NCBI RefSeq assembly: GCF_020295405.1
Contig: NZ_JADEYP010000001.1
Location: 62,001 to 126,000, forward strand
DNA length: 64,000 bases
Reading direction: 5' to 3'
Source of the DNA: Sphingobacterium bovistauri
GTDB lineage: Bacteria > Bacteroidota > Bacteroidia > Sphingobacteriales > Sphingobacteriaceae
Numbering within the stretch: position 1 is the stretch's first letter; every line of letters starts with the position of its first letter. Below are positions 1-64,000 of this stretch, piece by piece. The position numbers were made by a program, and so were the translations under genes. A model generated the notes under the pieces. It did no database searches. It was not told where the DNA came from and was given only the letters and a program-made list of their open reading frames with translations.

Positions 1-469
1 ACGAATTATTGGATTTCAATTCTGATAAATCACTGAAAGGTTTTTTTATTTCAGTATACAAATCAACAATCAAACCTACTTTCTTATCACGTACTTGAAT
101 ATCAATTTTCTGAATTTCTAATACATATGCTGGCTTATTGCTTAATGGTGAATAAATACCTGCACCGTCACGATATACACCTAAGCGCACGCGTACACGT
201 TGACCAACCATATTATTCTTACGAATTAATTCATCTGTAATTTTTTTTATGAAATACTCGTCAAACATGGTATACTGCTCCAACTGAATTTTTTGCATAC
301 TACGCTGCAATCGTTCTACATGAAAATGTAGAAAACGAATTTCTCCACCTTGATACAGCATTGTCTCGAACAATCCATCACCATAGCGAAAACCACGATT
401 ATCAACAGCTAATAATTTCGAATCCTCAGGAACTATTGCTCCATTAAAATTAATATAATGTATCGGCAT
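1..469 (-). CDS. Class IV aminotransferase (PabC/IlvE-like), 3' part outside window
   Basis: PLP-dependent fold-type IV aminotransferase family, which includes aminodeoxychorismate lyase (PabC), branched-chain and D-amino-acid aminotransferases. The first 156 codons are present; the frame runs off the left edge. The start ATG is at 469-467 and the protein begins MPIHYINFNGAI. The family signature RGFRYGDGLFET is at about residues 25-36, followed by a conserved His-Val-Glu-Arg-Leu segment near residue 50. The catalytic lysine would lie beyond the window, so the subfamily cannot be fixed. A pabB gene lies at 34.2 kb, so a PabC role in folate synthesis is reasonable inference. It ends 12 bp from the rluD-like gene, read in the same direction and probably co-transcribed. 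Confidence 0.8.
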   Translation of the reverse strand, partial: MPIHYINFNGAIVPEDSKLLAVDNRGFRYGDGLFETMLYQGGEIRFLHFHVERLQRSMQKIQLEQYTMFDEYFIKKITDELIRKNNMVGQRVRVRLGVYRDGAGIYSPLSNKPAYVLEIQKIDIQVRDKKVGLIVDLYTEIKKPFSDLSELKSNNS

Positions 470-481
470 AAAATATCTTAA

Positions 482-1516
482 TTAACTATTAATATGCTCA
501 GCGTATGCTCTCCATTTATCTATTGCAAGTTGCATATCTTGTGGCATAGGAACTTCAAAATTCATCCGTTTCTTACTAACTGGATGTACAAAACCTAGTA
601 GACGGGCATGAAGTGCTTGCCTAGGTAGAATAGTAAAACAATTTTCTACGAACTGCCTATATTTATTAAATGCCTGCCCCTTTAAAATTTTATCACCACC
701 ATACATCGCATCAGCAAACAATGGATGACCTATTGATTTCATATGTGCGCGTATTTGATGTGTTCGCCCTGTTTCCAATTGACATTCTATTAAAGTAACA
801 TAGCCTAAACGTTCTAGCACCTTATAATGTGTAACAGACCATTTTCCCTTTTCTTCATCTTCATACATGGACATGACGCGACGATCTTTTAAATCACGGC
901 CAATATATCCTGATACTGTACCATCTTCAGCAATATCTCCCCATACTAGGGCTATATATCGACGATTAATCGTGTGCTCGAAAAACTGTTTTGCCAAGTA
1001 GGTCATTGCCCATTCATTTTTGGCAATAATTACTAGACCAGACGTGTCCTTATCGATTCTATGAACCAAACCAGGACGTCCAGTATTCCCGGCTAAAGTT
1101 GGTAATTGATTCAAATGATAAGTTAATGCATTAACTAATGTACCTGTATAATTATTAAATCCTGGATGTACTACCATACCAGCTTCTTTGTTGACTAGTA
1201 ATACATCATCATCCTCATAAAATATATCTAATGGAATATTCTCTGGATAGACTTCGGTATCGCGAGGTGGATCAGGCAACACCATTGTAACAACATCTAA
1301 AGGCTTGATTTTATAACTTGCCTTTATAGGCTTGCTATTTACTAACACTGACCCAGAATCAATTGCATTCTGAATACGGTTACGAGATGTATTTTCAACT
1401 CTATTCATCAAGAATTTATCCACACGTATCATAGAAACACCTTTTTCGACTACGATACGAATGTGCTCAAATAATTCTTGCTCTTCTTGTTCGATTAATT
1501 CTAAATCTTCGGACAT
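482..1516 (-). CDS. rluD: RluD-family 23S rRNA pseudouridine synthase
   Basis: Isomerises uridine to pseudouridine in large-subunit rRNA. An N-terminal S4 RNA-binding domain (about residues 25-75, RVDKFL...SRNRIQ) is followed by the RluA-type catalytic domain, with the catalytic Asp in HRIDKDTSG near residue 150 and the family motif GRTHQIRAHM further on. The frame is open nine codons further upstream, but I chose the ATG at 1516 because MSEDLELI is a normal start and a perfect -7 box (TACTTTTG, 1528-1521) ends only four bases before it, leaving no room for an upstream start. RluD, RluC and related enzymes differ in target site, so the exact uridines are not shown by sequence alone. Confidence 0.9.
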   Translation of the reverse strand: MSEDLELIEQEEQELFEHIRIVVEKGVSMIRVDKFLMNRVENTSRNRIQNAIDSGSVLVNSKPIKASYKIKPLDVVTMVLPDPPRDTEVYPENIPLDIFYEDDDVLLVNKEAGMVVHPGFNNYTGTLVNALTYHLNQLPTLAGNTGRPGLVHRIDKDTSGLVIIAKNEWAMTYLAKQFFEHTINRRYIALVWGDIAEDGTVSGYIGRDLKDRRVMSMYEDEEKGKWSVTHYKVLERLGYVTLIECQLETGRTHQIRAHMKSIGHPLFADAMYGGDKILKGQAFNKYRQFVENCFTILPRQALHARLLGFVHPVSKKRMNFEVPMPQDMQLAIDKWRAYAEHINS

Positions 1517-1520
1517 ATTA

Positions 1521-1528
1521 CAAAAGTA
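1521..1528 (-). promoter_or_regulatory. Candidate -7 box directly before rluD start
   Basis: On the minus strand this reads TACTTTTG, an exact match to the Bacteroidota TAnnTTTG element. It ends four bases before the ATG at 1516, so a transcript from it would have almost no leader. No good TTTG box was found about 19 bp upstream; the nearest is about 12 bp away. Confidence 0.45.
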
Positions 1529-1638
1529 CAGGAAATAAGCCAAAATCTATTAACTTTGAACAGCCCAAAAAGCAAAATCATTGATTATATACGGATTATG
1601 TTTTTAGGATGATTTTTAAAATAAAATGAGTGTTTTTC

Positions 1639-2514
1639 ATGCATATTTATAGTCCTGAGCAGAAGATTGAACATCCTCTTTATAGTTTGAAAAATCTAGA
1701 GGTTTACCTAAAAAGAGATGATATGATTCATCCATTCATATCAGGTAATAAGTGGCGGAAATTAAAATATAATCTGGAAAGAGCAAAGAGAGAAAATAAA
1801 TCAATCATAGTAACATTTGGAGGGGCTTGGTCTAACCACTTACTAGCTACAGCCTGCGCTGGTGCTACATATCAATATAAAACTATCTCTTTTGTTAGAG
1901 GAGAAGATATATCTAATCCTGTGTTAGACATGTGTAAACTCTTTGGTATGGAATTGAGATTTATTTCTCGCGAAGAGTATAAAGATAAGAATCTCCTATT
2001 TGAAAATTTAGAGAACAAAACAGAATGCTTTTTCATTGACGAAGGTGGCGCAAGTTTAGAAGCAACTTATGGTTGTAAAGAACTTATCGATGAATTAACA
2101 AATAAATATGATCACATATTTTGTGCAGCTGGAACGGGAACTACAGTTGCTGGGATATCCCAAGGAATTGCCGATAGTGAACTCAAAACGCAATTACATG
2201 TTGTTCCTGTTTTGAAAAATGGTGGTTTTATCTTAGATGAAATCGCTAAATACAATGCGCCCACTGATCAAATCACTTTACATCTTGATTATCACTTTGG
2301 CGGATATGCAAAAGTAAAACCGGAACTTATAGATTTTATAAAAAACTATATTCAAGCAACAGGAGTTATGATAGAACCTACTTACACAGGCAAGGCTATG
2401 TATGCCTTACATGATTTAATTCAAAAAGATGTTTTCGCAGTAGGAAGTAAAATACTTTTTGTTAATACTGGCGGATTAACTGGCTTATTAGGACAGTTGG
2501 GTAAATTTGATTAA
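1639..2514 (+). CDS. PLP-dependent ACC deaminase / D-cysteine desulfhydrase family protein
   Basis: Fold-type II PLP enzyme related to 1-aminocyclopropane-1-carboxylate deaminase and D-cysteine desulfhydrase. The PLP lysine is K38 in SGNKWRKL, followed by the FGGAWSNH substrate/PLP motif near residue 62, and a glycine-rich phosphate loop (AAGTGTT) near residue 165. An in-frame GTG lies three codons upstream at 1630, but ATG 1639 is the more likely start; an ATG at 1626 is out of frame. At 291 residues it is slightly short for the family, as are many Bacteroidota members. True ACC deaminase cannot be told from desulfhydrase here. It stands alone, divergent from rluD. Confidence 0.8.
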   Translation: MHIYSPEQKIEHPLYSLKNLEVYLKRDDMIHPFISGNKWRKLKYNLERAKRENKSIIVTFGGAWSNHLLATACAGATYQYKTISFVRGEDISNPVLDMCKLFGMELRFISREEYKDKNLLFENLENKTECFFIDEGGASLEATYGCKELIDELTNKYDHIFCAAGTGTTVAGISQGIADSELKTQLHVVPVLKNGGFILDEIAKYNAPTDQITLHLDYHFGGYAKVKPELIDFIKNYIQATGVMIEPTYTGKAMYALHDLIQKDVFAVGSKILFVNTGGLTGLLGQLGKFD

Positions 2515-2523
2515 TTTAATAAT

Positions 2524-2868
2524 ATGAAAATTAAAGAGAAAGTTGAAAATCCTAATTTAATTAAATCAATAAAGATTTTTAAAATATACACTATATACTT
2601 ACTCTTATCTATCCTAATAAATCAATGAATTCAGCCGTTTAGAGAGGAGTATTTAATATTAGTTGAGTTGATAACGATTTTTCCGGTTATACTTACATTA
2701 CTTCTTGCCCCCTTAGGCTTATATTATAGTTGGAAAAGCAACATTAAGAGAGAAGAACCAAGAAAAAAAAGAACAATATTCCTTATGGGACATATGTTCT
2801 TTTGCTTTGCTATAATCTTTATGGTTTTAACTATAATTAAAGATTTAATGCTAGCAGATCAATCATAA
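2524..2868 (+). pseudogene. Small membrane protein gene interrupted by one in-frame TGA
   Basis: From ATG 2524 the frame codes for 34 residues (starting MKIKEKVENPNL, with a hydrophobic stretch YTIYLLLSILINQ), meets TGA at 2626-2628, and then continues in the same frame without another stop for 79 codons to TAA at 2866. The second part has two clear membrane segments (ITIFPVILTLLLAPLGLYY and FFCFAIIFMVLTII) around a basic loop (KREEPRKKR). The downstream part has no convincing start of its own: a TTG at 2668 is the only candidate. The whole frame reads as one protein of about 114 residues with three membrane segments. A single TGG to TGA change would explain it; a sequencing error would too. 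Family not recognised. Confidence 0.6.
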
Positions 2869-2913
2869 ATAGCAGAAAATCAACCGTTTAAAATATTAAA
2901 ATAAGATTTTGAA

Positions 2914-3363
2914 TTAATATAGAGCCTTAATCACTTGTTTCGTACCATTAAACTCAAAACTTTCACCAATAGCTTTTCCTAAAAGAATTTTCCCAATAGG
3001 TGATGCAGTAGAAATACAAAATACTTTTTGGTCATCTATGATGATCTGACCAATACTAATGGCTAAGAAATAAAAACCTTTATCTGTTTGAACAAGCGAA
3101 CCCAGACCAGACTTTTGTACATCTAATTTCTGATTTTTGATTCGCGTCAAAATATCCAAATCCTGATTTAAAACTTTTAACTGCTGTTCATAACGATTCA
3201 AGTCTTGCTGAATCATTTCACGGCTTGTTTCATATTTATCTCCAGCACTACTCTTTGTATCATCTTGCAAACTTTGGTTTGCATCTTGAATCCCCAAATC
3301 GACCTGCACTATCTTCTGATCCACAATTGTAAAGCATGCGCTCAAAATTTTTTCCTTATCCAT
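2914..3363 (-). CDS. GreA/GreB-like protein
   Basis: 149 residues. The N-terminal half is rich in charged and Gln residues and likely helical or coiled coil (SSAGDKYETSREM at about 35-47, then DLNRYEQQLKVLNQDL). The C-terminal third (SPIGKILLGKAIGESFEFNG) resembles the FKBP-like C-terminal domain of transcription elongation factors GreA/GreB, where the same SP-x-x-x-L-G-K pattern occurs. I start at MDKEKIL (3363); the frame extends 16 codons upstream but those codons run through the hairpin at 3378-3407, so the upstream start is unlikely. Such short Bacteroidota Gre-like proteins may not act as cleavage factors; the role is inferred. Confidence 0.6.
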   Translation of the reverse strand: MDKEKILSACFTIVDQKIVQVDLGIQDANQSLQDDTKSSAGDKYETSREMIQQDLNRYEQQLKVLNQDLDILTRIKNQKLDVQKSGLGSLVQTDKGFYFLAISIGQIIIDDQKVFCISTASPIGKILLGKAIGESFEFNGTKQVIKALY

Positions 3364-3377
3364 ACCCCAAAAATAAA

Positions 3378-3407
3378 TAAAGCGTCTATCGTTTGATAGA
3401 CGCTTTA
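3378..3407 (-). terminator. Hairpin terminator behind the LEA-like lipoprotein gene
   Basis: A 13-bp stem (TAAAGCGTCTATC with its complement) and a GTTT loop lie just beyond the stop of the gene ending at 3427 and before the Gre-like start at 3363. It likely ends the lipoprotein transcript. Confidence 0.65.
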
Positions 3408-3426
3408 ACAAATATTTTTTATTTAC

Positions 3427-3978
3427 TTAGTTTTTTAAAGCTTCTTTCAATTTGTTAGCCTTAGCTTCTGTTTTTTGAGCAGCCTCTTTCGCTGCAGCTT
3501 CAGTTTTGTTAGCCGCATCCTTTGCTGCGTCACCTACAGCTTTTGCTCCAGATTCAATTTTATCTCCAGCTTTTTCAGCTGTATTTTCGATAGCTTCACC
3601 AGTTTTATTTGCAGCATCTTTTGTGGCATCAACGGCATTATTGAATCCCTCTTCAACTTTTTCACCCGCAGCTTTCACATCAGCTTTTGTTTTATTCCAA
3701 GCTGTTTCTGCATCAGCTAAAGTTTTACGTGCAGCTTCTTCGGCCTTTTTATCACCTTTAGCGATTGCAGCATCCAAATCAGCTTTTGCTTTATTATAAT
3801 TTTCTTCAGCATCATGAGCCGCCTTATGTGCAGCATCATCTAAGTGCTCATGGGCATGGTCTAAATGCTCACCAGCAGTAACCTCGCCATCCGCATTTTT
3901 ATCTTTCGAAGGAGTATTATTACAAGCCGTAAATATTAACGCGCCTGCCATAACAGCTAATAGTGCAATTTTTTTCAT
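3427..3978 (-). CDS. LEA-like, His-rich Ala/Lys/Glu-rich lipoprotein
   Basis: 183 residues. A lipoprotein signal peptide ends at C19 (LIFTAC), so the mature protein should be lipid-anchored in the envelope. Residues about 38-58 carry a histidine cluster (EHLDHAHEHLDDAAHKAAHD). The rest is almost entirely Ala, Lys, Glu, Asp, Asn and Thr arranged in irregular 11-residue amphipathic repeats (for example DATKDAANKTGEAIENTAEKAGDK, here shown only by type), like late-embryogenesis-abundant and apolipoprotein-type helices. Such proteins are often stress-related or envelope spacers; the function here is inference. Monocistronic, with a hairpin terminator after it. Confidence 0.75.
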   Translation of the reverse strand: MKKIALLAVMAGALIFTACNNTPSKDKNADGEVTAGEHLDHAHEHLDDAAHKAAHDAEENYNKAKADLDAAIAKGDKKAEEAARKTLADAETAWNKTKADVKAAGEKVEEGFNNAVDATKDAANKTGEAIENTAEKAGDKIESGAKAVGDAAKDAANKTEAAAKEAAQKTEAKANKLKEALKN

Positions 3979-4043
3979 TTTTATTAAGTTTAAAAATTAT
4001 TAACTGTGACTTAAGCGCAAAATTTATGCCAAATAACGATAAA

Positions 4044-4928
4044 TTATTTACTGTAGATTGTGCCTTTAGCCGCCTCTAATGTATTTTTTAATAATCCTAC
4101 GATGGTCATAAGCCCTACTCCACCCGGTACAGGTGTAATCCATGATGCTTTTTTAGAAACTTCTTCAAAATCAACATCTCCATACAATTTAAAACCAGAT
4201 TTTGTTTCTGTAGAATTTTCTCTATTAATACCCACATCGACTACGATTGCACCATCTTTAACCATATCTGCAGTAACAAAATTTTTCTTACCTATAGCAG
4301 CCACGATTATATCAGCACGAAGTACTTCAGTTTTTAAATCTGCTGTACGACTATGTGTCAATGTTACTGTACAGTTACCAGGATTACTATTACGAGCCAA
4401 TAAAATACTCATTGGAGATCCCACAATATTACTACGACCTACCACAACCGCATGCTTACCTGCTGTATCAATACCATAATGTTCCAACATCAACATGATA
4501 CCATAAGGTGTTGCTGGAATAAAACATGGTAAGTTACGTTGCATACGACCTAAGTTGATCGGATGAAAACCATCAACATCTTTTCTATAATCAATAGCTT
4601 CCGTAATCTTATCAGGATCAATATGTTTAGGCAAAGGTAGCTGAACAATTAATCCATCTATATTTTCATCTTTATTGATTTCTTCGATTTTAGCAATTAA
4701 TTCTTCTTCGGTAATATCAACACCATAACGGATGTTAGTCGATTCAAAACCCACCAGCTCACAATTGCGCATTTTGCTAGCTACGTATGTTTCGCTACCA
4801 CCGTCATTTCCCACCAAAATAGCAACCAAATGTGGTCGACGTCCAGCAACAGCAGTGAATTCTGATGCGTCTCTTTTAATATCTTCTTTAATCTTAGCGG
4901 ATACTTCTTTACCGTCTAATAATTTCAT
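4044..4928 (-). CDS. folD: FolD: methylene-THF dehydrogenase / cyclohydrolase
   Basis: Bifunctional cytosolic enzyme of one-carbon metabolism: oxidises 5,10-methylene-THF to methenyl-THF and hydrolyses it to 10-formyl-THF. Usual length (294 residues). Visible motifs are [10 protein letters not shown] with the catalytic Lys near residue 55, QLPLPKHI, the folate-site segment [12 protein letters not shown], the NAD(P)-binding [13 protein letters not shown], and the C-terminal PGGVGLMTI. It follows lepA by 30 bp in the same direction and may share its transcript. Confidence 0.95.
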
Positions 4929-4958
4929 GCTTTTATAATTTTTATAGGTTGATTTAAT

Positions 4959-6749
4959 TTAGTCTAATTTCAAAACAGCCATAAACGCCGATTGTGGAAT
5001 CTCTACGTTACCCACTTGACGCATACGTTTTTTACCCTTTTTCTGTTTCTCCAACAATTTACGCTTACGAGAAATATCACCACCATAACATTTAGCAGTT
5101 ACATCCTTACGTAATGCTGAAATAGTCTCACGAGCAATGATTTTCGCACCAATAGAAGCTTGGATACGAATTTCAAATTGTTGACGTGGTAAAAGTTCTT
5201 TTAATTTTTCACAAATCTTCTTACCAAAATCGTATGCATTACTGCGGTGAATCAATGACGATAATGCATCCACAGGTTCGTCATTCAAACGAATATCCAA
5301 TTTGACCAAATCCGATTGTCTATAGCCAATTTGGTGGTAATCAAAAGAAGCATATCCTTTAGAAATCGTTTTCAATTTATCATAAAAGTCAAATACAATT
5401 TCTCCCATTGGCATTTCAAAAACTAATTCAACACGATCTGATGTTAAGTATGATTGGTTCACTATGGTACCACGTTTTTGGATACAAAGTGACATTACCG
5501 GACCAACAAACTCAGCTTTTGTAATAATATTAGCTTTAATATATGGCTCTTCGATTGCATCTAATTTCGATGGATCAGGCAAATCTGAAGGATTGTGAAC
5601 GATAACTTCCTCTTTATCTTTGGTTAAATAGGCTTTGTAAGATACGTTGGGAACCGTAGTAATTACAGTCATATTGAATTCACGTTCCAAACGCTCTTGG
5701 ATAATCTCCATGTGAAGCATCCCCAAGAAACCACAACGGAAACCAAATCCCAATGCAGCAGAAGATTCTGGTTCGAAAACCAATGAAGCGTCATTCAATT
5801 GCAATCTATGCATGGATTCACGCAATTCTTCGTAATCTTCAGTATCAACAGGATAAATACCCGCAAAAACCATTGGTTTTACCTCTTCGAATCCGTTAAT
5901 AGCTTCTGTACTTGGACGATCCTTATGTGTAATGGTATCCCCGACTTTTACTTCACGTGCTTCTTTGATACCCGAAATAATATAACCTACATCACCAGTT
6001 TTGATAACATCCTTAGCGACTTGATTTAGCTTCAACGTACCGACTTCATCTGCAAAATATTCTTTACCAGTAGCAATAAATTTTACTTTATCGCCTTTAC
6101 GAATTTCGCCATTCTCCACTTTGAAATAAGCCATGATACCACGGAATGAGTTGAATACCGAGTCAAAAATCAAAGCTTGAAGTGGTGCTTCTGGATCACC
6201 AACAGGTGCAGGAACACGCTCTACGATTGCTCTTAAAATATCTGGAATTCCCAAACCAGTTTTACCCGAAGCAGGAATAATATCTTCACGTTTACCTCCT
6301 ATCAAATCCACGATTTGATCTTTTACCTCTTCTGGCATAGCGCCTGGCAAATCCATTTTATTTAGAATAGGAATGATTTCTAAATCATGCTCCATTGCTA
6401 GATACAAGTTGGAAATAGTCTGTGCTTGAATACCTTGTGAAGCATCCACAATCAATAGCGCACCTTCGCACGCCGCGATAGAACGAGATACCTCATACGA
6501 GAAATCCACGTGTCCAGGCGTATCAATAAGATTAAATGTATACTTTTCGCCATCTTGGATATAATCCATTTGTATCGCGTGACTTTTGATTGTGATACCA
6601 CGTTCACGCTCCAAATCCATATTATCCAAAAGTTGCGCTTGCGCTTCTCGTTGTGTGATAGTGTTTGTGTACTCTAATAATCTATCCGCCAAGGTACTTT
6701 TACCGTGGTCAATGTGTGCTATAATACAAAAATTACGTATATGCTTCAT
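4959..6749 (-). CDS. lepA: LepA (elongation factor 4)
   Basis: Ribosome-associated translational GTPase of 596 residues, the normal length. G1 is AHIDHGKS (about 11-18), G2 region [10 protein letters not shown]3 DTPGHVDF, G4 NKMDLP. The LepA-specific C-terminal domain ends with [20 protein letters not shown]-type sequence and FMAVLKLD. Translation initiates at ATG 6749. A TAnnTTTG box sits about 30 bp upstream (6785-6778). LepA acts on ribosome biogenesis or elongation; this is family knowledge. Confidence 0.96.
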
Positions 6750-6777
6750 ACAGGTTTTATGCCTTCAAATTAAAAAG

Positions 6778-6785
6778 CAAATATA
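6778..6785 (-). promoter_or_regulatory. Candidate -7 box for lepA
   Basis: Minus strand reads TATATTTG, a perfect TAnnTTTG, 28 bases before the lepA ATG. No clear TTTG box at the expected distance upstream. Confidence 0.45.
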
Positions 6786-6850
6786 CTGTATTTATATGAA
6801 GAAATACGCAGTAAAATGCATGGTACTGGGAGATTTTTACGACAGTAAAA

Positions 6851-6881
6851 AAGGGTTATTGATGTTCAATCAATAACCCTT
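6851..6881 (-). terminator. Rho-independent terminator of fba
   Basis: 13-bp perfect stem (AAGGGTTATTGAT and complement) with a 5-base loop, followed on the minus strand by a run of six T. It lies between the fba stop (6905) and the lepA promoter. Confidence 0.85.
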
Positions 6882-6904
6882 CTACTTATATAGAATGTTT
6901 GGTA

Positions 6905-7984
6905 TTATAATTTGCTATTAACGTCAATAGCGTTTAATTCTTCGAATGCTTGCGTCAAACGTGTAACAAAAGCCTCTTCACCTTTGCGTAACCATACGCG
7001 TGGATCGTAATATTTTTTGTTTGGTGAATCTTCACCTTCTGGGTTACCGATTTGTGACTGTAAATAATCGTGGTTTTTAGCTTCGTATGCACGAACACCA
7101 TCCCACATAGCCCATTGCATATCTGTATCGATGTTCATTTTGATTGCACCATAAGAGATTGCTTCAGCAATTTCTTCTGGAGATGAACCTGAACCACCAT
7201 GGAAAACGAAGTTAACTGGCTTTTCAGCAGTCAAGTTGAATTTCTCACGAATATATTCTTGTGAATTATTCAAAATAACTGGTTGTAATTTTACATTACC
7301 TGGTTTATATACACCGTGTACATTACCAAAAGCAGCTGCTACTGTAAATTTATCCGAAACTTTAGATAATTCTTCGTAAGCATAAGCAACTTCTTCTGGT
7401 TGAGTATATAATTTTGAACTATCCACATCAGAATTATCAACACCGTCTTCTTCACCACCTGTTACACCCAATTCGATTTCTACAGTCATACCTAGTGGCT
7501 TCATACGTGCTAAGTATTTAGCAGAAATTTCGATATTTTCTTCAATTGGCTCTTCAGATAAATCCAACATGTGCGAAGAGAATAAAGGCTTACCGTTTTG
7601 TGCGAAGAATTTTTCACCAGCATCTAATAAACCATCAATCCAAGGAAGTAATTTTTTAGCAGCATGGTCTGTATGCAATATTACTGCAACACCGTAATGC
7701 TCTGCTAATAAATGAACATGTTGAGCTGCTGAAACAGCACCCAAAATACATGCTTTCAATCCATCGTTGTTTAATGTTTTACCCGCATAAAATTGTGCAC
7801 CACCATTAGACAACTGAACAATTACTGGAGAGTTTACAGCTTTTGCTGTTTCTAATACTGCGTTAATAGAGTTTGTTCCTATTACATTAACAGCAGGTAA
7901 AGCAAATTTGTGTTTTTTGGCAATTTCAAATAACTCTTGAACTTGATCCCCTGTCAAAACACCTTTATAATCTTTTAGGCTCAT
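6905..7984 (-). CDS. fbaA: Class II fructose-bisphosphate aldolase
   Basis: Zinc-dependent aldolase of glycolysis and gluconeogenesis, cleaving fructose 1,6-bisphosphate to DHAP and glyceraldehyde 3-phosphate. 359 residues, typical of the FbaA (class IIA) subgroup. Seen: the metal-ligand segment LHTDHAAK near residue 110, EIELGVTGGEEDGVDN near 170-185, FGNVHGVYKPG near 225, and the phosphate-binding VFHGGSGSS near 265. Own transcription unit with a strong terminator. Confidence 0.95.
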   Translation of the reverse strand: MSLKDYKGVLTGDQVQELFEIAKKHKFALPAVNVIGTNSINAVLETAKAVNSPVIVQLSNGGAQFYAGKTLNNDGLKACILGAVSAAQHVHLLAEHYGVAVILHTDHAAKKLLPWIDGLLDAGEKFFAQNGKPLFSSHMLDLSEEPIEENIEISAKYLARMKPLGMTVEIELGVTGGEEDGVDNSDVDSSKLYTQPEEVAYAYEELSKVSDKFTVAAAFGNVHGVYKPGNVKLQPVILNNSQEYIREKFNLTAEKPVNFVFHGGSGSSPEEIAEAISYGAIKMNIDTDMQWAMWDGVRAYEAKNHDYLQSQIGNPEGEDSPNKKYYDPRVWLRKGEEAFVTRLTQAFEELNAIDVNSKL

Positions 7985-8118
7985 TTTTGTATTATTTTTA
8001 ATGAAGTTATAAAAATATATTTTTTTTATGATTAAAAAAAATAATAGTGTAAAAAATACACTAACTATTTGTTCCTATTAAACACCATCAACCTAACCAT
8101 CTGATAAATAAACCATCA

Positions 8119-8140
8119 AAGAAGTAACTACTTACTTCTT
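8119..8140. other. Small inverted repeat in the fba / ArsC-like intergenic region
   Basis: AAGAAGTAA and its exact complement around a CTAC loop, in an otherwise AT-rich 250-bp divergent intergenic region. No T-run follows, so it may be an operator or a chance hairpin. Confidence 0.3.
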
Positions 8141-8237
8141 AAAAATCAGAAGACAAATAACTAAATATTCTTCGCAATTTAGATTCCACACAAATTAAAT
8201 TATCATTACTTTTATAGTAAATAAAAACTATTACACT

Positions 8238-8585
8238 ATGCTACACGTATACGGAATAAAAAACTGTAACACCGTCAAAAAAGCGCTCGATTGGTTAAAT
8301 GCCAATAATATTGAATTTACTTTTCACGATTACAAAAAAGAACCTGCACAGGAGTCTAAATTGCATGAATGGCAAAAACTAATTTCATGGGAGTCGTTAG
8401 TTAATAAAAAGGGTACCACTTGGAAGAAACTTACGACCGAACAACAAGCCGCTGTAATCGATGAAACATCAGCTCGTGTAGTACTTCTAGCTAATAATAG
8501 CATGATAAAACGCCCCCTCATAGAGCTAAAGAATGATTTGATTCTAGGTTTTGATGAACAGATTTACCAACAAAAACTTTTGTAA
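8238..8585 (+). CDS. ArsC/Spx/YffB-family thioredoxin-fold protein
   Basis: 115 residues of the ArsC-like thioredoxin-fold family. It has one N-terminal cysteine in [15 protein letters not shown] (C10), the pattern of YffB-like proteins, not the CxxC of Spx regulators or the arsenate reductase pattern with nearby arginines. Conserved later parts are the [16 protein letters not shown] segment and the cis-Pro-type region IKRPLI. Biochemical role unknown; arsenate reduction is not implied. It precedes the M1 peptidase gene by 2 bp, so the two are likely co-transcribed. Confidence 0.8.
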
Positions 8586-8587
8586 CC

Positions 8588-10540
8588 ATGATTAAAAGTA
8601 TCTCAAAATACATTTTATTAAGTTTCGGCCTATTATCTGCACAAATATTAATTGGTCAAACAACTAGTGAATACAATTATACAGAAGCATTTGGACCAGG
8701 TTTTTACACCTCAGATGGTACGGCATATCGATCTGCCAGTGGAAAACCAGGCCCTCAGTATTGGCAAAATGCAGCTAGTTACGATATTAAAGCGACCTTA
8801 GATGATAAAACTGATCGAATCAAAGGTACATTAATAATGACCTATACAAATAATAGTCCCGAGGCTTTAGATTTTGTTTGGTTCCAATTGGACCAAAACT
8901 TATTTAATTCAAAATCTCGCGGACAAGCAACCTTACCTTTGACAGAAAGTAGATATGGGAGTACATCGAGTACATTTGAAGGTGGATATTCATTACAAAA
9001 TGTAAAAATTAATAATGTAATGACAACAAACTATGTCATTACAGATACAAGAATGCGTATTAACCTCTCAAAACCTTTGGAGGCAAAAGGAGGAAAAGTT
9101 ACCTTTTCAATGGATTTCGAATTCGCAATCCCTGAGTACGGCGCTGATAGAACTGGAATTCTTCCAACCAAAAATGGTAAAATATATTCAATAGCTCAAT
9201 GGTATCCGCGTATTTGCGTATTCGATGATATCATAGGCTGGAACACTCAACCTTACACCGGCCCCGGTGAATTTTACCTTGAATTTGGCGATTTTAACGT
9301 AGAGATTTCAGCTCCCGCAGATCATATCGTTGCGTTAGGTGGAGAATTACTAAATCCCTCTGAAGTCTGGACAGCACAACAATTGGAAAGATACAATGAA
9401 GCCAAAAATTCGAACAAAACCATAATGATCCGCCCTCTTTCAGAGGTAACGAATAAAAACTCGCGTCCAAATGCAAAACAATTAACATGGAAGTACAGAT
9501 TGGAAAATGCACATGATGTGGCATGGACTTCTTCCAATTCATTCATAGTAGATGCTGCTAAAATAAACTTACCATCTGGTAAAACAAGTTTAGCTTTATC
9601 CCTGTATCCGGAAGAAAGTAACGGTAAAAATGGCTGGGAAAGATCAACAGAATACACGAAAGCCTCTATAGAACATTACTCAAAAAAATGGCTAGAATAT
9701 CCCTACCCTGTTGCTATCAACGTAGCATCTAATGTCGGTGGTATGGAGTATCCTGCAATTTCTTTTTGTGGATACAATGCAAAAGGCGGAGATTTATGGG
9801 GGGTAACAGACCACGAATTTGGACACAACTGGTTTCCAATGATTGTAGGTAGTAATGAAAGATTACATGCTTGGATGGATGAAGGTTTCAATACTTTCAT
9901 AAACGAGATTTCTACGCAGCACTTTAACAAAGGTGAATATAATATGCGTTATGGTAGTAAAAATAGCTTAACACAAGCTTTATTCAACCCTTCGCTTGAG
10001 GCTGTAACAAACTCACCTCAAAACATGCGTGAAAGACACATTGGCTATTTAGCGTATTACAAGCCCGCGTATGCATTACGGGTATTGCGAGAGGAAATTA
10101 TAGGCATTGAACGCTTTGATCAAGCATTCAAGAAATATATTGAATACTGGGCATATAAACACCCCACACCTAATGACTTCTTTCGCACCATAGAAAATGA
10201 AACAGGTGAAAACTTAAATTGGTATTGGAGAAGTATGTTTCAAAATAATTGGCAAATGGATCAGGCAATTTCAGAGGTTCGTTACGTAGATTTGGATGAA
10301 ACAAAGGGAGCGTTGATAACTGTTCAGAATTTAGGTAAAATGCCTATGCCTATTGAAGTAGAAGCTACTACAGCAAGCGGTAAGAAATTAACTATTAAAT
10401 TACCTGTAGAAATTTGGGAACGAAATAAAGTGTGGACATTTAAAATAAACACCACAGAAAAATTAGCAAAGATTCTATTGGACCCACGTAATGTATTTCC
10501 TGATATGGATCCAGATAATAACACATGGAAAGCAAAATAG
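8588..10540 (+). CDS. Secreted M1-family metallopeptidase
   Basis: 650 residues with an N-terminal signal peptide ([20 protein letters not shown]). Zinc metallopeptidase of the M1 (aminopeptidase N / LTA4 hydrolase) family: HEFGH at residues 409-413 and the third ligand E432, exactly 19 residues after the second His, in [10 protein letters not shown]. The exopeptidase GAMEN motif is replaced by GGMEYP near residue 382, which is usual for Bacteroidota M1 enzymes. The catalytic tyrosine is probably in the [10 protein letters not shown] segment near residue 495. Likely periplasmic; substrate unknown. The next gene's ATG follows its TAG directly. Confidence 0.9.
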
Positions 10541-11212
10541 ATGATAAGATATACTTTTATAATAGTCTTCCTAAGTACAACGTACTTAGGAATTGCACAG
10601 CAAATTAATGGGTTTGTATTGGATTTAAATTCTAGTATACCTTTGCAAAATGTTGAAATTAAAAACATACGTACACAGGAAATCATAAAATCTGATCGAA
10701 ATGGGGGGTTCAAAATTGATGGAGAGGTGAACGATTATCTTGCAGTAAACCTTTTTGGTTATGAGCCTGATACTATATTTTATTATGACGAAGATATCCG
10801 ACGTATATATCTAAATAAGGATGAAAACATATTGCATATAGACGAAGTATTGGTAAAACGACTAACAGACAATAGCTTATCAAAGGAATTAGAAAGAGCT
10901 AAAAATGCCGGTAAAATTATAGAATTACCAAAAAATAAAGGAGGCATTAAGATTTCTCCTTCCCGTCTTTTGAGTCGTGAGTCAAAAAATGCTAGACGAA
11001 ATGAAGATATACTCTATGAGGAGTATCAAGCAAGAAAAATTGACCGACGATTTACTAAACATTTAATAGGATCTTTATTACCCCTAAAAGATACAGAAAT
11101 TACACTTTTTAGAGAAAGATTCCGTCCTTCAGTTGAATTTATAGAAACAGCTACTGATGAAGACCTTAAAGTTTACATCATCGAAAACTATAAAGTTTTC
11201 AAAACAAAGTAA
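10541..11212 (+). CDS. Secreted carboxypeptidase-regulatory-like (CarbopepD_reg) protein
   Basis: 223 residues, signal peptide MIRYTFIIVFLSTTYLGIAQ, then a CarboxypepD_reg-like beta sandwich (about 21-95: INGFVLDLNSSIPLQNVEI...SDRNGGFKI) as seen at the start of TonB-dependent receptors. The rest (about 100-223) is charged, with basic segments such as RRNEDILYEEYQARKIDRRF, and is not recognised. There is no outer-membrane barrel, so this is not a receptor. ATG directly abuts the stop of the M1 peptidase gene, implying translational coupling and perhaps a shared envelope role. Confidence 0.7.
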   Translation: MIRYTFIIVFLSTTYLGIAQQINGFVLDLNSSIPLQNVEIKNIRTQEIIKSDRNGGFKIDGEVNDYLAVNLFGYEPDTIFYYDEDIRRIYLNKDENILHIDEVLVKRLTDNSLSKELERAKNAGKIIELPKNKGGIKISPSRLLSRESKNARRNEDILYEEYQARKIDRRFTKHLIGSLLPLKDTEITLFRERFRPSVEFIETATDEDLKVYIIENYKVFKTK

Positions 11213-11227
11213 ACTATAAATTAGAAC

Positions 11228-11578
11228 ATGAAAATCATAGCTCATAACTATAAGGACAAAAAACTCGCAGAGGTTATTTCTGATGAAATCTTAATACAAA
11301 ATATAGATGATGCACTAGTTTTATTAGGCGATTTGTATTATCAAGGCTATGATTTGATTGTTGTAGATGAAAGCAATTTAACTCCACAATTCTTCAATCT
11401 TAAAACAAAATTGGCTGGTGAAATATTACAAAAATTCACACAATACCAAATGCGTCTTGTCATAGTTGGTGATTTTAAAAAATATAATAGCAACAGTTTG
11501 CAAGACTTTATTTATGAAAGCAACAAGGGTACACAAGTAAATTTTGTTCAAAATAAAAATAAATTTATAGAGCCATAA
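11228..11578 (+). CDS. DUF4180-like protein
   Basis: 116 residues, no signal peptide. The sequence (IIAHNYKDKKLAEVISDEILIQNIDDALVLLGDLYYQGYD, given here as pattern) with YDLIVVDESNLTPQFFDLKT-like and GDFKKYNSNSLQDFIYESN segments matches what I know of DUF4180, a small cytosolic family of unknown function. It follows the previous gene by 15 bp. Its last codons and stop are built into the left arm of an 18-bp hairpin. Confidence 0.65.
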   Translation: MKIIAHNYKDKKLAEVISDEILIQNIDDALVLLGDLYYQGYDLIVVDESNLTPQFFNLKTKLAGEILQKFTQYQMRLVIVGDFKKYNSNSLQDFIYESNKGTQVNFVQNKNKFIEP

Positions 11579-11605
11579 TGTTTTAAATTATGGCTCTATA
11601 AATTT
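11561..11605. terminator. Long hairpin overlapping the end of the DUF4180 gene
   Basis: An 18-bp perfect stem (AAATTTATAGAGCCATAA and its complement) with a 9-base loop. The left arm contains the last codons and TAA stop of the gene ending at 11578. No T-run follows, but arms are A/T-flanked; likely bidirectional terminator with the convergent gene ending at 11647. Confidence 0.6.
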
Positions 11606-11646
11606 ATCACTCTAATAGTAGAGCTCTTATTTTAATTAAGCTTAGC

Positions 11647-12273
11647 TTATATGAAGTTAATCTCTCCAAAAAAATCAGGTCTATGAAAATTTGGTTTTGG
11701 CAAATCAATAGTATTCCAAGTTACAAAATGAGGTTTTGGCAATTCGTCACCACATTTATAAAAATTAGCATGGAAAGTACTCCCTTCCAATCTCTTATCT
11801 CCAAATAAAGTAATCGGAATAATTAAGCTAATCTCCCACTGTTTTTTTCCATTAATTTTACTCAATTGAGTATATACATCTACACTGTCTATTTCTTCAG
11901 CCGTCAGCCGCTTACGCTCTGTCTTTACGGCAGAACCATAACCTATTAAACCTGTTCCTAGAGCGTTAAATTCAAAATTATAGTAAGATTGCTTATTATC
12001 GAAAGAAACAAAAAACTCTACACAGCTATCCTCCCATACATTTTCATTGGCGCGTACATACGTAGCTTTTACAAATTCTTCTTGTACGTGGTATTTTATA
12101 AAAATATACTCACTATTATAAGCAATTTGAAACTTTACTTTTGGAATATAAGGAAACTCGACTTTCCATGGGGCATGATCAATTGTGTGCCAATCAAGCT
12201 CTTTAAAAGCAAAACGCAATGACTCAAAATTAATTGATGGAAGGCTAATCTTGTTTACTTGTAATGTATTCAT
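11647..12273 (-). CDS. CBM9-like carbohydrate-binding protein, no signal peptide
   Basis: 208 residues resembling family 9 carbohydrate-binding modules (DOMON-like): WHTIDHAPWK near the start, then FQIAYNSEYIFIKYHV, VWEDSCVEFFVSFD at about 80-93, and a C-terminal STFHANFYKCGDELPKPHFVTW block. The VWxDxxVE-F motif is the family hallmark. There is no signal peptide or lipobox, so unlike most CBM9 modules it appears cytosolic. Its start is 4 bp from the stop of the upstream kinase gene, so the pair is an operon that probably handles a sugar; the ligand is unknown. Confidence 0.75.
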   Translation of the reverse strand: MNTLQVNKISLPSINFESLRFAFKELDWHTIDHAPWKVEFPYIPKVKFQIAYNSEYIFIKYHVQEEFVKATYVRANENVWEDSCVEFFVSFDNKQSYYNFEFNALGTGLIGYGSAVKTERKRLTAEEIDSVDVYTQLSKINGKKQWEISLIIPITLFGDKRLEGSTFHANFYKCGDELPKPHFVTWNTIDLPKPNFHRPDFFGEINFI

Positions 12274-12277
12274 TTAA

Positions 12278-13396
12278 CTAATTTACATGAGATAGACTTT
12301 TGTACAATATTCCTTTAAGGAGATCCTCATTTGCTTCTAATTCTTGGACTAATTTAATTTGGGCACGAGTACGTACCAAATTATGATCAAGATAGTGAAT
12401 TTTGTAATAAAGATCACCATCGATATAGTCCGTTAAGAAACGTACAGCTTGCATGAAAGGTAATAACAATACTCCGTAAAATAAAGATTCAATTTCCTTT
12501 TCGGTTAAGAAATCACAAGCCTCCTTAAGATACCCTTCTGTATAAGCTTGGTACAAAGGCACATTCAATACAATTTTAGATAAATCTTTCTCGTCCTCAG
12601 CACTCGAATTAATAATAGTACGTATAGCATCACCAAAGTCGTAGGCCACATAACCTGGCATTACCGTATCCAAATCAATTACACATTGTACGTTATCATG
12701 CTGATCCAATAATACATTATTAAATTTAGTGTCATTATGCGTGATACGCAATGGTAGATCTCCATTTTTTGCCATCAACAATACTGTTCGCATTCGGTCT
12801 TTGCGTGAATCAATATATGCTAATAAATCACTTACTTCTGACAAACGATTTGCTTTATTTGCTTCGATTGCCTTGCTCAAATTGTCTAACCTAAAATCAA
12901 TATTGTGAAAATTCGGTAGAACCTCAATTATTTGATTAGCATCTAATGTTGATAATTGCTTTTGAAATTCACCAAATGCACATCCTCCTGAATAGGCTTG
13001 CTGATAAGTTTCTACGATATCATAACTTTTTACATTGTCCAATAGAATAAAAACCCTCCAGTACTGCCCTAAAACATCTTTGTAGTAACGCTTTCCATCT
13101 ATACATAAAATAATTGATAGCGTATGTTTATCTACATCTTCAACTTTCCCTTTAAGTATTGACTTTAAGTGACTAGTGACTAAATGGATATTCTGCATTA
13201 AACCATCAATATCAGGAAAAATATGATGATTGATTTTCTGTAATAAATATAAAGTTTCTGAATCGTATAAGCTTACTCTAAATGTATCGTTAATATGTCC
13301 TGATCCAAACTTTTCGATACTTAAAATTTCTCCTGATATATTAAATTGAGCAACTATATTTTTCAGTTCTAAATATGTGTCATTGGTTAAATTCAT
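12278..13396 (-). CDS. APH-fold phosphotransferase, probable sugar kinase
   Basis: 372 residues of the aminoglycoside phosphotransferase / choline kinase fold. The catalytic loop is ITHNDTKFNNVLL (about residues 215-228) and the metal-binding DFG-like motif is IDLDTVMPGYVAYDFGDAIR (about 238-257). The HNDTK form matches N-acetylhexosamine 1-kinase (NahK)-like proteins of Bacteroidota rather than antibiotic kinases, so a sugar substrate is likely but not proved. Upstream there is a CAAACGTTTG palindrome that resembles a LacI-family operator. The next gene in the operon is a CBM9-like protein. Confidence 0.75.
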   Translation of the reverse strand: MNLTNDTYLELKNIVAQFNISGEILSIEKFGSGHINDTFRVSLYDSETLYLLQKINHHIFPDIDGLMQNIHLVTSHLKSILKGKVEDVDKHTLSIILCIDGKRYYKDVLGQYWRVFILLDNVKSYDIVETYQQAYSGGCAFGEFQKQLSTLDANQIIEVLPNFHNIDFRLDNLSKAIEANKANRLSEVSDLLAYIDSRKDRMRTVLLMAKNGDLPLRITHNDTKFNNVLLDQHDNVQCVIDLDTVMPGYVAYDFGDAIRTIINSSAEDEKDLSKIVLNVPLYQAYTEGYLKEACDFLTEKEIESLFYGVLLLPFMQAVRFLTDYIDGDLYYKIHYLDHNLVRTRAQIKLVQELEANEDLLKGILYKSLSHVN

Positions 13397-13463
13397 GCAG
13401 TTATTTTCAAATAAATGCCTAATATCAAAATTTCAAACAATTAATTAAAGTGTTTTTTTCGAT

Positions 13464-13473
13464 CAAACGTTTG
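13464..13473. promoter_or_regulatory. LacI-family operator-like palindrome
   Basis: CAAACGTTTG, a perfect 10-bp palindrome with a central CG as in LacI/GalR-family operators, 68 bp upstream of the APH-kinase start and 79 bp upstream of the divergent CNNM gene. Confidence 0.4.
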
Positions 13474-13551
13474 CATGAAATAGTTTTTTATTAAAACCCC
13501 AATATCTTAATTAATTTGTTATATTCGTAAAAGAAGATTTTTAATTTATTT

Positions 13552-14877
13552 ATGTTAACAGAAATAGTCGTCATTATTGTGCTAATGGTACTTAATGGTA
13601 TTTTATCAGCCTCAGAAATTGCCATAGTATCCAGTAGAAAAGCACGTTTACAATCATTAAGTCATGAAAATGCAGGAGCCAAAAGAGCTCTAAAGTTAAA
13701 AGATGCTCCTAATCATTTTTTATCCACCGTACAAATTGGAATTACATTAATCGGTATTTTGACGGGTTTTTTCTCCGGTGGATCTATTTCTATTTATATA
13801 GCTGAAATTCTACAACAAATTCCTTTTTTGGCAGAATATAGTGATACATTATCAGTAGGTATTGTCGTATTAATAATCACTTATTTTTCATTGGTAATTG
13901 GTGAGCTTGTACCGAAGCGTATAGGTATGGCTATTCCAGAGAAATATGCATCGATTATTGCTATACCTATGGATACACTAAGCAAAGTTGTAAAACCATT
14001 TGTGTGGATATTGTCTATCTCTACGGACTTTATTGTTCGTTTATTTAATATTAAAAGCTCAGGAGCAACCGTTACTGAAGAAGAAATTAAAGCCATGGTA
14101 GACGAAGGTGTTACTAGTGGTGTTATTGAAGGATTTGAGCATGATTTAGTAGACAGACTACTTAATATCGGTGATAAACGTGCGATTAACATAATGGTAC
14201 ATCGCAACGACATCACCTATCTAGATATCCAAGATTCATTTGAAGACATCAAAAAGTATATTCTCAAATCCAATCATACGGAATATCCAGTCTGCGATGG
14301 TAATTTTGATAGTATGAAAGGTATCATTTCGACGAAAGATTTGTTAAAAGCATTTTTACAAAATGATACTCCCGATATCCAAAAGTTAATACTACCTACA
14401 CCTTTTGTTAACGAAAATAGCGGTATATACACTGTTTTAGAGATACTTAAAAATAGTAAAGTTACACAAGCTGTGGTTATCGATGAATATGGAAGCCCTC
14501 AAGGTATTATTACACTAAAAGATATTTTGGGCAATCTAGTAGGTACTTTTGACGAAGAAACAAAAGAAAACAGATCTAAACTTGTACGTCAACGTGAAGA
14601 TGGTTCATTCATCATTGATGGTCGATATCAATTGGATGATTTCTTCGAAAGATTTGAAATCGACTTATCAGAAGATGATGAATATGAAATCTCCAATGTC
14701 ACTACGGTAGGTGGATTGGTGTTCTTATCTTTAGATCACATTCCTTCTGAAGGAGAATCAATAAATTATAAAGGATACAGTATAGAAGTTATTGACATGG
14801 ACGGAAATCGTGTAGATAAGGTCGTAATGTCTAAAATAAAAACACTAAGCTCAGATATTTCTGATAACATCGATTAA
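13552..14877 (+). CDS. CNNM/CorC-family membrane transporter (hemolysin family)
   Basis: 441 residues with the family's domain order: a DUF21 membrane domain (about 1-190, with segments LTEIVVIIVLMVLNGILSA and SVGIVVLIITYFSLVIGEL, followed by PKRIGM), a CBS pair (about 210-345; YPVCDG, AVVIDEYGSPQGIITLKDIL), and the CorC/HlyC domain (about 355-435; DGRYQLDDF...TVGGLVFL). Members move Mg2+, Co2+ or Na+ across the inner membrane; the label hemolysin is historical. Its stop overlaps the convergent thioredoxin stop by 4 bp. Confidence 0.88.
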   Translation: MLTEIVVIIVLMVLNGILSASEIAIVSSRKARLQSLSHENAGAKRALKLKDAPNHFLSTVQIGITLIGILTGFFSGGSISIYIAEILQQIPFLAEYSDTLSVGIVVLIITYFSLVIGELVPKRIGMAIPEKYASIIAIPMDTLSKVVKPFVWILSISTDFIVRLFNIKSSGATVTEEEIKAMVDEGVTSGVIEGFEHDLVDRLLNIGDKRAINIMVHRNDITYLDIQDSFEDIKKYILKSNHTEYPVCDGNFDSMKGIISTKDLLKAFLQNDTPDIQKLILPTPFVNENSGIYTVLEILKNSKVTQAVVIDEYGSPQGIITLKDILGNLVGTFDEETKENRSKLVRQREDGSFIIDGRYQLDDFFERFEIDLSEDDEYEISNVTTVGGLVFLSLDHIPSEGESINYKGYSIEVIDMDGNRVDKVVMSKIKTLSSDISDNID

Positions 14878-15173
14878 TCAGCGTATTTCTGAATTACAGC
14901 TATCAAATCACTTCTGGTCAATAGGCCGCTCTGACGCCACACCTGTTGACCAGATTTGTATAAAATCAAAGTTGGTACACCCTGTACTGCAAAACTCCTT
15001 GCCAAAACATTATTCTTGTCTACATCAATTTTTAAAACACTTAATGTTTCAGCAAAGTGTCCCTTCAATTCTTTTAAAATTGGAGCTAACGTCTGACATG
15101 GTCCACACCATTCTGCGGAGAAATCAATCAGCACCAAATTATTTTTCTCGATTAATTCTTTAAAAGTTGCCAT
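14874..15173 (-). CDS. Thioredoxin
   Basis: 99-residue stand-alone thioredoxin: FSAEWCGPCQTLAP with the redox CGPC near residues 24-27 and the cis-proline segment VQGVPTLILYKSG near 67-79. Cytosolic, no signal peptide. It is shorter and less typical than the second thioredoxin at 26402. Downstream of the GH25 lysozyme gene by 14 bp in the same direction, and its stop overlaps the convergent CNNM gene. Confidence 0.9.
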   Translation of the reverse strand: MATFKELIEKNNLVLIDFSAEWCGPCQTLAPILKELKGHFAETLSVLKIDVDKNNVLARSFAVQGVPTLILYKSGQQVWRQSGLLTRSDLIAVIQKYAD

Positions 15174-15187
15174 AGCATATATTTTAT

Positions 15188-16042
15188 TTATTCATAGGGA
15201 ATAGTTAGCTTCTCTAAATCTTCAATATCCGAACGATACATATTTAAATCTACAAACCCTTTAATCCCCTTTACACTCCCCTTTTCCGAGAATTGCCAAA
15301 TATCCCAATGTACTTTTGGTGATTCGACCCAAAAATTATAATTAGCAATCCATAGTTTATAATCCTTAAATTCCTTTTCTAGAAAATCTGTAAAGTAACT
15401 ATCACCAGAATATACAATTGGTCTCACTTTATAATGCTCCTCCACACGATCTAACCAACGCTTCAATCCTACTCTTAGACTATCCATAGATTGATCGCGA
15501 GGACGCTCCTCGATATCCAATACTGGAGGCAAATCTCCTGGACTTAATTTCACTGTTTTTATAAAGTTATTAGCCTGTTTAATAGAGTTTTCATTAGGCC
15601 TAAAGTAATGATAGGCTCCCCGAAGTTTGTGTATCGACTTTATAGCATTCCAATTCTTCTTAAACTTAGAATCACGAGATTTTTCTCCCATCGTTGCTCG
15701 TACAAAAACAAAATCTATTGGAAACTTATTGTTGATTAAATTTACTGAATCCCAAAGAATATTTCCTTGATATTGACTCACGTCAATTCCAAATGAATTA
15801 TCATCATGTGAATCCATTAATAAAATATTACGAGCATCATGCTTATTTTTCTCACTATCTGTCTTTCTTAATTCCTTATTAAATAAAACATTATAATAGT
15901 AATGTAAACTATGACGGTAATTCCAAAGGATAAATACAAAAATTAACACCACTGGAATCAAAATACTCCAACGCAAATATTTTTTACGCTCACTAGCATC
16001 TAGTGTTAAATTTTGCTTGTTCTTTCTCTGATATTTTGCCAT
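15188..16042 (-). CDS. GH25 lysozyme-family protein with N-terminal membrane anchor
   Basis: 284 residues. One N-terminal membrane segment (about 25-43, YLRWSILIPVVLIFVFILW) after a basic cytoplasmic stretch, then a glycoside hydrolase family 25 domain (about 85-280): FGIDVSQYQG with the first catalytic Asp, FVFVRATMG, and LPPVLDIEERP with the DxE pair. The family cleaves peptidoglycan between MurNAc and GlcNAc. Probably a periplasmic, inner-membrane-tethered wall hydrolase. Confidence 0.87.
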   Translation of the reverse strand: MAKYQRKNKQNLTLDASERKKYLRWSILIPVVLIFVFILWNYRHSLHYYYNVLFNKELRKTDSEKNKHDARNILLMDSHDDNSFGIDVSQYQGNILWDSVNLINNKFPIDFVFVRATMGEKSRDSKFKKNWNAIKSIHKLRGAYHYFRPNENSIKQANNFIKTVKLSPGDLPPVLDIEERPRDQSMDSLRVGLKRWLDRVEEHYKVRPIVYSGDSYFTDFLEKEFKDYKLWIANYNFWVESPKVHWDIWQFSEKGSVKGIKGFVDLNMYRSDIEDLEKLTIPYE

Positions 16043-16089
16043 ATTGCGACTAAAATAAGTTATTTAAGAATCTCTATCAATACTATTGA

Positions 16090-16974
16090 ATGAAAGTTTA
16101 TAATCCTAAGGATTGGTTTACTACCATCATACATTTAATCAAGTCCCACCATAGCAAAAAAATATTTCCAATTCTAATCTTAGTTGCCTTATTCTCATGG
16201 GGTATCGCTTATTTGGAGTTGGAATATTTCAACCTATCTGATAAAAGTTGGATAAAAAACATAACCATTGTTCATAGCTTATTAGGCTTTGTGCTGTCCT
16301 TAATTTTAGTTTTCCGAACGAATACAGCCTATGATAGATGGTGGGAAGCTCGTAAACAATGGGGTACATTAACTAACGTCAGCCGCTCCTTATCAATAAA
16401 GCTAAATGCAATGTTAAGCCCTACAGATAAAGTAAACCGTAGCTTTTATAGAAAATCAATTCCTTTGTATGCGGAGACCTTATTTGATTTTTTAAGGTCA
16501 GATTACACCAAATTCATGCTAGATGACAATGATCATCCTGAATTATTAGATCTAGATGACAAAAAACATGGCCCCAATCAGGTAGCTACGTTAATTTTTA
16601 GAAAAACAAATGATCTGTACGTAGAAGGAAAAATTACGGGTGACCAACTTAAAATAATTAGTGAAGAAATAACTTCAATGACAAATGTGTGTGGCGCTTG
16701 CGAAAGAATAAAGAATACCCCTATACCAATAGCTTATAGTTCATTTATTAAAATTTTTATTATTATTTACTCCATTACTTTACCATTTGGATATGTATTT
16801 TCAATGGGGTATTTCGTGATTTTTGCAGTTCCATTTATATTCTATGTATTATTGACCATAGAAATGATTGGTGAATCTATTGAAGAGCCCTTTGGATCAG
16901 ATCCTGATGATCTCCCAATAGAAAAAATTACTTCAAATATTAAGAAACATAGTCGAGAAATATTGGCTTCTTAA
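16090..16974 (+). CDS. Bestrophin-family channel protein
   Basis: 294 residues, bacterial bestrophin / UPF0187. Features: early hydrophobic segments (about 25-42 and 55-75), the conserved VFRTNTAYDRWWEARKQWG segment at about 77-95 that lines the channel in family structures, and late hydrophobic segments around 215-255 followed by EEPFGSDPDDLP at about 265-276, a bestrophin Ca2+-clasp-like acidic motif. Bacterial homologues form pentameric channels passing cations or anions; selectivity here unknown. Single gene, divergent from the lysozyme gene. Confidence 0.9.
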   Translation: MKVYNPKDWFTTIIHLIKSHHSKKIFPILILVALFSWGIAYLELEYFNLSDKSWIKNITIVHSLLGFVLSLILVFRTNTAYDRWWEARKQWGTLTNVSRSLSIKLNAMLSPTDKVNRSFYRKSIPLYAETLFDFLRSDYTKFMLDDNDHPELLDLDDKKHGPNQVATLIFRKTNDLYVEGKITGDQLKIISEEITSMTNVCGACERIKNTPIPIAYSSFIKIFIIIYSITLPFGYVFSMGYFVIFAVPFIFYVLLTIEMIGESIEEPFGSDPDDLPIEKITSNIKKHSREILAS

Positions 16975-17055
16975 GATGACTAAAGTTGTTTTTCGGTGAA
17001 TTCTGAAATAATTAAACTCATTTACAGTGACTAAGCCAATAAGAGCAAAATAAGT

Positions 17056-17086
17056 TTTGTATATCTAATCAGAATTTCTACTTTTG
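17056..17086 (+). promoter_or_regulatory. Promoter of tRNA-Ser
   Basis: TTTG at 17056-17059, a 19-bp spacer, then TACTTTTG at 17079-17086: an exact Bacteroidota sigma-A promoter, ending 4 bp before the tRNA. Confidence 0.85.
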
Positions 17087-17090
17087 TGGC

Positions 17091-17175
17091 GGAGAGCTGG
17101 CAGAGTGGTCGAATGCGGCAGTCTTGAAAACTGTTAACTGTCACAGGTTCGGGGGTTCGAATCCCTCGCTCTCCG
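17091..17175 (+). tRNA. tRNA-Ser (UGA)
   Basis: 85 nt with a long variable arm, as in class II tRNAs. Acceptor GGAGAGC pairs with GCTCTCC at 17168-17174; anticodon loop CTTGAAA gives anticodon TGA; the T-arm is GGGGGTTCGAATCCCTC-like. CCA is not encoded. It decodes UCA and related Ser codons. Confidence 0.97.
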
Positions 17176-17177
17176 CA

Positions 17178-17207
17178 AAAAGTCCTTACATTAATGTAAG
17201 GACTTTT
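17178..17207 (+). terminator. Terminator of tRNA-Ser
   Basis: A perfect 30-bp palindrome (AAAAGTCCTTACATT and its complement) starts 3 bp after the tRNA and ends in TTTTC. Confidence 0.85.
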
Positions 17208-17322
17208 CTATTATAGCAGTTTCCTGATCTGCTCGCTCTAACGCGAAAAATACCATTAAGAAACACGATTTATTACTTGGTGTTCCTTTACAAAGCTATA
17301 ATCGTCTATTATGTTAGATGAA

Positions 17323-17354
17323 TTTATATAATAATGTAGAAATAATTATATTTG
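17323..17354 (+). promoter_or_regulatory. Candidate promoter of the histidine kinase
   Basis: TTTA at 17323-17326, a 20-bp spacer and TATATTTG at 17347-17354, a perfect -7 box with a one-mismatch upstream box, 30 bp before the ATG at 17384. Confidence 0.5.
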
Positions 17355-17383
17355 CTACACAGCTACTACATCTACCCTTATAA

Positions 17384-18715
17384 ATGAAAAAGTTTTTGCA
17401 TTTTTTGCAAGTTCTATCCCGTATAGGAACTAGAGTTGATTCATCTTATTTGGATCGAAAGCGTATATACATGGTCAATATTATTGCTATCATCTGCGTC
17501 ATTCCTTCATTTAGTTTTTCCGTGTTAAATTTTATAGAAGATCGGTTTTACTTATCACTAATTAATTTTTTAACGGGAGTTACCTATATCACTGTTATTT
17601 TACTTCAATACTATCATCAACACCAAAAGGCAAAAGCCCTATTAATTGGATCAAGTTATATACTATTTTCAATTAGTAGATTATTCTATAGAAATGGAGG
17701 AGAGTATTTTTTAGTAAGTACATTAATAGTTTCAATGCTTCTTTATGATAATATTAGATTTTTAATTTTCGGAAGTATCATCATTATATCGACTATATTA
17801 ATGATATATGCCTTCCCTATCACCAATTATTTTAACTTTCCTGTGCCTCAAGAAAGAGCAATATACAACATAACTTCATCCTTAATATTTATGGTAGTTG
17901 CGGTTGTGTTTTTTAAACATGTAATGTTCCATGACAAAAAGCAAATAGAACTTCAACGTCTAAAGCTTGAGGAAATGAATATTGAAAAAGAAAAGATATT
18001 CTCAATTATTGCGCATGACATGCGTGCTCCTTTAGTAAACACTTCAATAATTGTAGATATTTTTGAAGAAAATACAATCAATAAAAAGAATATGAGTGAT
18101 TTTATCACACAATTAAAAAAACAAATTAATGATCAAAATAAGGTATTAGAAAGTATATTAGCATGGAGCAGTAATCGCATAAAAGGAGTATCAAGCGCGC
18201 TGACTAACGTATCGATCTATGATTTAACAACCGAAATCCTTAAAGACTTTCATATACATTACACTAGAAAAAGAATCAACTTTAACATCAATATAGACAA
18301 AGAGATATTCATTCTAGCTGACTTTGAACACCTAAAGATAATCTTGCGTAATATAATTAGCAACGCCATAAAGTTTAGTTACCCCGACACTCAAATTAAA
18401 ATATATACCACTCAAGATTCGAAAAAATCACATGTACATATAGAAGATATCGGAGTCGGTATCGATATGTCCAAATTTGATGCATCATTTAAGCGCATAA
18501 AGAGTCGCTCACTAGGCACCTCAAATGAACCGGGATCTGGCATTGGATTGCTTTTTTGTAAAGAGCTTGCCGAGTTAAACAATGGGCAGATAACCATAAA
18601 AAGTACACCAAAAAAAGGATCTATTTTTACATTAAGCTTTCCTTTAGTATATCGTAAAATAGACGACGCTCCTACAGATGATACCATAGTACAGAACAAA
18701 GCCTTATTTGTCTGA
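17384..18715 (+). CDS. Orphan sensor histidine kinase, multi-pass membrane
   Basis: 443 residues. The first 185 hold about six hydrophobic segments and no recognisable extracellular sensor domain. A short helical linker leads to HisKA with phosphoacceptor H211 (SIIAHDMRAPL), then HATPase_c: N box NIISNAIKFSYP near 325, G1 DIGVGIDMSKF near 355, G2 GSGIGLLFCKELAEL near 385. No response regulator lies nearby, so its partner is elsewhere. It ends with a 25-residue tail rich in Asp and Thr. Signal unknown. Confidence 0.88.
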   Translation: MKKFLHFLQVLSRIGTRVDSSYLDRKRIYMVNIIAIICVIPSFSFSVLNFIEDRFYLSLINFLTGVTYITVILLQYYHQHQKAKALLIGSSYILFSISRLFYRNGGEYFLVSTLIVSMLLYDNIRFLIFGSIIIISTILMIYAFPITNYFNFPVPQERAIYNITSSLIFMVVAVVFFKHVMFHDKKQIELQRLKLEEMNIEKEKIFSIIAHDMRAPLVNTSIIVDIFEENTINKKNMSDFITQLKKQINDQNKVLESILAWSSNRIKGVSSALTNVSIYDLTTEILKDFHIHYTRKRINFNINIDKEIFILADFEHLKIILRNIISNAIKFSYPDTQIKIYTTQDSKKSHVHIEDIGVGIDMSKFDASFKRIKSRSLGTSNEPGSGIGLLFCKELAELNNGQITIKSTPKKGSIFTLSFPLVYRKIDDAPTDDTIVQNKALFV

Positions 18716-18750
18716 TTTTATCGAAGCAACCACTAACAAACATCTGTCTT

Positions 18751-18799
18751 AAAATAAATATAGAGTTTCAATTCTAAACCGAAACTCTATATTTATTTT
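18751..18799 (+). terminator. Terminator of the histidine kinase
   Basis: A 19-bp perfect stem (AAAATAAATATAGAGTTTC with its complement) and an 11-base loop, 36 bp after the stop. Confidence 0.75.
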
Positions 18800-18959
18800 A
18801 ACTCCAAAAAACACAACCGTTTTAATTATTATTTAAAAAAAATCATTGAAGCAAAAAAAAGAAACAATAAAAAACTCTTATTGATTCAATAAAAAAACAA
18901 ATAATTAATATAAAATCATAATTACATAATATTTAACACCTAAAAAAAACATCATATTA

Positions 18960-18991
18960 TTGTAAAATACAATAATATAGTGCTATATTTG
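18960..18991 (+). promoter_or_regulatory. Promoter of the outer-membrane protein / lipoprotein pair
   Basis: TTG at 18960-18962, a 21-bp spacer and TATATTTG at 18984-18991, 20 bp before the ATG at 19012. The preceding 150 bp are extremely A-rich, like an UP-type region. Confidence 0.65.
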
Positions 18992-19011
18992 TGTACAAAC
19001 AAATTTAACCT

Positions 19012-19725
19012 ATGAAAAAAAGAATATTTTTATTCTGTTGCCAGCTCACGGCAATGGGGTACTTAATGGCACAAACTGATGTGCCGTCTGTTGGTCAGGG
19101 CTTTCAACTCAACAAAATGTCTCTCCAATTACAAGGTGGAACAAATGGTTTCGGTGCTGGAATACGTTATCAAGTCCTTGAAAAATTAGCTGTAAGACTA
19201 AATGGTACTTACTTCAAACATCAAATGGATAATCCCCTAAAAGGCAGAGATATCAATATTGCAGCTTTAGGAGATTTCAAGGATGATATTCAATATGTGA
19301 ATGGATCAGTAAGTCAAGTTGGACTATTGGGTGAATACAGTGTTTTATCTATGCTGAGAATTGTCGCTGGAGGAGCGGTAATAAACAACACGGAAGTAAA
19401 CGGATTTCTAAAACCTACTAAAGGTATGGACTTTGGAAATTTAACGATCTCTCCAGAACAAATTGGCACGCTAGCTGCAAACGTAAGTTTCAATGGATTT
19501 GCGCCTTATATCGGTCTAGGTATTGGAAAAAGCACACCAAATAAACGATTTGGTGTTAATGTAGACTTAGGGTCTTATTACATGTCGGCTGCCAAAGTAC
19601 AAATTGATGCTACAAAACTATTAGCACCTAACAAAAATCAAGAATCCCTATTAGAAAACAATTTATCAACTTTTCGCTGGATGCCAACATTGCAGGTGAA
19701 TCTAAACTTCAAATTAGGCAACTAA
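19012..19725 (+). CDS. Outer-membrane beta-barrel-like protein
   Basis: 237 residues with a signal peptide (MKKRIFLFCCQLTAMGYLMA). The mature part alternates hydrophobic and polar residues with Gly, as in small 8-strand barrels: GFGAGIRYQVLEKLAVRLNGTYF, SQVGLLGEYSVL, ISFNGFAPYIGLGIGKSTPNKRFGVNVDLGSYYM and a final aromatic-poor strand WMPTLQVNLNFKLGN. It is not one of the named OmpA or OprF families. The lipoprotein gene starts 12 bp after it, so the pair is one operon behind a good promoter. Function unknown. Confidence 0.7.
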   Translation: MKKRIFLFCCQLTAMGYLMAQTDVPSVGQGFQLNKMSLQLQGGTNGFGAGIRYQVLEKLAVRLNGTYFKHQMDNPLKGRDINIAALGDFKDDIQYVNGSVSQVGLLGEYSVLSMLRIVAGGAVINNTEVNGFLKPTKGMDFGNLTISPEQIGTLAANVSFNGFAPYIGLGIGKSTPNKRFGVNVDLGSYYMSAAKVQIDATKLLAPNKNQESLLENNLSTFRWMPTLQVNLNFKLGN

Positions 19726-19737
19726 ATATAACCAATC

Positions 19738-21387
19738 ATGAAAATTTCAACTAAATATATATTACTTACACTTGTAGCAATTGCTTCAGCTGTATTTTAT
19801 ACCTGTAAAAATCCATTTGACGGCATAGAGGTTTTAGCCGACAGCAATATCTATGGAAACACACCTACTGGAGTTGTTTTCATAAATGCAAACTCTTCAA
19901 ACCCTACTCCGATCGGTGATTTTAATGTAACAATATCTGGAACAAATGCAGATAAAGTAATTAATGATATAGGTAAAAAAGAATTTAAAGTAGTAGGTGG
20001 CATGTTGAGCTTAGCACTACAAGAGGGTGTAAAGCCGACTAAAGCAGCTCCTATCCAATTTCACATTAGCGCAGTAATGGAAGGTTATGTTCCTATTTCG
20101 CAAACAATTACATTAACGCACGATTCTTTATCTGTGCACATGGTTAAAATGGTTCAATTATCAAATTTGCCAGCTGGAACGGCTGCGGTAGTAGCCAATT
20201 CAACAACATTATCGGGCAATGTGACAACCGAAGAAAAAACATTCTCCTTACCGAGTACGACTGCTAAACCTGAAAGTGCTGCTATCGCATTACAAACAGG
20301 TACGCAGTTTTTATCACAAACAGGAGCACCTTTAACAGGCGGCGCGGTTACTTCAAATATTGTACAGTTTAGCGCTACAAATAGTGCCGCTGTACAAGCA
20401 ATACCAGGCGGACTTTCTGCACAAAATTTAGTAGATCAAAATGGCAATAAAATTAATGCTGGATCATTCGTAACTGCTGGCTTATTAGCTATTGATATGA
20501 AAGTTGGAAATCAAAGCGTAAAGAATTTCTCAAAACCTTTACAAGTAGACATGGAGGTAAGCAATTCGATTATCAACCCTACTACAGGGGCTGCGTTGAA
20601 AGTTGGAGATCAAATTCCAGTTTGGAGTTTGGACGAAGATAAAGGAGTATGGAAAAGAGAATCTACATCAACAGTCATTAATAAAAATGGTAAGTTAGTT
20701 GCTCCTTTTGAAGTACCCCATTTATCGTATTGGAGTCTAAATTTCCTTGTAGAAAATTGTGCTCAAACTACAACTCTAACTGTTAATGCTAATGCTGCTG
20801 CTGCTAATAGAGAATATGAATTAAGAGTATTAAACCAAAATGGTCAATTAATATCTGGAGATGCTTCTAGAATGTTTACCTTCAAATCTGGTGCAAATAC
20901 AATTACATTAGAAAAATTACCAAATTCATCAGTGAAAATTGAAGTAATTGAAACAGCTTCTAAAACAAAGGTTGCAGAATCTGCTTCGTTTAATCCTTGT
21001 AGTGGTCAACCTGCAGCTATTACATTAAATGCATCAACTGTAGATTTAGTCAACGTTAAATTAGATTTAACAGGAAAATGTCCTGCTAAAAGCACAACAG
21101 TACTTCCTACTGCAACCATTTCATTATATAAAATGTCTGGTACTTCAAAAGAATATGTAAGTGTTGTCAGAATTGAAAATGGTGTTGGAAATCTTCAACT
21201 AATAAATAATACCAAATATTTTATTGAAATCACGTTTGACGGCAAAAAATATGCTTCTGAATTTGATTTCAAAAAATCTGACACTGCATTACCAGCACGC
21301 GAAGGATTAGTAGGTCAAATCAAATATGATGCTAGTACAAATTCATCAACATTAGTGGCTACTTTCAATGTTCCAAATTGTAACTAA
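19738..21387 (+). CDS. Large surface lipoprotein of unknown function
   Basis: 549 residues; lipobox cysteine C23 (SAVFYTC). Residues after the Cys include an acidic/Asp stretch (PFDGIEVLAD). The N-terminal third (about 40-140) reads as a beta sandwich (VVFINANSSNPTPIGDFNVTISG...). The middle contains long Thr/Ala/Ser stretches and a VWSLDEDKGVWKRES segment followed by PHLSYWSLNF near residue 330, reminiscent of domains in adhesin-like proteins. The C-terminal 210 residues appear to be two Ig-like repeats, each with a paired Cys (ENCAQTTTLTV..., TGKCPAKST) ending VPNCN. I do not recognise the family. A decayed copy of its C-terminus lies immediately downstream. Confidence 0.7.
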   Translation: MKISTKYILLTLVAIASAVFYTCKNPFDGIEVLADSNIYGNTPTGVVFINANSSNPTPIGDFNVTISGTNADKVINDIGKKEFKVVGGMLSLALQEGVKPTKAAPIQFHISAVMEGYVPISQTITLTHDSLSVHMVKMVQLSNLPAGTAAVVANSTTLSGNVTTEEKTFSLPSTTAKPESAAIALQTGTQFLSQTGAPLTGGAVTSNIVQFSATNSAAVQAIPGGLSAQNLVDQNGNKINAGSFVTAGLLAIDMKVGNQSVKNFSKPLQVDMEVSNSIINPTTGAALKVGDQIPVWSLDEDKGVWKRESTSTVINKNGKLVAPFEVPHLSYWSLNFLVENCAQTTTLTVNANAAAANREYELRVLNQNGQLISGDASRMFTFKSGANTITLEKLPNSSVKIEVIETASKTKVAESASFNPCSGQPAAITLNASTVDLVNVKLDLTGKCPAKSTTVLPTATISLYKMSGTSKEYVSVVRIENGVGNLQLINNTKYFIEITFDGKKYASEFDFKKSDTALPAREGLVGQIKYDASTNSSTLVATFNVPNCN

Positions 21388-21410
21388 CTAAAGTTAAAAT
21401 ATTAAAAGTA

Positions 21411-21451
21411 AAAAGTGCCTTAAAGAATAGTATTCTTTAAGGCACTTTTTT
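21411..21451 (+). terminator. Terminator of the lipoprotein gene
   Basis: An 18-bp stem (AAAAGTGCCTTAAAGAAT and complement) with a 3-base loop, then T6, 24 bp after the stop at 21387. Confidence 0.85.
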
Positions 21452-21476
21452 GGCACTTCCTTTCGCGTTCCTAAAA

Positions 21477-21679
21477 GGTATAACTATCACATTCAGAAAC
21501 AATAAAAACATAAACTAGAGGTAGTTTAAGATCAAAAAATAAGACCTCTTAAATTTTCATTTAATATATCCAATATCAGATTACCCTCTAACAATACGTT
21601 AACAAGAACAATTATAGATTACTCAGCTAAAGCTACCGCGCAATTAAATGTACAATTCGTTGTACCAAATTGTAAATAA
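21477..21679 (+). pseudogene. Decayed C-terminus of a second copy of the lipoprotein
   Basis: From 21530 a reading frame with no start codes for 49 residues ending LNVQFVVPNCK and TAA (21677-21679). Its last 32 residues align without gaps to the last 32 of the lipoprotein at 19738 (LP....L...I...........L...F.VPNC), 10 identities. Just upstream, another frame (21477-21541) gives ITITFRNNKNIN, stop, R, stop, FKIKK, which lines up with IEITFDGKKYASE FDFKK of the intact protein. Two in-frame stops and a frame change show decay. A second hairpin terminator follows at 21714, as in the intact copy. Noncoding remnant of a tandem paralogue is the best reading. Confidence 0.6.
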
Positions 21680-21713
21680 TCATCCTCGATATACATCTAG
21701 TTATTAATTTTAC

Positions 21714-21745
21714 AAAATGCCTCTAAAGTCAATTAGAGGCATTTT
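21714..21745 (+). terminator. Hairpin terminator behind the paralogue remnant
   Basis: 13-bp stem (AAAATGCCTCTAA and complement), 6-base loop, T6. No intact gene needs it, which supports the remnant. Confidence 0.75.
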
Positions 21746-21854
21746 TTGTATCTTATCGTTTACTCTGTTTTTTAAAAACTTTTTTACTAACTTGAATAAC
21801 AAATCAAAACACATTTCTAATAACATTTAACTAGAAAAAGCAGGTAAGTTTGCC

Positions 21855-21862
21855 TAATTTTG
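21855..21862 (+). promoter_or_regulatory. -7 box of dnaE
   Basis: TAATTTTG, an exact TAnnTTTG, 28 bp before ATG 21891. It lies at the very position of the longest possible reading-frame start (21864), which rules that start out. Confidence 0.55.
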
Positions 21863-21890
21863 TTTGTTCAAGCGAGGAAGAGTAAGAGAT

Positions 21891-24800
21891 ATGTATATAA
21901 TTTTTGACACGGAAACTACAGGATTACCCAAACGTTGGGATGCACCAATTACAGATACAGACAATTGGCCAAGGTGTATTCAAATTGCATGGCAATTACA
22001 CGACGAAATGGGTAATTTAATTGAACATCAGGATTATCTAATAAAACCTGATGGCTTTAATATTCCGTTCGATTCAGAAAAGATTCACGGTATTTCAACT
22101 GAATTGGCTACAGAACAAGGTATACCCTTACCCGAAGTCTTAGTAAAGTTCAACGAAGCTTTAGCTAAAGCAAAATTCGTTGTAGGTCAAAACATTGGTT
22201 TTGACATCAATATTATGGGCTGTGAACTTTACCGATATCAAGTAGATTCGCCAATGTCATCTATGCCTATATTGGACACCTGTACAGAATTAACAGCTGA
22301 CTTACTGAAGTTGCCTGGGGGTCGTGGGGGACGTTACAAACTGCCAACTCTTACTGAACTTCACTCCTACTTGTTCGGTGTTCCATTTGCTGAAGCACAC
22401 AACGCAACAGCCGATGTTGAGGCAACTACTCGATGTTTCTTCGAATTAGTTCGTCGAGAAATATATACCCCAGAACAATTACAAGTTGACACTGGCTATT
22501 TCGTTGATTTCAAACAACATAATCCTACTTTAGTCCCAACAGTAGGATTAAAACATATTAACCTAAAAGCTTCTTCGGATGCGATTCGAAACAGGGATAA
22601 GTCTTCTTCAGTAATTGAAGTCGATTCTATAAAACTAGAAGCCCTCGAGCATGCAGCATTTGCTCATTTGCACAACCATTCACAATTTTCCGTTTTACAA
22701 TCGACCATTTCTATTGGAGATTTGGTATCAGCAGCTGCAAAATTAGAGATGCCAGCTGTAGCATTGACAGATCACGGTAATATGATGGGGGCCTTTCATT
22801 TTGTAAGCCGTGTTCTTGGACATAACAAAGATGTAGAAGCTAAAAATAAAGAAGCTATCGAAGCAGGAGAAGAACCTAGCGGACAGATAATAAAACCAAT
22901 TGTTGGCTGTGAGTTTTTTATTTGTGATGATCGAAAAGACAAAACAAGAAAAGACAATGGTTACCAAGTGGTTTTCCTAGCTAAAAATAAAGCAGGATAC
23001 CACAATTTAGCAAAAATGGCTTCTAAGGCCTACACCGAAGGTTTTTACTATGTACCACGTATAGATAAATCAGTTGTAGAACAATACAAAGAAAACTTAA
23101 TTGTTTTATCTGGAAATTTACAAGGTGAAATACCTAATAAAATTTTGAATATTGGTGAAAACCAAGCAGAAGAAGCGCTTATCTGGTGGAAGGAGCAATT
23201 TGGCGAAGACTTCTATATGGAAATCATGCGTCATGGTCAAGAAGATGAAAACCGTGTCAATGAAACATTGATTTCTTTGGCTAATAAGCATGATGTCAAA
23301 CTCATAGCAACTAACAATACCTACTACGTTAATAAAGCAGATGCCCACGCACATGATATTTTGTTATGTGTAAAAGATGGTGAGAAACTCACCACCCCAG
23401 TTGGTCGAGGAAGAGGTTTCCGTTTTGGTATGCCAAATCAAGAATATTATTTTAAATCTGCTGAAGAAATGAAAAAATCATTTTCGGATTTGCCAGATGC
23501 TATTATAAATATTCAGGAAATAGTCGATAAAATAGAAATTTATTCCCTATTCCGGGATGTACTTCTTCCTAAATTTGAAATTCCAGAAGAATTTCAAGAT
23601 ACAGAAGACGATGAGGATGGTGGAAAAAGAGGTGAAAATGCATTTCTTCGTCATTTGACATATGAAGGTGCTAAAAGAAGATATAAAGAACTTACGGATG
23701 ATATTGTAGAACGTCTAGATTTTGAGTTGACTACCATCGAACGAACAGGGTATCCTGGTTATTTCTTAATTGTTCAGGATTTTATTGCTGAAGCTCGAAA
23801 AATGGGTGTTTCGGTAGGGCCGGGACGTGGATCTGCTGCTGGATCAGCAGTAGCATATTGTTTAGGAATTACCAATTTAGATCCTATCATGTACGATCTG
23901 CTATTCGAGCGTTTTTTGAATCCTGACCGTGTCTCCATGCCCGATATAGATATTGACTTTGATGATGAAGGTCGTGGACGTGTCATGCAGTATGTAATTG
24001 ATAAATATGGAGCTTCGCAAGTAGCGCAAATCATTACCTACGGTACAATGGCAGCTAAGTCTTCCATTAAAGATACAGGGCGTGTATTAGATTTGCCACT
24101 TGCCGATACCAACGAAATTGCGAAGTTAATACCCAATTTGAAGCTTAGCAAAATCTTCAATATGGACGAAAAAGCATTGAAAGATGTGCTTCGTACTGAA
24201 GAATATGAAGCTGTAAATAAACTAAAAGGAATAGCAGATGGCGCTGGTTTAGAGGCTGAAACCATCAAACAAGCACGCGTATTAGAAGGCTCAATGCGTA
24301 ATACAGGCATTCACGCTTGTGGTGTTATTATTACTCCAGATGATATCACGAACTTTGTTCCAGTATCTCTAGCCAAAGATTCGGATTTATACGTCACGCA
24401 ATTTGACAACTCTGTAGTAGAAAGTGCCGGTTTGTTGAAAATGGACTTTTTAGGGTTAAAAACACTAACCCTAATTAAAGATACGGTCGCCAATGTACGC
24501 TTACGTCACGGAGTAGAATTAGATCCCGATAACTTTCCAATCGATGATGAATTAACATACGAGTTATTCCAACGTGGTGAAACCATTGGTGTATTCCAGT
24601 ACGAATCGCCTGGGATGCAAAAATACATGAAGGAACTTAAGCCTACTGTATTTGCCGATTTGATCGCCATGAATGCCCTGTATCGTCCAGGTCCGATGGA
24701 ATACATTCCTTCTTTCATTAAGCGTAAACATGGTATTGAACCAATCACATACGATTTAGATGCCTGTGAAGAATACCTAAAAGAAACATACGGTATTACG

Positions 24801-26309
24801 GTTTACCAAGAGCAGGTAATGCTTCTTTCGCAAAAATTAGCAGGCTTTTCCAAAGGTGATGCCGATGTTTTGCGTAAAGCAATGGGTAAGAAGCAAAAGG
24901 CCGTATTGGACAAAATGAAGCCTAAATTTGTTGATCAAGCTGCTGAAAAAGGTCACAGCCCTAAAGTCTTAGAAAAAATATGGACTGACTGGGAGGCTTT
25001 TGCAAGTTACGCCTTCAACAAGTCCCACTCTACATGTTATGCTTGGGTCGCGTATCAAACAGCTTATTTGAAAGCACATTACCCAGCAGAATATATGGCT
25101 GCAGTGCTTTCTAATAACATGAACGATATTAAGCAAGTAACCTTCTTCATGGAAGAATGTAAGCGTATGGGATTAACCGTATTGGGACCAGATGTAAATG
25201 AATCGCATTACAAATTTACTGTAAATGAAAGTGGTGCTATACGATTTGGTATTGGCGCCGTAAAGGGAGTTGGTGCTGGCGCAGTGGATACAATTGTACA
25301 AACTCGCGAGACAGGTCCATATAAATCAATTTTTGATTTTGCTAAACGAATAGACTTACGCTCTGCCAATAAAAAAGCCTTTGAATCACTTGCTTACGCT
25401 GGTGGTTTTGATGGTTTTACAGACACCCATCGTGCTCAATATTTCTATAAAGATGGTGACAATACAACTGGAATTGAGAAAGCTGTAAAATTTGCACAAC
25501 GTTTCAAAGAAAATGAAAGTTCAGCACAAGCTTCATTATTTGGAGGTGGAGCAGCTACTGCTTTGCCTGAGCCAGTTTTAGCTCCTTGCACACCTTGGGG
25601 TTTAATTGAAAAATTAAAATATGAGAAAGACGTAATTGGTATTTACCTCACCTCCCACCCTTTAGATAATTATAAATTCGAAATCGACCATTTCTGTCAA
25701 AATAGAGTTTCAGAGCTACAATTAATAAACAAGGTAAAGGCTTCCGAAGTAGAAGAAGACATCCTATTAGAATTCAATAAAATAAAAAATAAAGAGATTG
25801 TTATCGGAGGTATCATTGCCAATGCAGCACATCGCGTATCCAAAGCAGGTAAACCTTTTGGTTCATTTATTATTGAAGATTATTCAGACTCCTATGATAT
25901 TGCCATTTTCGGTGAAGATTATGTGAAATTCAAAAGTTATTTGGAAGATGGTTATTTTGTTCAAATAAGAGGTTTAGTACAAGAAAGATTCAGACAGGTT
26001 GGAAACTGGGGATTTGAGTTAAAAAGTATTCAACTTTTATCAGAATTAAGAGATAAGTTCGCTAAAAACTTTACCATACAGATAGCATTACATCAATTAA
26101 ACGATGAAATGATTCACAAAATTCATGATCTTATAGAATCTACTATTCCAGAAGGTGAGGCAGCAAATTGTGGTTTAAAATTTATGATAGTAGATGTAAA
26201 AGAAAATATATCAGTTGAAATGCCAGCAAAATCAACTAAAATTAAAATCACCAACGAATTACTCCAAATTATTGAAGAAATGGAAGGTGTTAAATATAAA
26301 TTAAATTGA
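21891..26309 (+). CDS. dnaE: DNA polymerase III alpha subunit with N-terminal proofreading exonuclease
   Basis: 1472 residues. Domain order: DEDDh 3'-5' exonuclease (about 1-180; FDTETTGL at 3-10, NIGFDINIM, HNATADVEAT), a linker, PHP domain (from about 258, FAHLHNHSQFSVL; LTDHGNMMG), polymerase core with the catalytic aspartates in PDIDIDFDD (about 682-690), GPGRGSAAGS just before, beta-binding/helix-hairpin-helix parts and a C-terminal OB fold (about 1295-1380, EIVIGGIIANAAHRVSKAGKPFGSF-like). The fused exonuclease replaces a separate epsilon subunit, as is common in Bacteroidota. ATG 21891 is chosen because a -7 box occupies 21855-21862 and GAGGAAGAG lies 15-20 bp upstream. Confidence 0.95.
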   Translation: MYIIFDTETTGLPKRWDAPITDTDNWPRCIQIAWQLHDEMGNLIEHQDYLIKPDGFNIPFDSEKIHGISTELATEQGIPLPEVLVKFNEALAKAKFVVGQNIGFDINIMGCELYRYQVDSPMSSMPILDTCTELTADLLKLPGGRGGRYKLPTLTELHSYLFGVPFAEAHNATADVEATTRCFFELVRREIYTPEQLQVDTGYFVDFKQHNPTLVPTVGLKHINLKASSDAIRNRDKSSSVIEVDSIKLEALEHAAFAHLHNHSQFSVLQSTISIGDLVSAAAKLEMPAVALTDHGNMMGAFHFVSRVLGHNKDVEAKNKEAIEAGEEPSGQIIKPIVGCEFFICDDRKDKTRKDNGYQVVFLAKNKAGYHNLAKMASKAYTEGFYYVPRIDKSVVEQYKENLIVLSGNLQGEIPNKILNIGENQAEEALIWWKEQFGEDFYMEIMRHGQEDENRVNETLISLANKHDVKLIATNNTYYVNKADAHAHDILLCVKDGEKLTTPVGRGRGFRFGMPNQEYYFKSAEEMKKSFSDLPDAIINIQEIVDKIEIYSLFRDVLLPKFEIPEEFQDTEDDEDGGKRGENAFLRHLTYEGAKRRYKELTDDIVERLDFELTTIERTGYPGYFLIVQDFIAEARKMGVSVGPGRGSAAGSAVAYCLGITNLDPIMYDLLFERFLNPDRVSMPDIDIDFDDEGRGRVMQYVIDKYGASQVAQIITYGTMAAKSSIKDTGRVLDLPLADTNEIAKLIPNLKLSKIFNMDEKALKDVLRTEEYEAVNKLKGIADGAGLEAETIKQARVLEGSMRNTGIHACGVIITPDDITNFVPVSLAKDSDLYVTQFDNSVVESAGLLKMDFLGLKTLTLIKDTVANVRLRHGVELDPDNFPIDDELTYELFQRGETIGVFQYESPGMQKYMKELKPTVFADLIAMNALYRPGPMEYIPSFIKRKHGIEPITYDLDACEEYLKETYGITVYQEQVMLLSQKLAGFSKGDADVLRKAMGKKQKAVLDKMKPKFVDQAAEKGHSPKVLEKIWTDWEAFASYAFNKSHSTCYAWVAYQTAYLKAHYPAEYMAAVLSNNMNDIKQVTFFMEECKRMGLTVLGPDVNESHYKFTVNESGAIRFGIGAVKGVGAGAVDTIVQTRETGPYKSIFDFAKRIDLRSANKKAFESLAYAGGFDGFTDTHRAQYFYKDGDNTTGIEKAVKFAQRFKENESSAQASLFGGGAATALPEPVLAPCTPWGLIEKLKYEKDVIGIYLTSHPLDNYKFEIDHFCQNRVSELQLINKVKASEVEEDILLEFNKIKNKEIVIGGIIANAAHRVSKAGKPFGSFIIEDYSDSYDIAIFGEDYVKFKSYLEDGYFVQIRGLVQERFRQVGNWGFELKSIQLLSELRDKFAKNFTIQIALHQLNDEMIHKIHDLIESTIPEGEAANCGLKFMIVDVKENISVEMPAKSTKIKITNELLQIIEEMEGVKYKLN

Positions 26310-26342
26310 TAGGGTATAAATTTTATTACATTGCAATTACGA

Positions 26343-26371
26343 TTTATATTCCATGCAAATAGCTATATTTG
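26343..26371 (+). promoter_or_regulatory. Promoter of trxA
   Basis: TTTA at 26343-26346, a 17-bp spacer and TATATTTG at 26364-26371, 30 bp before the ATG. Confidence 0.5.
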
Positions 26372-26401
26372 TTACTGAATAAATTTAAATAGAGTATTAT
26401 T

Positions 26402-26719
26402 ATGGCATTAGAAATTACAGATAGCAACTTCGAAGAGCTTGTATTAAAAGCAGACAAACCAGTGTTGATTGATTTTTGGGCAGAATGGTGTGGTCCATGT
26501 CGTATGGTAGGTCCTGTGGTTGACGAAATTGCTAATGAATATGAAGGTAAAGCAGTTGTTGGTAAAGTCAACGTTGACAACAATCCAGATATTTCGGTTC
26601 GTTTTGGTATCAGAAATATTCCTGCATTATTATTCTTCAAAAACGGCGAAATTGTAGACAAACAAATTGGTGCTGTACCTAAGTCAGTACTAGTAGAGAA
26701 ATTGGACAAACAATTATAA
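26402..26719 (+). CDS. trxA: Thioredoxin
   Basis: 105-residue canonical thioredoxin, the general disulfide reductant of the cytosol. FWAEWCGPCRMVGPV carries the CGPC active site near residues 32-35, FGIRNIPALLFFKNGE the cis-proline near 76. Own promoter and terminator. The closest match to housekeeping TrxA of the two thioredoxins in the window. Confidence 0.96.
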   Translation: MALEITDSNFEELVLKADKPVLIDFWAEWCGPCRMVGPVVDEIANEYEGKAVVGKVNVDNNPDISVRFGIRNIPALLFFKNGEIVDKQIGAVPKSVLVEKLDKQL

Positions 26720-26736
26720 TTAATTGTTTTTATACA

Positions 26737-26765
26737 ATAAAGGGATTCTAATAGAATCCCTTTAT
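26737..26765 (+). terminator. Terminator of trxA
   Basis: 12-bp stem (ATAAAGGGATTC with its complement), 5-base loop, T-rich tail. Confidence 0.85.
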
Positions 26766-26784
26766 TTTTGTATCTAATTTATTT

Positions 26785-26991
26785 ATGAAGATATCATATA
26801 CCCCCACTGATATCTTACCTGAATTGACTCCCTTTGCTTACAAGCTAATTGAATAGTGCGTTAAAGGAGTATATCGTGACCATATATGCGAGATTCTAGT
26901 TTCTAAAATTATCAATAGTAATCGAGTCTTAGTTGCACATTCAACACGTAGCTAGCAACTTCTCCTAATCCATCCCAATATTATCACGTAA
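26785..26991 (+). pseudogene. Possible decayed coding sequence, three in-frame stops
   Basis: From ATG 26785 the frame reads MKISYTPTDILPELTPFAY and so on for 23 codons, stop at 26854, then 32 codons (with RDHICEILVSKII and NRVLVAHS) to a stop at 26953, then 11 codons to TAA 26989. Between the stops it reads like protein, and no other gene occupies this 330-bp gap. Family not recognised; chance coding-like sequence remains possible. Confidence 0.3.
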
Positions 26992-27097
26992 TGTAGATCA
27001 ACAACTATAAACCCTAAGTTAAATCAGTTGTAAAACCACACTTTTAAACTAAACTTATTTAACTTAGACGATTGTTAGGAAACTGATTTAAAGACAA

Positions 27098-27745
27098 ATG
27101 AATATATCAAGCAGGGCAACATACACTATCCCCTATATTACACTTTTTTTGTCATCTTATCTATTGTATAGAGGTGTCAATAACCAAAATGATTATGATT
27201 TCTATTTATTTGAAATGTTTCAATTTTTAAAATCATTATTAATTGCTGCCGTTATTAGTGTTGCAATGCAAAGAATACTATTCCTATTTCACAAATTCAA
27301 TATTTTCAAATACCTACTGTTAATCATCCCTTTAGCTATTATCTATCTTACCAATATCAGACATGAGGTGATAGCATCTGCTATTTTTGTAGGAATACTA
27401 TCTGGAATATTACTTTATTCTAGTTATATATCGCATAAGCGTAGATGTGTAGGGACATTGACTGATGATGCTATATATTACAAAAATCTCTTCAATGATC
27501 CAGGAATTATAAACCTCACACAAATCGAGAAAATTGAGCAAATAAGAAATTTTTTATCGGTATTTAGAAGATTAAGTTTCTTAACATTAGCACGACGTAC
27601 AAATATTACTTTCAGAGATGAAAATCACGACGCTTATGTGATTCAAATTTTCACGAAAGTCAATAAAGAAAATGAAATTTTGTATCAGATAATATCAAAT
27701 GCAAACAAAGTCGGCAATACTTCGATCAAACAATATGCCTACTAA
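27098..27745 (+). CDS. Four-helix membrane protein of unknown function
   Basis: 215 residues. Four hydrophobic segments (about 10-24, 44-60, 69-86, 91-110) and a soluble C-terminal part (about 115-215) with alternating beta-type sequence (CVGTLTDDAIYYKNLF, NITFRDENHDAYVIQIFTKV) that looks like a PH-type small domain. That arrangement recalls bacterial PH-domain membrane proteins but I cannot assign a family. No operon partners; the surrounding intergenic regions are AT-rich. ATG 27098 is the only good start. Confidence 0.65.
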   Translation: MNISSRATYTIPYITLFLSSYLLYRGVNNQNDYDFYLFEMFQFLKSLLIAAVISVAMQRILFLFHKFNIFKYLLLIIPLAIIYLTNIRHEVIASAIFVGILSGILLYSSYISHKRRCVGTLTDDAIYYKNLFNDPGIINLTQIEKIEQIRNFLSVFRRLSFLTLARRTNITFRDENHDAYVIQIFTKVNKENEILYQIISNANKVGNTSIKQYAY

Positions 27746-27871
27746 CACAATCAACGTATGAAAAATCATTAAGGAGACAATAATAGCGTCACTAAATAGC
27801 ATTTAATTACCATATAGCAATAAACAGTATTTCTGAGCAATCGTCAATGTTATTTATTACTTTTCCACTTA

Positions 27872-27897
27872 AAAATTAGCTTAATCAAGCTAATTTT
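27872..27897 (+). terminator. Hairpin downstream of the membrane protein gene
   Basis: 11-bp stem AAAATTAGCTT with its complement and loop AATC, 127 bp after the stop. The following T-run is short, so terminator is tentative. Confidence 0.4.
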
Positions 27898-27919
27898 AGA
27901 AATTAACTATAAAAATAAA

Positions 27920-27947
27920 ACAAGCCTTATTTTTATGTAAGGCTTGT
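27920..27947 (-). terminator. Terminator of the bshB1 operon
   Basis: 10-bp stem ACAAGCCTTA with its complement and a T-rich tail on the minus strand, 22 bp after the bshB1 stop. Confidence 0.75.
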
Positions 27948-27968
27948 ATATAAATATTGTAATTTAAA

Positions 27969-28688
27969 TTATCTTAAATCAAATATATCTCTTACACCCA
28001 CTATTTTTCTTGAAGTAAATCCTTCTGCGTAGGCAACTTGAATATTTCTACCAAACTCTCTTCCCCGAGCTCTAGTGTATTCCATAAATTCTGGGTTAGA
28101 GATATAAGTTTGAGGCCCATCGTCCGTATTAGAAGAGTTAAATTGTGTTTTATACGCTAATATTGATTGTTCTTTTATGTCCCAATAATCGCTCACATCT
28201 AATAGAATATTGGGCTGAATATATTTATCCTGAATAAGTTGTAGTTGCAATCTCGGACGAAATGGCAATTGACTTATACCATCTATTGTCGTTTCAACAC
28301 GTCTTAAACCGGCCAAAAATAATGCATCATTCACCAATTTACTCGCCCTCCCATGGTCAGGATGACGATCGTCAAAAGCATTTGTAATCACAATTTCAGG
28401 CTGATACTTTCGGATTGCTTTTATAATCACCAATTGAGATTCTTCATTATTTTGAAAAAATCCATCACGCAATTCTAAGTTTTCACGAACAGCTACCCCA
28501 AGAATTCTTGCAGCCTCAGCAGCTTCAGCAGCTCTTGTTTCAGCTGTCCCACGAGTTCCAAGCTCACCTCTTGTTAAATCAATGATACCAACAAATTTCC
28601 CTTCAGCAACATACTTTGCAATAGTACCACCAGCACCTAATTCTGCATCATCAGGATGCACAGTCATCACCAATAAATCTAACTTCAT
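27969..28688 (-). CDS. bshB1: BshB1, bacillithiol biosynthesis N-acetylglucosamine-malate deacetylase
   Basis: 239 residues, LmbE/PIG-L-type zinc deacetylase. It removes acetate from GlcNAc-malate in bacillithiol synthesis. Zinc/active-site motifs: MTVHPDDAELGAGGT (His-Pro-Asp-Asp, about 8-22), RGELGTRGT, and NAFDDRHPDHGRASKL (about 103-118). The sequence is the strict BshB1 type, not MshB. It is the last gene of a probable three-gene transcript with the peroxidase-like and DUF4294 genes. bshA and bshC are not in the window. Confidence 0.92.
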   Translation of the reverse strand: MKLDLLVMTVHPDDAELGAGGTIAKYVAEGKFVGIIDLTRGELGTRGTAETRAAEAAEAARILGVAVRENLELRDGFFQNNEESQLVIIKAIRKYQPEIVITNAFDDRHPDHGRASKLVNDALFLAGLRRVETTIDGISQLPFRPRLQLQLIQDKYIQPNILLDVSDYWDIKEQSILAYKTQFNSSNTDDGPQTYISNPEFMEYTRARGREFGRNIQVAYAEGFTSRKIVGVRDIFDLR

Positions 28689-28727
28689 TAACCTTTAATT
28701 TTAGACAAAAATAGGGATAATCACCAC

Positions 28728-29225
28728 TTACTTGCTTAGCAAATTTTCAATTTTGCTTTTGACAGACGAAGACAATGGACTTGTAAAAGAATAGTAGAAA
28801 TCCACTACTTTTCCTTCCCTATCAACTAAAAATTTATGAAAATTCCACATCGGTACACTATCAAGCACTCCATTCTCAGATTTGTGAGAAAGAAATCTAT
28901 AAACAGGATCTACAAAATCACCTTTGACATGAATACGCTTAAATACTGGAAAAGTAACACCCTCTTGGATACGGCAGTAAGTTTCTAAATTTAGGCCTGT
29001 GCGTGGTTCTTGATTTGCAAAATCATTCGATGGAAAAGCTAATATCTCAAAACCTAAATCCTTGTATTGATGATATAGATTTTCTAATGACTTGAATTGT
29101 TTACGAAAATAGCATCCACTAGCTGTATTGACAATTAACAAAACTTTACCCTTATAATCCGACAAAGATTTGTAATTTCCAGAAAATTCTAGTGCTTTAA
29201 AATCATATATCGTTTTCACGCTCAT
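28728..29225 (-). CDS. Glutathione peroxidase-family thiol peroxidase
   Basis: 165 residues. The peroxidatic Cys is in NTASGCYFRKQF near residue 37, where family members usually have CGFTxQY. The usual FPCNQFGGQEP reads FPSNDFANQEP near residues 72-82, so the catalytic Gln position is Asp and the Cys is Ser. The Trp-Asn-Phe motif (MWNFHKFLVD, about 130) is intact. Reduces peroxides with thioredoxin or another thiol; true glutathione dependence is unlikely here. It lies 39 bp before bshB1 in the same direction. Confidence 0.85.
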   Translation of the reverse strand: MSVKTIYDFKALEFSGNYKSLSDYKGKVLLIVNTASGCYFRKQFKSLENLYHQYKDLGFEILAFPSNDFANQEPRTGLNLETYCRIQEGVTFPVFKRIHVKGDFVDPVYRFLSHKSENGVLDSVPMWNFHKFLVDREGKVVDFYYSFTSPLSSSVKSKIENLLSK

Positions 29226-29228
29226 ATT

Positions 29229-29891
29229 TTACTGATAAGGTTTGTTAATAGGTCTTAAGATTTCATATTCACGGATTATATTTTCTACTTCAAAATCCTC
29301 TTGTGGATCATATGTAGCTTTTAAATTATGACCAAACATACGTGCTACTCCTTGATAAACAAATGCAGAAACGCTTCCTCGCATATCTTTCACCAATTCA
29401 TAACTCGAATTTCCAGTTTGACGTTCTATCAATTTGATCAAAATTTTACCCTGTGAAATAGACAAATCTTTTACTTCATTATTTATTTTCTCTTTAATTT
29501 CTCGCTCACAAGCTTTAATTAATGCCTTCTCTTCTTTTTTAGAATTAGCCAATGCTAAATCTCTATCTAATTTCTCGTAGCGTTTTTGAGCATATATAGC
29601 ATAAGGTAAGACACGTAAAACGTTGCGTTTTAGCCTCAGGTATCTTTCTTTATCAGCTACATTTTTCCATGTTTTATTTGCATATACATAGACAGTTTCG
29701 ATAGGAAACCAAGGTAAGATCTCTCCACTTTCTAACTTCGTAGTAGCATAATATGCTAAAGTTTCTGGTGTTCCTGGTCCATAATGAGGAACTGTCAATG
29801 GGGTCATTGCCTGTTGTCCATTACATATAAAATGAGTGAGAAACAGAAAAAATAAAGTAACACTTATTTTTTGTAGACGAAACATTAACAT
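29229..29891 (-). CDS. DUF4294 secreted protein
   Basis: 220 residues. Signal peptide about 1-25 (ISVTLFFLFLTHFICNGQ), then a DUF4294 domain: ESGEILPWFPIETVYVYANKTWKN near 50-75, and LRLKRNVLRVLPYAIYAQKRYEKLDRDLAL-type helices. This family is found almost only in Bacteroidota and has no known function. Start ATG 29891 gives MLMFRLQKIS; a second Met at codon 3 is possible. It ends 3 bp from the peroxidase start, so co-transcription is likely. Confidence 0.8.
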   Translation of the reverse strand: MLMFRLQKISVTLFFLFLTHFICNGQQAMTPLTVPHYGPGTPETLAYYATTKLESGEILPWFPIETVYVYANKTWKNVADKERYLRLKRNVLRVLPYAIYAQKRYEKLDRDLALANSKKEEKALIKACEREIKEKINNEVKDLSISQGKILIKLIERQTGNSSYELVKDMRGSVSAFVYQGVARMFGHNLKATYDPQEDFEVENIIREYEILRPINKPYQ

Positions 29892-30027
29892 TTTAAACTT
29901 AATCTCAATTTATAAAAGAATTAATCTTTATATTTATACATGAATAGGTGTCTAATTTTATACTTATTCATTTTTATATAAAAATAACTTTTTTCACGGA
30001 GATTACGAAATATTTTAAGAGGTTCTT

Positions 30028-32238
30028 ATGGAAGAATATGTGATAGATATAGAAGCGGAAAACAAAGAAATAAGAAAACGATATAGAGCATTATTACGAG
30101 CTTGCAAACCAACACTACAAAAGGGTGATAAACAAGAGATAAGAAAAGCTTTTGACCTTGCATTAGAAAGTCACAAAGATATGCGTCGCAAATCCGGTGA
30201 ACCGTATATCTATCACCCTATCGCTGTAGCGCAAATAGCTGCCGAAGAAATTGGCCTAGGGACTACATCTATAGTTTGTGCATTATTACATGATGTCGTA
30301 GAAGACACTTCCATCACTCTGGAAGAAATTGAATCACTTTTCGGAAAGAAAGTAGCGAAGATAATAGATGGATTAACGAAGATTTCTGGTGTCTTTGATC
30401 CAAATAGTTCCATTCAAGCAGAAAATTTTCGCAAAATGCTTTTAACGCTAGCGGATGATGTTCGTGTAATTTTAATCAAACTCGCCGATAGACTTCACAA
30501 TATGCGTACAATGGAGTTTATGGCGCGTCATAAACAATTAAAAATAGCTTCTGAAACCAGCTATTTATATGCTCCATTAGCCCACCGACTAGGACTTTAT
30601 GCCATAAAATCCGAATTGGAAGATTTATCAATGAAATATACGGATCCAGATACGTATAAGTTTATTGCGAAAAAACTAAATGAGAAAAAGGCTGAACGCG
30701 AAAAATTCATTAAAGATTTCATTTCCCCTGTCAAAGAAATTCTTCTAGAACAAGACATTAATGCATCCGTATTTGGGCGTCCCAAATCAATTCATTCAAT
30801 TTGGAATAAGATGCGTAAAAAATCTATTCCATTCGAAGAAGTTTATGATTTGTTTGCTATACGGGTGATTATTGATACAGAATACGAAAAGGAAAAAACA
30901 GAATGTTGGAAGGTATATTCCATTATTACAGATTTGTACCGTCCTAATCCTGATCGTCTACGTGATTGGGTCTCTACACCTAAAGGAAATGGGTATGAAT
31001 CTTTGCATACGACTGTAATGGGGCCTCGAGGTCAGTGGGTAGAAGTACAAATTCGTACCAAACGTATGAACGAAATTGCTGAAAAAGGCTTCGCCGCTCA
31101 CTGGAAATATAAAGAGTCCAATACTGACAACGGACTTGATCAATGGATTCAAAAAGTGCGTGATGTATTAAGTAATCCAGAACAGAATGCGCTAGACTTT
31201 TTGGATGATTTCAAAATGAACTTGTTTTCAGATGAAATATTCATTTTTACACCTAAAGGAACACTTATACAACTCCCGAATGGAGCTACAGCCTTAGACT
31301 TTGCCTTCGAGATTCACAGTGACATTGGTGCAACTTGTATCGGGGCTAAGGTAAACCATAAGTTGGTGCCATTAAGTCACCCTTTGCAAAATGGTGATCA
31401 GCTAGAAATCATTACCTCAAGTAAGCAAACTCCAAAAGAGGATTGGTTAAATTTTGTGGTCACTGCTAAAGCTAAATCTAAAATAAAATCCTCATTAAAA
31501 GAAGAAAAAAGACGTGTTGCAGAGGATGGCAAAGAGATTTTGGAACGTAAAATGAAGTCATTAAAATTGACTTACAACACGGATAACATCAACAAAATTG
31601 CAAACTTCTTTAAGTATCCTAGTTCACAAGAATTATTCTACAATGTAGCTAAAGGAATAATTGATATAAAGAATTTAAGAGACTATGTAGCAAGTGAAAA
31701 AACACATGATTTAGTCACTCAAAATCAATTTAATTCACACATTTCTGGACTAGTAGAAAAGATAGATAAAAGGAATGCTGATACGATTTTAATTGGAGAT
31801 GATAATCAAAAACTTGATTATACATTAGCTGTATGTTGCAATCCAATACCAGGAGATGATATTTTTGGTTTTTTAACTGTCAATGAGGGCATAAAAATTC
31901 ATCGTACCTCATGCCCTAATGCATCTAAATTGATGGCAAATTATGGCTACCGTATACTAAAGGCCAGATGGGCGTCTTCTCAAATGGATCATGCCTTTAT
32001 CACCGGAATTCGTATTATAGGCATCGATGATGTAGGATTGGTAAACAAGTTAACGACAGTTATTTCTCAAGAATTTAATGTCAATATTCGATCCCTGAGT
32101 ATTTCAAGTAATGAGGGGATTTTTGAAGGCAACATTATGGTCAACATCAATAATATTGAGCAATTAGATAATCTAATTAATCGATTAAAATTAGTGTCGG
32201 GCATCACAAGTGTCACACGCTATGAATCAGAAAATTAA
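30028..32238 (+). CDS. Bifunctional (p)ppGpp synthetase/hydrolase, RelA/SpoT family
   Basis: 736 residues, complete Rsh enzyme that both makes and breaks (p)ppGpp in the stringent response. Order: HD hydrolase domain (YIYHPIAVAQ, CALLHDVVEDT near 90-100), synthetase domain (GRPKSIHSIWNKM, GNGYESLHTTVMGPRG near 320-335), TGS (IFTPKGTLIQLPNGATALDFAFEIHS, about 405-430), the conserved Cys region (AVCCNPIPGDDI) and a C-terminal ACT domain. Hydrolase and synthetase motifs both look intact. It starts the SpoT-Fur-PurA run on the plus strand. Confidence 0.95.
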   Translation: MEEYVIDIEAENKEIRKRYRALLRACKPTLQKGDKQEIRKAFDLALESHKDMRRKSGEPYIYHPIAVAQIAAEEIGLGTTSIVCALLHDVVEDTSITLEEIESLFGKKVAKIIDGLTKISGVFDPNSSIQAENFRKMLLTLADDVRVILIKLADRLHNMRTMEFMARHKQLKIASETSYLYAPLAHRLGLYAIKSELEDLSMKYTDPDTYKFIAKKLNEKKAEREKFIKDFISPVKEILLEQDINASVFGRPKSIHSIWNKMRKKSIPFEEVYDLFAIRVIIDTEYEKEKTECWKVYSIITDLYRPNPDRLRDWVSTPKGNGYESLHTTVMGPRGQWVEVQIRTKRMNEIAEKGFAAHWKYKESNTDNGLDQWIQKVRDVLSNPEQNALDFLDDFKMNLFSDEIFIFTPKGTLIQLPNGATALDFAFEIHSDIGATCIGAKVNHKLVPLSHPLQNGDQLEIITSSKQTPKEDWLNFVVTAKAKSKIKSSLKEEKRRVAEDGKEILERKMKSLKLTYNTDNINKIANFFKYPSSQELFYNVAKGIIDIKNLRDYVASEKTHDLVTQNQFNSHISGLVEKIDKRNADTILIGDDNQKLDYTLAVCCNPIPGDDIFGFLTVNEGIKIHRTSCPNASKLMANYGYRILKARWASSQMDHAFITGIRIIGIDDVGLVNKLTTVISQEFNVNIRSLSISSNEGIFEGNIMVNINNIEQLDNLINRLKLVSGITSVTRYESEN

Positions 32239-32289
32239 TCAGCTTTGTTTCACTTTTTTGATTATTTAAAAAAATAGAATAATAATTGG

Positions 32290-32297
32290 TAAATTTG
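32290..32297 (+). promoter_or_regulatory. Candidate -7 box of the fur-like gene
   Basis: TAAATTTG, exact TAnnTTTG, followed by an AGGAG ribosome-binding site 15 bp before ATG 32317. Confidence 0.5.
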
Positions 32298-32316
32298 CTT
32301 AGGAGCGAAGAAAAAT

Positions 32317-32805
32317 ATGAATCAAGGAGAAAGTTACGAGACCGTAAAAAAAATATTCGAGGCTTATTTAGAGAACAAAAATCTAAGAAAGACGCCCGAG
32401 CGCTATGCCATTCTTGAAGAGATATATTCTCGAACAGATCACTTTGACGTGGAGTCATTGTATATACATATGAAAAACAAGAAGTACCGTGTAAGTCGCG
32501 CTACTGTATACAATACTTTAGAGTTGTTAGTTTCTTGTGATTTGGTGACCAAACACCAATTTGGAAGAAATATGGCTCAATTTGAAAAATCATATGGATA
32601 TAAACAACATGATCACGTAATCTGTATCGAATGCAATAAGGTTGTTGAATTCTGTGATCCACGTATTCACCAAATTCAAAGTATGATTGGTGATTTACTA
32701 AAATTTGACATCAAACACCATTCTTTAAATCTTTATGGAATATGCTCTACATGTCAAGCTATGAAGGGTTCAGAGAAAAAAGAAGAGGTAGCAGAAGTAA
32801 TTTAA
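32317..32805 (+). CDS. Fur-family transcriptional regulator
   Basis: 162 residues. N-terminal winged helix (about 20-90, [25 protein letters not shown]), then the metal-binding/dimerisation domain with [15 protein letters not shown] (about 104-118) and a second CxxC (CSTCQA near 145), which bind structural zinc. Residues around HHSLNLYG provide the other metal ligands. Whether it senses iron, zinc or peroxide cannot be settled by sequence; the two CxxC pairs and the HDH motif are common to Fur, Zur and PerR. Downstream of spoT; strong hairpin terminator after it. Confidence 0.9.
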
Positions 32806-32842
32806 ATTTAATTCTCTATACTTTATTAATAATAGTAAATTT

Positions 32843-32884
32843 GTTCGGAAAATGGAACTGCCTATTTTCCGAACATTATTTTTT
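32843..32884 (+). terminator. Terminator of the fur-like gene
   Basis: 11-bp stem GTTCGGAAAAT with its complement, 10-base loop, then ATTATTTTTTT. Confidence 0.85.
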
Positions 32885-32931
32885 TAATAGAATTGTACAA
32901 AATTTCAATCATAATCTCAAAATAATACGCT

Positions 32932-34206
32932 ATGCAAGTTGATGTGCTATTGGGCTTACAATGGGGCGACGAAGGTAAAGGTAAAATTGTGGATGTACTG
33001 TGTCCACAATATGATTTGATCGCTCGTTTCCAAGGGGGTCCTAATGCCGGACACACGTTAGAGTTTGACAACAAGAAATTTGTTTTAAACACTATTCCTT
33101 CAGGTATTTTCAATAAAACTACTTTAAATTTAATCGGTAATGGTGTTGTAATTGACCCTATTATCTTAAAGAGAGAATTAGATAATCTAAAAGCAGCAGG
33201 TTTCGATCCTGTAGGTGAAGGTAAATTGGTTTTGGCTCGTAAAGCGCACCTTATCCTACCGACTCACCAGTTATTGGATGCTGCTTCGGAATCCAAAATG
33301 GGAGCTGGTAAAATCGGTTCTACATTAAAAGGAATTGGTCCTACATACATGGACAAAACTGGTCGTAATGGACTACGTGTGGGTGATACTACATTGCCTG
33401 ATTTTCAAGAACGTTATGAGAAATTGAAAGGAAAGCACTTAGAAATTCTTTCTCACTATGGTGAAATCCCTGAGTTCAAAGAACGCGAAGATGCTTTCTT
33501 AGCTGCTATTGAATTTATCAAATCTATTCCACATGTGGATTCTGAGCATTTGGTAAACCAATATTTGAAAGACGGCAAAAAAGTATTAGCTGAAGGTGCA
33601 CAAGGTACTTTATTAGATATTGACTTTGGTTCTTACCCATTCGTTACCTCATCAAATACAACAACAGCAGGTGCTTGTACAGGTCTTGGTATTGCTCCAA
33701 ACAAAATTGGTGAAGTACTAGGTATCTTCAAAGCATACTGTACACGTGTAGGTGGTGGTCCATTCCCAACTGAATTGGATAATGAAACAGGAGAAAAATT
33801 ACGTCAATTAGGTCACGAATTCGGTGCAACTACAGGTCGCGCGCGTCGCACAGGTTGGATTGATATTCCTGCTTTGAAATACGCGATCATGTTGAATGGT
33901 GTAACTGAGTTGGTAATGATGAAAGCTGACGTATTGGATACGTTTGAAAAAATCTATGCTTGTACACACTACAAATACAATGGTGAAGTAATCGATTATA
34001 TGCCTTACGATATCAATTCTATCAAACCTGAGCCTATTTTAGAAGAAATAGAAGGTTGGAATCAAGATTTGACAGGCATACGCACTACAGATGAAATCCC
34101 GGCAGCATTGGCAAATTACATTGCTTACTTAGAGAAAGCATTAGAAGTGCCAATCAAATATTTGTCAGTAGGTCCTGATCGTACACAAACTATTGTATTA
34201 AAGTAA
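32932..34206 (+). CDS. purA: Adenylosuccinate synthase
   Basis: 424 residues. Converts IMP and aspartate to adenylosuccinate with GTP in AMP synthesis. Seen: LQWGDEGKGKIVD (about 8-20, P-loop-like with catalytic Asp and His41 region NAGHTLEF), GIGPTYMDKTGR near 131, EGAQGTLLDIDFGSYPFVTSS near 222-242, and GRARRTGWIDIPAL near 300. It has its own leader region after the fur terminator and is 3 bp ahead of pabB. Confidence 0.97.
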   Translation: MQVDVLLGLQWGDEGKGKIVDVLCPQYDLIARFQGGPNAGHTLEFDNKKFVLNTIPSGIFNKTTLNLIGNGVVIDPIILKRELDNLKAAGFDPVGEGKLVLARKAHLILPTHQLLDAASESKMGAGKIGSTLKGIGPTYMDKTGRNGLRVGDTTLPDFQERYEKLKGKHLEILSHYGEIPEFKEREDAFLAAIEFIKSIPHVDSEHLVNQYLKDGKKVLAEGAQGTLLDIDFGSYPFVTSSNTTTAGACTGLGIAPNKIGEVLGIFKAYCTRVGGGPFPTELDNETGEKLRQLGHEFGATTGRARRTGWIDIPALKYAIMLNGVTELVMMKADVLDTFEKIYACTHYKYNGEVIDYMPYDINSIKPEPILEEIEGWNQDLTGIRTTDEIPAALANYIAYLEKALEVPIKYLSVGPDRTQTIVLK

Positions 34207-34209
34207 GAC

Positions 34210-35487
34210 ATGGCAAAAGCCATTTTTGAGGTTGATAGTGTTGATTTTGAGTCTAAAGCGTTAGCTTGGGCGCAACAATTTGAACAAATTTGTTATCTTC
34301 AGTCAAATGGTTATCAAGATGAATATTCGTCTATCGAAGCTATCTTAGCGGTAGATGCAGCATATACTTTTGAAAGTACTAATGAAGATACTTTCAAAAG
34401 ATTAGACAATTTTAAAACCAAACATCCTAATCATTGGATGTTTGGTTTTTTTGGTTACGACCTTAAGAATGAAATCGAAGATTTAAAAACTTCATTTCCG
34501 AATCCACTAAAATTTCCAGATTGCTATTTTTTTGTACCTAAAACCATAATTAAATTTTCTATAAATTCGATTGAGATACAATCGGATAATCCTGAAGAGG
34601 ATTATGTCGCTATATCCAATTTTTTTCAAAACGAATCATCACAAAAAGAAAATTTTAATATTGAGATTCAGCATAGATTAGGCAAAGAAGGGTATTTCAA
34701 AGCTTTTGAGCGTATAATTTCACATATTCAAAGAGGTGATATATATGAAGTAAATTTGTGCCAAGAATTTTATGCAGAGGATGTAGATATTAACCCTTTA
34801 GAGGTTTATAAAAGACTTAACCACCTTTCTCCTACTCCATTTTCTACATATTTTAAAATCAAAGATAAATATATCATATCCGCTTCACCTGAACGTTTTT
34901 TGGCTAAGCGTGATGATATTCTTATTTCTCAACCAATTAAAGGTACTGCAGCACGTGGTAATTCAGCTATAGAGGATCAAAAGAACATTATTGAACTTCG
35001 AAATAATCCAAAGGAAATAGCAGAAAATGTTATGATTGTTGATTTGGTCAGAAACGATATGACACGGTCAGCTAAACCAGGAACAGTAGCCGCAGAGAGA
35101 AAACTTGAAGTGCACAGTTTTAAACAAGTACATCAGCTTATCTCAACTATAACTTGCAGTAAAAGTGATGATATTAGTGATATTGAAGCTATCAAAAACA
35201 TCTTTCCTCCAGGATCTATGACAGGTGCGCCTAAAATTTCGGCTATGAAATTATGTGATACTTACGAAAACTCAAGACGTGGGGTTTATTCAGGTGCTGT
35301 TGGATATTTCTCAGCTGAAGGAGATTTTGATTTTAACGTTGTTATCCGAACAATCCTGTACAATCAGAATGAAAAGTACTTATCTTTTCACACAGGTGGA
35401 GCTATCACGATTGACGCAAATGTAGACAAAGAATATAATGAATGTTTACTAAAGGCATCCGCAATAATTCAAACCCTTACTTCTTAA
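34210..35487 (+). CDS. pabB: Aminodeoxychorismate synthase component I (PabB-like)
   Basis: 425 residues of the chorismate-binding family. The stretch PIKGTAARG (about 243-251) has the Lys that marks PabB, where anthranilate synthase has Ala; ISASPERFL precedes it and FPPGSMTGAPKISAM (about 334-348) follows. It makes 4-amino-4-deoxychorismate for folate synthesis with an amidotransferase partner not in this window. It starts 3 bp after purA's stop, so the two are one transcript. A class IV aminotransferase at the left edge could be its lyase partner. Confidence 0.9.
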   Translation: MAKAIFEVDSVDFESKALAWAQQFEQICYLQSNGYQDEYSSIEAILAVDAAYTFESTNEDTFKRLDNFKTKHPNHWMFGFFGYDLKNEIEDLKTSFPNPLKFPDCYFFVPKTIIKFSINSIEIQSDNPEEDYVAISNFFQNESSQKENFNIEIQHRLGKEGYFKAFERIISHIQRGDIYEVNLCQEFYAEDVDINPLEVYKRLNHLSPTPFSTYFKIKDKYIISASPERFLAKRDDILISQPIKGTAARGNSAIEDQKNIIELRNNPKEIAENVMIVDLVRNDMTRSAKPGTVAAERKLEVHSFKQVHQLISTITCSKSDDISDIEAIKNIFPPGSMTGAPKISAMKLCDTYENSRRGVYSGAVGYFSAEGDFDFNVVIRTILYNQNEKYLSFHTGGAITIDANVDKEYNECLLKASAIIQTLTS

Positions 35488-35512
35488 TTTTATCGACCAG
35501 TATCATAAATTG

Positions 35513-35561
35513 AAATCGACATGTTCGATTTTCGGTTTATTCTATAAAAACTCAAAATCGA
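35513..35561 (+). other. Three mutually complementary arms before the SpmAB-like gene
   Basis: GAAATCGA at 35512-35519, TCGATTTT at 35525-35532 and AAAATCGA at 35554-35561. The middle arm can pair with either flank, so two alternative hairpins are possible. Short AT-rich arms, could be chance. Confidence 0.25.
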
Positions 35562-35563
35562 AA

Positions 35564-35594
35564 TTGTAATAATCCGTCAGAACGCTTACATTTA
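35564..35594 (+). promoter_or_regulatory. Near-consensus promoter of the SpmAB-like gene
   Basis: TTG at 35564-35566, 20-bp spacer, TACATTTA at 35587-35594 (one mismatch to TAnnTTTG), 19 bp before ATG 35613. Confidence 0.45.
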
Positions 35595-35612
35595 CGATGA
35601 AATAAAAATTAT

Positions 35613-36845
35613 ATGGCTTTAAATTACGTTTGGATTGCCTTTTTTGTTATTGCTTTTATTGTAGCCTTAATTAAACTTCTTTTTTTCGGTGATACCGAAA
35701 TATTTTCTAATCTTATTAATGGGTTATTTGACAGCGCCAAAACTGGTGCTGAACTTTCACTAGGATTAGTGGGCATCATGACTTTTTGGTTAGGCATCAT
35801 GAAAGTTGGTGAGAAAGCTGGAATGATTTCGGTATTCGCAAAGGGGGTATACCCTTTCTTTAGTAAGTTATTTCCAGGTATTCCTAAAGGACATCCTGCT
35901 AATGGCTCGATCATTATGAACTTTTCGGCAAATATGCTTGGATTAGATAATGCCGCAACACCAGTTGGTCTGAAAGCAATGAAAGAATTGCAAGAACTTA
36001 ACAAGGAGAAAGAAACTGCTACCAATTCACAAATTATGTTTTTGGTACTAAATACTGCTGGCATCACACTGATTCCAACATCTGTGATTGCACTTCGTAT
36101 GTCTGCAGGCGCTGCCAATCCAGCAGACATCTTTATTCCAGCACTTATAGGGACTTTTATTTCATTCGTTTCAGGCATGTTGGCTGTAGCTGCATTCCAA
36201 CGGATCAATTTATTTAAGTTACCAATACTTGTATTCTTATGTATTTTCATTGGATTGATGTGTATCTTATATTTTGGTTTGAAAGATATGCCTCCAGACC
36301 AAATGCAAAAAGTAACTGGGTTAATTGGTGGGTTATTGATTTTCTCAATTATAATCCTATTCATAACCTACGGAGCTATAAAAAAAATAAATGTATACGA
36401 TGCTTTTATTGACGGAGCAAAAGAAGGTTTCTCAACAGCAGTCATGATTATCCCCTTCTTGATTGCTATCCTAGTGGCTATTTCAGCTTTCCGTACGACA
36501 GGATGTATGGATTATATTGTTAACGGCATTGGCTCATTAGTTGCTGCTATGGGGCTTGACACACAGTTTGTCCCTGCTTTACCTGTTGGATTGATGAAAA
36601 CACTAAGTGGTGGTGGTGCTAGAGGTTTAATGGTTGATGTCATGCAAACATATGGTGTGGATTCATTTCAAGGTAGGTTAGCTAGTATTATTCAGGGCTC
36701 ATCAGAAACAACATTTTATGTATTAGCAGTCTACTTTGGGTCAGTTGGTATTAAGAACACTAGGCATGCTTTAGTCTGTGGTCTAATTGCAGATTTTGTG
36801 GGGCTGATAGCCGCTATTGTATTAGCCTATTTATTTTTTGGATAA
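35613..36845 (+). CDS. SpmA-SpmB-like fused nucleoside-recognition (Gate) membrane protein
   Basis: 410 residues with about ten hydrophobic segments. The N-terminal half (LGLVGIMTFWLGIMKVGEKAG, then NFSANMLGLDNAATPVGLKAMKELQ at about 107-131) matches SpmA; the C-terminal half (GAKEGFSTAVMIIPFLIAILVAISAFR, SGGGARGLMVD, SSETTFYVLAVYFGSVGIKNTRHAL at about 367-391) matches SpmB. Separate spmA and spmB genes serve spore maturation in Firmicutes; here they are one protein in a non-spore-former, as in other Bacteroidota. Probably transports a small solute; substrate unknown. mgsA follows by 18 bp. Confidence 0.88.
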   Translation: MALNYVWIAFFVIAFIVALIKLLFFGDTEIFSNLINGLFDSAKTGAELSLGLVGIMTFWLGIMKVGEKAGMISVFAKGVYPFFSKLFPGIPKGHPANGSIIMNFSANMLGLDNAATPVGLKAMKELQELNKEKETATNSQIMFLVLNTAGITLIPTSVIALRMSAGAANPADIFIPALIGTFISFVSGMLAVAAFQRINLFKLPILVFLCIFIGLMCILYFGLKDMPPDQMQKVTGLIGGLLIFSIIILFITYGAIKKINVYDAFIDGAKEGFSTAVMIIPFLIAILVAISAFRTTGCMDYIVNGIGSLVAAMGLDTQFVPALPVGLMKTLSGGGARGLMVDVMQTYGVDSFQGRLASIIQGSSETTFYVLAVYFGSVGIKNTRHALVCGLIADFVGLIAAIVLAYLFFG

Positions 36846-36863
36846 ACCTAAATCATTTATATT

Positions 36864-37229
36864 ATGAAAACAATAGCTTTAATTGCACATGATGGTAAAA
36901 AGGCTGAAATGGTAGGATTTGTAAAAGACCATATTGAATTTCTGCGAAGAGCACATATCGTTGCCACAGGAACGACAGGTTCTCTGATTCTTCAGACAGG
37001 ATTAGATGTGGAGTTAAAACTTAGTGGACCTAAAGGTGGAGATGCACAAATCGCCGCATTAGCAGCAGAAGGAAAAATTGCAGGTATTATTTTCTTCAGA
37101 GACCCATTAGGTAAACACCCTCATGAACCTGATATTCAAATGTTAATGCGAATATCCGATTTATATAATGTGCCATTAGCTACAAATCCAGCAACGGGTT
37201 CATTGATAATAGAAGGACTATTGGAGTAA
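36864..37229 (+). CDS. mgsA: Methylglyoxal synthase
   Basis: 121 residues, slightly short of the E. coli enzyme but normal for the family. Converts DHAP to methylglyoxal and phosphate. Seen: IALIAHDGKKAEMVGF with the catalytic-region His and Asp, TGTTGSLI for phosphate binding, GPKGGDAQIAAL with catalytic Asp near 62, and FFRDPLGKHPHEPDIQMLMRI near 77-97. It relieves phosphosugar stress by bypassing lower glycolysis. Downstream of the SpmAB-like gene. Confidence 0.95.
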   Translation: MKTIALIAHDGKKAEMVGFVKDHIEFLRRAHIVATGTTGSLILQTGLDVELKLSGPKGGDAQIAALAAEGKIAGIIFFRDPLGKHPHEPDIQMLMRISDLYNVPLATNPATGSLIIEGLLE

Positions 37230-37269
37230 CAAAATATTAATTTCTACCAAATTTTTTAAGGTAAGACTG

Positions 37270-37277
37270 TATATTTG
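37270..37277 (+). promoter_or_regulatory. -7 box of coaA
   Basis: TATATTTG, exact TAnnTTTG, 22 bp before ATG 37300. No clear upstream TTTG. Confidence 0.45.
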
Positions 37278-37299
37278 CGCGAATAAAATGGAAAGATAG

Positions 37300-38256
37300 A
37301 TGTCAACGTTTCAAGAGGAGAAAATATTAAGTAGTCCTTACCATGATTTCAATAGAGAAGAATGGAAAGAACTAAACGGTCATTTCAATCACAGTTTGAA
37401 TGCAGACGATATTGATCAAATGCATGCTTTAAACGAACCATTGAATACAGAAGAAATTGAAGAAATCTACTTTCCATTAGCTCACCTTATTGAATTACAT
37501 ATAAATCATTACGAGGATATTCGTAATGCTAGTAATAATTTTTTCGATAGAAATCAACAAAAGCTACCCTTCATTATAGGTATCGCAGGATCAGTAGCAG
37601 TAGGCAAAAGCACTACAGCACGTGTTTTGCAAAAGGTACTTTCCTTTCTTCCGAATAAACCTAAAGTATCATTAGTCACTACTGATGGTTTTCTCTACCC
37701 CAATAAAATATTATCTGATCGAGGAATTCTCAATAGAAAAGGCTTTCCTGAAAGCTATGATACCAAGAAATTATTAAACTTTCTTACCGCTGTCAAGTCC
37801 GGAATTTCTACACACATCGTCCCTGTCTACTCGCATCTCGAATATGACATTTTGCGAGATGACACTATACTCATTCAAAATCCTGACATTCTAATTGTGG
37901 AAGGGATTAATGTATTACAAGTCAATTCTCAAAAAGGTCAAAGTAACAAAGTTTTCGTATCTGATTTCTTTGATTACTCTATCTATGTAGACGCCAATGA
38001 AGAGGATATAATTACTTGGTATATAAATAGATTTGAATCCTTACGCGCTACGGCATTTCAAGACCCTAACTCCTACTTTCATAAATATGCTAACCTTACA
38101 TTAGAAGGTAGTAAAGAAATGGCATTTCAAATATGGAATGAGATCAACAAACCTAATTTGCATAATAACATTTTACCAACGAAGTACAGAGCAGATTTAA
38201 TCCTTCAAAAAGCATCAAATCATTTTGTAAATAATGTAAAAGTTAGGAAACTTTAG
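37300..38256 (+). CDS. coaA: Type I pantothenate kinase
   Basis: 318 residues of the CoaA P-loop kinase family, the first and usually rate-limiting step of CoA synthesis. P-loop GIAGSVAVGKSTTAR near residues 94-107; LVTTDGFLYPN near 127; EGINVLQVN near 200 and the late YFHKYANLT, all typical of the family. A panB gene lies at 59.1 kb. Its last 14 bases overlap the convergent MscS gene. Confidence 0.95.
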   Translation: MSTFQEEKILSSPYHDFNREEWKELNGHFNHSLNADDIDQMHALNEPLNTEEIEEIYFPLAHLIELHINHYEDIRNASNNFFDRNQQKLPFIIGIAGSVAVGKSTTARVLQKVLSFLPNKPKVSLVTTDGFLYPNKILSDRGILNRKGFPESYDTKKLLNFLTAVKSGISTHIVPVYSHLEYDILRDDTILIQNPDILIVEGINVLQVNSQKGQSNKVFVSDFFDYSIYVDANEEDIITWYINRFESLRATAFQDPNSYFHKYANLTLEGSKEMAFQIWNEINKPNLHNNILPTKYRADLILQKASNHFVNNVKVRKL

Positions 38257-39115
38257 TTTTAGAATGCTCGAAAATCAATATTTCGCGCAGCACTTCGTTT
38301 TCTATTTCACGATGCAATTTATTACTACTACTTATAGCATATAGTTCTATTTTATAGCGGACAAAGTCCTTGCCTATGTCTACAACATGTATTTTGGGTT
38401 CTGTATTTTCATCCAGATTAGGGTGATTTATCAATACACTTTGTATTTCCTTTTCAAGTGTCTCGATATCTGTAGCCACACTTAATGGTAACTCGAATTT
38501 GACAGTAAATAAATTAGAACGATGAGCTGATAGGTTGACCATAGAATTAGTAAAAACTAAATTATTTGGAACCATTACCATATCATCCTCTTCATTTTGA
38601 AGAATAATATTAGCAAATGTTATATCTACTATCCTACCTTTATGCTCTCCCACCTTAATGCGATCTCCTACAGACAGTTGTTCAGAAAACATCACAAAAA
38701 GTCCACTCAACATATTTGTAATATAATCTCTAAATAGTACGGCAATAGCCATTGCCACTATTGTTAAGCTCGTCACAAACTGAATTGGGTTAATCCCAAA
38801 TGCCACCATCAATGCTATAACCAACAAAACTGTATTTATAATCGCTGTCAATCTATTGATACCTAAGACAAAATTACCTCTTACCGAGCGATTAGCATGC
38901 CGTGCATTATAAATGGATATAATAACAAAACGTAATATTGATATGACAATACTAGGTATTAGAAAAGTGTTAACACCTCTAAATATCTGACTCAACAATT
39001 CACTTTTTTTACTTTCAAAAAAAGTATTATAAACCATCACAGTAATGATAACTGCAATGATTTTCAACACAAACATGTATGGAAAAGTTATCTTTTGTTT
39101 TTCTTTAGCCGTCAT
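38243..39115 (-). CDS. MscS-family mechanosensitive ion channel
   Basis: 290 residues. Three or four N-terminal membrane segments (about 12-24, 44-70, 85-105, 108-125), the pore-lining TM3 region ending in LSGLFVMFSEQLSVGDRIKVG (about 137-157), and the MscS beta domain (GEHKGRIVDITFANIILQNEEDDMVMVPNNLVFTNSMVNLS, described by position 155-197). Opens under hypo-osmotic shock; small-conductance class. It overlaps the coaA 3' end by 14 bp, tail to tail. Confidence 0.88.
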   Translation of the reverse strand: MTAKEKQKITFPYMFVLKIIAVIITVMVYNTFFESKKSELLSQIFRGVNTFLIPSIVISILRFVIISIYNARHANRSVRGNFVLGINRLTAIINTVLLVIALMVAFGINPIQFVTSLTIVAMAIAVLFRDYITNMLSGLFVMFSEQLSVGDRIKVGEHKGRIVDITFANIILQNEEDDMVMVPNNLVFTNSMVNLSAHRSNLFTVKFELPLSVATDIETLEKEIQSVLINHPNLDENTEPKIHVVDIGKDFVRYKIELYAISSSNKLHREIENEVLREILIFEHSKTKVS

Positions 39116-39248
39116 AAATTGTAAATCTCCAGAGCACTAAACTACTAATTTTAGACATTCAAACCTATTAATGAAGGAATGAAAAACTGTTTTATATTAG
39201 GTAAAAATACAGTAACTTAGCCGAGATAAACGACAGTGTTATTTTTAT

Positions 39249-40202
39249 ATGAATACGACATTTGATTTTGAGAAGCCGATTGCTGATTTGCAAACGCAAA
39301 TAGAAAAAGTTAATCAAGTCGCGGAAAAAACAAAAGTAGACATGAGTGCTACAGTTCGCGAATTGGAAGAAAAACTTGAGCAAACTAAGGTGGATATATA
39401 CAATAACTTGACAGGATGGCAAAAAGTACAGATGTCAAGACACCCAGAGAGACCACAAACTTTCGACTATATCGAAATGATATGTGATGAGTTTGTCGAG
39501 TTACACGGTGACCGTACAGTAAAAGATGATAAAGCTATCGTAGGTGGTTTTGCTTCTATTGGTGGGGAATCGGTAATGGTAATTGGACATCAAAAAGGTA
39601 AAAACACCAAAGAAAGACAATACCGTAATTTCGGAATGGCTAACCCAGAAGGCTATCGTAAGGCTCTTCGTTTAATGAAAATGGCAGAGAAGTTCAATAA
39701 GCCTGTCGTAACATTAATCGATACTATGGGGGCATTTCCAGGCTTAGAAGCCGAAGAAAGAGGCCAAGGTGAAGCTATCGCACGTAACCTATTAGAAATG
39801 TCTGTGCTAAAAGTTCCTGTGATCTGTATTGTTATCGGTGAAGGTGCCTCTGGTGGTGCGCTAGGTATAGGTATTGGAGATCGCGTATACATGATGGAAA
39901 ACACATGGTATTCGGTAATCTCTCCAGAATCATGCTCTTCTATCTTATGGAGAAGTTGGGATCATAAAGAACGTGCTGCTGAAGCATTGAAATTAACAGG
40001 TAATGATATGTTAGCAAATGGATTAATAGATGGTATCATTCCTGAACCTGTAGGTGGTGCACATCAAAACCCTGAAGCTGCCGCAGCAAATGTTAAAGCT
40101 CAAATTTTAGCTGATTTAACCATCTTAGGCGCTAAAGACAAAGAAACTTTAGTTGCTGAAAGAATAGACAAGTTTAGCAAAATGGGTGTTGTAAACGAAT
40201 AA
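39249..40202 (+). CDS. accA: Acetyl-CoA carboxylase carboxyltransferase subunit alpha
   Basis: 317 residues. Transfers carboxyl from biotin to acetyl-CoA, the first step of fatty acid synthesis. Seen: an N-terminal coiled region with [44 protein letters not shown] near 80, [22 protein letters not shown] near 125-145, [27 protein letters not shown] near 151-176 and [25 protein letters not shown]. It ends VVNE. The last 23 bp and its terminator are repeated 2.9 kb downstream. Confidence 0.97.
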
Positions 40203-40255
40203 TAATTCATCTAACCCTATAAAAAAGCCTTCAATTATTAAATTGAAGGCTTTTT
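40179..40255. repeat. Direct repeat copy A: end of accA plus its terminator
   Basis: Aligns to 43114-43196 in the same orientation. First 23 bp (accA codons to its TAA region): 3 mismatches, all G to A; the 13-mer TTGTAAACGAATA is exact. Then a looser 15-bp part, exact CTATAAAAAAG, and the hairpin core CCTTCAATnATTAAATTGAAGGC with one mismatch. Confidence 0.8.
40222..40255 (+). terminator. Terminator of accA
   Basis: 15-bp stem (AAAAAGCCTTCAATT with its complement), ATTA loop, T5; arms are A/T-flanked, so it may also serve the convergent gene. Confidence 0.85.
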
Positions 40256-40293
40256 CATTTAATCTAACTTTTATTAATAAGCATCCAATAATG

Positions 40294-41706
40294 TTATGGT
40301 TGAAAACTAGTAAATATAAATTGGTCTTTACCCTTATTATATAAATTAATCATTGTATTATTATCTGGTATATAAGTGGTAAATTCAGGAAGCAATGAAT
40401 CATATTCTATACCACGAGTTGCTGCATAATAATCAAATTTTTCTTTCACGTTTATATCTTCAAATAGATTAAATAACACATGCGGGCCACTTAAATAAAT
40501 TCTTCCATTAAATGGGGTCATTGAATATGTACGGGAATATCTATATTTAAAGTATGAATGTTTATCAATTGGAACATTTGCTAAAATTTTACCAATTAAA
40601 TCAAGTTCAAAAAGATTACCTGGACCGTAATAAGATATCGGAGTCAATGAATTTGGGTTCATGGGGTTCTGATTTTTAGCTTGATTTTCCTCTTGTTTTA
40701 TTTCAGTAAATAAAAAGAATTTATTGTTTTCAAAAAGAACCTTTCTGATAGTGACATCTACAATTTTATTTTTAACATCTTTCCCTATAACAATATCATT
40801 ATTTGCTAACGTCGTGCCATCCGAAAGATTGTATACTAAAAGATTGGTAAAATCATGAGAAGCCCTCACCGTCTTGTCTACATAATTAATTGCAAAAAGA
40901 TAGTCTTGATTATTTATATTCAATAACATAGGTTCATGTATCATTAATTTACCATCAATAGTTTTAGTTTCTTGTCCCTTTTCATCTATCACAACAAAAT
41001 GTTTGTATTCTTTGTAACTATTGGGGTTTCTAACAATAACAACCTTACCAAAATCAGTAGTTAAACAAGAACTTGTTCTAAAATTATCTTCAAAGGTTAC
41101 AGACTTTTTGAACACTTCATTCATGTTTTCTGTATTATACACAACACAATCAACTTGCTGAGGTTGCTTCTTTATTACTTTATGTGCATATATCACAGTT
41201 AAATACTTGCCGTTTGCAGATAATGAACTAATTACATCTCCCGATTTAGATAAGGATTCTATGGGATAACTTGCTAAAATTTTATTACTAAAGGCATCAT
41301 TTGTTTTATCAAATGTATAGGCATGAATATCTGTCTTCAAACCTTTCTTACTAGAAGATTGGATAAGCGTAACTATTTGATTTGCATTTATTTGAAATGA
41401 AGCATTATACGTGTGAATTAATTCAGGTGAAATAGAAAAATCTTGTTCTTTTTCATCAACTAAATTATTAGATTGATCAAATTTTCGAACAATTATTTTA
41501 CGTTGACCCAATCCAGACCATTCAGATATGACGCTATGTAAGTAATAGTTATAACCATTTGCAAAACATAGTTTTGTGTCCTTTTCAAGTTCTTCTTGAA
41601 AACTAAAACTTTCCCCAACTTTTAGGTTATTTTGATTGCCATTTTGTGCTGCTACAATTTGTAATATTAGCAGAATAAAAAATGACAGTATTGATCGCTT
41701 TAACAT
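40294..41706 (-). CDS. Secreted protein of unknown function, WD/beta-propeller-like
   Basis: 470 residues with signal peptide (ILSFFILLILQIVAAQ). No catalytic motif or named domain recognised. The body has about ten repeated hydrophobic-polar strands, with lines such as VVIDEKGQETKTIDGKL and LLVYNLSDGTTLANNDIVIG that resemble blades of a beta propeller, and a tail with ISYYGPGNLFELDLIGKIL and ending FIFTSFQP. No lipobox. It follows 41722-42909 by 15 bp and the two form one operon. The pair lies between the two accA-end repeats. Base composition is lower in GC than accA by eye. Confidence 0.6.
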   Translation of the reverse strand: MLKRSILSFFILLILQIVAAQNGNQNNLKVGESFSFQEELEKDTKLCFANGYNYYLHSVISEWSGLGQRKIIVRKFDQSNNLVDEKEQDFSISPELIHTYNASFQINANQIVTLIQSSSKKGLKTDIHAYTFDKTNDAFSNKILASYPIESLSKSGDVISSLSANGKYLTVIYAHKVIKKQPQQVDCVVYNTENMNEVFKKSVTFEDNFRTSSCLTTDFGKVVIVRNPNSYKEYKHFVVIDEKGQETKTIDGKLMIHEPMLLNINNQDYLFAINYVDKTVRASHDFTNLLVYNLSDGTTLANNDIVIGKDVKNKIVDVTIRKVLFENNKFFLFTEIKQEENQAKNQNPMNPNSLTPISYYGPGNLFELDLIGKILANVPIDKHSYFKYRYSRTYSMTPFNGRIYLSGPHVLFNLFEDINVKEKFDYYAATRGIEYDSLLPEFTTYIPDNNTMINLYNKGKDQFIFTSFQP

Positions 41707-41721
41707 ATTTGATTAATTAGA

Positions 41722-42909
41722 TTATTTGTAAATTTCCTTTTCTATATTTTTTAATTCGTTATTCTCTGAAGATGACAAATCCATGTAGATAATATTTTCT
41801 TGCATTTGGTTCAGCCATTTTTCTGCTTCTGATTTATTATCCAGAGCAAGATTTAGATTTATTAAATTAAAATAAATCATTGTAGAGATTTTTGAATTAT
41901 AAACAGCTTTCTTATCCTTATAATCTATTTTAGTTGTATATGTAGCCCACACATCCAAAGCCTTTTTTAATCCAGCTATTGCTGATTCGGTAACAGCTGG
42001 ATTTGCAGGGTTTATCTTTTTTAAATTTGTTGTAGCGTAAATGTGTGCTTTCTCTAGGTCATCATATTTTCCGTCCTTATTTTTAACAAAGTATAACTTA
42101 ATAGATTTATCTATAGATTGATACCCCAATTGCTCATTCAAATACACATTAATCTCTTTAACAATATTGTTAATATTTGACTTTTCAATGGTTACTTTGT
42201 TTACACTATTACTCGGTGAAGATGATACTAATTTATAATCAGTAAAGATGTTATGATTTAATAATTCTTGACCATTCTTCTTTATGTGAATACTTGTTGG
42301 TTGATTACCATGTGTCTGATTGTTATTATCAATAAGATTAAGCTTATCTATTTGGATGTTTATATCGTAAAAAGAACTTGTTTTAGTAAAACCTGAAATT
42401 TGAATTTGACTTTCCAAAACGCTATTGTCAATAATTAAATAATTATTCAAATTAGGCTCTGAATAAACGGGTTTTGATGGTGGAAAATATTCTGGCTTAG
42501 CTGGAATTCTTAATTTTGGATTCTTATTCTGCTCTGTCAAAGCCAATCGTTCTAATAAACTTAATTTTTTAAATGCTGCATTCTCAATTTCAAACTTTTC
42601 TTTAGCTAATACGACTTCATCATCGTATGTTTTCAATTTTTCATTAAATTCAAGTTTACTTTTTTCAACAAGAGCATCAAAGTTTGATAGTTTGTATTGA
42701 AACTCCTTCTTAGAGTTTTCAATCACTTGCTCTTTAGTGAGGTTGTAAGGTGAAAGTAGATTTATTTTGTAACTCCTATCATTTATTTCTGTTTTGAATT
42801 TAGGAGACAATAATATTTGATAATCTACAGTTTCAGTGTTTATACTTTGTGCTTTAATAACACCTATGTTTAATAATAGAGTTAGCCAAATAATTCGTTT
42901 TAATGCCAT
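41722..42909 (-). CDS. Secreted protein of unknown function, coiled-coil and helical repeat
   Basis: 395 residues with signal peptide (RIIWLTLLLNIGVIKA). Residues about 50-125 are highly charged and alpha-helical, likely coiled coil (STKEQVIENSKKEF type). Next are a Pro-rich linker (IPAKPEYFPPSKPVYSEP near 135-152), a beta-rich middle (YDINIQIDKLNLIDN), and a C-terminal helical part (about 295-390) with TPR-like repeats (ESAIAGLKKALDVWATY, STMIYFNLINLNLALDNKSEAEKWLNQM). Not recognised as a named family. Upstream gene of a two-gene operon with 40294-41706. Confidence 0.6.
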   Translation of the reverse strand: MALKRIIWLTLLLNIGVIKAQSINTETVDYQILLSPKFKTEINDRSYKINLLSPYNLTKEQVIENSKKEFQYKLSNFDALVEKSKLEFNEKLKTYDDEVVLAKEKFEIENAAFKKLSLLERLALTEQNKNPKLRIPAKPEYFPPSKPVYSEPNLNNYLIIDNSVLESQIQISGFTKTSSFYDINIQIDKLNLIDNNNQTHGNQPTSIHIKKNGQELLNHNIFTDYKLVSSSPSNSVNKVTIEKSNINNIVKEINVYLNEQLGYQSIDKSIKLYFVKNKDGKYDDLEKAHIYATTNLKKINPANPAVTESAIAGLKKALDVWATYTTKIDYKDKKAVYNSKISTMIYFNLINLNLALDNKSEAEKWLNQMQENIIYMDLSSSENNELKNIEKEIYK

Positions 42910-42951
42910 ATGAAAATAGTAAGGTTAAAAAATAAATTTATCAAATAAAAA

Positions 42952-42959
42952 CAAATATA
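42952..42959 (-). promoter_or_regulatory. Candidate -7 box of the unknown pair
   Basis: Minus strand TATATTTG, 42 bp before the ATG at 42909; a TTTG at 42990-42987 is 27 bp upstream, longer than usual. Confidence 0.4.
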
Positions 42960-43113
42960 TAAATTATAGGTTAATATAATGTTATTCAAAAAATATATAA
43001 CACTTTGAAATCACCAAAAACCACACGCAAGCACTCGTATTAGGAGATAAAACTTAACTTCTTGCTAACCACTGTTTGAATTAATGAAATATAATTTATT
43101 ATAAAGAAATTAA

Positions 43114-43203
43114 AAAATAGATATTGTAAACGAATATTACATTTAGCTAATGCTATAAAAAAGTAAAAGCCTTCAATAATTAAATTGAAGGCTTTTACTT
43201 TTT
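43114..43203. repeat. Direct repeat copy B: accA-end-like sequence and hairpin
   Basis: Second copy of the accA end and terminator with the same order as 40179-40255. The coding triplets for VVNE are IVNE here and there is no stop in that frame. The hairpin is extended symmetrically: TAAAAG is added in the left arm and CTTTTA in the right, giving a 20-bp stem (43158-43177, 43184-43203). Confidence 0.8.
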
Positions 43204-43232
43204 AATCTTTTTTCTAAACTCTTTTGCGAAAT

Positions 43233-43260
43233 AAAAAAGGGAAGCATGGTCCCCTTTTTT
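43233..43260 (-). terminator. Terminator of the M16 peptidase gene
   Basis: AAAAAAGGG with its complement CCCTTTTTT around a 10-base loop, just past the stop at 43268. Confidence 0.7.
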
Positions 43261-43267
43261 ATTATAA

Positions 43268-46132
43268 TTATTTAGTTTCTTCTGGAAGAAGGATAAACTT
43301 AAATAATTTATCTTCTTTTAGATATTTCTCAGCAACAGCTTTTACAGCAGAAATATTAACCTTTTTCAATTGATCTAAATATTTCAATACTAAAGTAGGG
43401 TCTTCTTTCAAACGATAAGCGCCAGAAATTTGACCTAACCAATATCCGTTTTCTTTTAAGTCTAATTCATACTGACGTGTTTTTTCAATAATAAATTTAT
43501 CTAGATCTACTTGTGTAGGGCCATTTTTCTTGATTTTATTGATCTCGTCTACTGCTGAGTTAATTAGTGACTGATATTTATCTACACTTGTACCAAAACC
43601 AATATTAAATGAATATCTTCCGGTAGGGAATTTCGAATACGAAGCTGAAGCTCCTGTACCGTACACTCCACTTTCATCTTCGCGAAGGCGCTCCAACAAC
43701 TTGATGGAAAGAACCGACTCTAACGCGTCCATAGCCATATTTTCATCATCATTATAGGTATAATCACCCATATAAGCTAGACTTACTTGTGCTTTAGCCT
43801 CTTTTCCTTTATTTACTATAACTTGTAAACCTTTAGCTGGAGGTAAAATTTTCAAATCTCTTGCTTGTTCTTTCGTATTTGAAGATGGTAATGATGCCAA
43901 ATATTGCTCTAAATACGGTTTTATCTCATCTTCAGTAAATGATCCTACTATAGTGAAAGTAAAGCCTGATGCGTCAGCAAATCTCTCTTTAAATATTTCT
44001 AAAGTTCTATCCTTATCAATAGACTTTATTTGTTCAGCAGAAGGATTATTTTTACGAATATTATCTCCGTACAACGCTTTATTAATAGCTGTTCTGTATA
44101 CGAAAGCAGGATCGTCCTCTCTATTTTCCATAGAAGCGACTGTTTTTTCGATAATACCTTGGAAAATATCATCATCCAAACGTGGTTGTGTAAAGTAAGC
44201 ATAGATTAATTCAAAAGCGGTTTTAAGCCCTTCCTTATCTGTACTTCCTGAAATCCCCTCAGTTCTTTCACCGATTGATGGAGAAATTCCTACATTTTTA
44301 CCCGCAAGATATTTTCGTATTTCCACTGCATTTAATTGACCAATACCAGAAGAGGATACTATACCCGCAGCATTTGATGCATTCAAATAATCTTTGTCTT
44401 CATATAATGAATGACCACCTTCACTAGATGCTGAAATTAGAATTTGATCATTTTTGAATGTTGTAGGTTTCAAAACAACTTTAACCCCATTGCTTAACGT
44501 TAGTTCCTTAGAACCAATTGCATCAATTGTTTTAACCGCGGTAACCGCCCCTTTTACTGGTTCTTTAGCTAATAAAGGTAATTTAGAAACCTGATCTTCA
44601 TAGGCCGTCAATTTTTCTTTACCAACAGCATCAAACCATGAATTTACTACCGACTCCGTAGGCATCTTGTCTTTATCTTTTTCAGGACCTACGATGACGA
44701 TGTCACGATTGATTTCTGCATAATACTTTTTACCTATAGCTTCCACCTCTTTCAAAGTCAAGGTTGGCAACAATTGTTTAGTTAAATTGTATTCATCTTC
44801 CACACTCATTGCCGCATCACCTTTCAAGAAATGGTTTAAATAAGAATTCACATATGTGTCTGATTTTACTTTATCACGTTCTTGATAAGACATTTCATTA
44901 CCCTTAGCATACATAGCTAGAGCACGTTGAAATTCACTTTCTGTAATTCCAAATTCTTCAAAACGCTTAAGTTCTCTTATCACAGATTTAGTACTCTCTT
45001 CTAATTTTTCTGGCTTTGGAACAACAGCTAATGTCATTGCATCCAATAAATCCATAAAATCACCTATAGATATCATAGATTGCAAGAATGGAGAATCAGG
45101 TTTTTGACCTATTTCACGCAAACGTCCATTCATCACTTGATTAAATACCCCTTGCAAAAGAGATGTACGGTAATCTCCTACAGTATTTACTTCTGCTTTT
45201 GGATGCTTAATAATGATACGCCCAATAGTTTGTGGCATTTCTGCATCTGTGATCACTTTGAATTGATTTTTATTTAGCAAGTCTAAATTAAAATCTTTGC
45301 GAGGAGCTATTTTCTTATTCACCTTCATATCAGAGAATAAACGAATAACTTCCTTTTCAATTGCTTGCGCATCAATATCACCTACAATTACTATAGATTG
45401 CAAATCAGGTCTATACCACTTTTGATGAAAATCACGAATTAATTGATGTTTAAAACCCATTACTACCTTTTCAGTACCGATAGGCAATCTTTCAGAATAC
45501 AATGATCCATTAAATAGCACAGGTAACATTTGGTCTTGTATACGTTGACCAGCACCTCGGCTACCACGCATTTCTTCCATAATAATCCCACGCTCTTTAT
45601 CAATCTCATCATTTTGAAGCATAGCATCTTGAGCCCAATCACGCATGACTTGAAGACCATTTTTTAATAATTCTGGATCATCAGACGGAATTGGTAACTG
45701 ATATACAGTTTCATTAAAACTTGTGTATGCATTCAAATCCGAACCAAAACGTACACCAGCCTTTTGTAGATAATCTACAAGAGCATTTTTAGGAAAATGT
45801 TTTAGGCCATTAAAATTCATATGCTCTAAAAAGTGAGCTAAACCTCTTTCCTCTTCTGTCTCCAAAATAGATCCTACTTTTATACCCAAATACATGGTAA
45901 CACGCTTTTCTGGCTCAGAGTTTTTACGTATATAGTACGTAAATCCATTCTTTAGTTTACCTACCTTTACATCTTTGTCGAATGGCAAAGGACTTTTCCA
46001 AGATAATGTATCTTGACTTAATATTGTTCTTACTTCTGTAGACAGCATTGCATTAAAATTAGATTTAGCTTGCAACGAGCTAAAAGTAGCTGGTAATAAA
46101 AATGCTACTGCAAGAGGTTTTAAAAATTTCAT
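43268..46132 (-). CDS. M16-family (insulinase/pitrilysin) zinc metallopeptidase
   Basis: 954 residues with a signal peptide (LKPLAVAFLLPATFSSLQA). The inverted zinc motif is H100-F-L-E103-H104 in GLAHFLEHMNF; a distal Glu ligand probably lies in the MEEMRGSRGAG region (DKERGIIMEEMR, about 175-187). A second M16-like half (from about 540, SKELTLSNGVKVVLKP...) lacks the zinc motif, as is normal in these two-lobe enzymes. Periplasmic, degrades peptides. Monocistronic. Confidence 0.92.
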   Translation of the reverse strand: MKFLKPLAVAFLLPATFSSLQAKSNFNAMLSTEVRTILSQDTLSWKSPLPFDKDVKVGKLKNGFTYYIRKNSEPEKRVTMYLGIKVGSILETEEERGLAHFLEHMNFNGLKHFPKNALVDYLQKAGVRFGSDLNAYTSFNETVYQLPIPSDDPELLKNGLQVMRDWAQDAMLQNDEIDKERGIIMEEMRGSRGAGQRIQDQMLPVLFNGSLYSERLPIGTEKVVMGFKHQLIRDFHQKWYRPDLQSIVIVGDIDAQAIEKEVIRLFSDMKVNKKIAPRKDFNLDLLNKNQFKVITDAEMPQTIGRIIIKHPKAEVNTVGDYRTSLLQGVFNQVMNGRLREIGQKPDSPFLQSMISIGDFMDLLDAMTLAVVPKPEKLEESTKSVIRELKRFEEFGITESEFQRALAMYAKGNEMSYQERDKVKSDTYVNSYLNHFLKGDAAMSVEDEYNLTKQLLPTLTLKEVEAIGKKYYAEINRDIVIVGPEKDKDKMPTESVVNSWFDAVGKEKLTAYEDQVSKLPLLAKEPVKGAVTAVKTIDAIGSKELTLSNGVKVVLKPTTFKNDQILISASSEGGHSLYEDKDYLNASNAAGIVSSSGIGQLNAVEIRKYLAGKNVGISPSIGERTEGISGSTDKEGLKTAFELIYAYFTQPRLDDDIFQGIIEKTVASMENREDDPAFVYRTAINKALYGDNIRKNNPSAEQIKSIDKDRTLEIFKERFADASGFTFTIVGSFTEDEIKPYLEQYLASLPSSNTKEQARDLKILPPAKGLQVIVNKGKEAKAQVSLAYMGDYTYNDDENMAMDALESVLSIKLLERLREDESGVYGTGASASYSKFPTGRYSFNIGFGTSVDKYQSLINSAVDEINKIKKNGPTQVDLDKFIIEKTRQYELDLKENGYWLGQISGAYRLKEDPTLVLKYLDQLKKVNISAVKAVAEKYLKEDKLFKFILLPEETK

Positions 46133-46226
46133 TAATTTAGAATGTTAAATACAAGACAAATTAAATATTAATAATTGATAAGAAAAATATATCAGCATAA
46201 ATTTTACATTTTTTAAGAGTTTTTAG

Positions 46227-47120
46227 ATGAATTGGAATAGTATACTGAAAGATTTCAAGAAATTTTTATCATTTGAACGCAATTTATCCAAAAATTCGTC
46301 ACTTGCTTATATCAATGATGTAACCAAAATAAAAGTTTATTGTGAGGATAATAATATCGCTTTAGATAAATTGACCACCAAAGACTTTCAAAACTTCTTA
46401 GTATGGATTAATGAATTCAATATATCTCCATATTCGCAAGCTAGGATTATCTCGGGGCTTAAATCTTTTTTCAATTTTCTACAGCTAGAATATAATTTTG
46501 AAAATAATCCAGCAGCATTAATTGAAACCCCTCGCCTTAATCGAAAAATACCAGATGTATTAAATGTAGCGGAGATCGATAATTTAATTTCAGCAATTGA
46601 CTTGTCTCATGCAGAGGGACCTCGTAATAAAGCGATGCTAGAAGCTTTATACGGTTGTGGGCTTCGTGTAAGTGAATTGATTGGACTCAAAATATCCAAT
46701 CTTCACCTGGAAGTGGAATTTATCAAAATCGAAGGTAAAGGAAATAAAGAACGACTAATTCCAATAGGCAATCAAGCTATAAAATATTTAAAAATCTATC
46801 TCGACGAAGTCCGACCTAAATTACCTATCAAAAACGGTAGCGAAGATTTTGTTTTTTTGAATCGCCGTGGTGCACCCCTGACACGCGTCATGGTATTTAT
46901 CATCATCAAAGATTTGGCTGCTAAAATAGGTTTGAAAAAGAAGATTAGCCCACACACTTTCCGTCATAGCTTTGCTTCACATCTGGTCGAAGGTGGCGCA
47001 GATTTGCGTGCTGTACAAGATATGCTTGGTCATGAAAGTATTACAACCACTGAAATCTATACGCATATAGACAAAGACTATCTGCAATCTATCATCACGC
47101 AGTATCACCCAAGGTCATAA
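46227..47120 (+). CDS. xerD: Site-specific tyrosine recombinase XerD
   Basis: 297 residues, standard length for the dimer-resolution recombinase. N-terminal SAM-like core-binding domain (about 1-85), catalytic domain with R in ALYGCGLRVSELIGL (about 146), K in KGNKERLIP, HTFRHSFASHL (H and R at 244/247), LGHESITTTEIYTHI with H267 and nucleophile Tyr near 276. It resolves chromosome dimers at dif with XerC. The size, the conserved C-end and the absence of attachment sites argue for the housekeeping enzyme and not an integrase. tRNA-Arg lies just beyond, convergent. Confidence 0.9.
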   Translation: MNWNSILKDFKKFLSFERNLSKNSSLAYINDVTKIKVYCEDNNIALDKLTTKDFQNFLVWINEFNISPYSQARIISGLKSFFNFLQLEYNFENNPAALIETPRLNRKIPDVLNVAEIDNLISAIDLSHAEGPRNKAMLEALYGCGLRVSELIGLKISNLHLEVEFIKIEGKGNKERLIPIGNQAIKYLKIYLDEVRPKLPIKNGSEDFVFLNRRGAPLTRVMVFIIIKDLAAKIGLKKKISPHTFRHSFASHLVEGGADLRAVQDMLGHESITTTEIYTHIDKDYLQSIITQYHPRS

Positions 47121-47127
47121 AATGACA

Positions 47128-47153
47128 AAAGCACCCAGTAAACTAGATGCTTT
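47128..47153. terminator. Bidirectional terminator between xerD and tRNA-Arg
   Basis: AAAGCACC and GATGCTTT (one G-T pair) around a 10-base loop, with A/T flanks on both sides. Confidence 0.6.
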
Positions 47154-47157
47154 GCTG

Positions 47158-47231
<74 letters not shown>

Positions 47232-47392
47232 TTTTACCCTTACTTTCTGACCAGTGTCGTTCCGTTTTGGTGATGCAAATATGAGGAGATTTTTATTTAA
47301 TTCAAACTTTTTCTTACATTTTTTCTACTTTAGACGCATATTTATTGGTATATTGTTGATACATAAAGAAATAATTTTTCACTAACATTTAT

Positions 47393-48217
47393 ATGGCAGA
47401 GCGTACAATTCGATCAGGGAAAGCACATGTGCAAGACATCAATATATCTTACTATATCAAGAAAGCAACCGAACCGGAAGAAAAAGTCATTATCTTTATT
47501 CACGGCTTCCCTTTCAACAAAAACACCTGGAAATATCAGCTCGAAGCACTCGAAGATAATATCACAGGAATTGCTATCGATGTGCGTGGACATGGACTCA
47601 GTACGAGTGGACATGGATTCTTCAGTATTGACGTCTTTGCAAAGGATCTCGAAGCCTTTATGGACAAACTAGAATTGCAGAAAGTGGTCTTATGTGGTGT
47701 TAGTATGGGTGGTTATATTGCTTTACGCGCATACGAACTCTTTCCTGAAAAAATTGAAGGGTTAATTCTCTCGGATACCCACCATAGAGCGGATGACAAT
47801 GCTGGAAAACAAAAGCGTTTTGATAGCATACAAGCGATTTTGCGCTATGGACGTAGACCTTTTGCTATCGCTTTTATCGATAATCTTTTTACCAAGAAAA
47901 CCATTCAAGAAAATGAAGAAGTAATTGAACTCATCAAAAGTAGCATACGTCGTAATACCGTACGCAATATTTGTGCTACGCAATTGGCTTTGGCGTCTCG
48001 TACAGATTCTACAGAACTGTTATCCAAAATAACTGTCCCTACCCTAATTATCCGTGGTGAACAAGATAAAATCACACCTAAAGCCCTAATGGATGAATTA
48101 CATCAGGGCATTAAGGATTCTACCTTTGTGGAAATACAAAATACCGGACATCTTCCAAATCTAGAAGATCCTTTAGCTTTTAATAGAGAAATGAATGAGT
48201 TTTTGTTGAGGATGTAA
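47393..48217 (+). CDS. Alpha/beta-hydrolase fold protein
   Basis: 274 residues. Nucleophile Ser in GVSMGGYIAL (about 102-111, GxSxG), oxyanion-side motif HGFPFNKNTW (about 38-47), acidic residue probably in the IRGEQDKITP region (about 217-226), catalytic His near 247 (NTGHLPNLEDP). Cytosolic, no signal peptide. Substrate not assigned. A lipoprotein gene follows by 11 bp. Confidence 0.85.
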   Translation: MAERTIRSGKAHVQDINISYYIKKATEPEEKVIIFIHGFPFNKNTWKYQLEALEDNITGIAIDVRGHGLSTSGHGFFSIDVFAKDLEAFMDKLELQKVVLCGVSMGGYIALRAYELFPEKIEGLILSDTHHRADDNAGKQKRFDSIQAILRYGRRPFAIAFIDNLFTKKTIQENEEVIELIKSSIRRNTVRNICATQLALASRTDSTELLSKITVPTLIIRGEQDKITPKALMDELHQGIKDSTFVEIQNTGHLPNLEDPLAFNREMNEFLLRM

Positions 48218-48228
48218 GAATCAATCAT

Positions 48229-48786
48229 ATGAAAATGTTTTATACCTTCATTCTAATTTTAATCCTATTCCCTTCTTGTAAAAATGATACTAGAGTATTA
48301 GATTTTGGTGATTTTACCATAGAAGTTCCTAAAACATGGAAAATAATCAAACAGCAGAGCATAGATAGTTACGTAGGAACAATTGCTATTGATGAAAGAG
48401 ATACTATATATTTTGATCTAGGTTGGTATTCAAATAATCTTGACGAAAGAAAACCATATGAAATTAAAGATAATAAATTGTATTTAAAGAACTTGCAAAA
48501 ATCCACAAATACCACTACCTATTTCGACTATATTGGTGAAGTAAACTCTGTAGACACAAATAAATATTTAAAAAATAAATATAGCTTCGATACAATCAAT
48601 AATCGATTAGCGAAAATTGTAACTCCTAAAATTCCAGAAGATGGAACTACAGGTATATATATGGACAGCTTGTGGGAGGCTGGCAGTGGAGTCGACCGCT
48701 TCCAACTTAATGGTAAAAATTTATCTAGAAACAATCATGACAGGCTTTTAAAAGCTATTAAAACATTGAAATTTAAAAGTAAATAA
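48229..48786 (+). CDS. Small lipoprotein of unknown function
   Basis: 185 residues. Lipobox LFPSC with C17. Mature part is a single beta-rich domain (VLDFGDFTIEVPKTWKIIKQQ, ERDTIYFDLGWYSNN, KPYEIKDNKLYLKN) resembling PsbP/MOG1-like folds by eye, but no family is recognised. Distal gene behind the hydrolase, hairpin terminator after it. Confidence 0.65.
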   Translation: MKMFYTFILILILFPSCKNDTRVLDFGDFTIEVPKTWKIIKQQSIDSYVGTIAIDERDTIYFDLGWYSNNLDERKPYEIKDNKLYLKNLQKSTNTTTYFDYIGEVNSVDTNKYLKNKYSFDTINNRLAKIVTPKIPEDGTTGIYMDSLWEAGSGVDRFQLNGKNLSRNNHDRLLKAIKTLKFKSK

Positions 48787-48791
48787 TTTTA

Positions 48792-48832
48792 AATACCCTC
48801 CAAAAATAGCTTTCTATATTTAGAGGGTTATT
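48792..48832. terminator. Bidirectional terminator
   Basis: ACCCTC/GAGGGT base stem, AAAATAG/CTATATTT upper stem, A/T flanks, between convergent lipoprotein and cysN. Confidence 0.7.
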
Positions 48833-48853
48833 TTACATAAGTTTAAAATAGTC

Positions 48854-50098
48854 TTATAATAACTCCTCTACCGTTAAGGCGCCTACCGTTAGGTTATTTC
48901 GTGGATCAATTATAATACCACGTGCATTTGCTGGGAAATCACGATTGAGATCGAAAACGACTTCTTCAGCAGCTTTGACCGATACACGACCAATATCATT
49001 TAGTCTGATATCTTCATCGTAGATGCGTTCTTGTGTATTCACATCAAACTTGTATTGTACTTCAGGGATTTTGATTTTAGTAACTTTGGTTTGATTTTGC
49101 AATAAATACACTTGATTCGTATCTAAAGCTTTGTTTTCAAACCAAGAGATATTTGCTTCAAAACCACGTTCCGCATAGGCAGGTTTCTTCGCAGAGACTA
49201 TAAAATCACCACGCGAAATATCCACATCATCCGCCAAATGCAAGATTACCGATTGTCCATCGTGCGCAGCATCCAAATCTTTTTGATCCAATTCAATACG
49301 TTCAATAGTTGTTTGTACAGCACTAGGTAAAATGAGAACAGACTCTCCTACCTTTACGCCTTCACCAATCACACGACCTGCATAACCTCTATAATCAGGA
49401 TAATCTTCCGATTGGGGACGTACCACCCATTGCACAGGGAAACGCCAGGTATCGACATTGCTTTCTTCGAATTGTACATCTTCTAGATACTCCAATAATG
49501 TCGGTCCATCATACCAAGCAATACGTGAAGATTTATCTACAATATTATCCCCTTTCAATGCCGAAACCGGAATAAAATCTACGTGATCAAGTTTTAAATT
49601 ACCAGCTAACCGCAAATAGTCTGCTTTGATAGTTTCATATACATCTTCCGCATAGTCCACCATATCCATCTTATTGACACACACCAACACTTGTTTTAGT
49701 GACAATAGCTTCGCTATAAATGAATGGCGTTTTGTTTGTTCAATCACTCCCTTACGTGCATCAACGAGGATAATAATCAAATCCGAATTGGATGCGCCTG
49801 TAATCATATTGCGCGTGTATTGAATATGCCCAGGAGCATCCGCAATAATGAACTTGCGGTTTTCTGTCTGGAAATATTTGTAAGCTACGTCAATTGTGAT
49901 GCCTTGCTCGCGTTCAGCTTTAAGACCATCGGTCAAAATAGCCAAATCCACTGTTCCATCGTCGTTTTTGCGATTTGCCTTTTGGATAGCTTCCAATTGA
50001 TCGTCCAAAATCGAGTTGGTATCATATAGTAAACGACCAATTAAGGTACTTTTTCCATCGTCAACAGAACCAGCCGTGATAAATTTTAGAATATTCAT
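48854..50098 (-). CDS. cysN: Sulfate adenylyltransferase subunit 1 (CysN)
   Basis: 414 residues, GTPase partner of CysD that drives formation of APS from sulfate and ATP. GTPase motifs G1 AGSVDDGKSTLIG (about 8-20), G3 DAPGHIQYTRNM (about 90-101), G4 NKMDMVDY, and EF-Tu-like domains 2 and 3. There is no APS kinase (CysC) extension, so it ends after the barrel domains. Last gene of the sulfate operon, 112 bp after cysD with a repeat element between. Confidence 0.95.
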   Translation of the reverse strand: MNILKFITAGSVDDGKSTLIGRLLYDTNSILDDQLEAIQKANRKNDDGTVDLAILTDGLKAEREQGITIDVAYKYFQTENRKFIIADAPGHIQYTRNMITGASNSDLIIILVDARKGVIEQTKRHSFIAKLLSLKQVLVCVNKMDMVDYAEDVYETIKADYLRLAGNLKLDHVDFIPVSALKGDNIVDKSSRIAWYDGPTLLEYLEDVQFEESNVDTWRFPVQWVVRPQSEDYPDYRGYAGRVIGEGVKVGESVLILPSAVQTTIERIELDQKDLDAAHDGQSVILHLADDVDISRGDFIVSAKKPAYAERGFEANISWFENKALDTNQVYLLQNQTKVTKIKIPEVQYKFDVNTQERIYDEDIRLNDIGRVSVKAAEEVVFDLNRDFPANARGIIIDPRNNLTVGALTVEELL

Positions 50099-50102
50099 TG
50101 TT

Positions 50103-50203
50103 TACTTAGAATTGAGTAGTGAGTATTTAGATGTGAGACGATTACAAAGTCTAAGACTTTATATCTATAATCTAATTTCTAAATCTCCTGTCTAACATCT
50201 ATT
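50103..50203. repeat. Low-complexity inverted-repeat element between cysD and cysN
   Basis: Outer arms TAGATGTGAGAC and GTCTAACATCTA pair with one mismatch; an inner AAAGTCTAAGACTTT is a perfect 15-bp palindrome. The left part has AGTAGTGAGTA-type and the right TCTATAATCTAATTTCTAAATCT-type degenerate TAGA repeats. Looks like a member of an intergenic repeat family. Confidence 0.55.
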
Positions 50204-50210
50204 ATCCACC

Positions 50211-51101
50211 TTAAAAATAACCTTGTTTTTTACGCTCTTCCATCGCCGCTTCAGACACTTTATCATCCATACGCGCACCACGTTCACTGACAGTAGAAGC
50301 TTTGATTTCTGCAATAATATCATCCAATTCCGTAGCGACAGAACCTACAGCGGCCGTACAAGTCATATCTCCTACCGTTCTAAAACGCACAGATTTATGC
50401 TCTACTAAATCTTCCGAATCTATACTCAAACATTCTGCTGCGGCCATCCATTGCCCATTGCGCCATACGACATCGCGTTCGTGACTGAAATAGATAGAAG
50501 GCAATGCTATATTTTCACGTTTGATGTAATTCCAAACGTCCAGTTCTGTCCAGTTTGAAATCGGGAATACACGTACATTTTCGCCTTTATGGATTTTACC
50601 ATTGAAGATATTCCAAAGTTCTGGACGCTGTCGCTTTGGATCCCATTGACCAAATTCATCACGTACAGAAAAAATACGTTCTTTTGCTCTAGCCTTTTCT
50701 TCATCACGACGTGCACCACCAATACACGCATCAAAACCATTCTTCTCAATAGTATCCAACAAAGTGACAGTTTGCAGCGCATTACGGCTTGCATTTTTAC
50801 CTTTTTGCTCGATTACTTTACCTTGATCAATGCTATCTTGCACCAGACCTACAATGAGTTTTTCACCCAGCTGCTCTACAAGCCAATCCCTATATTGTAT
50901 AGTTTCAGGAAAATTGTGTCCTGTATCAATATGCACCAATGGAAATGGAAATTTACCTGGTCTAAATGCTTTTTTTGCTAAATGAACTAAGGTAATACTA
51001 TCCTTTCCGCCTGAAAATAGAAGTGCTGGATTTTCAAATTGACCCGCAACCTCTCGAAGTATGTAAATGGCTTCCGCCTCTAAATGATCTAAATAATCCA
51101 T
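50211..51101 (-). CDS. cysD: Sulfate adenylyltransferase subunit 2 (CysD)
   Basis: 296 residues, ATP pyrophosphatase fold. PP-loop FSGGKDSITLVHLAKKAF near residues 29-46, HIDTGHNFPETI near 58-69, RRDEEKARAKERIFS near 139-153. It forms APS with CysN. 46 bp after cysH. Confidence 0.96.
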   Translation of the reverse strand: MDYLDHLEAEAIYILREVAGQFENPALLFSGGKDSITLVHLAKKAFRPGKFPFPLVHIDTGHNFPETIQYRDWLVEQLGEKLIVGLVQDSIDQGKVIEQKGKNASRNALQTVTLLDTIEKNGFDACIGGARRDEEKARAKERIFSVRDEFGQWDPKRQRPELWNIFNGKIHKGENVRVFPISNWTELDVWNYIKRENIALPSIYFSHERDVVWRNGQWMAAAECLSIDSEDLVEHKSVRFRTVGDMTCTAAVGSVATELDDIIAEIKASTVSERGARMDDKVSEAAMEERKKQGYF

Positions 51102-51146
51102 TCTTTACCTTTATTCGTATATATGTTTCTTTCTTATGTATCTATA

Positions 51147-51845
51147 TTATTTGTTCGTCACGTGAAGACCACATTCCTTCTTACTCTTGTCTTCCCACCA
51201 CCAACGACCAGCACGAAAATCTTCACCCGGCGCTACCGCACGAGTACATGGTTGACAGCCAATGCTCGGGAAACCTTTGTCGTGTAGCGGATTGTAGGGC
51301 ACATTAAACTGTTTTAAGTGAGATTCAACATCATCTAATGTCCAATGAAATAACGGATGAATCTTAATAATCTGATTTCCCTCATCCCATTCGATAAAAT
51401 CCATATCTTCACGATTCGCAGATTGTTCTGCACGGATACCTGTTAACCAAATTTCATAACCTTTGATGGCGCGCTTTAAAGGCTCAATTTTACGAATAAA
51501 ACAGCATTCCTTTCTATTCTCTACACTGTCATAAAAACTAGATGGTCCTTTTTTTGTAACCATATCTTCGACCAATGCAGCTTGCGGATAGTATGCTTTG
51601 ATCGGCAGTTTATAACGCTCTAAAGTCCTGTTCCAGACATAATACGTCTCAGGAAATAAACGTCCTGTTTCCAACGTAAAAACATCAATTTCCCCAGAAG
51701 CTTCTGCAATTAAATGTGTCAATACCTGATCTTCAATACCAAAAGAGGTTGAAAACACCGCTTTATTGCCAAATTTTTGAACAATATACTGTACAATTTG
51801 TGCTGCATTCAACCCTTGCAATCTATCTTTCAACTGTTCAATCAT
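51147..51845 (-). CDS. cysH: Assimilatory APS reductase (CysH type, 4Fe-4S)
   Basis: 232 residues. Reduces APS to sulfite and AMP. P-loop-like FSTSFGIEDQVL, KECCF (Cys pair near 117) and GCQPCTR (near 205), the four cysteines that bind 4Fe-4S and mark APS over PAPS reductases, and the ECGLH active-site motif at 226-230. This fits the lack of any APS kinase in the operon. 3 bp after the siroheme gene. Confidence 0.92.
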   Translation of the reverse strand: MIEQLKDRLQGLNAAQIVQYIVQKFGNKAVFSTSFGIEDQVLTHLIAEASGEIDVFTLETGRLFPETYYVWNRTLERYKLPIKAYYPQAALVEDMVTKKGPSSFYDSVENRKECCFIRKIEPLKRAIKGYEIWLTGIRAEQSANREDMDFIEWDEGNQIIKIHPLFHWTLDDVESHLKQFNVPYNPLHDKGFPSIGCQPCTRAVAPGEDFRAGRWWWEDKSKKECGLHVTNK

Positions 51846-51848
51846 AGC

Positions 51849-52424
51849 TTAATTTTTACTTACTATATCTTGCGTATGTGCATTGAGCTGCTTAATCTTA
51901 TATTCTAAATCACCACGTAATTGATTACGATATTCTTGCATCAATTCCAATGTTTCATCAATTTCCTCAGGCAATAAATCATTGATAAATTCTTTCAATC
52001 TTTTTGCCATGGTAGGCGATTTCCCGTTGGTAGAAATAGCGATTTTTAAATTTCCTTTTTGTACGATAGAGCCCAAATAGAAATCGCATAAATCTGGCTT
52101 ATCCGCGACATTCAGTAATATATTGCGTTCCGTAGTCAATTTCCTAATTTGCTGATTCAAATCAGGATTGTTGCTTGCTACCACCACTAAATCTTTGCCT
52201 TCCAAATCCGAATCTTTAAAGCTACGTTGTTCCAATTGAATCGTTTCTTTATTCGCTATAAATTGAAAAACTTCAGGAATCACTTGTTCAGCTATAATCT
52301 TTACTTTCGCCAATGGAGAACTACGAAAAATTGCTTGTAGCTTTTCCAAGCCAACAGGCCCTGCCCCCACTAAAAGGGCTTGAATTTGGTTCATTTTGAC
52401 GAATATGGGAAATAGCGTATTCAT
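51849..52424 (-). CDS. Precorrin-2 dehydrogenase / ferrochelatase-like (siroheme synthase N-terminal type)
   Basis: 191 residues, corresponds to the CysG N-terminal or Met8-like domain. NAD-binding LLVGAGPVGLEKLQAI (about 16-31), DLVVVASNNPDLNQQI (about 79-94), and the VADKPDLCDFYLGSIVQKGNLKIAISTNGKSP segment with a metal-active-site Asp (about 112-144). Oxidises precorrin-2 to sirohydrochlorin and may insert iron. Its ATG overlaps the cobA stop by one base (TAATG), so translation is coupled. Confidence 0.9.
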   Translation of the reverse strand: MNTLFPIFVKMNQIQALLVGAGPVGLEKLQAIFRSSPLAKVKIIAEQVIPEVFQFIANKETIQLEQRSFKDSDLEGKDLVVVASNNPDLNQQIRKLTTERNILLNVADKPDLCDFYLGSIVQKGNLKIAISTNGKSPTMAKRLKEFINDLLPEEIDETLELMQEYRNQLRGDLEYKIKQLNAHTQDIVSKN

Positions 52425-53191
52425 TAAGCTTCTAAATGTTGTATTTCTTGTTTTAACTTTTGGAAAGATTGATGTTTTGCTACCACTTCACCCAAAACAA
52501 TAATAGCAGGTACTCCAACAAGATTTTTGTTCACCTGTTCTATAATCGTATCTATCGTTCCGATAGCCAAACGCTCATTTTCTAAAGAGCCATTTTGAAT
52601 TAAAGCAATTGGTAAATCACGCTTTCCATTTTCTCGATACAATTCAATGATTTGATGTAGTTTAGAGTACCCCATCAAAACTACTACTGTAGCATTAGTT
52701 TTTACCGCATGGTACAAGTCATCAGACAAACGTCCGTCCGAAGTCGAGCCTGTAATCACCCAGAAACTTTCACTAATACCACGGTAAGTCAATGGAATCT
52801 GTTGCAATCCTGTCAAACCAACCGACGAAGAAATCCCCGGAACTACAGCTGTAGGAATATCAAATTTGTGGACATAATCCAACTCCTCACCACCACGTCC
52901 AAATACAAATGGATCACCTCCTTTTAATCTTACCACATGGCCATGTGTTAATGCATAATCCACCAACAATTTATTAATATAATCTTGCGAAGTAGACAAA
53001 CGCTCTGCGCGCTTACCCACATATATTTTGGTACAAGATGGCTTTGCATAGGATAATATCTCTTCATTCACCAATGCATCATAAAGAATCACATCAGCTT
53101 CTTTGATTGCTTTTATACCTTTTAGAGTAATTAAATCGGGATCACCAGGACCTGCACCGACCAATGTCACAAATGGTTTTACTTCGCTCAT
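52424..53191 (-). CDS. cobA: Uroporphyrinogen-III C-methyltransferase (SUMT)
   Basis: 255 residues. Methylates uroporphyrinogen III twice with SAM to precorrin-2. Motifs: LVGAGPGDPDLITLKG (about 10-25), YVGKRA, VRLKGGDPFVFGRGGEE (about 88-104), PGISS, PLTYRGISE and MGYSKL. The missing Met8-like step is the next gene. 9 bp after the sulfite reductase. Confidence 0.96.
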   Translation of the reverse strand: MSEVKPFVTLVGAGPGDPDLITLKGIKAIKEADVILYDALVNEEILSYAKPSCTKIYVGKRAERLSTSQDYINKLLVDYALTHGHVVRLKGGDPFVFGRGGEELDYVHKFDIPTAVVPGISSSVGLTGLQQIPLTYRGISESFWVITGSTSDGRLSDDLYHAVKTNATVVVLMGYSKLHQIIELYRENGKRDLPIALIQNGSLENERLAIGTIDTIIEQVNKNLVGVPAIIVLGEVVAKHQSFQKLKQEIQHLEA

Positions 53192-53200
53192 GTTTCCCTC

Positions 53201-55306
53201 CTAATTATTTATTACACGTAAAGACTCTCTTCTTTCGGCAGCCTCATAATAGAAAGCTGTTGCTTGCTTTAAGAATACTTCGGCAAACTCTTTGGAAGGT
53301 TCATATTTATTAATTTGCAACACTCTTTCTGAGAATGACGTTGCGAAAGTAAAAATGCCTTCCTGCACATAACGTGCATCAAACTCATTGATCACAGCAG
53401 TTTGCGTACTCGCATTCACTCCTTTATCCAACAACAATGCTTTAGCTGTCCAAACGAAAGCACTGTATGCATGGTAAATTGCATCTGCATATTGATTATT
53501 TTCAAAGGCTTTATTCGCCCATTCAATCTTTTCTTCTGATTCCAACAACAACGTAGCCACTAAGTCAATAACTACCCCGGCACATTCGCCGACACCGATA
53601 GCTGTTTCGAAAGAACCTTCGTGTCCCCAGTCCACAAACTCATCTGCACTTAGGGTCGTCAAGTCTGATAGCGGTTTTAATAAGCGATAGAAATAGTCCT
53701 TTCCTTGACGATCATAGTACGCATGGAAATTTTCTTCCTGTGATTTATTTAGTTTATAATCATTCAGCGTTAAATCAACCACATTCAAAACACGTTTCGT
53801 CGGAACCTTGATAACACGCTCTGCTACACGACCTTTCCCATCACCAACTGTACCTCCACCTAACATTACTTGTGCTGCTGGAACGACTTTTCCTTCGGCT
53901 TTCACGGAGCTTCCGTGGAAGCCAATATGTGCCAAACCATGTTGACCGCATGAGTTCATGCAACCTGATATTTTGATTTTCAAATCTTGTTCGTAAACAA
54001 AATCTTCGTGGAATTCATGAATATAACGTTCAATGACACGTGCCATTTCTGTAGAATTTGAAATACCCAAATTACAGGTGTCCGTACCTGGACAAGTCGT
54101 CACATCAGCTGTACTATCAAAACCGGCATTCGCCAAATCCAAATTTGTCAATACATTGAACAAATGAGGCAATGACTCCTCGCGTACGTATTTAAACAGT
54201 AAATTTTGATTTTGCGTGATACGAATATCATCTGCAATATGCTCACGAATACCCGCAACTAATTCTCTCGCCTTTGCCGTAGGAATATCACCCGTCAATA
54301 CTTTCACATACACCCCAAAGAAACCTTTTTGCTTTTGCTCAAACACATTGGTTGCACGCCAAACTTTATACTTTGCTGAGTCAACTGGCTCTACAGGCAC
54401 AACAATTGAAGTTGGAGCTGCAGGCTGCAATACAGAATCCCTATTCGCAAAAACTGATTTATTCTTAATCGCTACTTTTTCTTCCTCTACTAAACGGAGA
54501 ACTTCTTCCAAACCCAATTTTTGCACTAAGTATTTAAATCGAGCTTTATTACGATTGTTGCGTTCTCCATGACGATCAAATACACGCAAAGTCGCTTCCA
54601 TATATGGAATAATTTGATCTTCGGCTAAGAAATCAAAAATCTCATGCGCTAATAAAGGTTGCGAACCTAAGCCTCCACCCAATAAAACTTTGAAACCACG
54701 AACTTCCTCACCATCGATAACTTTTACTTTAGGAATAAAACCAAAATCATGTATATAAGAAAATGCTGTATCACGATCTGAACTCGAGAAAGATATTTTA
54801 ATCTTACGACCCATCTCCGCACAGATAGGGTTACGCAAGAAATATTCAAACGTTTTCTGTGCATAAGGCGACACATCAAATGGTTCTAATGGATCGATAC
54901 CCGCCGCAGGAGAAGCCGTCACATTTCGAACGGTATTACCACAAGCTTCACGCAAAGTAATATCATCTTCTGCTAATTTAGCCCACAGTTCTGGGGTTTT
55001 ATCTAGACTTACATAGTGTATTTGAATATCTTGACGCGTTGTCAAATGCAGATTTTTGGACGCATATTCATCCGAAATATCCGCAATCTTTAGTATTTGC
55101 TTAAAAGTAACTTTTCCAAAAGGTAGTTTAATACGCACCATCTGCACCCCAGGTTGACGCTGCCCATATACACCTCGCGCCAATCGTAATGAACGAAATT
55201 TCTCGTCTGGAATATTTCCTTCCTGATAAGCTCTTATTTTACGTTCAAGCTCGATTATCTCTTGCTCTACAATTGGATTTTCTAATTCTGTTCTAAAACT
55301 TTGCAT
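53201..55306 (-). CDS. Siroheme sulfite/nitrite reductase with extra C-terminal HEPN-like domain
   Basis: 701 residues. Two ferredoxin-like halves, then the 4Fe-4S-siroheme ligands CPGTDTC (about 410-416) and the GCMNSCGQHG pair (about 450). Reduces sulfite (most likely, from context) to sulfide. Residues about 520-700 are an extra helical region (FHAYYDRQGKDYFYRLL, GVGECAGVVIDLVATLL, AIYHAYSAFVWTAKALLLDKG) whose pattern fits HEPN-type helices, found fused to this enzyme in some Bacteroidota. First gene of the cys operon; the electron donor partner is not in the window. Confidence 0.9.
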   Translation of the reverse strand: MQSFRTELENPIVEQEIIELERKIRAYQEGNIPDEKFRSLRLARGVYGQRQPGVQMVRIKLPFGKVTFKQILKIADISDEYASKNLHLTTRQDIQIHYVSLDKTPELWAKLAEDDITLREACGNTVRNVTASPAAGIDPLEPFDVSPYAQKTFEYFLRNPICAEMGRKIKISFSSSDRDTAFSYIHDFGFIPKVKVIDGEEVRGFKVLLGGGLGSQPLLAHEIFDFLAEDQIIPYMEATLRVFDRHGERNNRNKARFKYLVQKLGLEEVLRLVEEEKVAIKNKSVFANRDSVLQPAAPTSIVVPVEPVDSAKYKVWRATNVFEQKQKGFFGVYVKVLTGDIPTAKARELVAGIREHIADDIRITQNQNLLFKYVREESLPHLFNVLTNLDLANAGFDSTADVTTCPGTDTCNLGISNSTEMARVIERYIHEFHEDFVYEQDLKIKISGCMNSCGQHGLAHIGFHGSSVKAEGKVVPAAQVMLGGGTVGDGKGRVAERVIKVPTKRVLNVVDLTLNDYKLNKSQEENFHAYYDRQGKDYFYRLLKPLSDLTTLSADEFVDWGHEGSFETAIGVGECAGVVIDLVATLLLESEEKIEWANKAFENNQYADAIYHAYSAFVWTAKALLLDKGVNASTQTAVINEFDARYVQEGIFTFATSFSERVLQINKYEPSKEFAEVFLKQATAFYYEAAERRESLRVINN

Positions 55307-55371
55307 GTTTTATTAATATAATATCGCTGGATTTATTTAATAGATATAGTCATCTACAAATAACAATGTCA

Positions 55372-55379
55372 CAAATCTA
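55372..55379 (-). promoter_or_regulatory. Candidate -7 box of the sulfate operon
   Basis: Minus strand TAGATTTG, exact TAnnTTTG, 66 bp before the ATG at 55306. No good TTTG box at 17-23 bp upstream. No SAM-riboswitch-like fold seen in the leader. Confidence 0.4.
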
Positions 55380-56109
55380 TAAATTTAAATCTATAAAAAC
55401 TATATATTCTACCAATTTAGTATATATTTTATAACATATTTACCAGTCAGTATTTAAACTGAATTATATATGGATCTACACACCTTCACAACCAAACAGG
55501 CATCAAATTGAAAATCAATATTATACAACAAAAATTGGCGATAAAAAACTTTAACTAATTAAAATTTCCCTAACTAAATAATAATCAATGGACATAGTAA
55601 TCCCCATTTATTAACCTAAGCTAATAAGCAGATCGCAGAACGTAATCAGAATAGTCAAAAAATTATACAGTACAAAAGCAATGTATTCCTAGAAAAATAT
55701 GAAATACAGATCGATAACGAGCTATCAAGAAGTCCAATAATGAAAAGGGACTATATTTGTTAGAGTAAATCCAAAAAATTAAAAGAAGTGAAAACAAAAT
55801 AGTTCTAGCTAAATCCAATATTTAGCTAACTATCATAATTGAAGAAAAGAATACTAAATTATCTCTTAATTGTTTCGGTAATAACATATTTAAAAGACGG
55901 CTTTTCCAAAAAATAGATCAGCCGACTTTTAATATTGATACTGTCTGTAGGCTAGCAACAAACATATTTTTACATTAAGAAACAACATAAGACTTTTAAA
56001 CAATTCTGTTTGACATACATACTTATAACTTCTTTATAAATTTTCAAGAAAAAATAAGATATTCAAACCTTTATAATTGGTATTCTTGTTCGGCGATTTA
56101 TTATAATTA
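55380..56109. other. Gene-poor AT-rich gap
   Basis: About 730 bp with no convincing gene. A 47-codon run with no start (55620-55760, includes YKSNVFLEKYEIQIDNEL) may be a remnant or chance. A hairpin is at 55892-55930. Otherwise nothing recognised. Confidence 0.5.
55892..55930 (-). terminator. Hairpin, likely terminator of the 96-residue protein gene
   Basis: AAAAGACGGCT and AGCCGACTTTT (one mismatch, 11-bp) around a 17-base loop, 180 bp past the stop at 56110 on the minus strand. A/T runs both sides. Confidence 0.45.
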
Positions 56110-56400
56110 TTAAGATGCTGATAAAAAGATCTCTTCATCTCCTACAGCATTTACATTCTGTATACTGTCAAAGGCTACTTCAATTTCTTTACACAATTGC
56201 ATTAGTTTTACAATATTAACATCAGAAGAGTTCTCAAATTGATCCATTTCAAAATCATAATAATCACCTTCTTCAAACACACTTAGAATATCTTTCAATT
56301 CTCCGTCTGATGCGATATTTACAATTTGTGTAAATAGTTGATTTCTAATGTCACCTAGTAGTTGTAAAGACTCAATTACTCTGTTTCTGTAAGCTTCCAT
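56110..56400 (-). CDS. Small acidic protein of unknown function
   Basis: 96 residues, soluble, no signal peptide, strongly acidic (VFEEGDYYDFEMDQFENSSD). Mostly helical pattern, opening MEAYRNRVIESLQLLGDIRNQL. No family recognised. It stands alone between two long AT-rich gaps (730 and 430 bp), which is unusual for a core gene and hints at transfer or gene loss around it. Start ATG 56400 is the first in frame. Confidence 0.55.
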   Translation of the reverse strand: MEAYRNRVIESLQLLGDIRNQLFTQIVNIASDGELKDILSVFEEGDYYDFEMDQFENSSDVNIVKLMQLCKEIEVAFDSIQNVNAVGDEEIFLSAS

Positions 56401-56778
56401 AAGCGTAAATTTTAAGTTTCATAATTAATTTGAATAACACAAGATTATATGTGTATCAATACATTTAATGGTAATAATTACAATACAAATTAACAACATA
56501 AATAGCATTTAGAAGCCTATCCAGAAGATTAGCTAATTAATTGTAGTCATTATTTTACACCCTTAATAGTTTATAATTTTTCCTAAAAAACAATAATTTA
56601 GGATAAAGAAATTAAACACTGGAATTGAAAACAAAATTTCACAAATACTAAAATTAAAAACAAAAAAGATACCCTAATAATTAATCTATAGTAAAAATAA
56701 TTTTACAAAAAAAGTGATATAGCGCACAAATTCAAACTTTATTGTAACAAACAATATGGTCAAAATGGGGAATAAAAG
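56401..56778. other. AT-rich intergenic stretch
   Basis: About 380 bp with no gene, no clear repeat and no promoter I can support. It holds the leader of the 96-residue protein gene. Only the terminator at 56779 is recognisable at its right end. Confidence 0.5.
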
Positions 56779-56808
56779 AAAATGCTAGGTCGTTTGACCT
56801 AGCATTTT
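56779..56808 (-). terminator. Terminator of the pyrF operon
   Basis: Perfect 13-bp stem (AAAATGCTAGGTC with its complement) with GTTT loop, flanked by A/T runs, 20 bp after pyrF. Confidence 0.85.
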
Positions 56809-56828
56809 TTAAATTTTAATAGATAATA

Positions 56829-57662
56829 TTAGATTATTCCTGCATGGAATAATTCTAATTCCATTTCTTTTTGCAACTTAACAGCCTCTTCTCTAGCTCT
56901 CTCAGCAAAATCTTTACCCTGCGAAGCGTATATTATACCCCTTGTACTGTTGACCAATAAACCACAATCTTTATTCATACCATATTTACATACTTCTTGT
57001 AAAGATCCTCCCTGTGCACCAACACCCGGAACCAACAAAAAATGATCAGGAGCATGTTTACGTATATCTAAGAATGCTTCACCACGTGTAGCACCTACGA
57101 CATACATTAAGTTCTCAATGGTTCCCCAATGATTTACTTTATCTATTACTTCTTGATAAAGTTGCTTACCTCCGGTATTCGTGAAATTTTGAAAATCTTT
57201 AGACCCTTCATTTGATGTCAATGCCAATACAATAGCCCATTTTTCATCAAAATCCAAAAATGGAGTCACAGAATCCTTACCCATATAAGGTGCAATCGTG
57301 ATAGAATCAAATGACATACCAGATTGCGCTTGATCAAAAAATGCTTGTGCATACATTTTAGATGTATTACCTATATCACCACGTTTTGCATCAGCTATAC
57401 TGAAACAATTCTTTGGCAAAGCTTTCCAAGTCTTTTGCAGTGAATGCCACCCTTTTACACCATAACTCTCATAGAAAGCTATATTTGGTTTATATGCTAC
57501 ACACAAATCTTCAGTAGCCTCAATAATAGCCTTATTAAAAGAAAAAATAGGATCTTCTTCTGCTAATAAATGTTCTGGAATTTTGGTTATATCAGTATCT
57601 AACCCTACACAAAGAAATGTACGCTTTTCTTTGATCTGGTCTATTAGTTCTTGTCTTGTCAT
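56829..57662 (-). CDS. pyrF: Orotidine 5'-phosphate decarboxylase (type 2)
   Basis: 277 residues, longer than the 230-residue type I enzymes and typical of the type 2 group. Makes UMP from OMP. Seen: [14 protein letters not shown] near residues 16-29, the catalytic [15 protein letters not shown] (Asp-x-Lys-x-x-Asp) near 90-104, VGATRGEAF and VPGVGAQGG near 215-223. It is the last gene of a three-gene operon, 7 bp after the TlpA-like gene. Confidence 0.95.
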
Positions 57663-57669
57663 TAATTTA

Positions 57670-58263
57670 TTATTGATTTATTAGATTCTGAATAAAATCT
57701 TCTACAGATTTAGCACTGTAATCGCGCATCCCTTCCTCTCGTCCCACTAATTTCCCCTCTTTATCCAAAAACACAGTAGTAGGAATAGCTCCTGACAACC
57801 ATTCTTGTGGTATATTACTATTTGGATAAACAATTGGTAGAGTAAGATTTTCTTGCTTCAAAAACTTATTTGCTCCTTCTATATCATTATCAATTTCTAC
57901 TAGTAGAAACACCACTTTATCATTGACTTTGAATTTATCATAGAGCACTTGGATAGATGGCATTTCGGCTTTACATGGGGGACACCAGGTAGCCCAAAAA
58001 TTGATAAACAAAACTTTGCCTTTTAGTTCGTCAAGATTATAAATATCTCCTGCTTCATTTGTGAAAGAAACGCTATTGTTAACTAAATTCGGCTCAGAAC
58101 TAGTTTTTTGTTCGCTTACTTTTTCCAATTTTGGTTTGAAAAAACCAAGTTTCATAAGTTGTTGTTGTAAAAACATACGACTACTTGGCAATAATATTAT
58201 TGCAAATAAAATAGCCCAAACAATATAACTCCAAATACGCTTTTTACGAACTTTAGTATCCAT
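57670..58263 (-). CDS. TlpA-like membrane-anchored thiol-disulfide oxidoreductase
   Basis: 197 residues. One N-terminal membrane segment (about 8-24, [18 protein letters not shown]), then a periplasmic thioredoxin-fold domain with [14 protein letters not shown] (CPPC near 98-101) and the cis-proline segment [14 protein letters not shown]. Reduces disulfides in the periplasm, perhaps for cytochrome or envelope proteins. Between the RluA-like gene (15 bp) and pyrF. Confidence 0.9.
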
Positions 58264-58278
58264 TAATTTAACAAAAAA

Positions 58279-59022
58279 TTAGGAATCAAATTTTTCTAAT
58301 TGTTTTAGTAAGGTAGCAAAATCTTTTGGATATTCTGCTTCAAATGCATATTGCTTACCGTCAATAGTAAAATCAACCTTTTTAGAATGCAACGCAAAAC
58401 GTTTCATAATAGGCAATTCCTCTTGCTCCTTACCCATTGTAAAACCTCTTTTCTTTATCTGAGAAAGATAAACAGGTTTTCCACGATACATACCGTCACC
58501 TACTATCGCTGCGTGTTGGGTTGCTAAATGGATACGAATCTGGTGCATACGCCCCGTTATAGGCTTACACTCCACTAAAGTAAAATGTTTGAAATATTGA
58601 ATACTGTTGAATATTGTCTCAGCCTGCTTGCCATTAGCTCTATCTATGGACACATTTTTGTTTCCTTGATTTAAGATCGGTAAATCGACTTTCAAATCCG
58701 TAAAAACATGCGTTCCTTGAATGATTGCATGATAAATCTTATTGACACGACGTTTTTCAAACTCAATAGAAACCAAACGATAAGTTTCTGGATTTTTTGC
58801 TATTAATAATACCCCTGAAGTATCTTTATCCAAACGATGACAAATTTGTGCATCGCCATAGTATTTTTTAGCTAATCGCAAGATATTAACTTCTCCTCCT
58901 TCACGCTCATCCAACGATGCTATAAAAGGTGGTTTATTGATTACAATTAGATTATCATCTTCATGAATTATAAGCTCAGAGAACTTTGGAAATTTAAATA
59001 AACGGTTTTCGTTTTGCGTCAT
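58279..59022 (-). CDS. RluA-family pseudouridine synthase without S4 domain
   Basis: 247 residues. Catalytic HRLDKDTSGVLLIAKN (about 65-80) and the family motif GRMHQIRIHL (about 165). There is no S4 domain, unlike the other synthase at 482. I start at MTQNENRL (59022) and not seven codons earlier, because a perfect -7 box (TATTTTTG, 59034-59027) ends four bases before it. Acts on 23S rRNA or tRNA; target unknown. First gene of the operon with the TlpA-like gene and pyrF. Confidence 0.9.
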   Translation of the reverse strand: MTQNENRLFKFPKFSELIIHEDDNLIVINKPPFIASLDEREGGEVNILRLAKKYYGDAQICHRLDKDTSGVLLIAKNPETYRLVSIEFEKRRVNKIYHAIIQGTHVFTDLKVDLPILNQGNKNVSIDRANGKQAETIFNSIQYFKHFTLVECKPITGRMHQIRIHLATQHAAIVGDGMYRGKPVYLSQIKKRGFTMGKEQEELPIMKRFALHSKKVDFTIDGKQYAFEAEYPKDFATLLKQLEKFDS

Positions 59023-59026
59023 GTTA

Positions 59027-59034
59027 CAAAAATA
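59027..59034 (-). promoter_or_regulatory. -7 box directly before the RluA-like start
   Basis: Minus strand TATTTTTG, four bases ahead of ATG 59022, the same arrangement as at rluD (1528-1521). Implies a near-leaderless mRNA. Confidence 0.45.
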
Positions 59035-59105
59035 GCAAATCATCGTGACTATTTTTGAAATTTGAGGTTTTTACAATAATATGAAGGGATAGCTATTTTT
59101 ATTTT

Positions 59106-59113
59106 TAATTTTG
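59106..59113 (+). promoter_or_regulatory. -7 box of panB
   Basis: TAATTTTG, exact TAnnTTTG, 21 bp before ATG 59135. An AAGGAG Shine-Dalgarno site follows at 59126-59131, unusually strong for this genome. Confidence 0.5.
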
Positions 59114-59134
59114 CAATAAAACTAAAAGGAGAAC

Positions 59135-59950
59135 ATGTCTGTACATAAACCCATAAAACGCGTAAGTACTTCAGCATTGCGCGATATGAAAGCAAGAGCC
59201 GAAAAAATCAGTATGCTTACAAGTTATGATTATTCGATGGCTAGGGTACTTGATGAAGCTGGTGTTGATGTTATATTAGTAGGTGATTCTGCAGCAAACG
59301 TTTTTGCTGGATATGAAACGACTCTCCCTATTACCCTTGACAACATGATTTATCATGCTGCTTCAGTAGCACGAGGTACTAAGCGCGCGATGGTCTTAGC
59401 CGATCTTCCTTTTGGTGAATACCAAGGTTCTACCGATAAGGCTTATGAAGCTGCAGTACGTATGATGAAAGAATCTGGTGCTCATGCTTTGAAATTAGAA
59501 GGTGGAGAGGAAATTATCGATAATATCAAAAAAATCGTTCAAGCAGGAATTCCTGTATGTGGACATTTAGGGTTGACTCCTCAATCTATCTATAAATTTG
59601 GTGATTTTGGCGTACGTGCGAAAGAAGAGGCTGAGGCTGAAAAATTAAAAACAGATGCCTTAGCTTTACAAAAAGCTGGATGCTTTGCAATCGTATTGGA
59701 GAAAATTCCTGCAAAACTTGCAGAAGAAGTTTCAATGTCATTAGAAATTCCTACCATTGGAATTGGTGCTGGAAATGGTTGTGATGGACAAGTCTTAGTC
59801 GTTAATGACATGTTAGGGATGACTAAAGATTTCAAACCTAAATTCCTACGTCAATACACGAATTTATTTGACATAATAACCAATGCAGCAACACAATACA
59901 TAGCTGACGTAAAATCAAAAGATTACCCAAACGAATCTGAACAATATTAA
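59135..59950 (+). CDS. panB: Ketopantoate hydroxymethyltransferase
   Basis: 271 residues. First committed step of pantothenate synthesis, making ketopantoate from ketoisovalerate and methylene-THF. Seen: LTSYDYSMARVLDEAGVDVILVGDSAANVF near 28-57, VLADLPFGEYQGS near 89-101, and HLGLTPQSIYKFG. Divides from the RluA-like operon in a 90-bp divergent promoter region. CoaA at 37.3 kb acts later in the same pathway. Confidence 0.96.
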   Translation: MSVHKPIKRVSTSALRDMKARAEKISMLTSYDYSMARVLDEAGVDVILVGDSAANVFAGYETTLPITLDNMIYHAASVARGTKRAMVLADLPFGEYQGSTDKAYEAAVRMMKESGAHALKLEGGEEIIDNIKKIVQAGIPVCGHLGLTPQSIYKFGDFGVRAKEEAEAEKLKTDALALQKAGCFAIVLEKIPAKLAEEVSMSLEIPTIGIGAGNGCDGQVLVVNDMLGMTKDFKPKFLRQYTNLFDIITNAATQYIADVKSKDYPNESEQY

Positions 59951-59958
59951 TTGATTCG

Positions 59959-60561
59959 ATGATTAAATTTCTTATCATAGGTGCACTTATTGCTTTGCTT
60001 ATCTTTTCGATAGTGCGAAAGCTAAATATTTTTAAATCTTTCGGAACTACAGAAAGGCTAACTACCCCTTCCGAAATTATTGAAATAAGTGCACCCCTAT
60101 CTATCTATAAATCTGCAGTAACAAAAACACTTTTTACTGTTGGCATTGGGATAATAATTTTACTAATCACCTTATTATTAGCAAGTAAATTCAAGATTGC
60201 ACTTATTATGCTTCCTATTAGCATGTATTTAATTGCACAATTTTTTATTTTAAATAATCACATTAAGGCATCACGTAATCAACGTATTATTTATAATAAA
60301 AATACCAATGAAGTACAAATTGAGTTAAATCAATCATCAATTGAAAAGTTTAATCTATTAGAAGATATAAAATTTGTAAGCGAAATAAAATCTGTGCAAA
60401 AAAACAACGGAGTTTTATTTGGATATTATAAGCTTCAAACACATCACAATACCTATATCATCCCTTATCTGGTAGCACAAAATCCACAAACAAAGCCTTT
60501 TTTTGATAAGCTACAGTTATTTGACCGAGAGATAGAAACTAAATTATTTCCGATAATTTAA
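59959..60561 (+). CDS. Membrane protein of unknown function
   Basis: 200 residues. N-terminal membrane segment (about 2-20, IKFLIIGALIALLIFSIV), then two more (about 53-72 and 76-98), and a cytosolic or periplasmic beta-rich tail (about 105-200). No family recognised. Starts 8 bp after panB and 26 bp before the L,D-transpeptidase, so may be in one transcript. Confidence 0.6.
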   Translation: MIKFLIIGALIALLIFSIVRKLNIFKSFGTTERLTTPSEIIEISAPLSIYKSAVTKTLFTVGIGIIILLITLLLASKFKIALIMLPISMYLIAQFFILNNHIKASRNQRIIYNKNTNEVQIELNQSSIEKFNLLEDIKFVSEIKSVQKNNGVLFGYYKLQTHHNTYIIPYLVAQNPQTKPFFDKLQLFDREIETKLFPII

Positions 60562-60586
60562 TTTTAATATATTTGGTGTTAATCAA

Positions 60587-61645
60587 ATGTATTTAAAATC
60601 AATTATACGCGGTATGCGAAATCTTCTATTATTTTCAATACTCATACTATCAATAATATCTTGTAATTCTTCCAAAAATGAAAAATCACCAGAAGAAATT
60701 CAAAAAGCAAAGCAAGACAGCATAGAACAAGTTCGCGAAGAACAAGAAGAATCCGAAAAAAAACGCCCTAGAACCGCTGCTGATATCAAATTAAAAAAAG
60801 AGTTGAAATACGATAAATACACTCTTGAAGATAAGTATGAATACAATGATACATTTCGCGTTTTTCAATGGGAGAAAATCAAAGAAAAATTAGCATACAT
60901 TGAAAATTTTCAACGTGAGCAAAACCAATATGGCTTAGTATCAAACTACAAAAATAAGCACGGAGAGGCGCCTACAGTAGAAAATTTCAAACGTAATGCA
61001 TACAAAAGGGTTTCGGACACTTTAGGTACTGAACGCTATCAATCAGCCCCATTGTATACTATTGGAGAAACTAAATTGCCAACGATCTATGGACGTGATG
61101 GTTCATTAGTTAAGCTAATATCAAGTGACACCTTAAAAATGGTACGTGTAAAAGGGCTAACAAATTTTGAAGGTGAGTGGGATATTCCTAAACGATATGT
61201 CAAAGCTTTGGGGGATACATTAGCATTTAAACATATAGTTGTCGTAGATGTTACCAATCAAAACATTACAGCCTTAGATCACAAAGAAGATACCTGGTAT
61301 ATTCGCAGTATGAACAAAGCTACAACAGGTAAACACAATCCTCCTTTTGCAATGGAGACACCGATAGGTATGTTTTTGGTCCAAGAACAAAAATCAAAGA
61401 TGTTCTATTATAAAGACGGAACGACAAGCATTGAAGGATATGCACCTTGGGCTTCGCGTTTTACCAACGGAGCATATATACACGGAATACCTGTTAACAA
61501 TCCAAAAGGACAAATAGTCGAAACAAGTTGGAGCCTAGGAACCGTGCCCCGTTCACATATGTGTGTACGAAATGCCTCTTCCCACTCAAAGTTTATTTAC
61601 GATTGGGTAAAGCCTTTTACTTCTTTAGTAATTGTCATAGATTAA
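60587..61645 (+). CDS. L,D-transpeptidase (YkuD family) lipoprotein
   Basis: 352 residues. The sequence SILILSIISC gives a lipobox Cys at residue 26 from the ATG at 60587 (or from the Met at codon 10). After a charged linker with PEEIQKAKQDSIEQVREEQEESEKKR, the YkuD catalytic domain is in the C-terminal third: YIHGIPVNNP and then PRSHMCVRNASSHSKF with catalytic Cys and the conserved His and Arg near residue 328. It cross-links peptidoglycan or attaches proteins. Confidence 0.85.
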   Translation: MYLKSIIRGMRNLLLFSILILSIISCNSSKNEKSPEEIQKAKQDSIEQVREEQEESEKKRPRTAADIKLKKELKYDKYTLEDKYEYNDTFRVFQWEKIKEKLAYIENFQREQNQYGLVSNYKNKHGEAPTVENFKRNAYKRVSDTLGTERYQSAPLYTIGETKLPTIYGRDGSLVKLISSDTLKMVRVKGLTNFEGEWDIPKRYVKALGDTLAFKHIVVVDVTNQNITALDHKEDTWYIRSMNKATTGKHNPPFAMETPIGMFLVQEQKSKMFYYKDGTTSIEGYAPWASRFTNGAYIHGIPVNNPKGQIVETSWSLGTVPRSHMCVRNASSHSKFIYDWVKPFTSLVIVID

Positions 61646-61732
61646 CCACAAGTTAGGGATTTAACATTTCTTAACATTTATATAAAATATTGATAACGAA
61701 CTTTGTACATCACGAAAGGATAAAGTGCGCTT

Positions 61733-62539
61733 ATGAGAAAAACAAAAAAAACAATGGTATTGATAACATGTATAGGTTTTTTGACCATCATTAGTCATAC
61801 CGCAGCAACCTACCTACAGCCAGTCCACCTTGATAGTTTATCGTATTCAAAGAACATTCCATCTAAAATTTCTGAAGTTGCAAAATCTGCAACAGAATTA
61901 TTGTATGATGAACTTGATTTACAAGGAAAATTAGCTTTCGAACCGTTTGAAAAGGCTATGATTGGATATGAAATTTTAGAATTCAACAATAAAGACATTA
62001 TCACCATCATAGATTTCACAAGACCTTCGACTGAAAAGAGAATGTTCGTTATTGATATAAAAAACAAAAAAATATTATTTAACAACATCGTATCACATGG
62101 TCGTAATAGTGGGGAAAAATATGCTACCTCTTTTTCTAATAGACATGGATCGTTCCAAAGTTCATTAGGGTTTTATACAACAGGAAATACATATATGGGT
62201 GGAAACGGCTTTTCGTTGGTTTTAAATGGTTTAGAGGATGGAATTAATGATCAGGCAAAAGCGAGAGCTGTCGTTATTCACGGAGCAGATTATTGTAGCC
62301 AAAAAGTTATAAATAACACCGGTAGATTGGGGAGAAGCTACGGATGTCCCGCTCTACCTAGAGAACTAAACAAACCCATCATCAATACAATAAAAAATGG
62401 CTCAATGTTATTTATTTATGCAGAAGACAAAAATTATTTAGCCAATTCAAAAATTCTTAAAAAAGGATCTGAGACAATGCTAGCACAGCTAAATGATAAA
62501 GTAGTTGATGATATCGACACAACATATCAATCCTATTAA
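61733..62539 (+). CDS. L,D-transpeptidase-like (YkuD_2 family) secreted protein
   Basis: 268 residues, N-terminal signal peptide (VLITCIGFLTIISHTAA). A different family from the previous gene: the signature is VVIHGADYCSQK followed by GRLGRSYGCPALP (about 183-211), with the catalytic Cys in SYGCPAL. Matches the murein L,D-transpeptidase catalytic domain family PF13645-type as I know it. Probably a wall-modifying enzyme. Its own terminator follows. Confidence 0.85.
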   Translation: MRKTKKTMVLITCIGFLTIISHTAATYLQPVHLDSLSYSKNIPSKISEVAKSATELLYDELDLQGKLAFEPFEKAMIGYEILEFNNKDIITIIDFTRPSTEKRMFVIDIKNKKILFNNIVSHGRNSGEKYATSFSNRHGSFQSSLGFYTTGNTYMGGNGFSLVLNGLEDGINDQAKARAVVIHGADYCSQKVINNTGRLGRSYGCPALPRELNKPIINTIKNGSMLFIYAEDKNYLANSKILKKGSETMLAQLNDKVVDDIDTTYQSY

Positions 62540-62566
62540 ATTTATAGAAGTTATATTTTAGTAGCT

Positions 62567-62603
62567 AAAAAGGTCTTCATAATTCTATTATGAAGACCTT
62601 TTT
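62567..62603. terminator. Bidirectional terminator
   Basis: 16-bp stem (AAAAAGGTCTTCATAA with its complement), 5-base loop, A and T runs on both sides, between the convergent transpeptidase and aldo-keto reductase genes. Confidence 0.9.
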
Positions 62604-62607
62604 TACT

Positions 62608-63507
62608 TTAATGTATATGATCCGTATACAAGATCTGGGGTAATTTCAACGTTTCAAAATTTATTGACAAATTTTGAATTTCATTTTGCGCTAATAGTAT
62701 ATTATCTAGCTGTTGCTCTGTTCTTATCCCTACTAGAGTTGAAGTTACGTTTTGATATTTCAACAAAAAAGCCAATAGAACCGATTCTTTCGATATACTA
62801 TATTGTATAGCTAAATCTTCAACACAACTTGCTACATATTGTACATCATATTGACTATGGCTTAAATATTGTTTAGGATTTTTTCCTAATAGAAGTCCTT
62901 GTGCAAAACCTCCTCTTGCCAATATTGACACTTGCTCACTTTTTAGCTGGTCAATATATGGAATAGGACGACTGTCTAATAAACTGAATTGCATCATATT
63001 GGATACAATATTAGACTCCTTTGCGAATCGTAAAAAAACATTGGGGCGAATAGAAGAAATACCGTATGCTTTAATTTTACCTTGTGCAACTAAGTTTTCC
63101 AACGTATCGACTACCTCTTCAAAATTATCTTCTTTGGTACCCCCATGAATCTGATATAAATCAATATAATCAGTCTGCAGACGTTTTAAAGATTGATCAA
63201 CAGCCAATTTAACATAGTTTGCTGACACATCCCAGTTCCAACCAGATCTATCTTCATTCCATTTGTTACCCACTTTTGTTGCTATAACGACCTGTTCACG
63301 GATATGCTTAGTAGCATTCCCCAATAGCACCTCATTTTCGCCATAATCATACAAATCAGCCGTATCAAAGAAATTAATCCCAAAGTCAATAGCTTTATGA
63401 ATCAAACGAGTATTTGTATCAATTGAATTCTGCTGTAAAGACATACATCCAAATGCGACTTCTGAAATTTGAATTTCCGATTTACCTAGTTGATTATATT
63501 TCATCAA
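62608..63507 (-). CDS. Aldo/keto reductase
   Basis: 299 residues, (beta/alpha)8 barrel. Asp and Tyr in FDTADLYDYGENE (about 47-59), Lys in IATKVGNKW (about 76), His in LYQIHGGT (about 120) make the catalytic tetrad. NADPH-dependent; substrate unknown. ATG lies directly beside the FKBP stop, so the two genes are translationally coupled. Confidence 0.92.
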   Translation of the reverse strand: MMKYNQLGKSEIQISEVAFGCMSLQQNSIDTNTRLIHKAIDFGINFFDTADLYDYGENEVLLGNATKHIREQVVIATKVGNKWNEDRSGWNWDVSANYVKLAVDQSLKRLQTDYIDLYQIHGGTKEDNFEEVVDTLENLVAQGKIKAYGISSIRPNVFLRFAKESNIVSNMMQFSLLDSRPIPYIDQLKSEQVSILARGGFAQGLLLGKNPKQYLSHSQYDVQYVASCVEDLAIQYSISKESVLLAFLLKYQNVTSTLVGIRTEQQLDNILLAQNEIQNLSINFETLKLPQILYTDHIH

Positions 63508-64000
63508 TTATTTTATACCTAATAGCTCAACATCAAAAATCAACGCACTATAAGCAGGAATAGCGCCAGATGCTCTCTCACCATAAGCCAAATTGTAAGG
63601 AATAAAAAATCTATATTTAGCACCTACTTTCATCAAAGGAATTCCTATTTTCCAACCTTCAATTACACGGTTTAAATCTAATGTCAATGACTCATTACGG
63701 TCGTATGAACTATCGAACTGCGTACCGTCAATTAAGGTTCCCTTATAATGCACCTCAACTTCAGAATCTGGGGTAGGTTGTGCACCATTGCCCTCTTGCA
63801 ATATTTCATATTGAATACCTTCTGTGGTAGTTTTAACCTCTGGTCTTTGTTTATTTTTTGCTAAAAAGGCTTCTCCAGGCTCCCTTAATTCAGCATTTTT
63901 CTTCTCATAATTAGCCATAAGTTGTTTTTGGATAACATCCATATTTTGATCTTCAGTGAGCAACAATTTTTCACCTTTAATGGCTGCATTCAAACCTTTA
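63508..64000 (-). CDS. FKBP-type peptidyl-prolyl isomerase, N-terminus outside window
   Basis: The frame stays open to the right edge; the TTG at 63991 is not a start, since KG precedes it. A helical N-terminal part (KGEKLLLTEDQNMDVIQKQL) is of the FkpA/Mip dimerisation type. The FKBP domain (about 60-160) has VHYKGTLIDGTQFDSSYDR, VIEGWKIGIPLMKVGAKY and NLAYGERASGAIPAYSALIFDVELLGI. Catalyses proline isomerisation in the periplasm (export signal not visible here). Confidence 0.92.
   Translation of the reverse strand, partial: KGLNAAIKGEKLLLTEDQNMDVIQKQLMANYEKKNAELREPGEAFLAKNKQRPEVKTTTEGIQYEILQEGNGAQPTPDSEVEVHYKGTLIDGTQFDSSYDRNESLTLDLNRVIEGWKIGIPLMKVGAKYRFFIPYNLAYGERASGAIPAYSALIFDVELLGIK

Follow-up and report, generated by a model that had tools for sequence, protein, structure and literature searches.

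Between accA and an M16-family peptidase gene, the chromosome of Sphingobacterium bovistauri carries a two-gene operon that is foreign to its genus and is bracketed by direct copies of the accA 3' end and its terminator. We give a probability of about 55% to the reading that this compact operon was acquired from the Bacteroidota and inserted at this spot by recombination without a dedicated recombinase. We favour it over a trimmed site-specific element, and both fit the data. The two genes, called g1 and g2 here, represent a widespread gene family that is unnamed and undescribed; the insertion event itself is ordinary. With close relatives to delimit the event, the locus illustrates how a two-gene module can come to lie next to a core gene with no recombinase in view; it also draws attention to an operon carried by many Flavobacterium and Chryseobacterium species.

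Direct Repeat of the accA End

All positions refer to the window, the whole stretch of 64,000 nucleotides analysed. The accA gene (39249..40202, plus strand) encodes an intact acetyl-CoA carboxylase alpha subunit (PF03255 in Pfam and TIGR00513 in NCBIfam, both above cut-off), and its final 24 nt form part of the first repeat copy (40179..40265, plus strand), which alignment and folding resolve into accA tail, stop, spacer and hairpin terminator (stem at about 40222-40255). Then follow, both on the minus strand, g1 (40294..41706; 470 aa) and g2 (41722..42909; 395 aa), the latter being the first gene of the operon. The region upstream of g2 (42910..43113, minus strand) is A+T-rich (20.6% G+C) and presumably holds the promoter; its best score against the upstream regions of other copies of the pair is 32, and the shuffled maximum is 35. 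The second copy (43114..43208, plus strand) consists of a non-coding remnant of the accA tail, the spacer and a longer hairpin terminator, and beyond it lies the M16-family peptidase gene (43268..46132, minus strand; PF00675/PF05193).

An earlier note on this DNA had described a duplicated accA end and terminator in the same orientation, and local alignment confirms that the duplication is real and that its coordinates were correct to within a few bases: 40179-40265 aligns to 43114-43208 with a score of 94, and 20 shuffles reach at most 33. The details that it listed are all present, namely the common 13-mer TTGTAAACGAATA, the second exact stretch CTATAAAAAAG, the hairpin core and three differences in the coding part, at each of which accA has G and the second copy A. 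The accA share of the homology is confined to the last 23-24 bases; the rest of accA, compared with the insert on either strand, scores at shuffle level, give or take one point. Identical runs between the copies are all short, the longest (~18 nt) lying in the hairpin, and the homology ends in an A-rich stretch. The same note had counted a lack of accA homology beyond about 90 bp against its reading. The homology does stop near 90 bp, which limits the value of the repeat as proof, but the repeat itself stands.

Chance similarity between terminators is ruled out, because the match survives removal of the hairpin and exceeds what unrelated flanks produce (1,500 cross-pairs of flanks reach at most 41, compared with 94). 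With the hairpin left out, accA tail and spacer (42 nt against 62 nt) still score 39, a value reached by none of 20,000 first-order Markov resamples (maximum 34) and none of 9,089 window tiles (maximum 25). A dispersed repeat is likewise ruled out, the full match being present at two places in the genome only: the repeat finds the second copy (81% identity, E 3.8e-15), and three further matches comprise both hairpins on the opposite strand and a match to the hairpin alone on contig C71 (E 9e-4). Of the three sites in the genome with the exact stem pattern, two are the repeat copies. Both hairpins fold whichever strand is read (z -6.9 and -6.2 for the first copy, -8.4 and -7.9 for the second), and four matches to RNA families at the hairpins all fall under their own gathering scores.

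An Empty Site in Close Relatives

The accA-M16 junction, where the earlier note had proposed looking for an empty site, carries a single repeat copy in three of the five close relatives (G002, G064 and G059). The M16 gene is the adjacent, convergent neighbour of accA in these three, all of which lack the pair. Window segments 36381-40254 and 43266-48207 align to G002, where the gap between them is just 73 bp. As to the other two relatives, the corresponding hairpin of G051 contains an IS21-like element, and G067 has lost the neighbourhood. The g2-g1 pair is present in none of the five, and a condition that the earlier note had named against its reading, both copies and the same pair in every relative, clearly does not hold. 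An insertion relative to the close relatives, with the target end left duplicated, is thus supported.

From accA tail to hairpin end the two copies are identical at 66 of 76 columns. The first copy matches G002 and G064 at 57/73 and 58/73 columns, and the second at 57/80 and 56/80. The spacer behaves similarly, with 16/21 identities between the copies and 9-10/21 (first copy) or 9-12/28 (second copy) to the relatives. Since the copies are closer to each other than to the relatives, the duplication arose in this lineage.

Among 23 relatives, each compared over 6.9-14.5 kb, none was found to have a second accA end downstream of accA; no stretch beat the best of its own 20 shuffles by more than one point. 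These stretches gave no sign of other cargo at the accA site, for which the earlier note had proposed to look. Comparison of accA with the relatives gave no clear stretch of odd divergence that would mark it as a recombined donor block. Literature on accA as an attachment site of integrative elements, surveyed by titles and the beginnings of abstracts, included nothing on this site.

Origin and Spread of the Pair

In this genus the pair is foreign: g1 is found in 0 of 92 other genomes of the genus, and g2 in 0 of 35. Among the 43 window ORFs, g2 has the lowest G+C content and g1 the third lowest; the codon usage of the pair is ordinary for the window. Elsewhere in the Bacteroidota the order g2-g1 is kept in 53 of 55 loci, the remaining two being cut by contig ends. 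Presence is patchy, with g1 in 6 of 394 other genomes of the phylum (in an operon with g2 in all six) and, for the set of genomes around G427, relatives of g2 in 4 of the 59 others, and the neighbourhoods fall into 15 clusters among 54 loci, the window's included. By its fixed order, patchy presence and differing neighbourhoods, the pair fits a horizontally moved, conserved operon. In PLSDB, neither gene matches a plasmid at E 0.01.

In the g2 tree, the window's sequence clusters on a long branch with three Flavobacterium rows; in the g1 tree its position is insecure. In three Flavobacterium species with unrelated neighbourhoods, the only shared DNA begins at most about 70 bp ahead of g2 and ends with the terminator that follows g1. 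A search for empty sites of the pair in Flavobacterium, made with the left flank of locus L100, gave long flank matches in G509 and G520, at 72-74% identity, and a less extensive match in G056 (66%). The 21 Chryseobacterium loci have one common neighbourhood, and within that genus the pair looks stably inherited. This stable look, the long-branch placement of g2 and the ordinary codon usage count against the reading favoured here, as does the insecure position in the g1 tree. Long direct repeats flank the pair at two of 54 loci, here and, with different repeats, in F. rhamnosiphilum; among other hosts, flanking repeats rise above background in one of 53 pair loci (L096).

Route of Insertion

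Under the reading that we favour, an operon encoding exported proteins of the envelope came from a different member of the Bacteroidota, most likely through a single crossover or through a one-sided event in which one end was anchored by homology and the other joined illegitimately. The incoming DNA would have carried an accA tail and terminator, and the event would have left the accA tail duplicated. The first copy still ends accA and, as it folds on both strands, could stop transcripts of both accA and g1, which reach it from opposite sides. The second copy would have drifted as non-coding DNA and may serve as a two-way terminator between the M16 gene and the g2 promoter.

There are precedents for both routes. 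In a conjugation test in E. coli, single crossovers were reported to leave the homologous end duplicated in direct orientation, over 109-950 bp among the 14 clones sequenced (PMC3240628), and a one-sided anchor model has been proposed for effector modules of the Vibrio type VI secretion system (PMC5361080). The accA locus resembles these cases of single-crossover and homology-facilitated illegitimate integration in having foreign DNA beside a homologous end that is partly duplicated in direct orientation, or whose old version is moved downstream of the incoming module. It differs from both in that the product alone is visible, old and diverged; the anchor is an assumption, as no donor molecule with an accA tail adjoining the pair was found. 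Both reports call one-sided events rare, and one of them puts their frequency in its own test at 3x10^-10. The lack of a clear donor-marking block in accA and the scarcity of long flanking repeats at other loci of the pair also count against the favoured reading.

The most serious alternative, which we consider clearly less likely, is that a site-specific integrative element, through its tyrosine recombinase, used the accA 3' end and terminator as attachment site, making the two copies attL and attR and restoring accA, and that the integrase was later deleted. Direct target-end repeats at both borders, an intact accA and relatives with an empty site all agree with this, and protein genes are known to receive elements at their 3' ends, as bacA does PAISt (PMC4057263), whose position the accA insert shares, with the end duplicated directly and the gene intact. 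Unlike such elements, however, the locus has a two-gene cargo without an integrase. The only ORFs of at least 60 aa in the insert are g1 and g2, both on the minus strand, and Pfam reveals no integrase, recombinase or transposase; the earlier note too had seen two minus-strand genes and no integrase. Reuse of the accA end is absent from all 23 relatives' stretches, the pair sits in other neighbourhoods elsewhere, nearly always without long repeats, and the identical runs of the copies are short, although age would allow for drift. Of the note's proposal of integration at a gene 3' end, then, the insertion, empty site and duplicated target end hold, but an integrative element using the accA end is not demonstrated. 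The nearest tyrosine recombinase gene, a XerD (46227-47120) that passes the NCBIfam XerD cut-off, was rejected as a source of the activity, its DNA being aligned in all five pair-less close relatives.

It is less probable again that accA tail and terminator were tandemly duplicated by replication slippage or template switching and the pair joined during the same break repair, independently of homology. The A-rich end of the homology suits such an event, and the spot tolerates insertions, as the IS21-like element in G051 attests; however, two coincident events would be required, and nothing in the data supplies a mechanism linking them. More speculatively, and with a slim chance of being correct, g2-g1 might be a minimal mobile cassette without movement genes of its own, placed by a recombinase that acts in trans on terminator hairpins at gene ends; the targets would be somewhat like the folded attC sites of integron cassettes. 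This idea draws on the direct repeats that bracket the pair in each of two independent hosts, and on the closely cut Flavobacterium unit of upstream region, two genes and terminator.

An ancestral pair lost from the rest of the genus, with the repeat an older tandem duplication, is very improbable: Mucilaginibacter, labelled Sphingobacteriaceae, does carry the pair in two loci, but its g2 stands apart from the window's in the tree, g1 is missing from all 92 other genomes of the genus, and three relatives show the empty site with one copy. Least credible of all is cargo borne by a transposon or insertion sequence with the repeat as its target-site duplication, for despite the IS21-like element that G051 carries at this spot, neither ORF of the insert is a transposase, and usual target duplications are far shorter than ~90 bp.

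Predicted Products

Curated families give no match above cut-off to either protein. Both lack matches at E 1 in NCBIfam, among PADLOC defence models and, with profiles, among PDB chains, and PHROGs yields just five families at E 0.12-0.44. In Pfam, g2 has no match at E 1, and g1 has a marginal one to DUF6718 (PF20476) at residues 177-243 (23.1 bits, E 9e-5), under the curated cut-off of 27 bits. A survey of titles and abstract beginnings on the host genera and beta-propellers returned nothing related.

The g1 model (pLDDT 83.8, pTM 0.82) matches solved beta-propellers along most of its length (best Foldseek E 1e-7; against 7ado_A, VIA Z 20.9, rmsd 4.0, 339 aligned), and as a signal-like N-terminal peptide is seen by eye, the product predicted for g1 is an exported beta-propeller. 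In predicted fold it is like S9 peptidase propellers, EMC1 and WD40 proteins, whereas identity is just 5-11% in the rows listed. The g2 model (pLDDT 87.8, pTM 0.60) has a long helical hairpin, a strand-rich part and a helical tail, and Foldseek gives no match to it at E<=0.001. Residues ~36-263 weakly resemble the LptE/TraT/HpaA-like envelope lipoprotein fold (9fsm_A; VIA Z 8.6, rmsd 3.0, 114 aligned), and residues ~276-395 a TPR-like fold (6hc2_S; VIA Z 9.5, rmsd 3.8, 112 aligned), a range common for helical repeats. A signal-like peptide is again visible by eye, and g2 is predicted to be an exported scaffold. The two products probably form an exported complex, with g2 as the scaffold and g1 as its recognition part. 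Judged by identities, g1 changes faster than g2, and this contrast between a quickly changing propeller and its more constant partner hints at a role in cell-surface recognition.

Duplication of the accA End and Insertion of the Pair

The end of accA, with its stop region and hairpin, occurs twice in the window in direct orientation, as the earlier note had claimed: local alignment pairs copy 1 (40179–40265) with copy 2 (43114–43208), and a search of the organism's own genome recovers copy 2 at 81% identity (E 3.8e-15), with no third full copy. The match holds without the hairpin, still lying above all 20,000 resamples and 9,089 window tiles. The accA part of the homology comprises the last 23–24 bases only; for the rest of the gene, scores on the insert's two strands are 22 and 27, beside shuffle maxima of 23 and 26. 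Between the copies lie g1 (40294–41706, minus strand, 470 amino acids) and g2 (41722–42909, minus strand, 395 amino acids), the latter first in the operon; beyond copy 2 is an M16-family peptidase gene (M16; 43268–46132, minus strand). Each hairpin folds well whichever strand is read, and that of copy 1 would thus be able to end both accA and g1 transcription, while that of copy 2 would separate M16 from g2.

In three of five close relatives found through their M16 gene (82%–88% protein identity), accA and M16 stand side by side with a single accA end and no pair (G002, G064, and G059), the empty site one would look for if the earlier note's reading were right. The junction hairpin is of the window's type in G002 and G064 and differs in G059. 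G067 has an ABC-F-like gene (by eye) next after M16, and the 16 kb covered there yielded no accA. Window positions 36381–40254 and 43266–48207 align to G002, where only 73 bp separate the two blocks; together with the junctions that lack the pair, this indicates a gain of about 2.9 kb in the window's lineage. In G051 (L088), an IS21-like element, with an ORF that by eye resembles IstA, splits the accA hairpin at the same intergenic spot as the window's pair. A tRNA-Lys (ttt) gene lies closely behind accA in four relatives from the genus (L165, L167, L169, and L023), so the downstream side of accA varies across the genus. A tRNA-Arg (acg) gene is found at 47157–47231, just behind xerD; that of G002 (L152:5102–5176), about 4 kb past the accA end, is apparently in the same place.

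Over the stretch from accA tail to hairpin end, which is short and of uncertain alignment, copies 1 and 2 are identical in 66 of 76 columns. Copy 1 matches G002 in 57/73 and G064 in 58/73, copy 2 matches them in 57/80 and 56/80, and the two relatives match each other in 67/81. In the spacer taken separately, 16/21 columns match between the copies, with 7 gap columns; the figures against G002 and G064 are 10/21 and 9/21 for copy 1 and 12/28 and 9/28 for copy 2, and the relatives match each other in 17/29. Since the copies are closer to each other than to either relative, the duplication is most likely later than the split from G002 and G064, yet the copies have had time to diverge.

Distribution of the Pair

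Sequence comparison marks the pair as foreign to the genus: none of the other member genomes searched has g1 (0 of 92) or g2 (0 of 35). Weak g2-like matches occur in three genomes of other families (27%–30% identity, E 3e-8 to 3e-9). Of 394 further genomes sampled across the phylum, at least six carry g1, a lower bound with at most four candidates scored per genome, and g2 adjoins it in all six, ordered as in the window. A g2 relative is present in 4/59 other genomes around the Flavobacterium-group genome G427. The G+C contents of g1 (28.7%) and g2 (27.6%) rank third lowest and lowest among 43 window ORFs; codon usage of the two shows nothing unusual within the window.

Scanning contigs from 84,980 species with an alignment of g2 proteins returned 55 loci, which are no census, as the search patterns favour closer relatives; the hosts include Flavobacterium, Chryseobacterium, Mucilaginibacter, Kaistella, Paenimyroides, and others. 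Immediately downstream of g2 lies g1 in 53 of the 55; in L130 and L145 the sequence ends before a full g1 could appear, and in L142 g2 is spread over two frames. It is the conserved operon that suggests that the g1 and g2 proteins act together. Grouped by shared nearest genes, 54 loci (53 plus the window) form 15 neighbourhood clusters, the window being the sole member of its own. The largest unites 21 Chryseobacterium loci, and there the pair looks stably inherited. In three Flavobacterium species the shared DNA is confined to the stretch between a point ~70 bp or less upstream of g2 and the terminator that follows g1; the flanks are unrelated. The window falls with three Flavobacterium rows in the g2 tree (95/93), at the end of a long branch (1.5), and has no placement in the g1 tree. 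Two Mucilaginibacter species (L107 and L109) have the pair and its left flank in common and differ by ~2.3 kb directly behind g1. In Flavobacterium sp. HJJ, what looks like a terminator to the left of the pair (L100:4809–4843) has matches of 97% over 35 nt in three other genomes of its group (G524, G534, and G540) and less similar ones in further genomes.

Route of Insertion

Against a background maximum of 41 among 1,500 cross-pairs, a flank-to-flank repeat stands out in only 2 of 54 loci: the window, scoring 94, and L096 of Flavobacterium rhamnosiphilum, scoring 323. Target duplication is thus not a regular mark of the pair. At L096:4212–8625, the pair is bracketed by direct repeats of ~320 bp (93%–94% identity) unrelated to accA, parts of which recur further downstream on the contig; by eye, a nearby gene is type I restriction-like. 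A search for the accA flanking repeat around other cargo, as the earlier note had suggested, turned up no second accA end in the 6.9–14.5 kb behind accA of 23 relatives, and accA is thus not seen as a regular target.

We lean towards entry of the pair by single-crossover integration, or by an event anchored by homology and otherwise illegitimate. Either would give an insertion shaped like the window's: in E. coli, direct duplications of 109–950 bp came from single-crossover integration (14 clones sequenced; PMC3240628), and for Vibrio effector modules the homology-anchored event is the proposed model (PMC5361080). Both sources call the one-sided event rare. The duplicated-target shape from which integration at the accA 3′ end had been proposed stands, and it is also the shape that a site-specific element at a gene 3′ end, such as PAISt at bacA (PMC4057263), would leave had its integrase since been lost. 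The insert holds no integrase, the accA site is without visible reuse, and regular repeats around the pair are absent, and we therefore regard such an element as possible but less likely than the first two routes. The observation is real and the class of event ordinary; the cargo is an undescribed but conserved two-gene family.

Predicted Proteins

Both g1 and g2 begin with a signal-like peptide (by eye). Aligned rows are 21%–32% identical to the window protein for g1 and 40%–51% for g2, so that g1 is the faster-changing of the two. Foldseek finds nothing at E 0.001 for the g2 model (pLDDT 87.8, pTM 0.60); VIA gives Z 9.5 for its helical tail (112 aligned, rmsd 3.8) and Z 8.6 for an envelope-lipoprotein-like part (114 aligned, rmsd 3.0), values that may reflect common arrangements. 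The g1 model (pLDDT 83.8, pTM 0.82) is nearly all strands and matches beta-propellers, with a best Foldseek E of 1e-7 and a best VIA Z of 20.9 (rmsd 4.0, 339 aligned).
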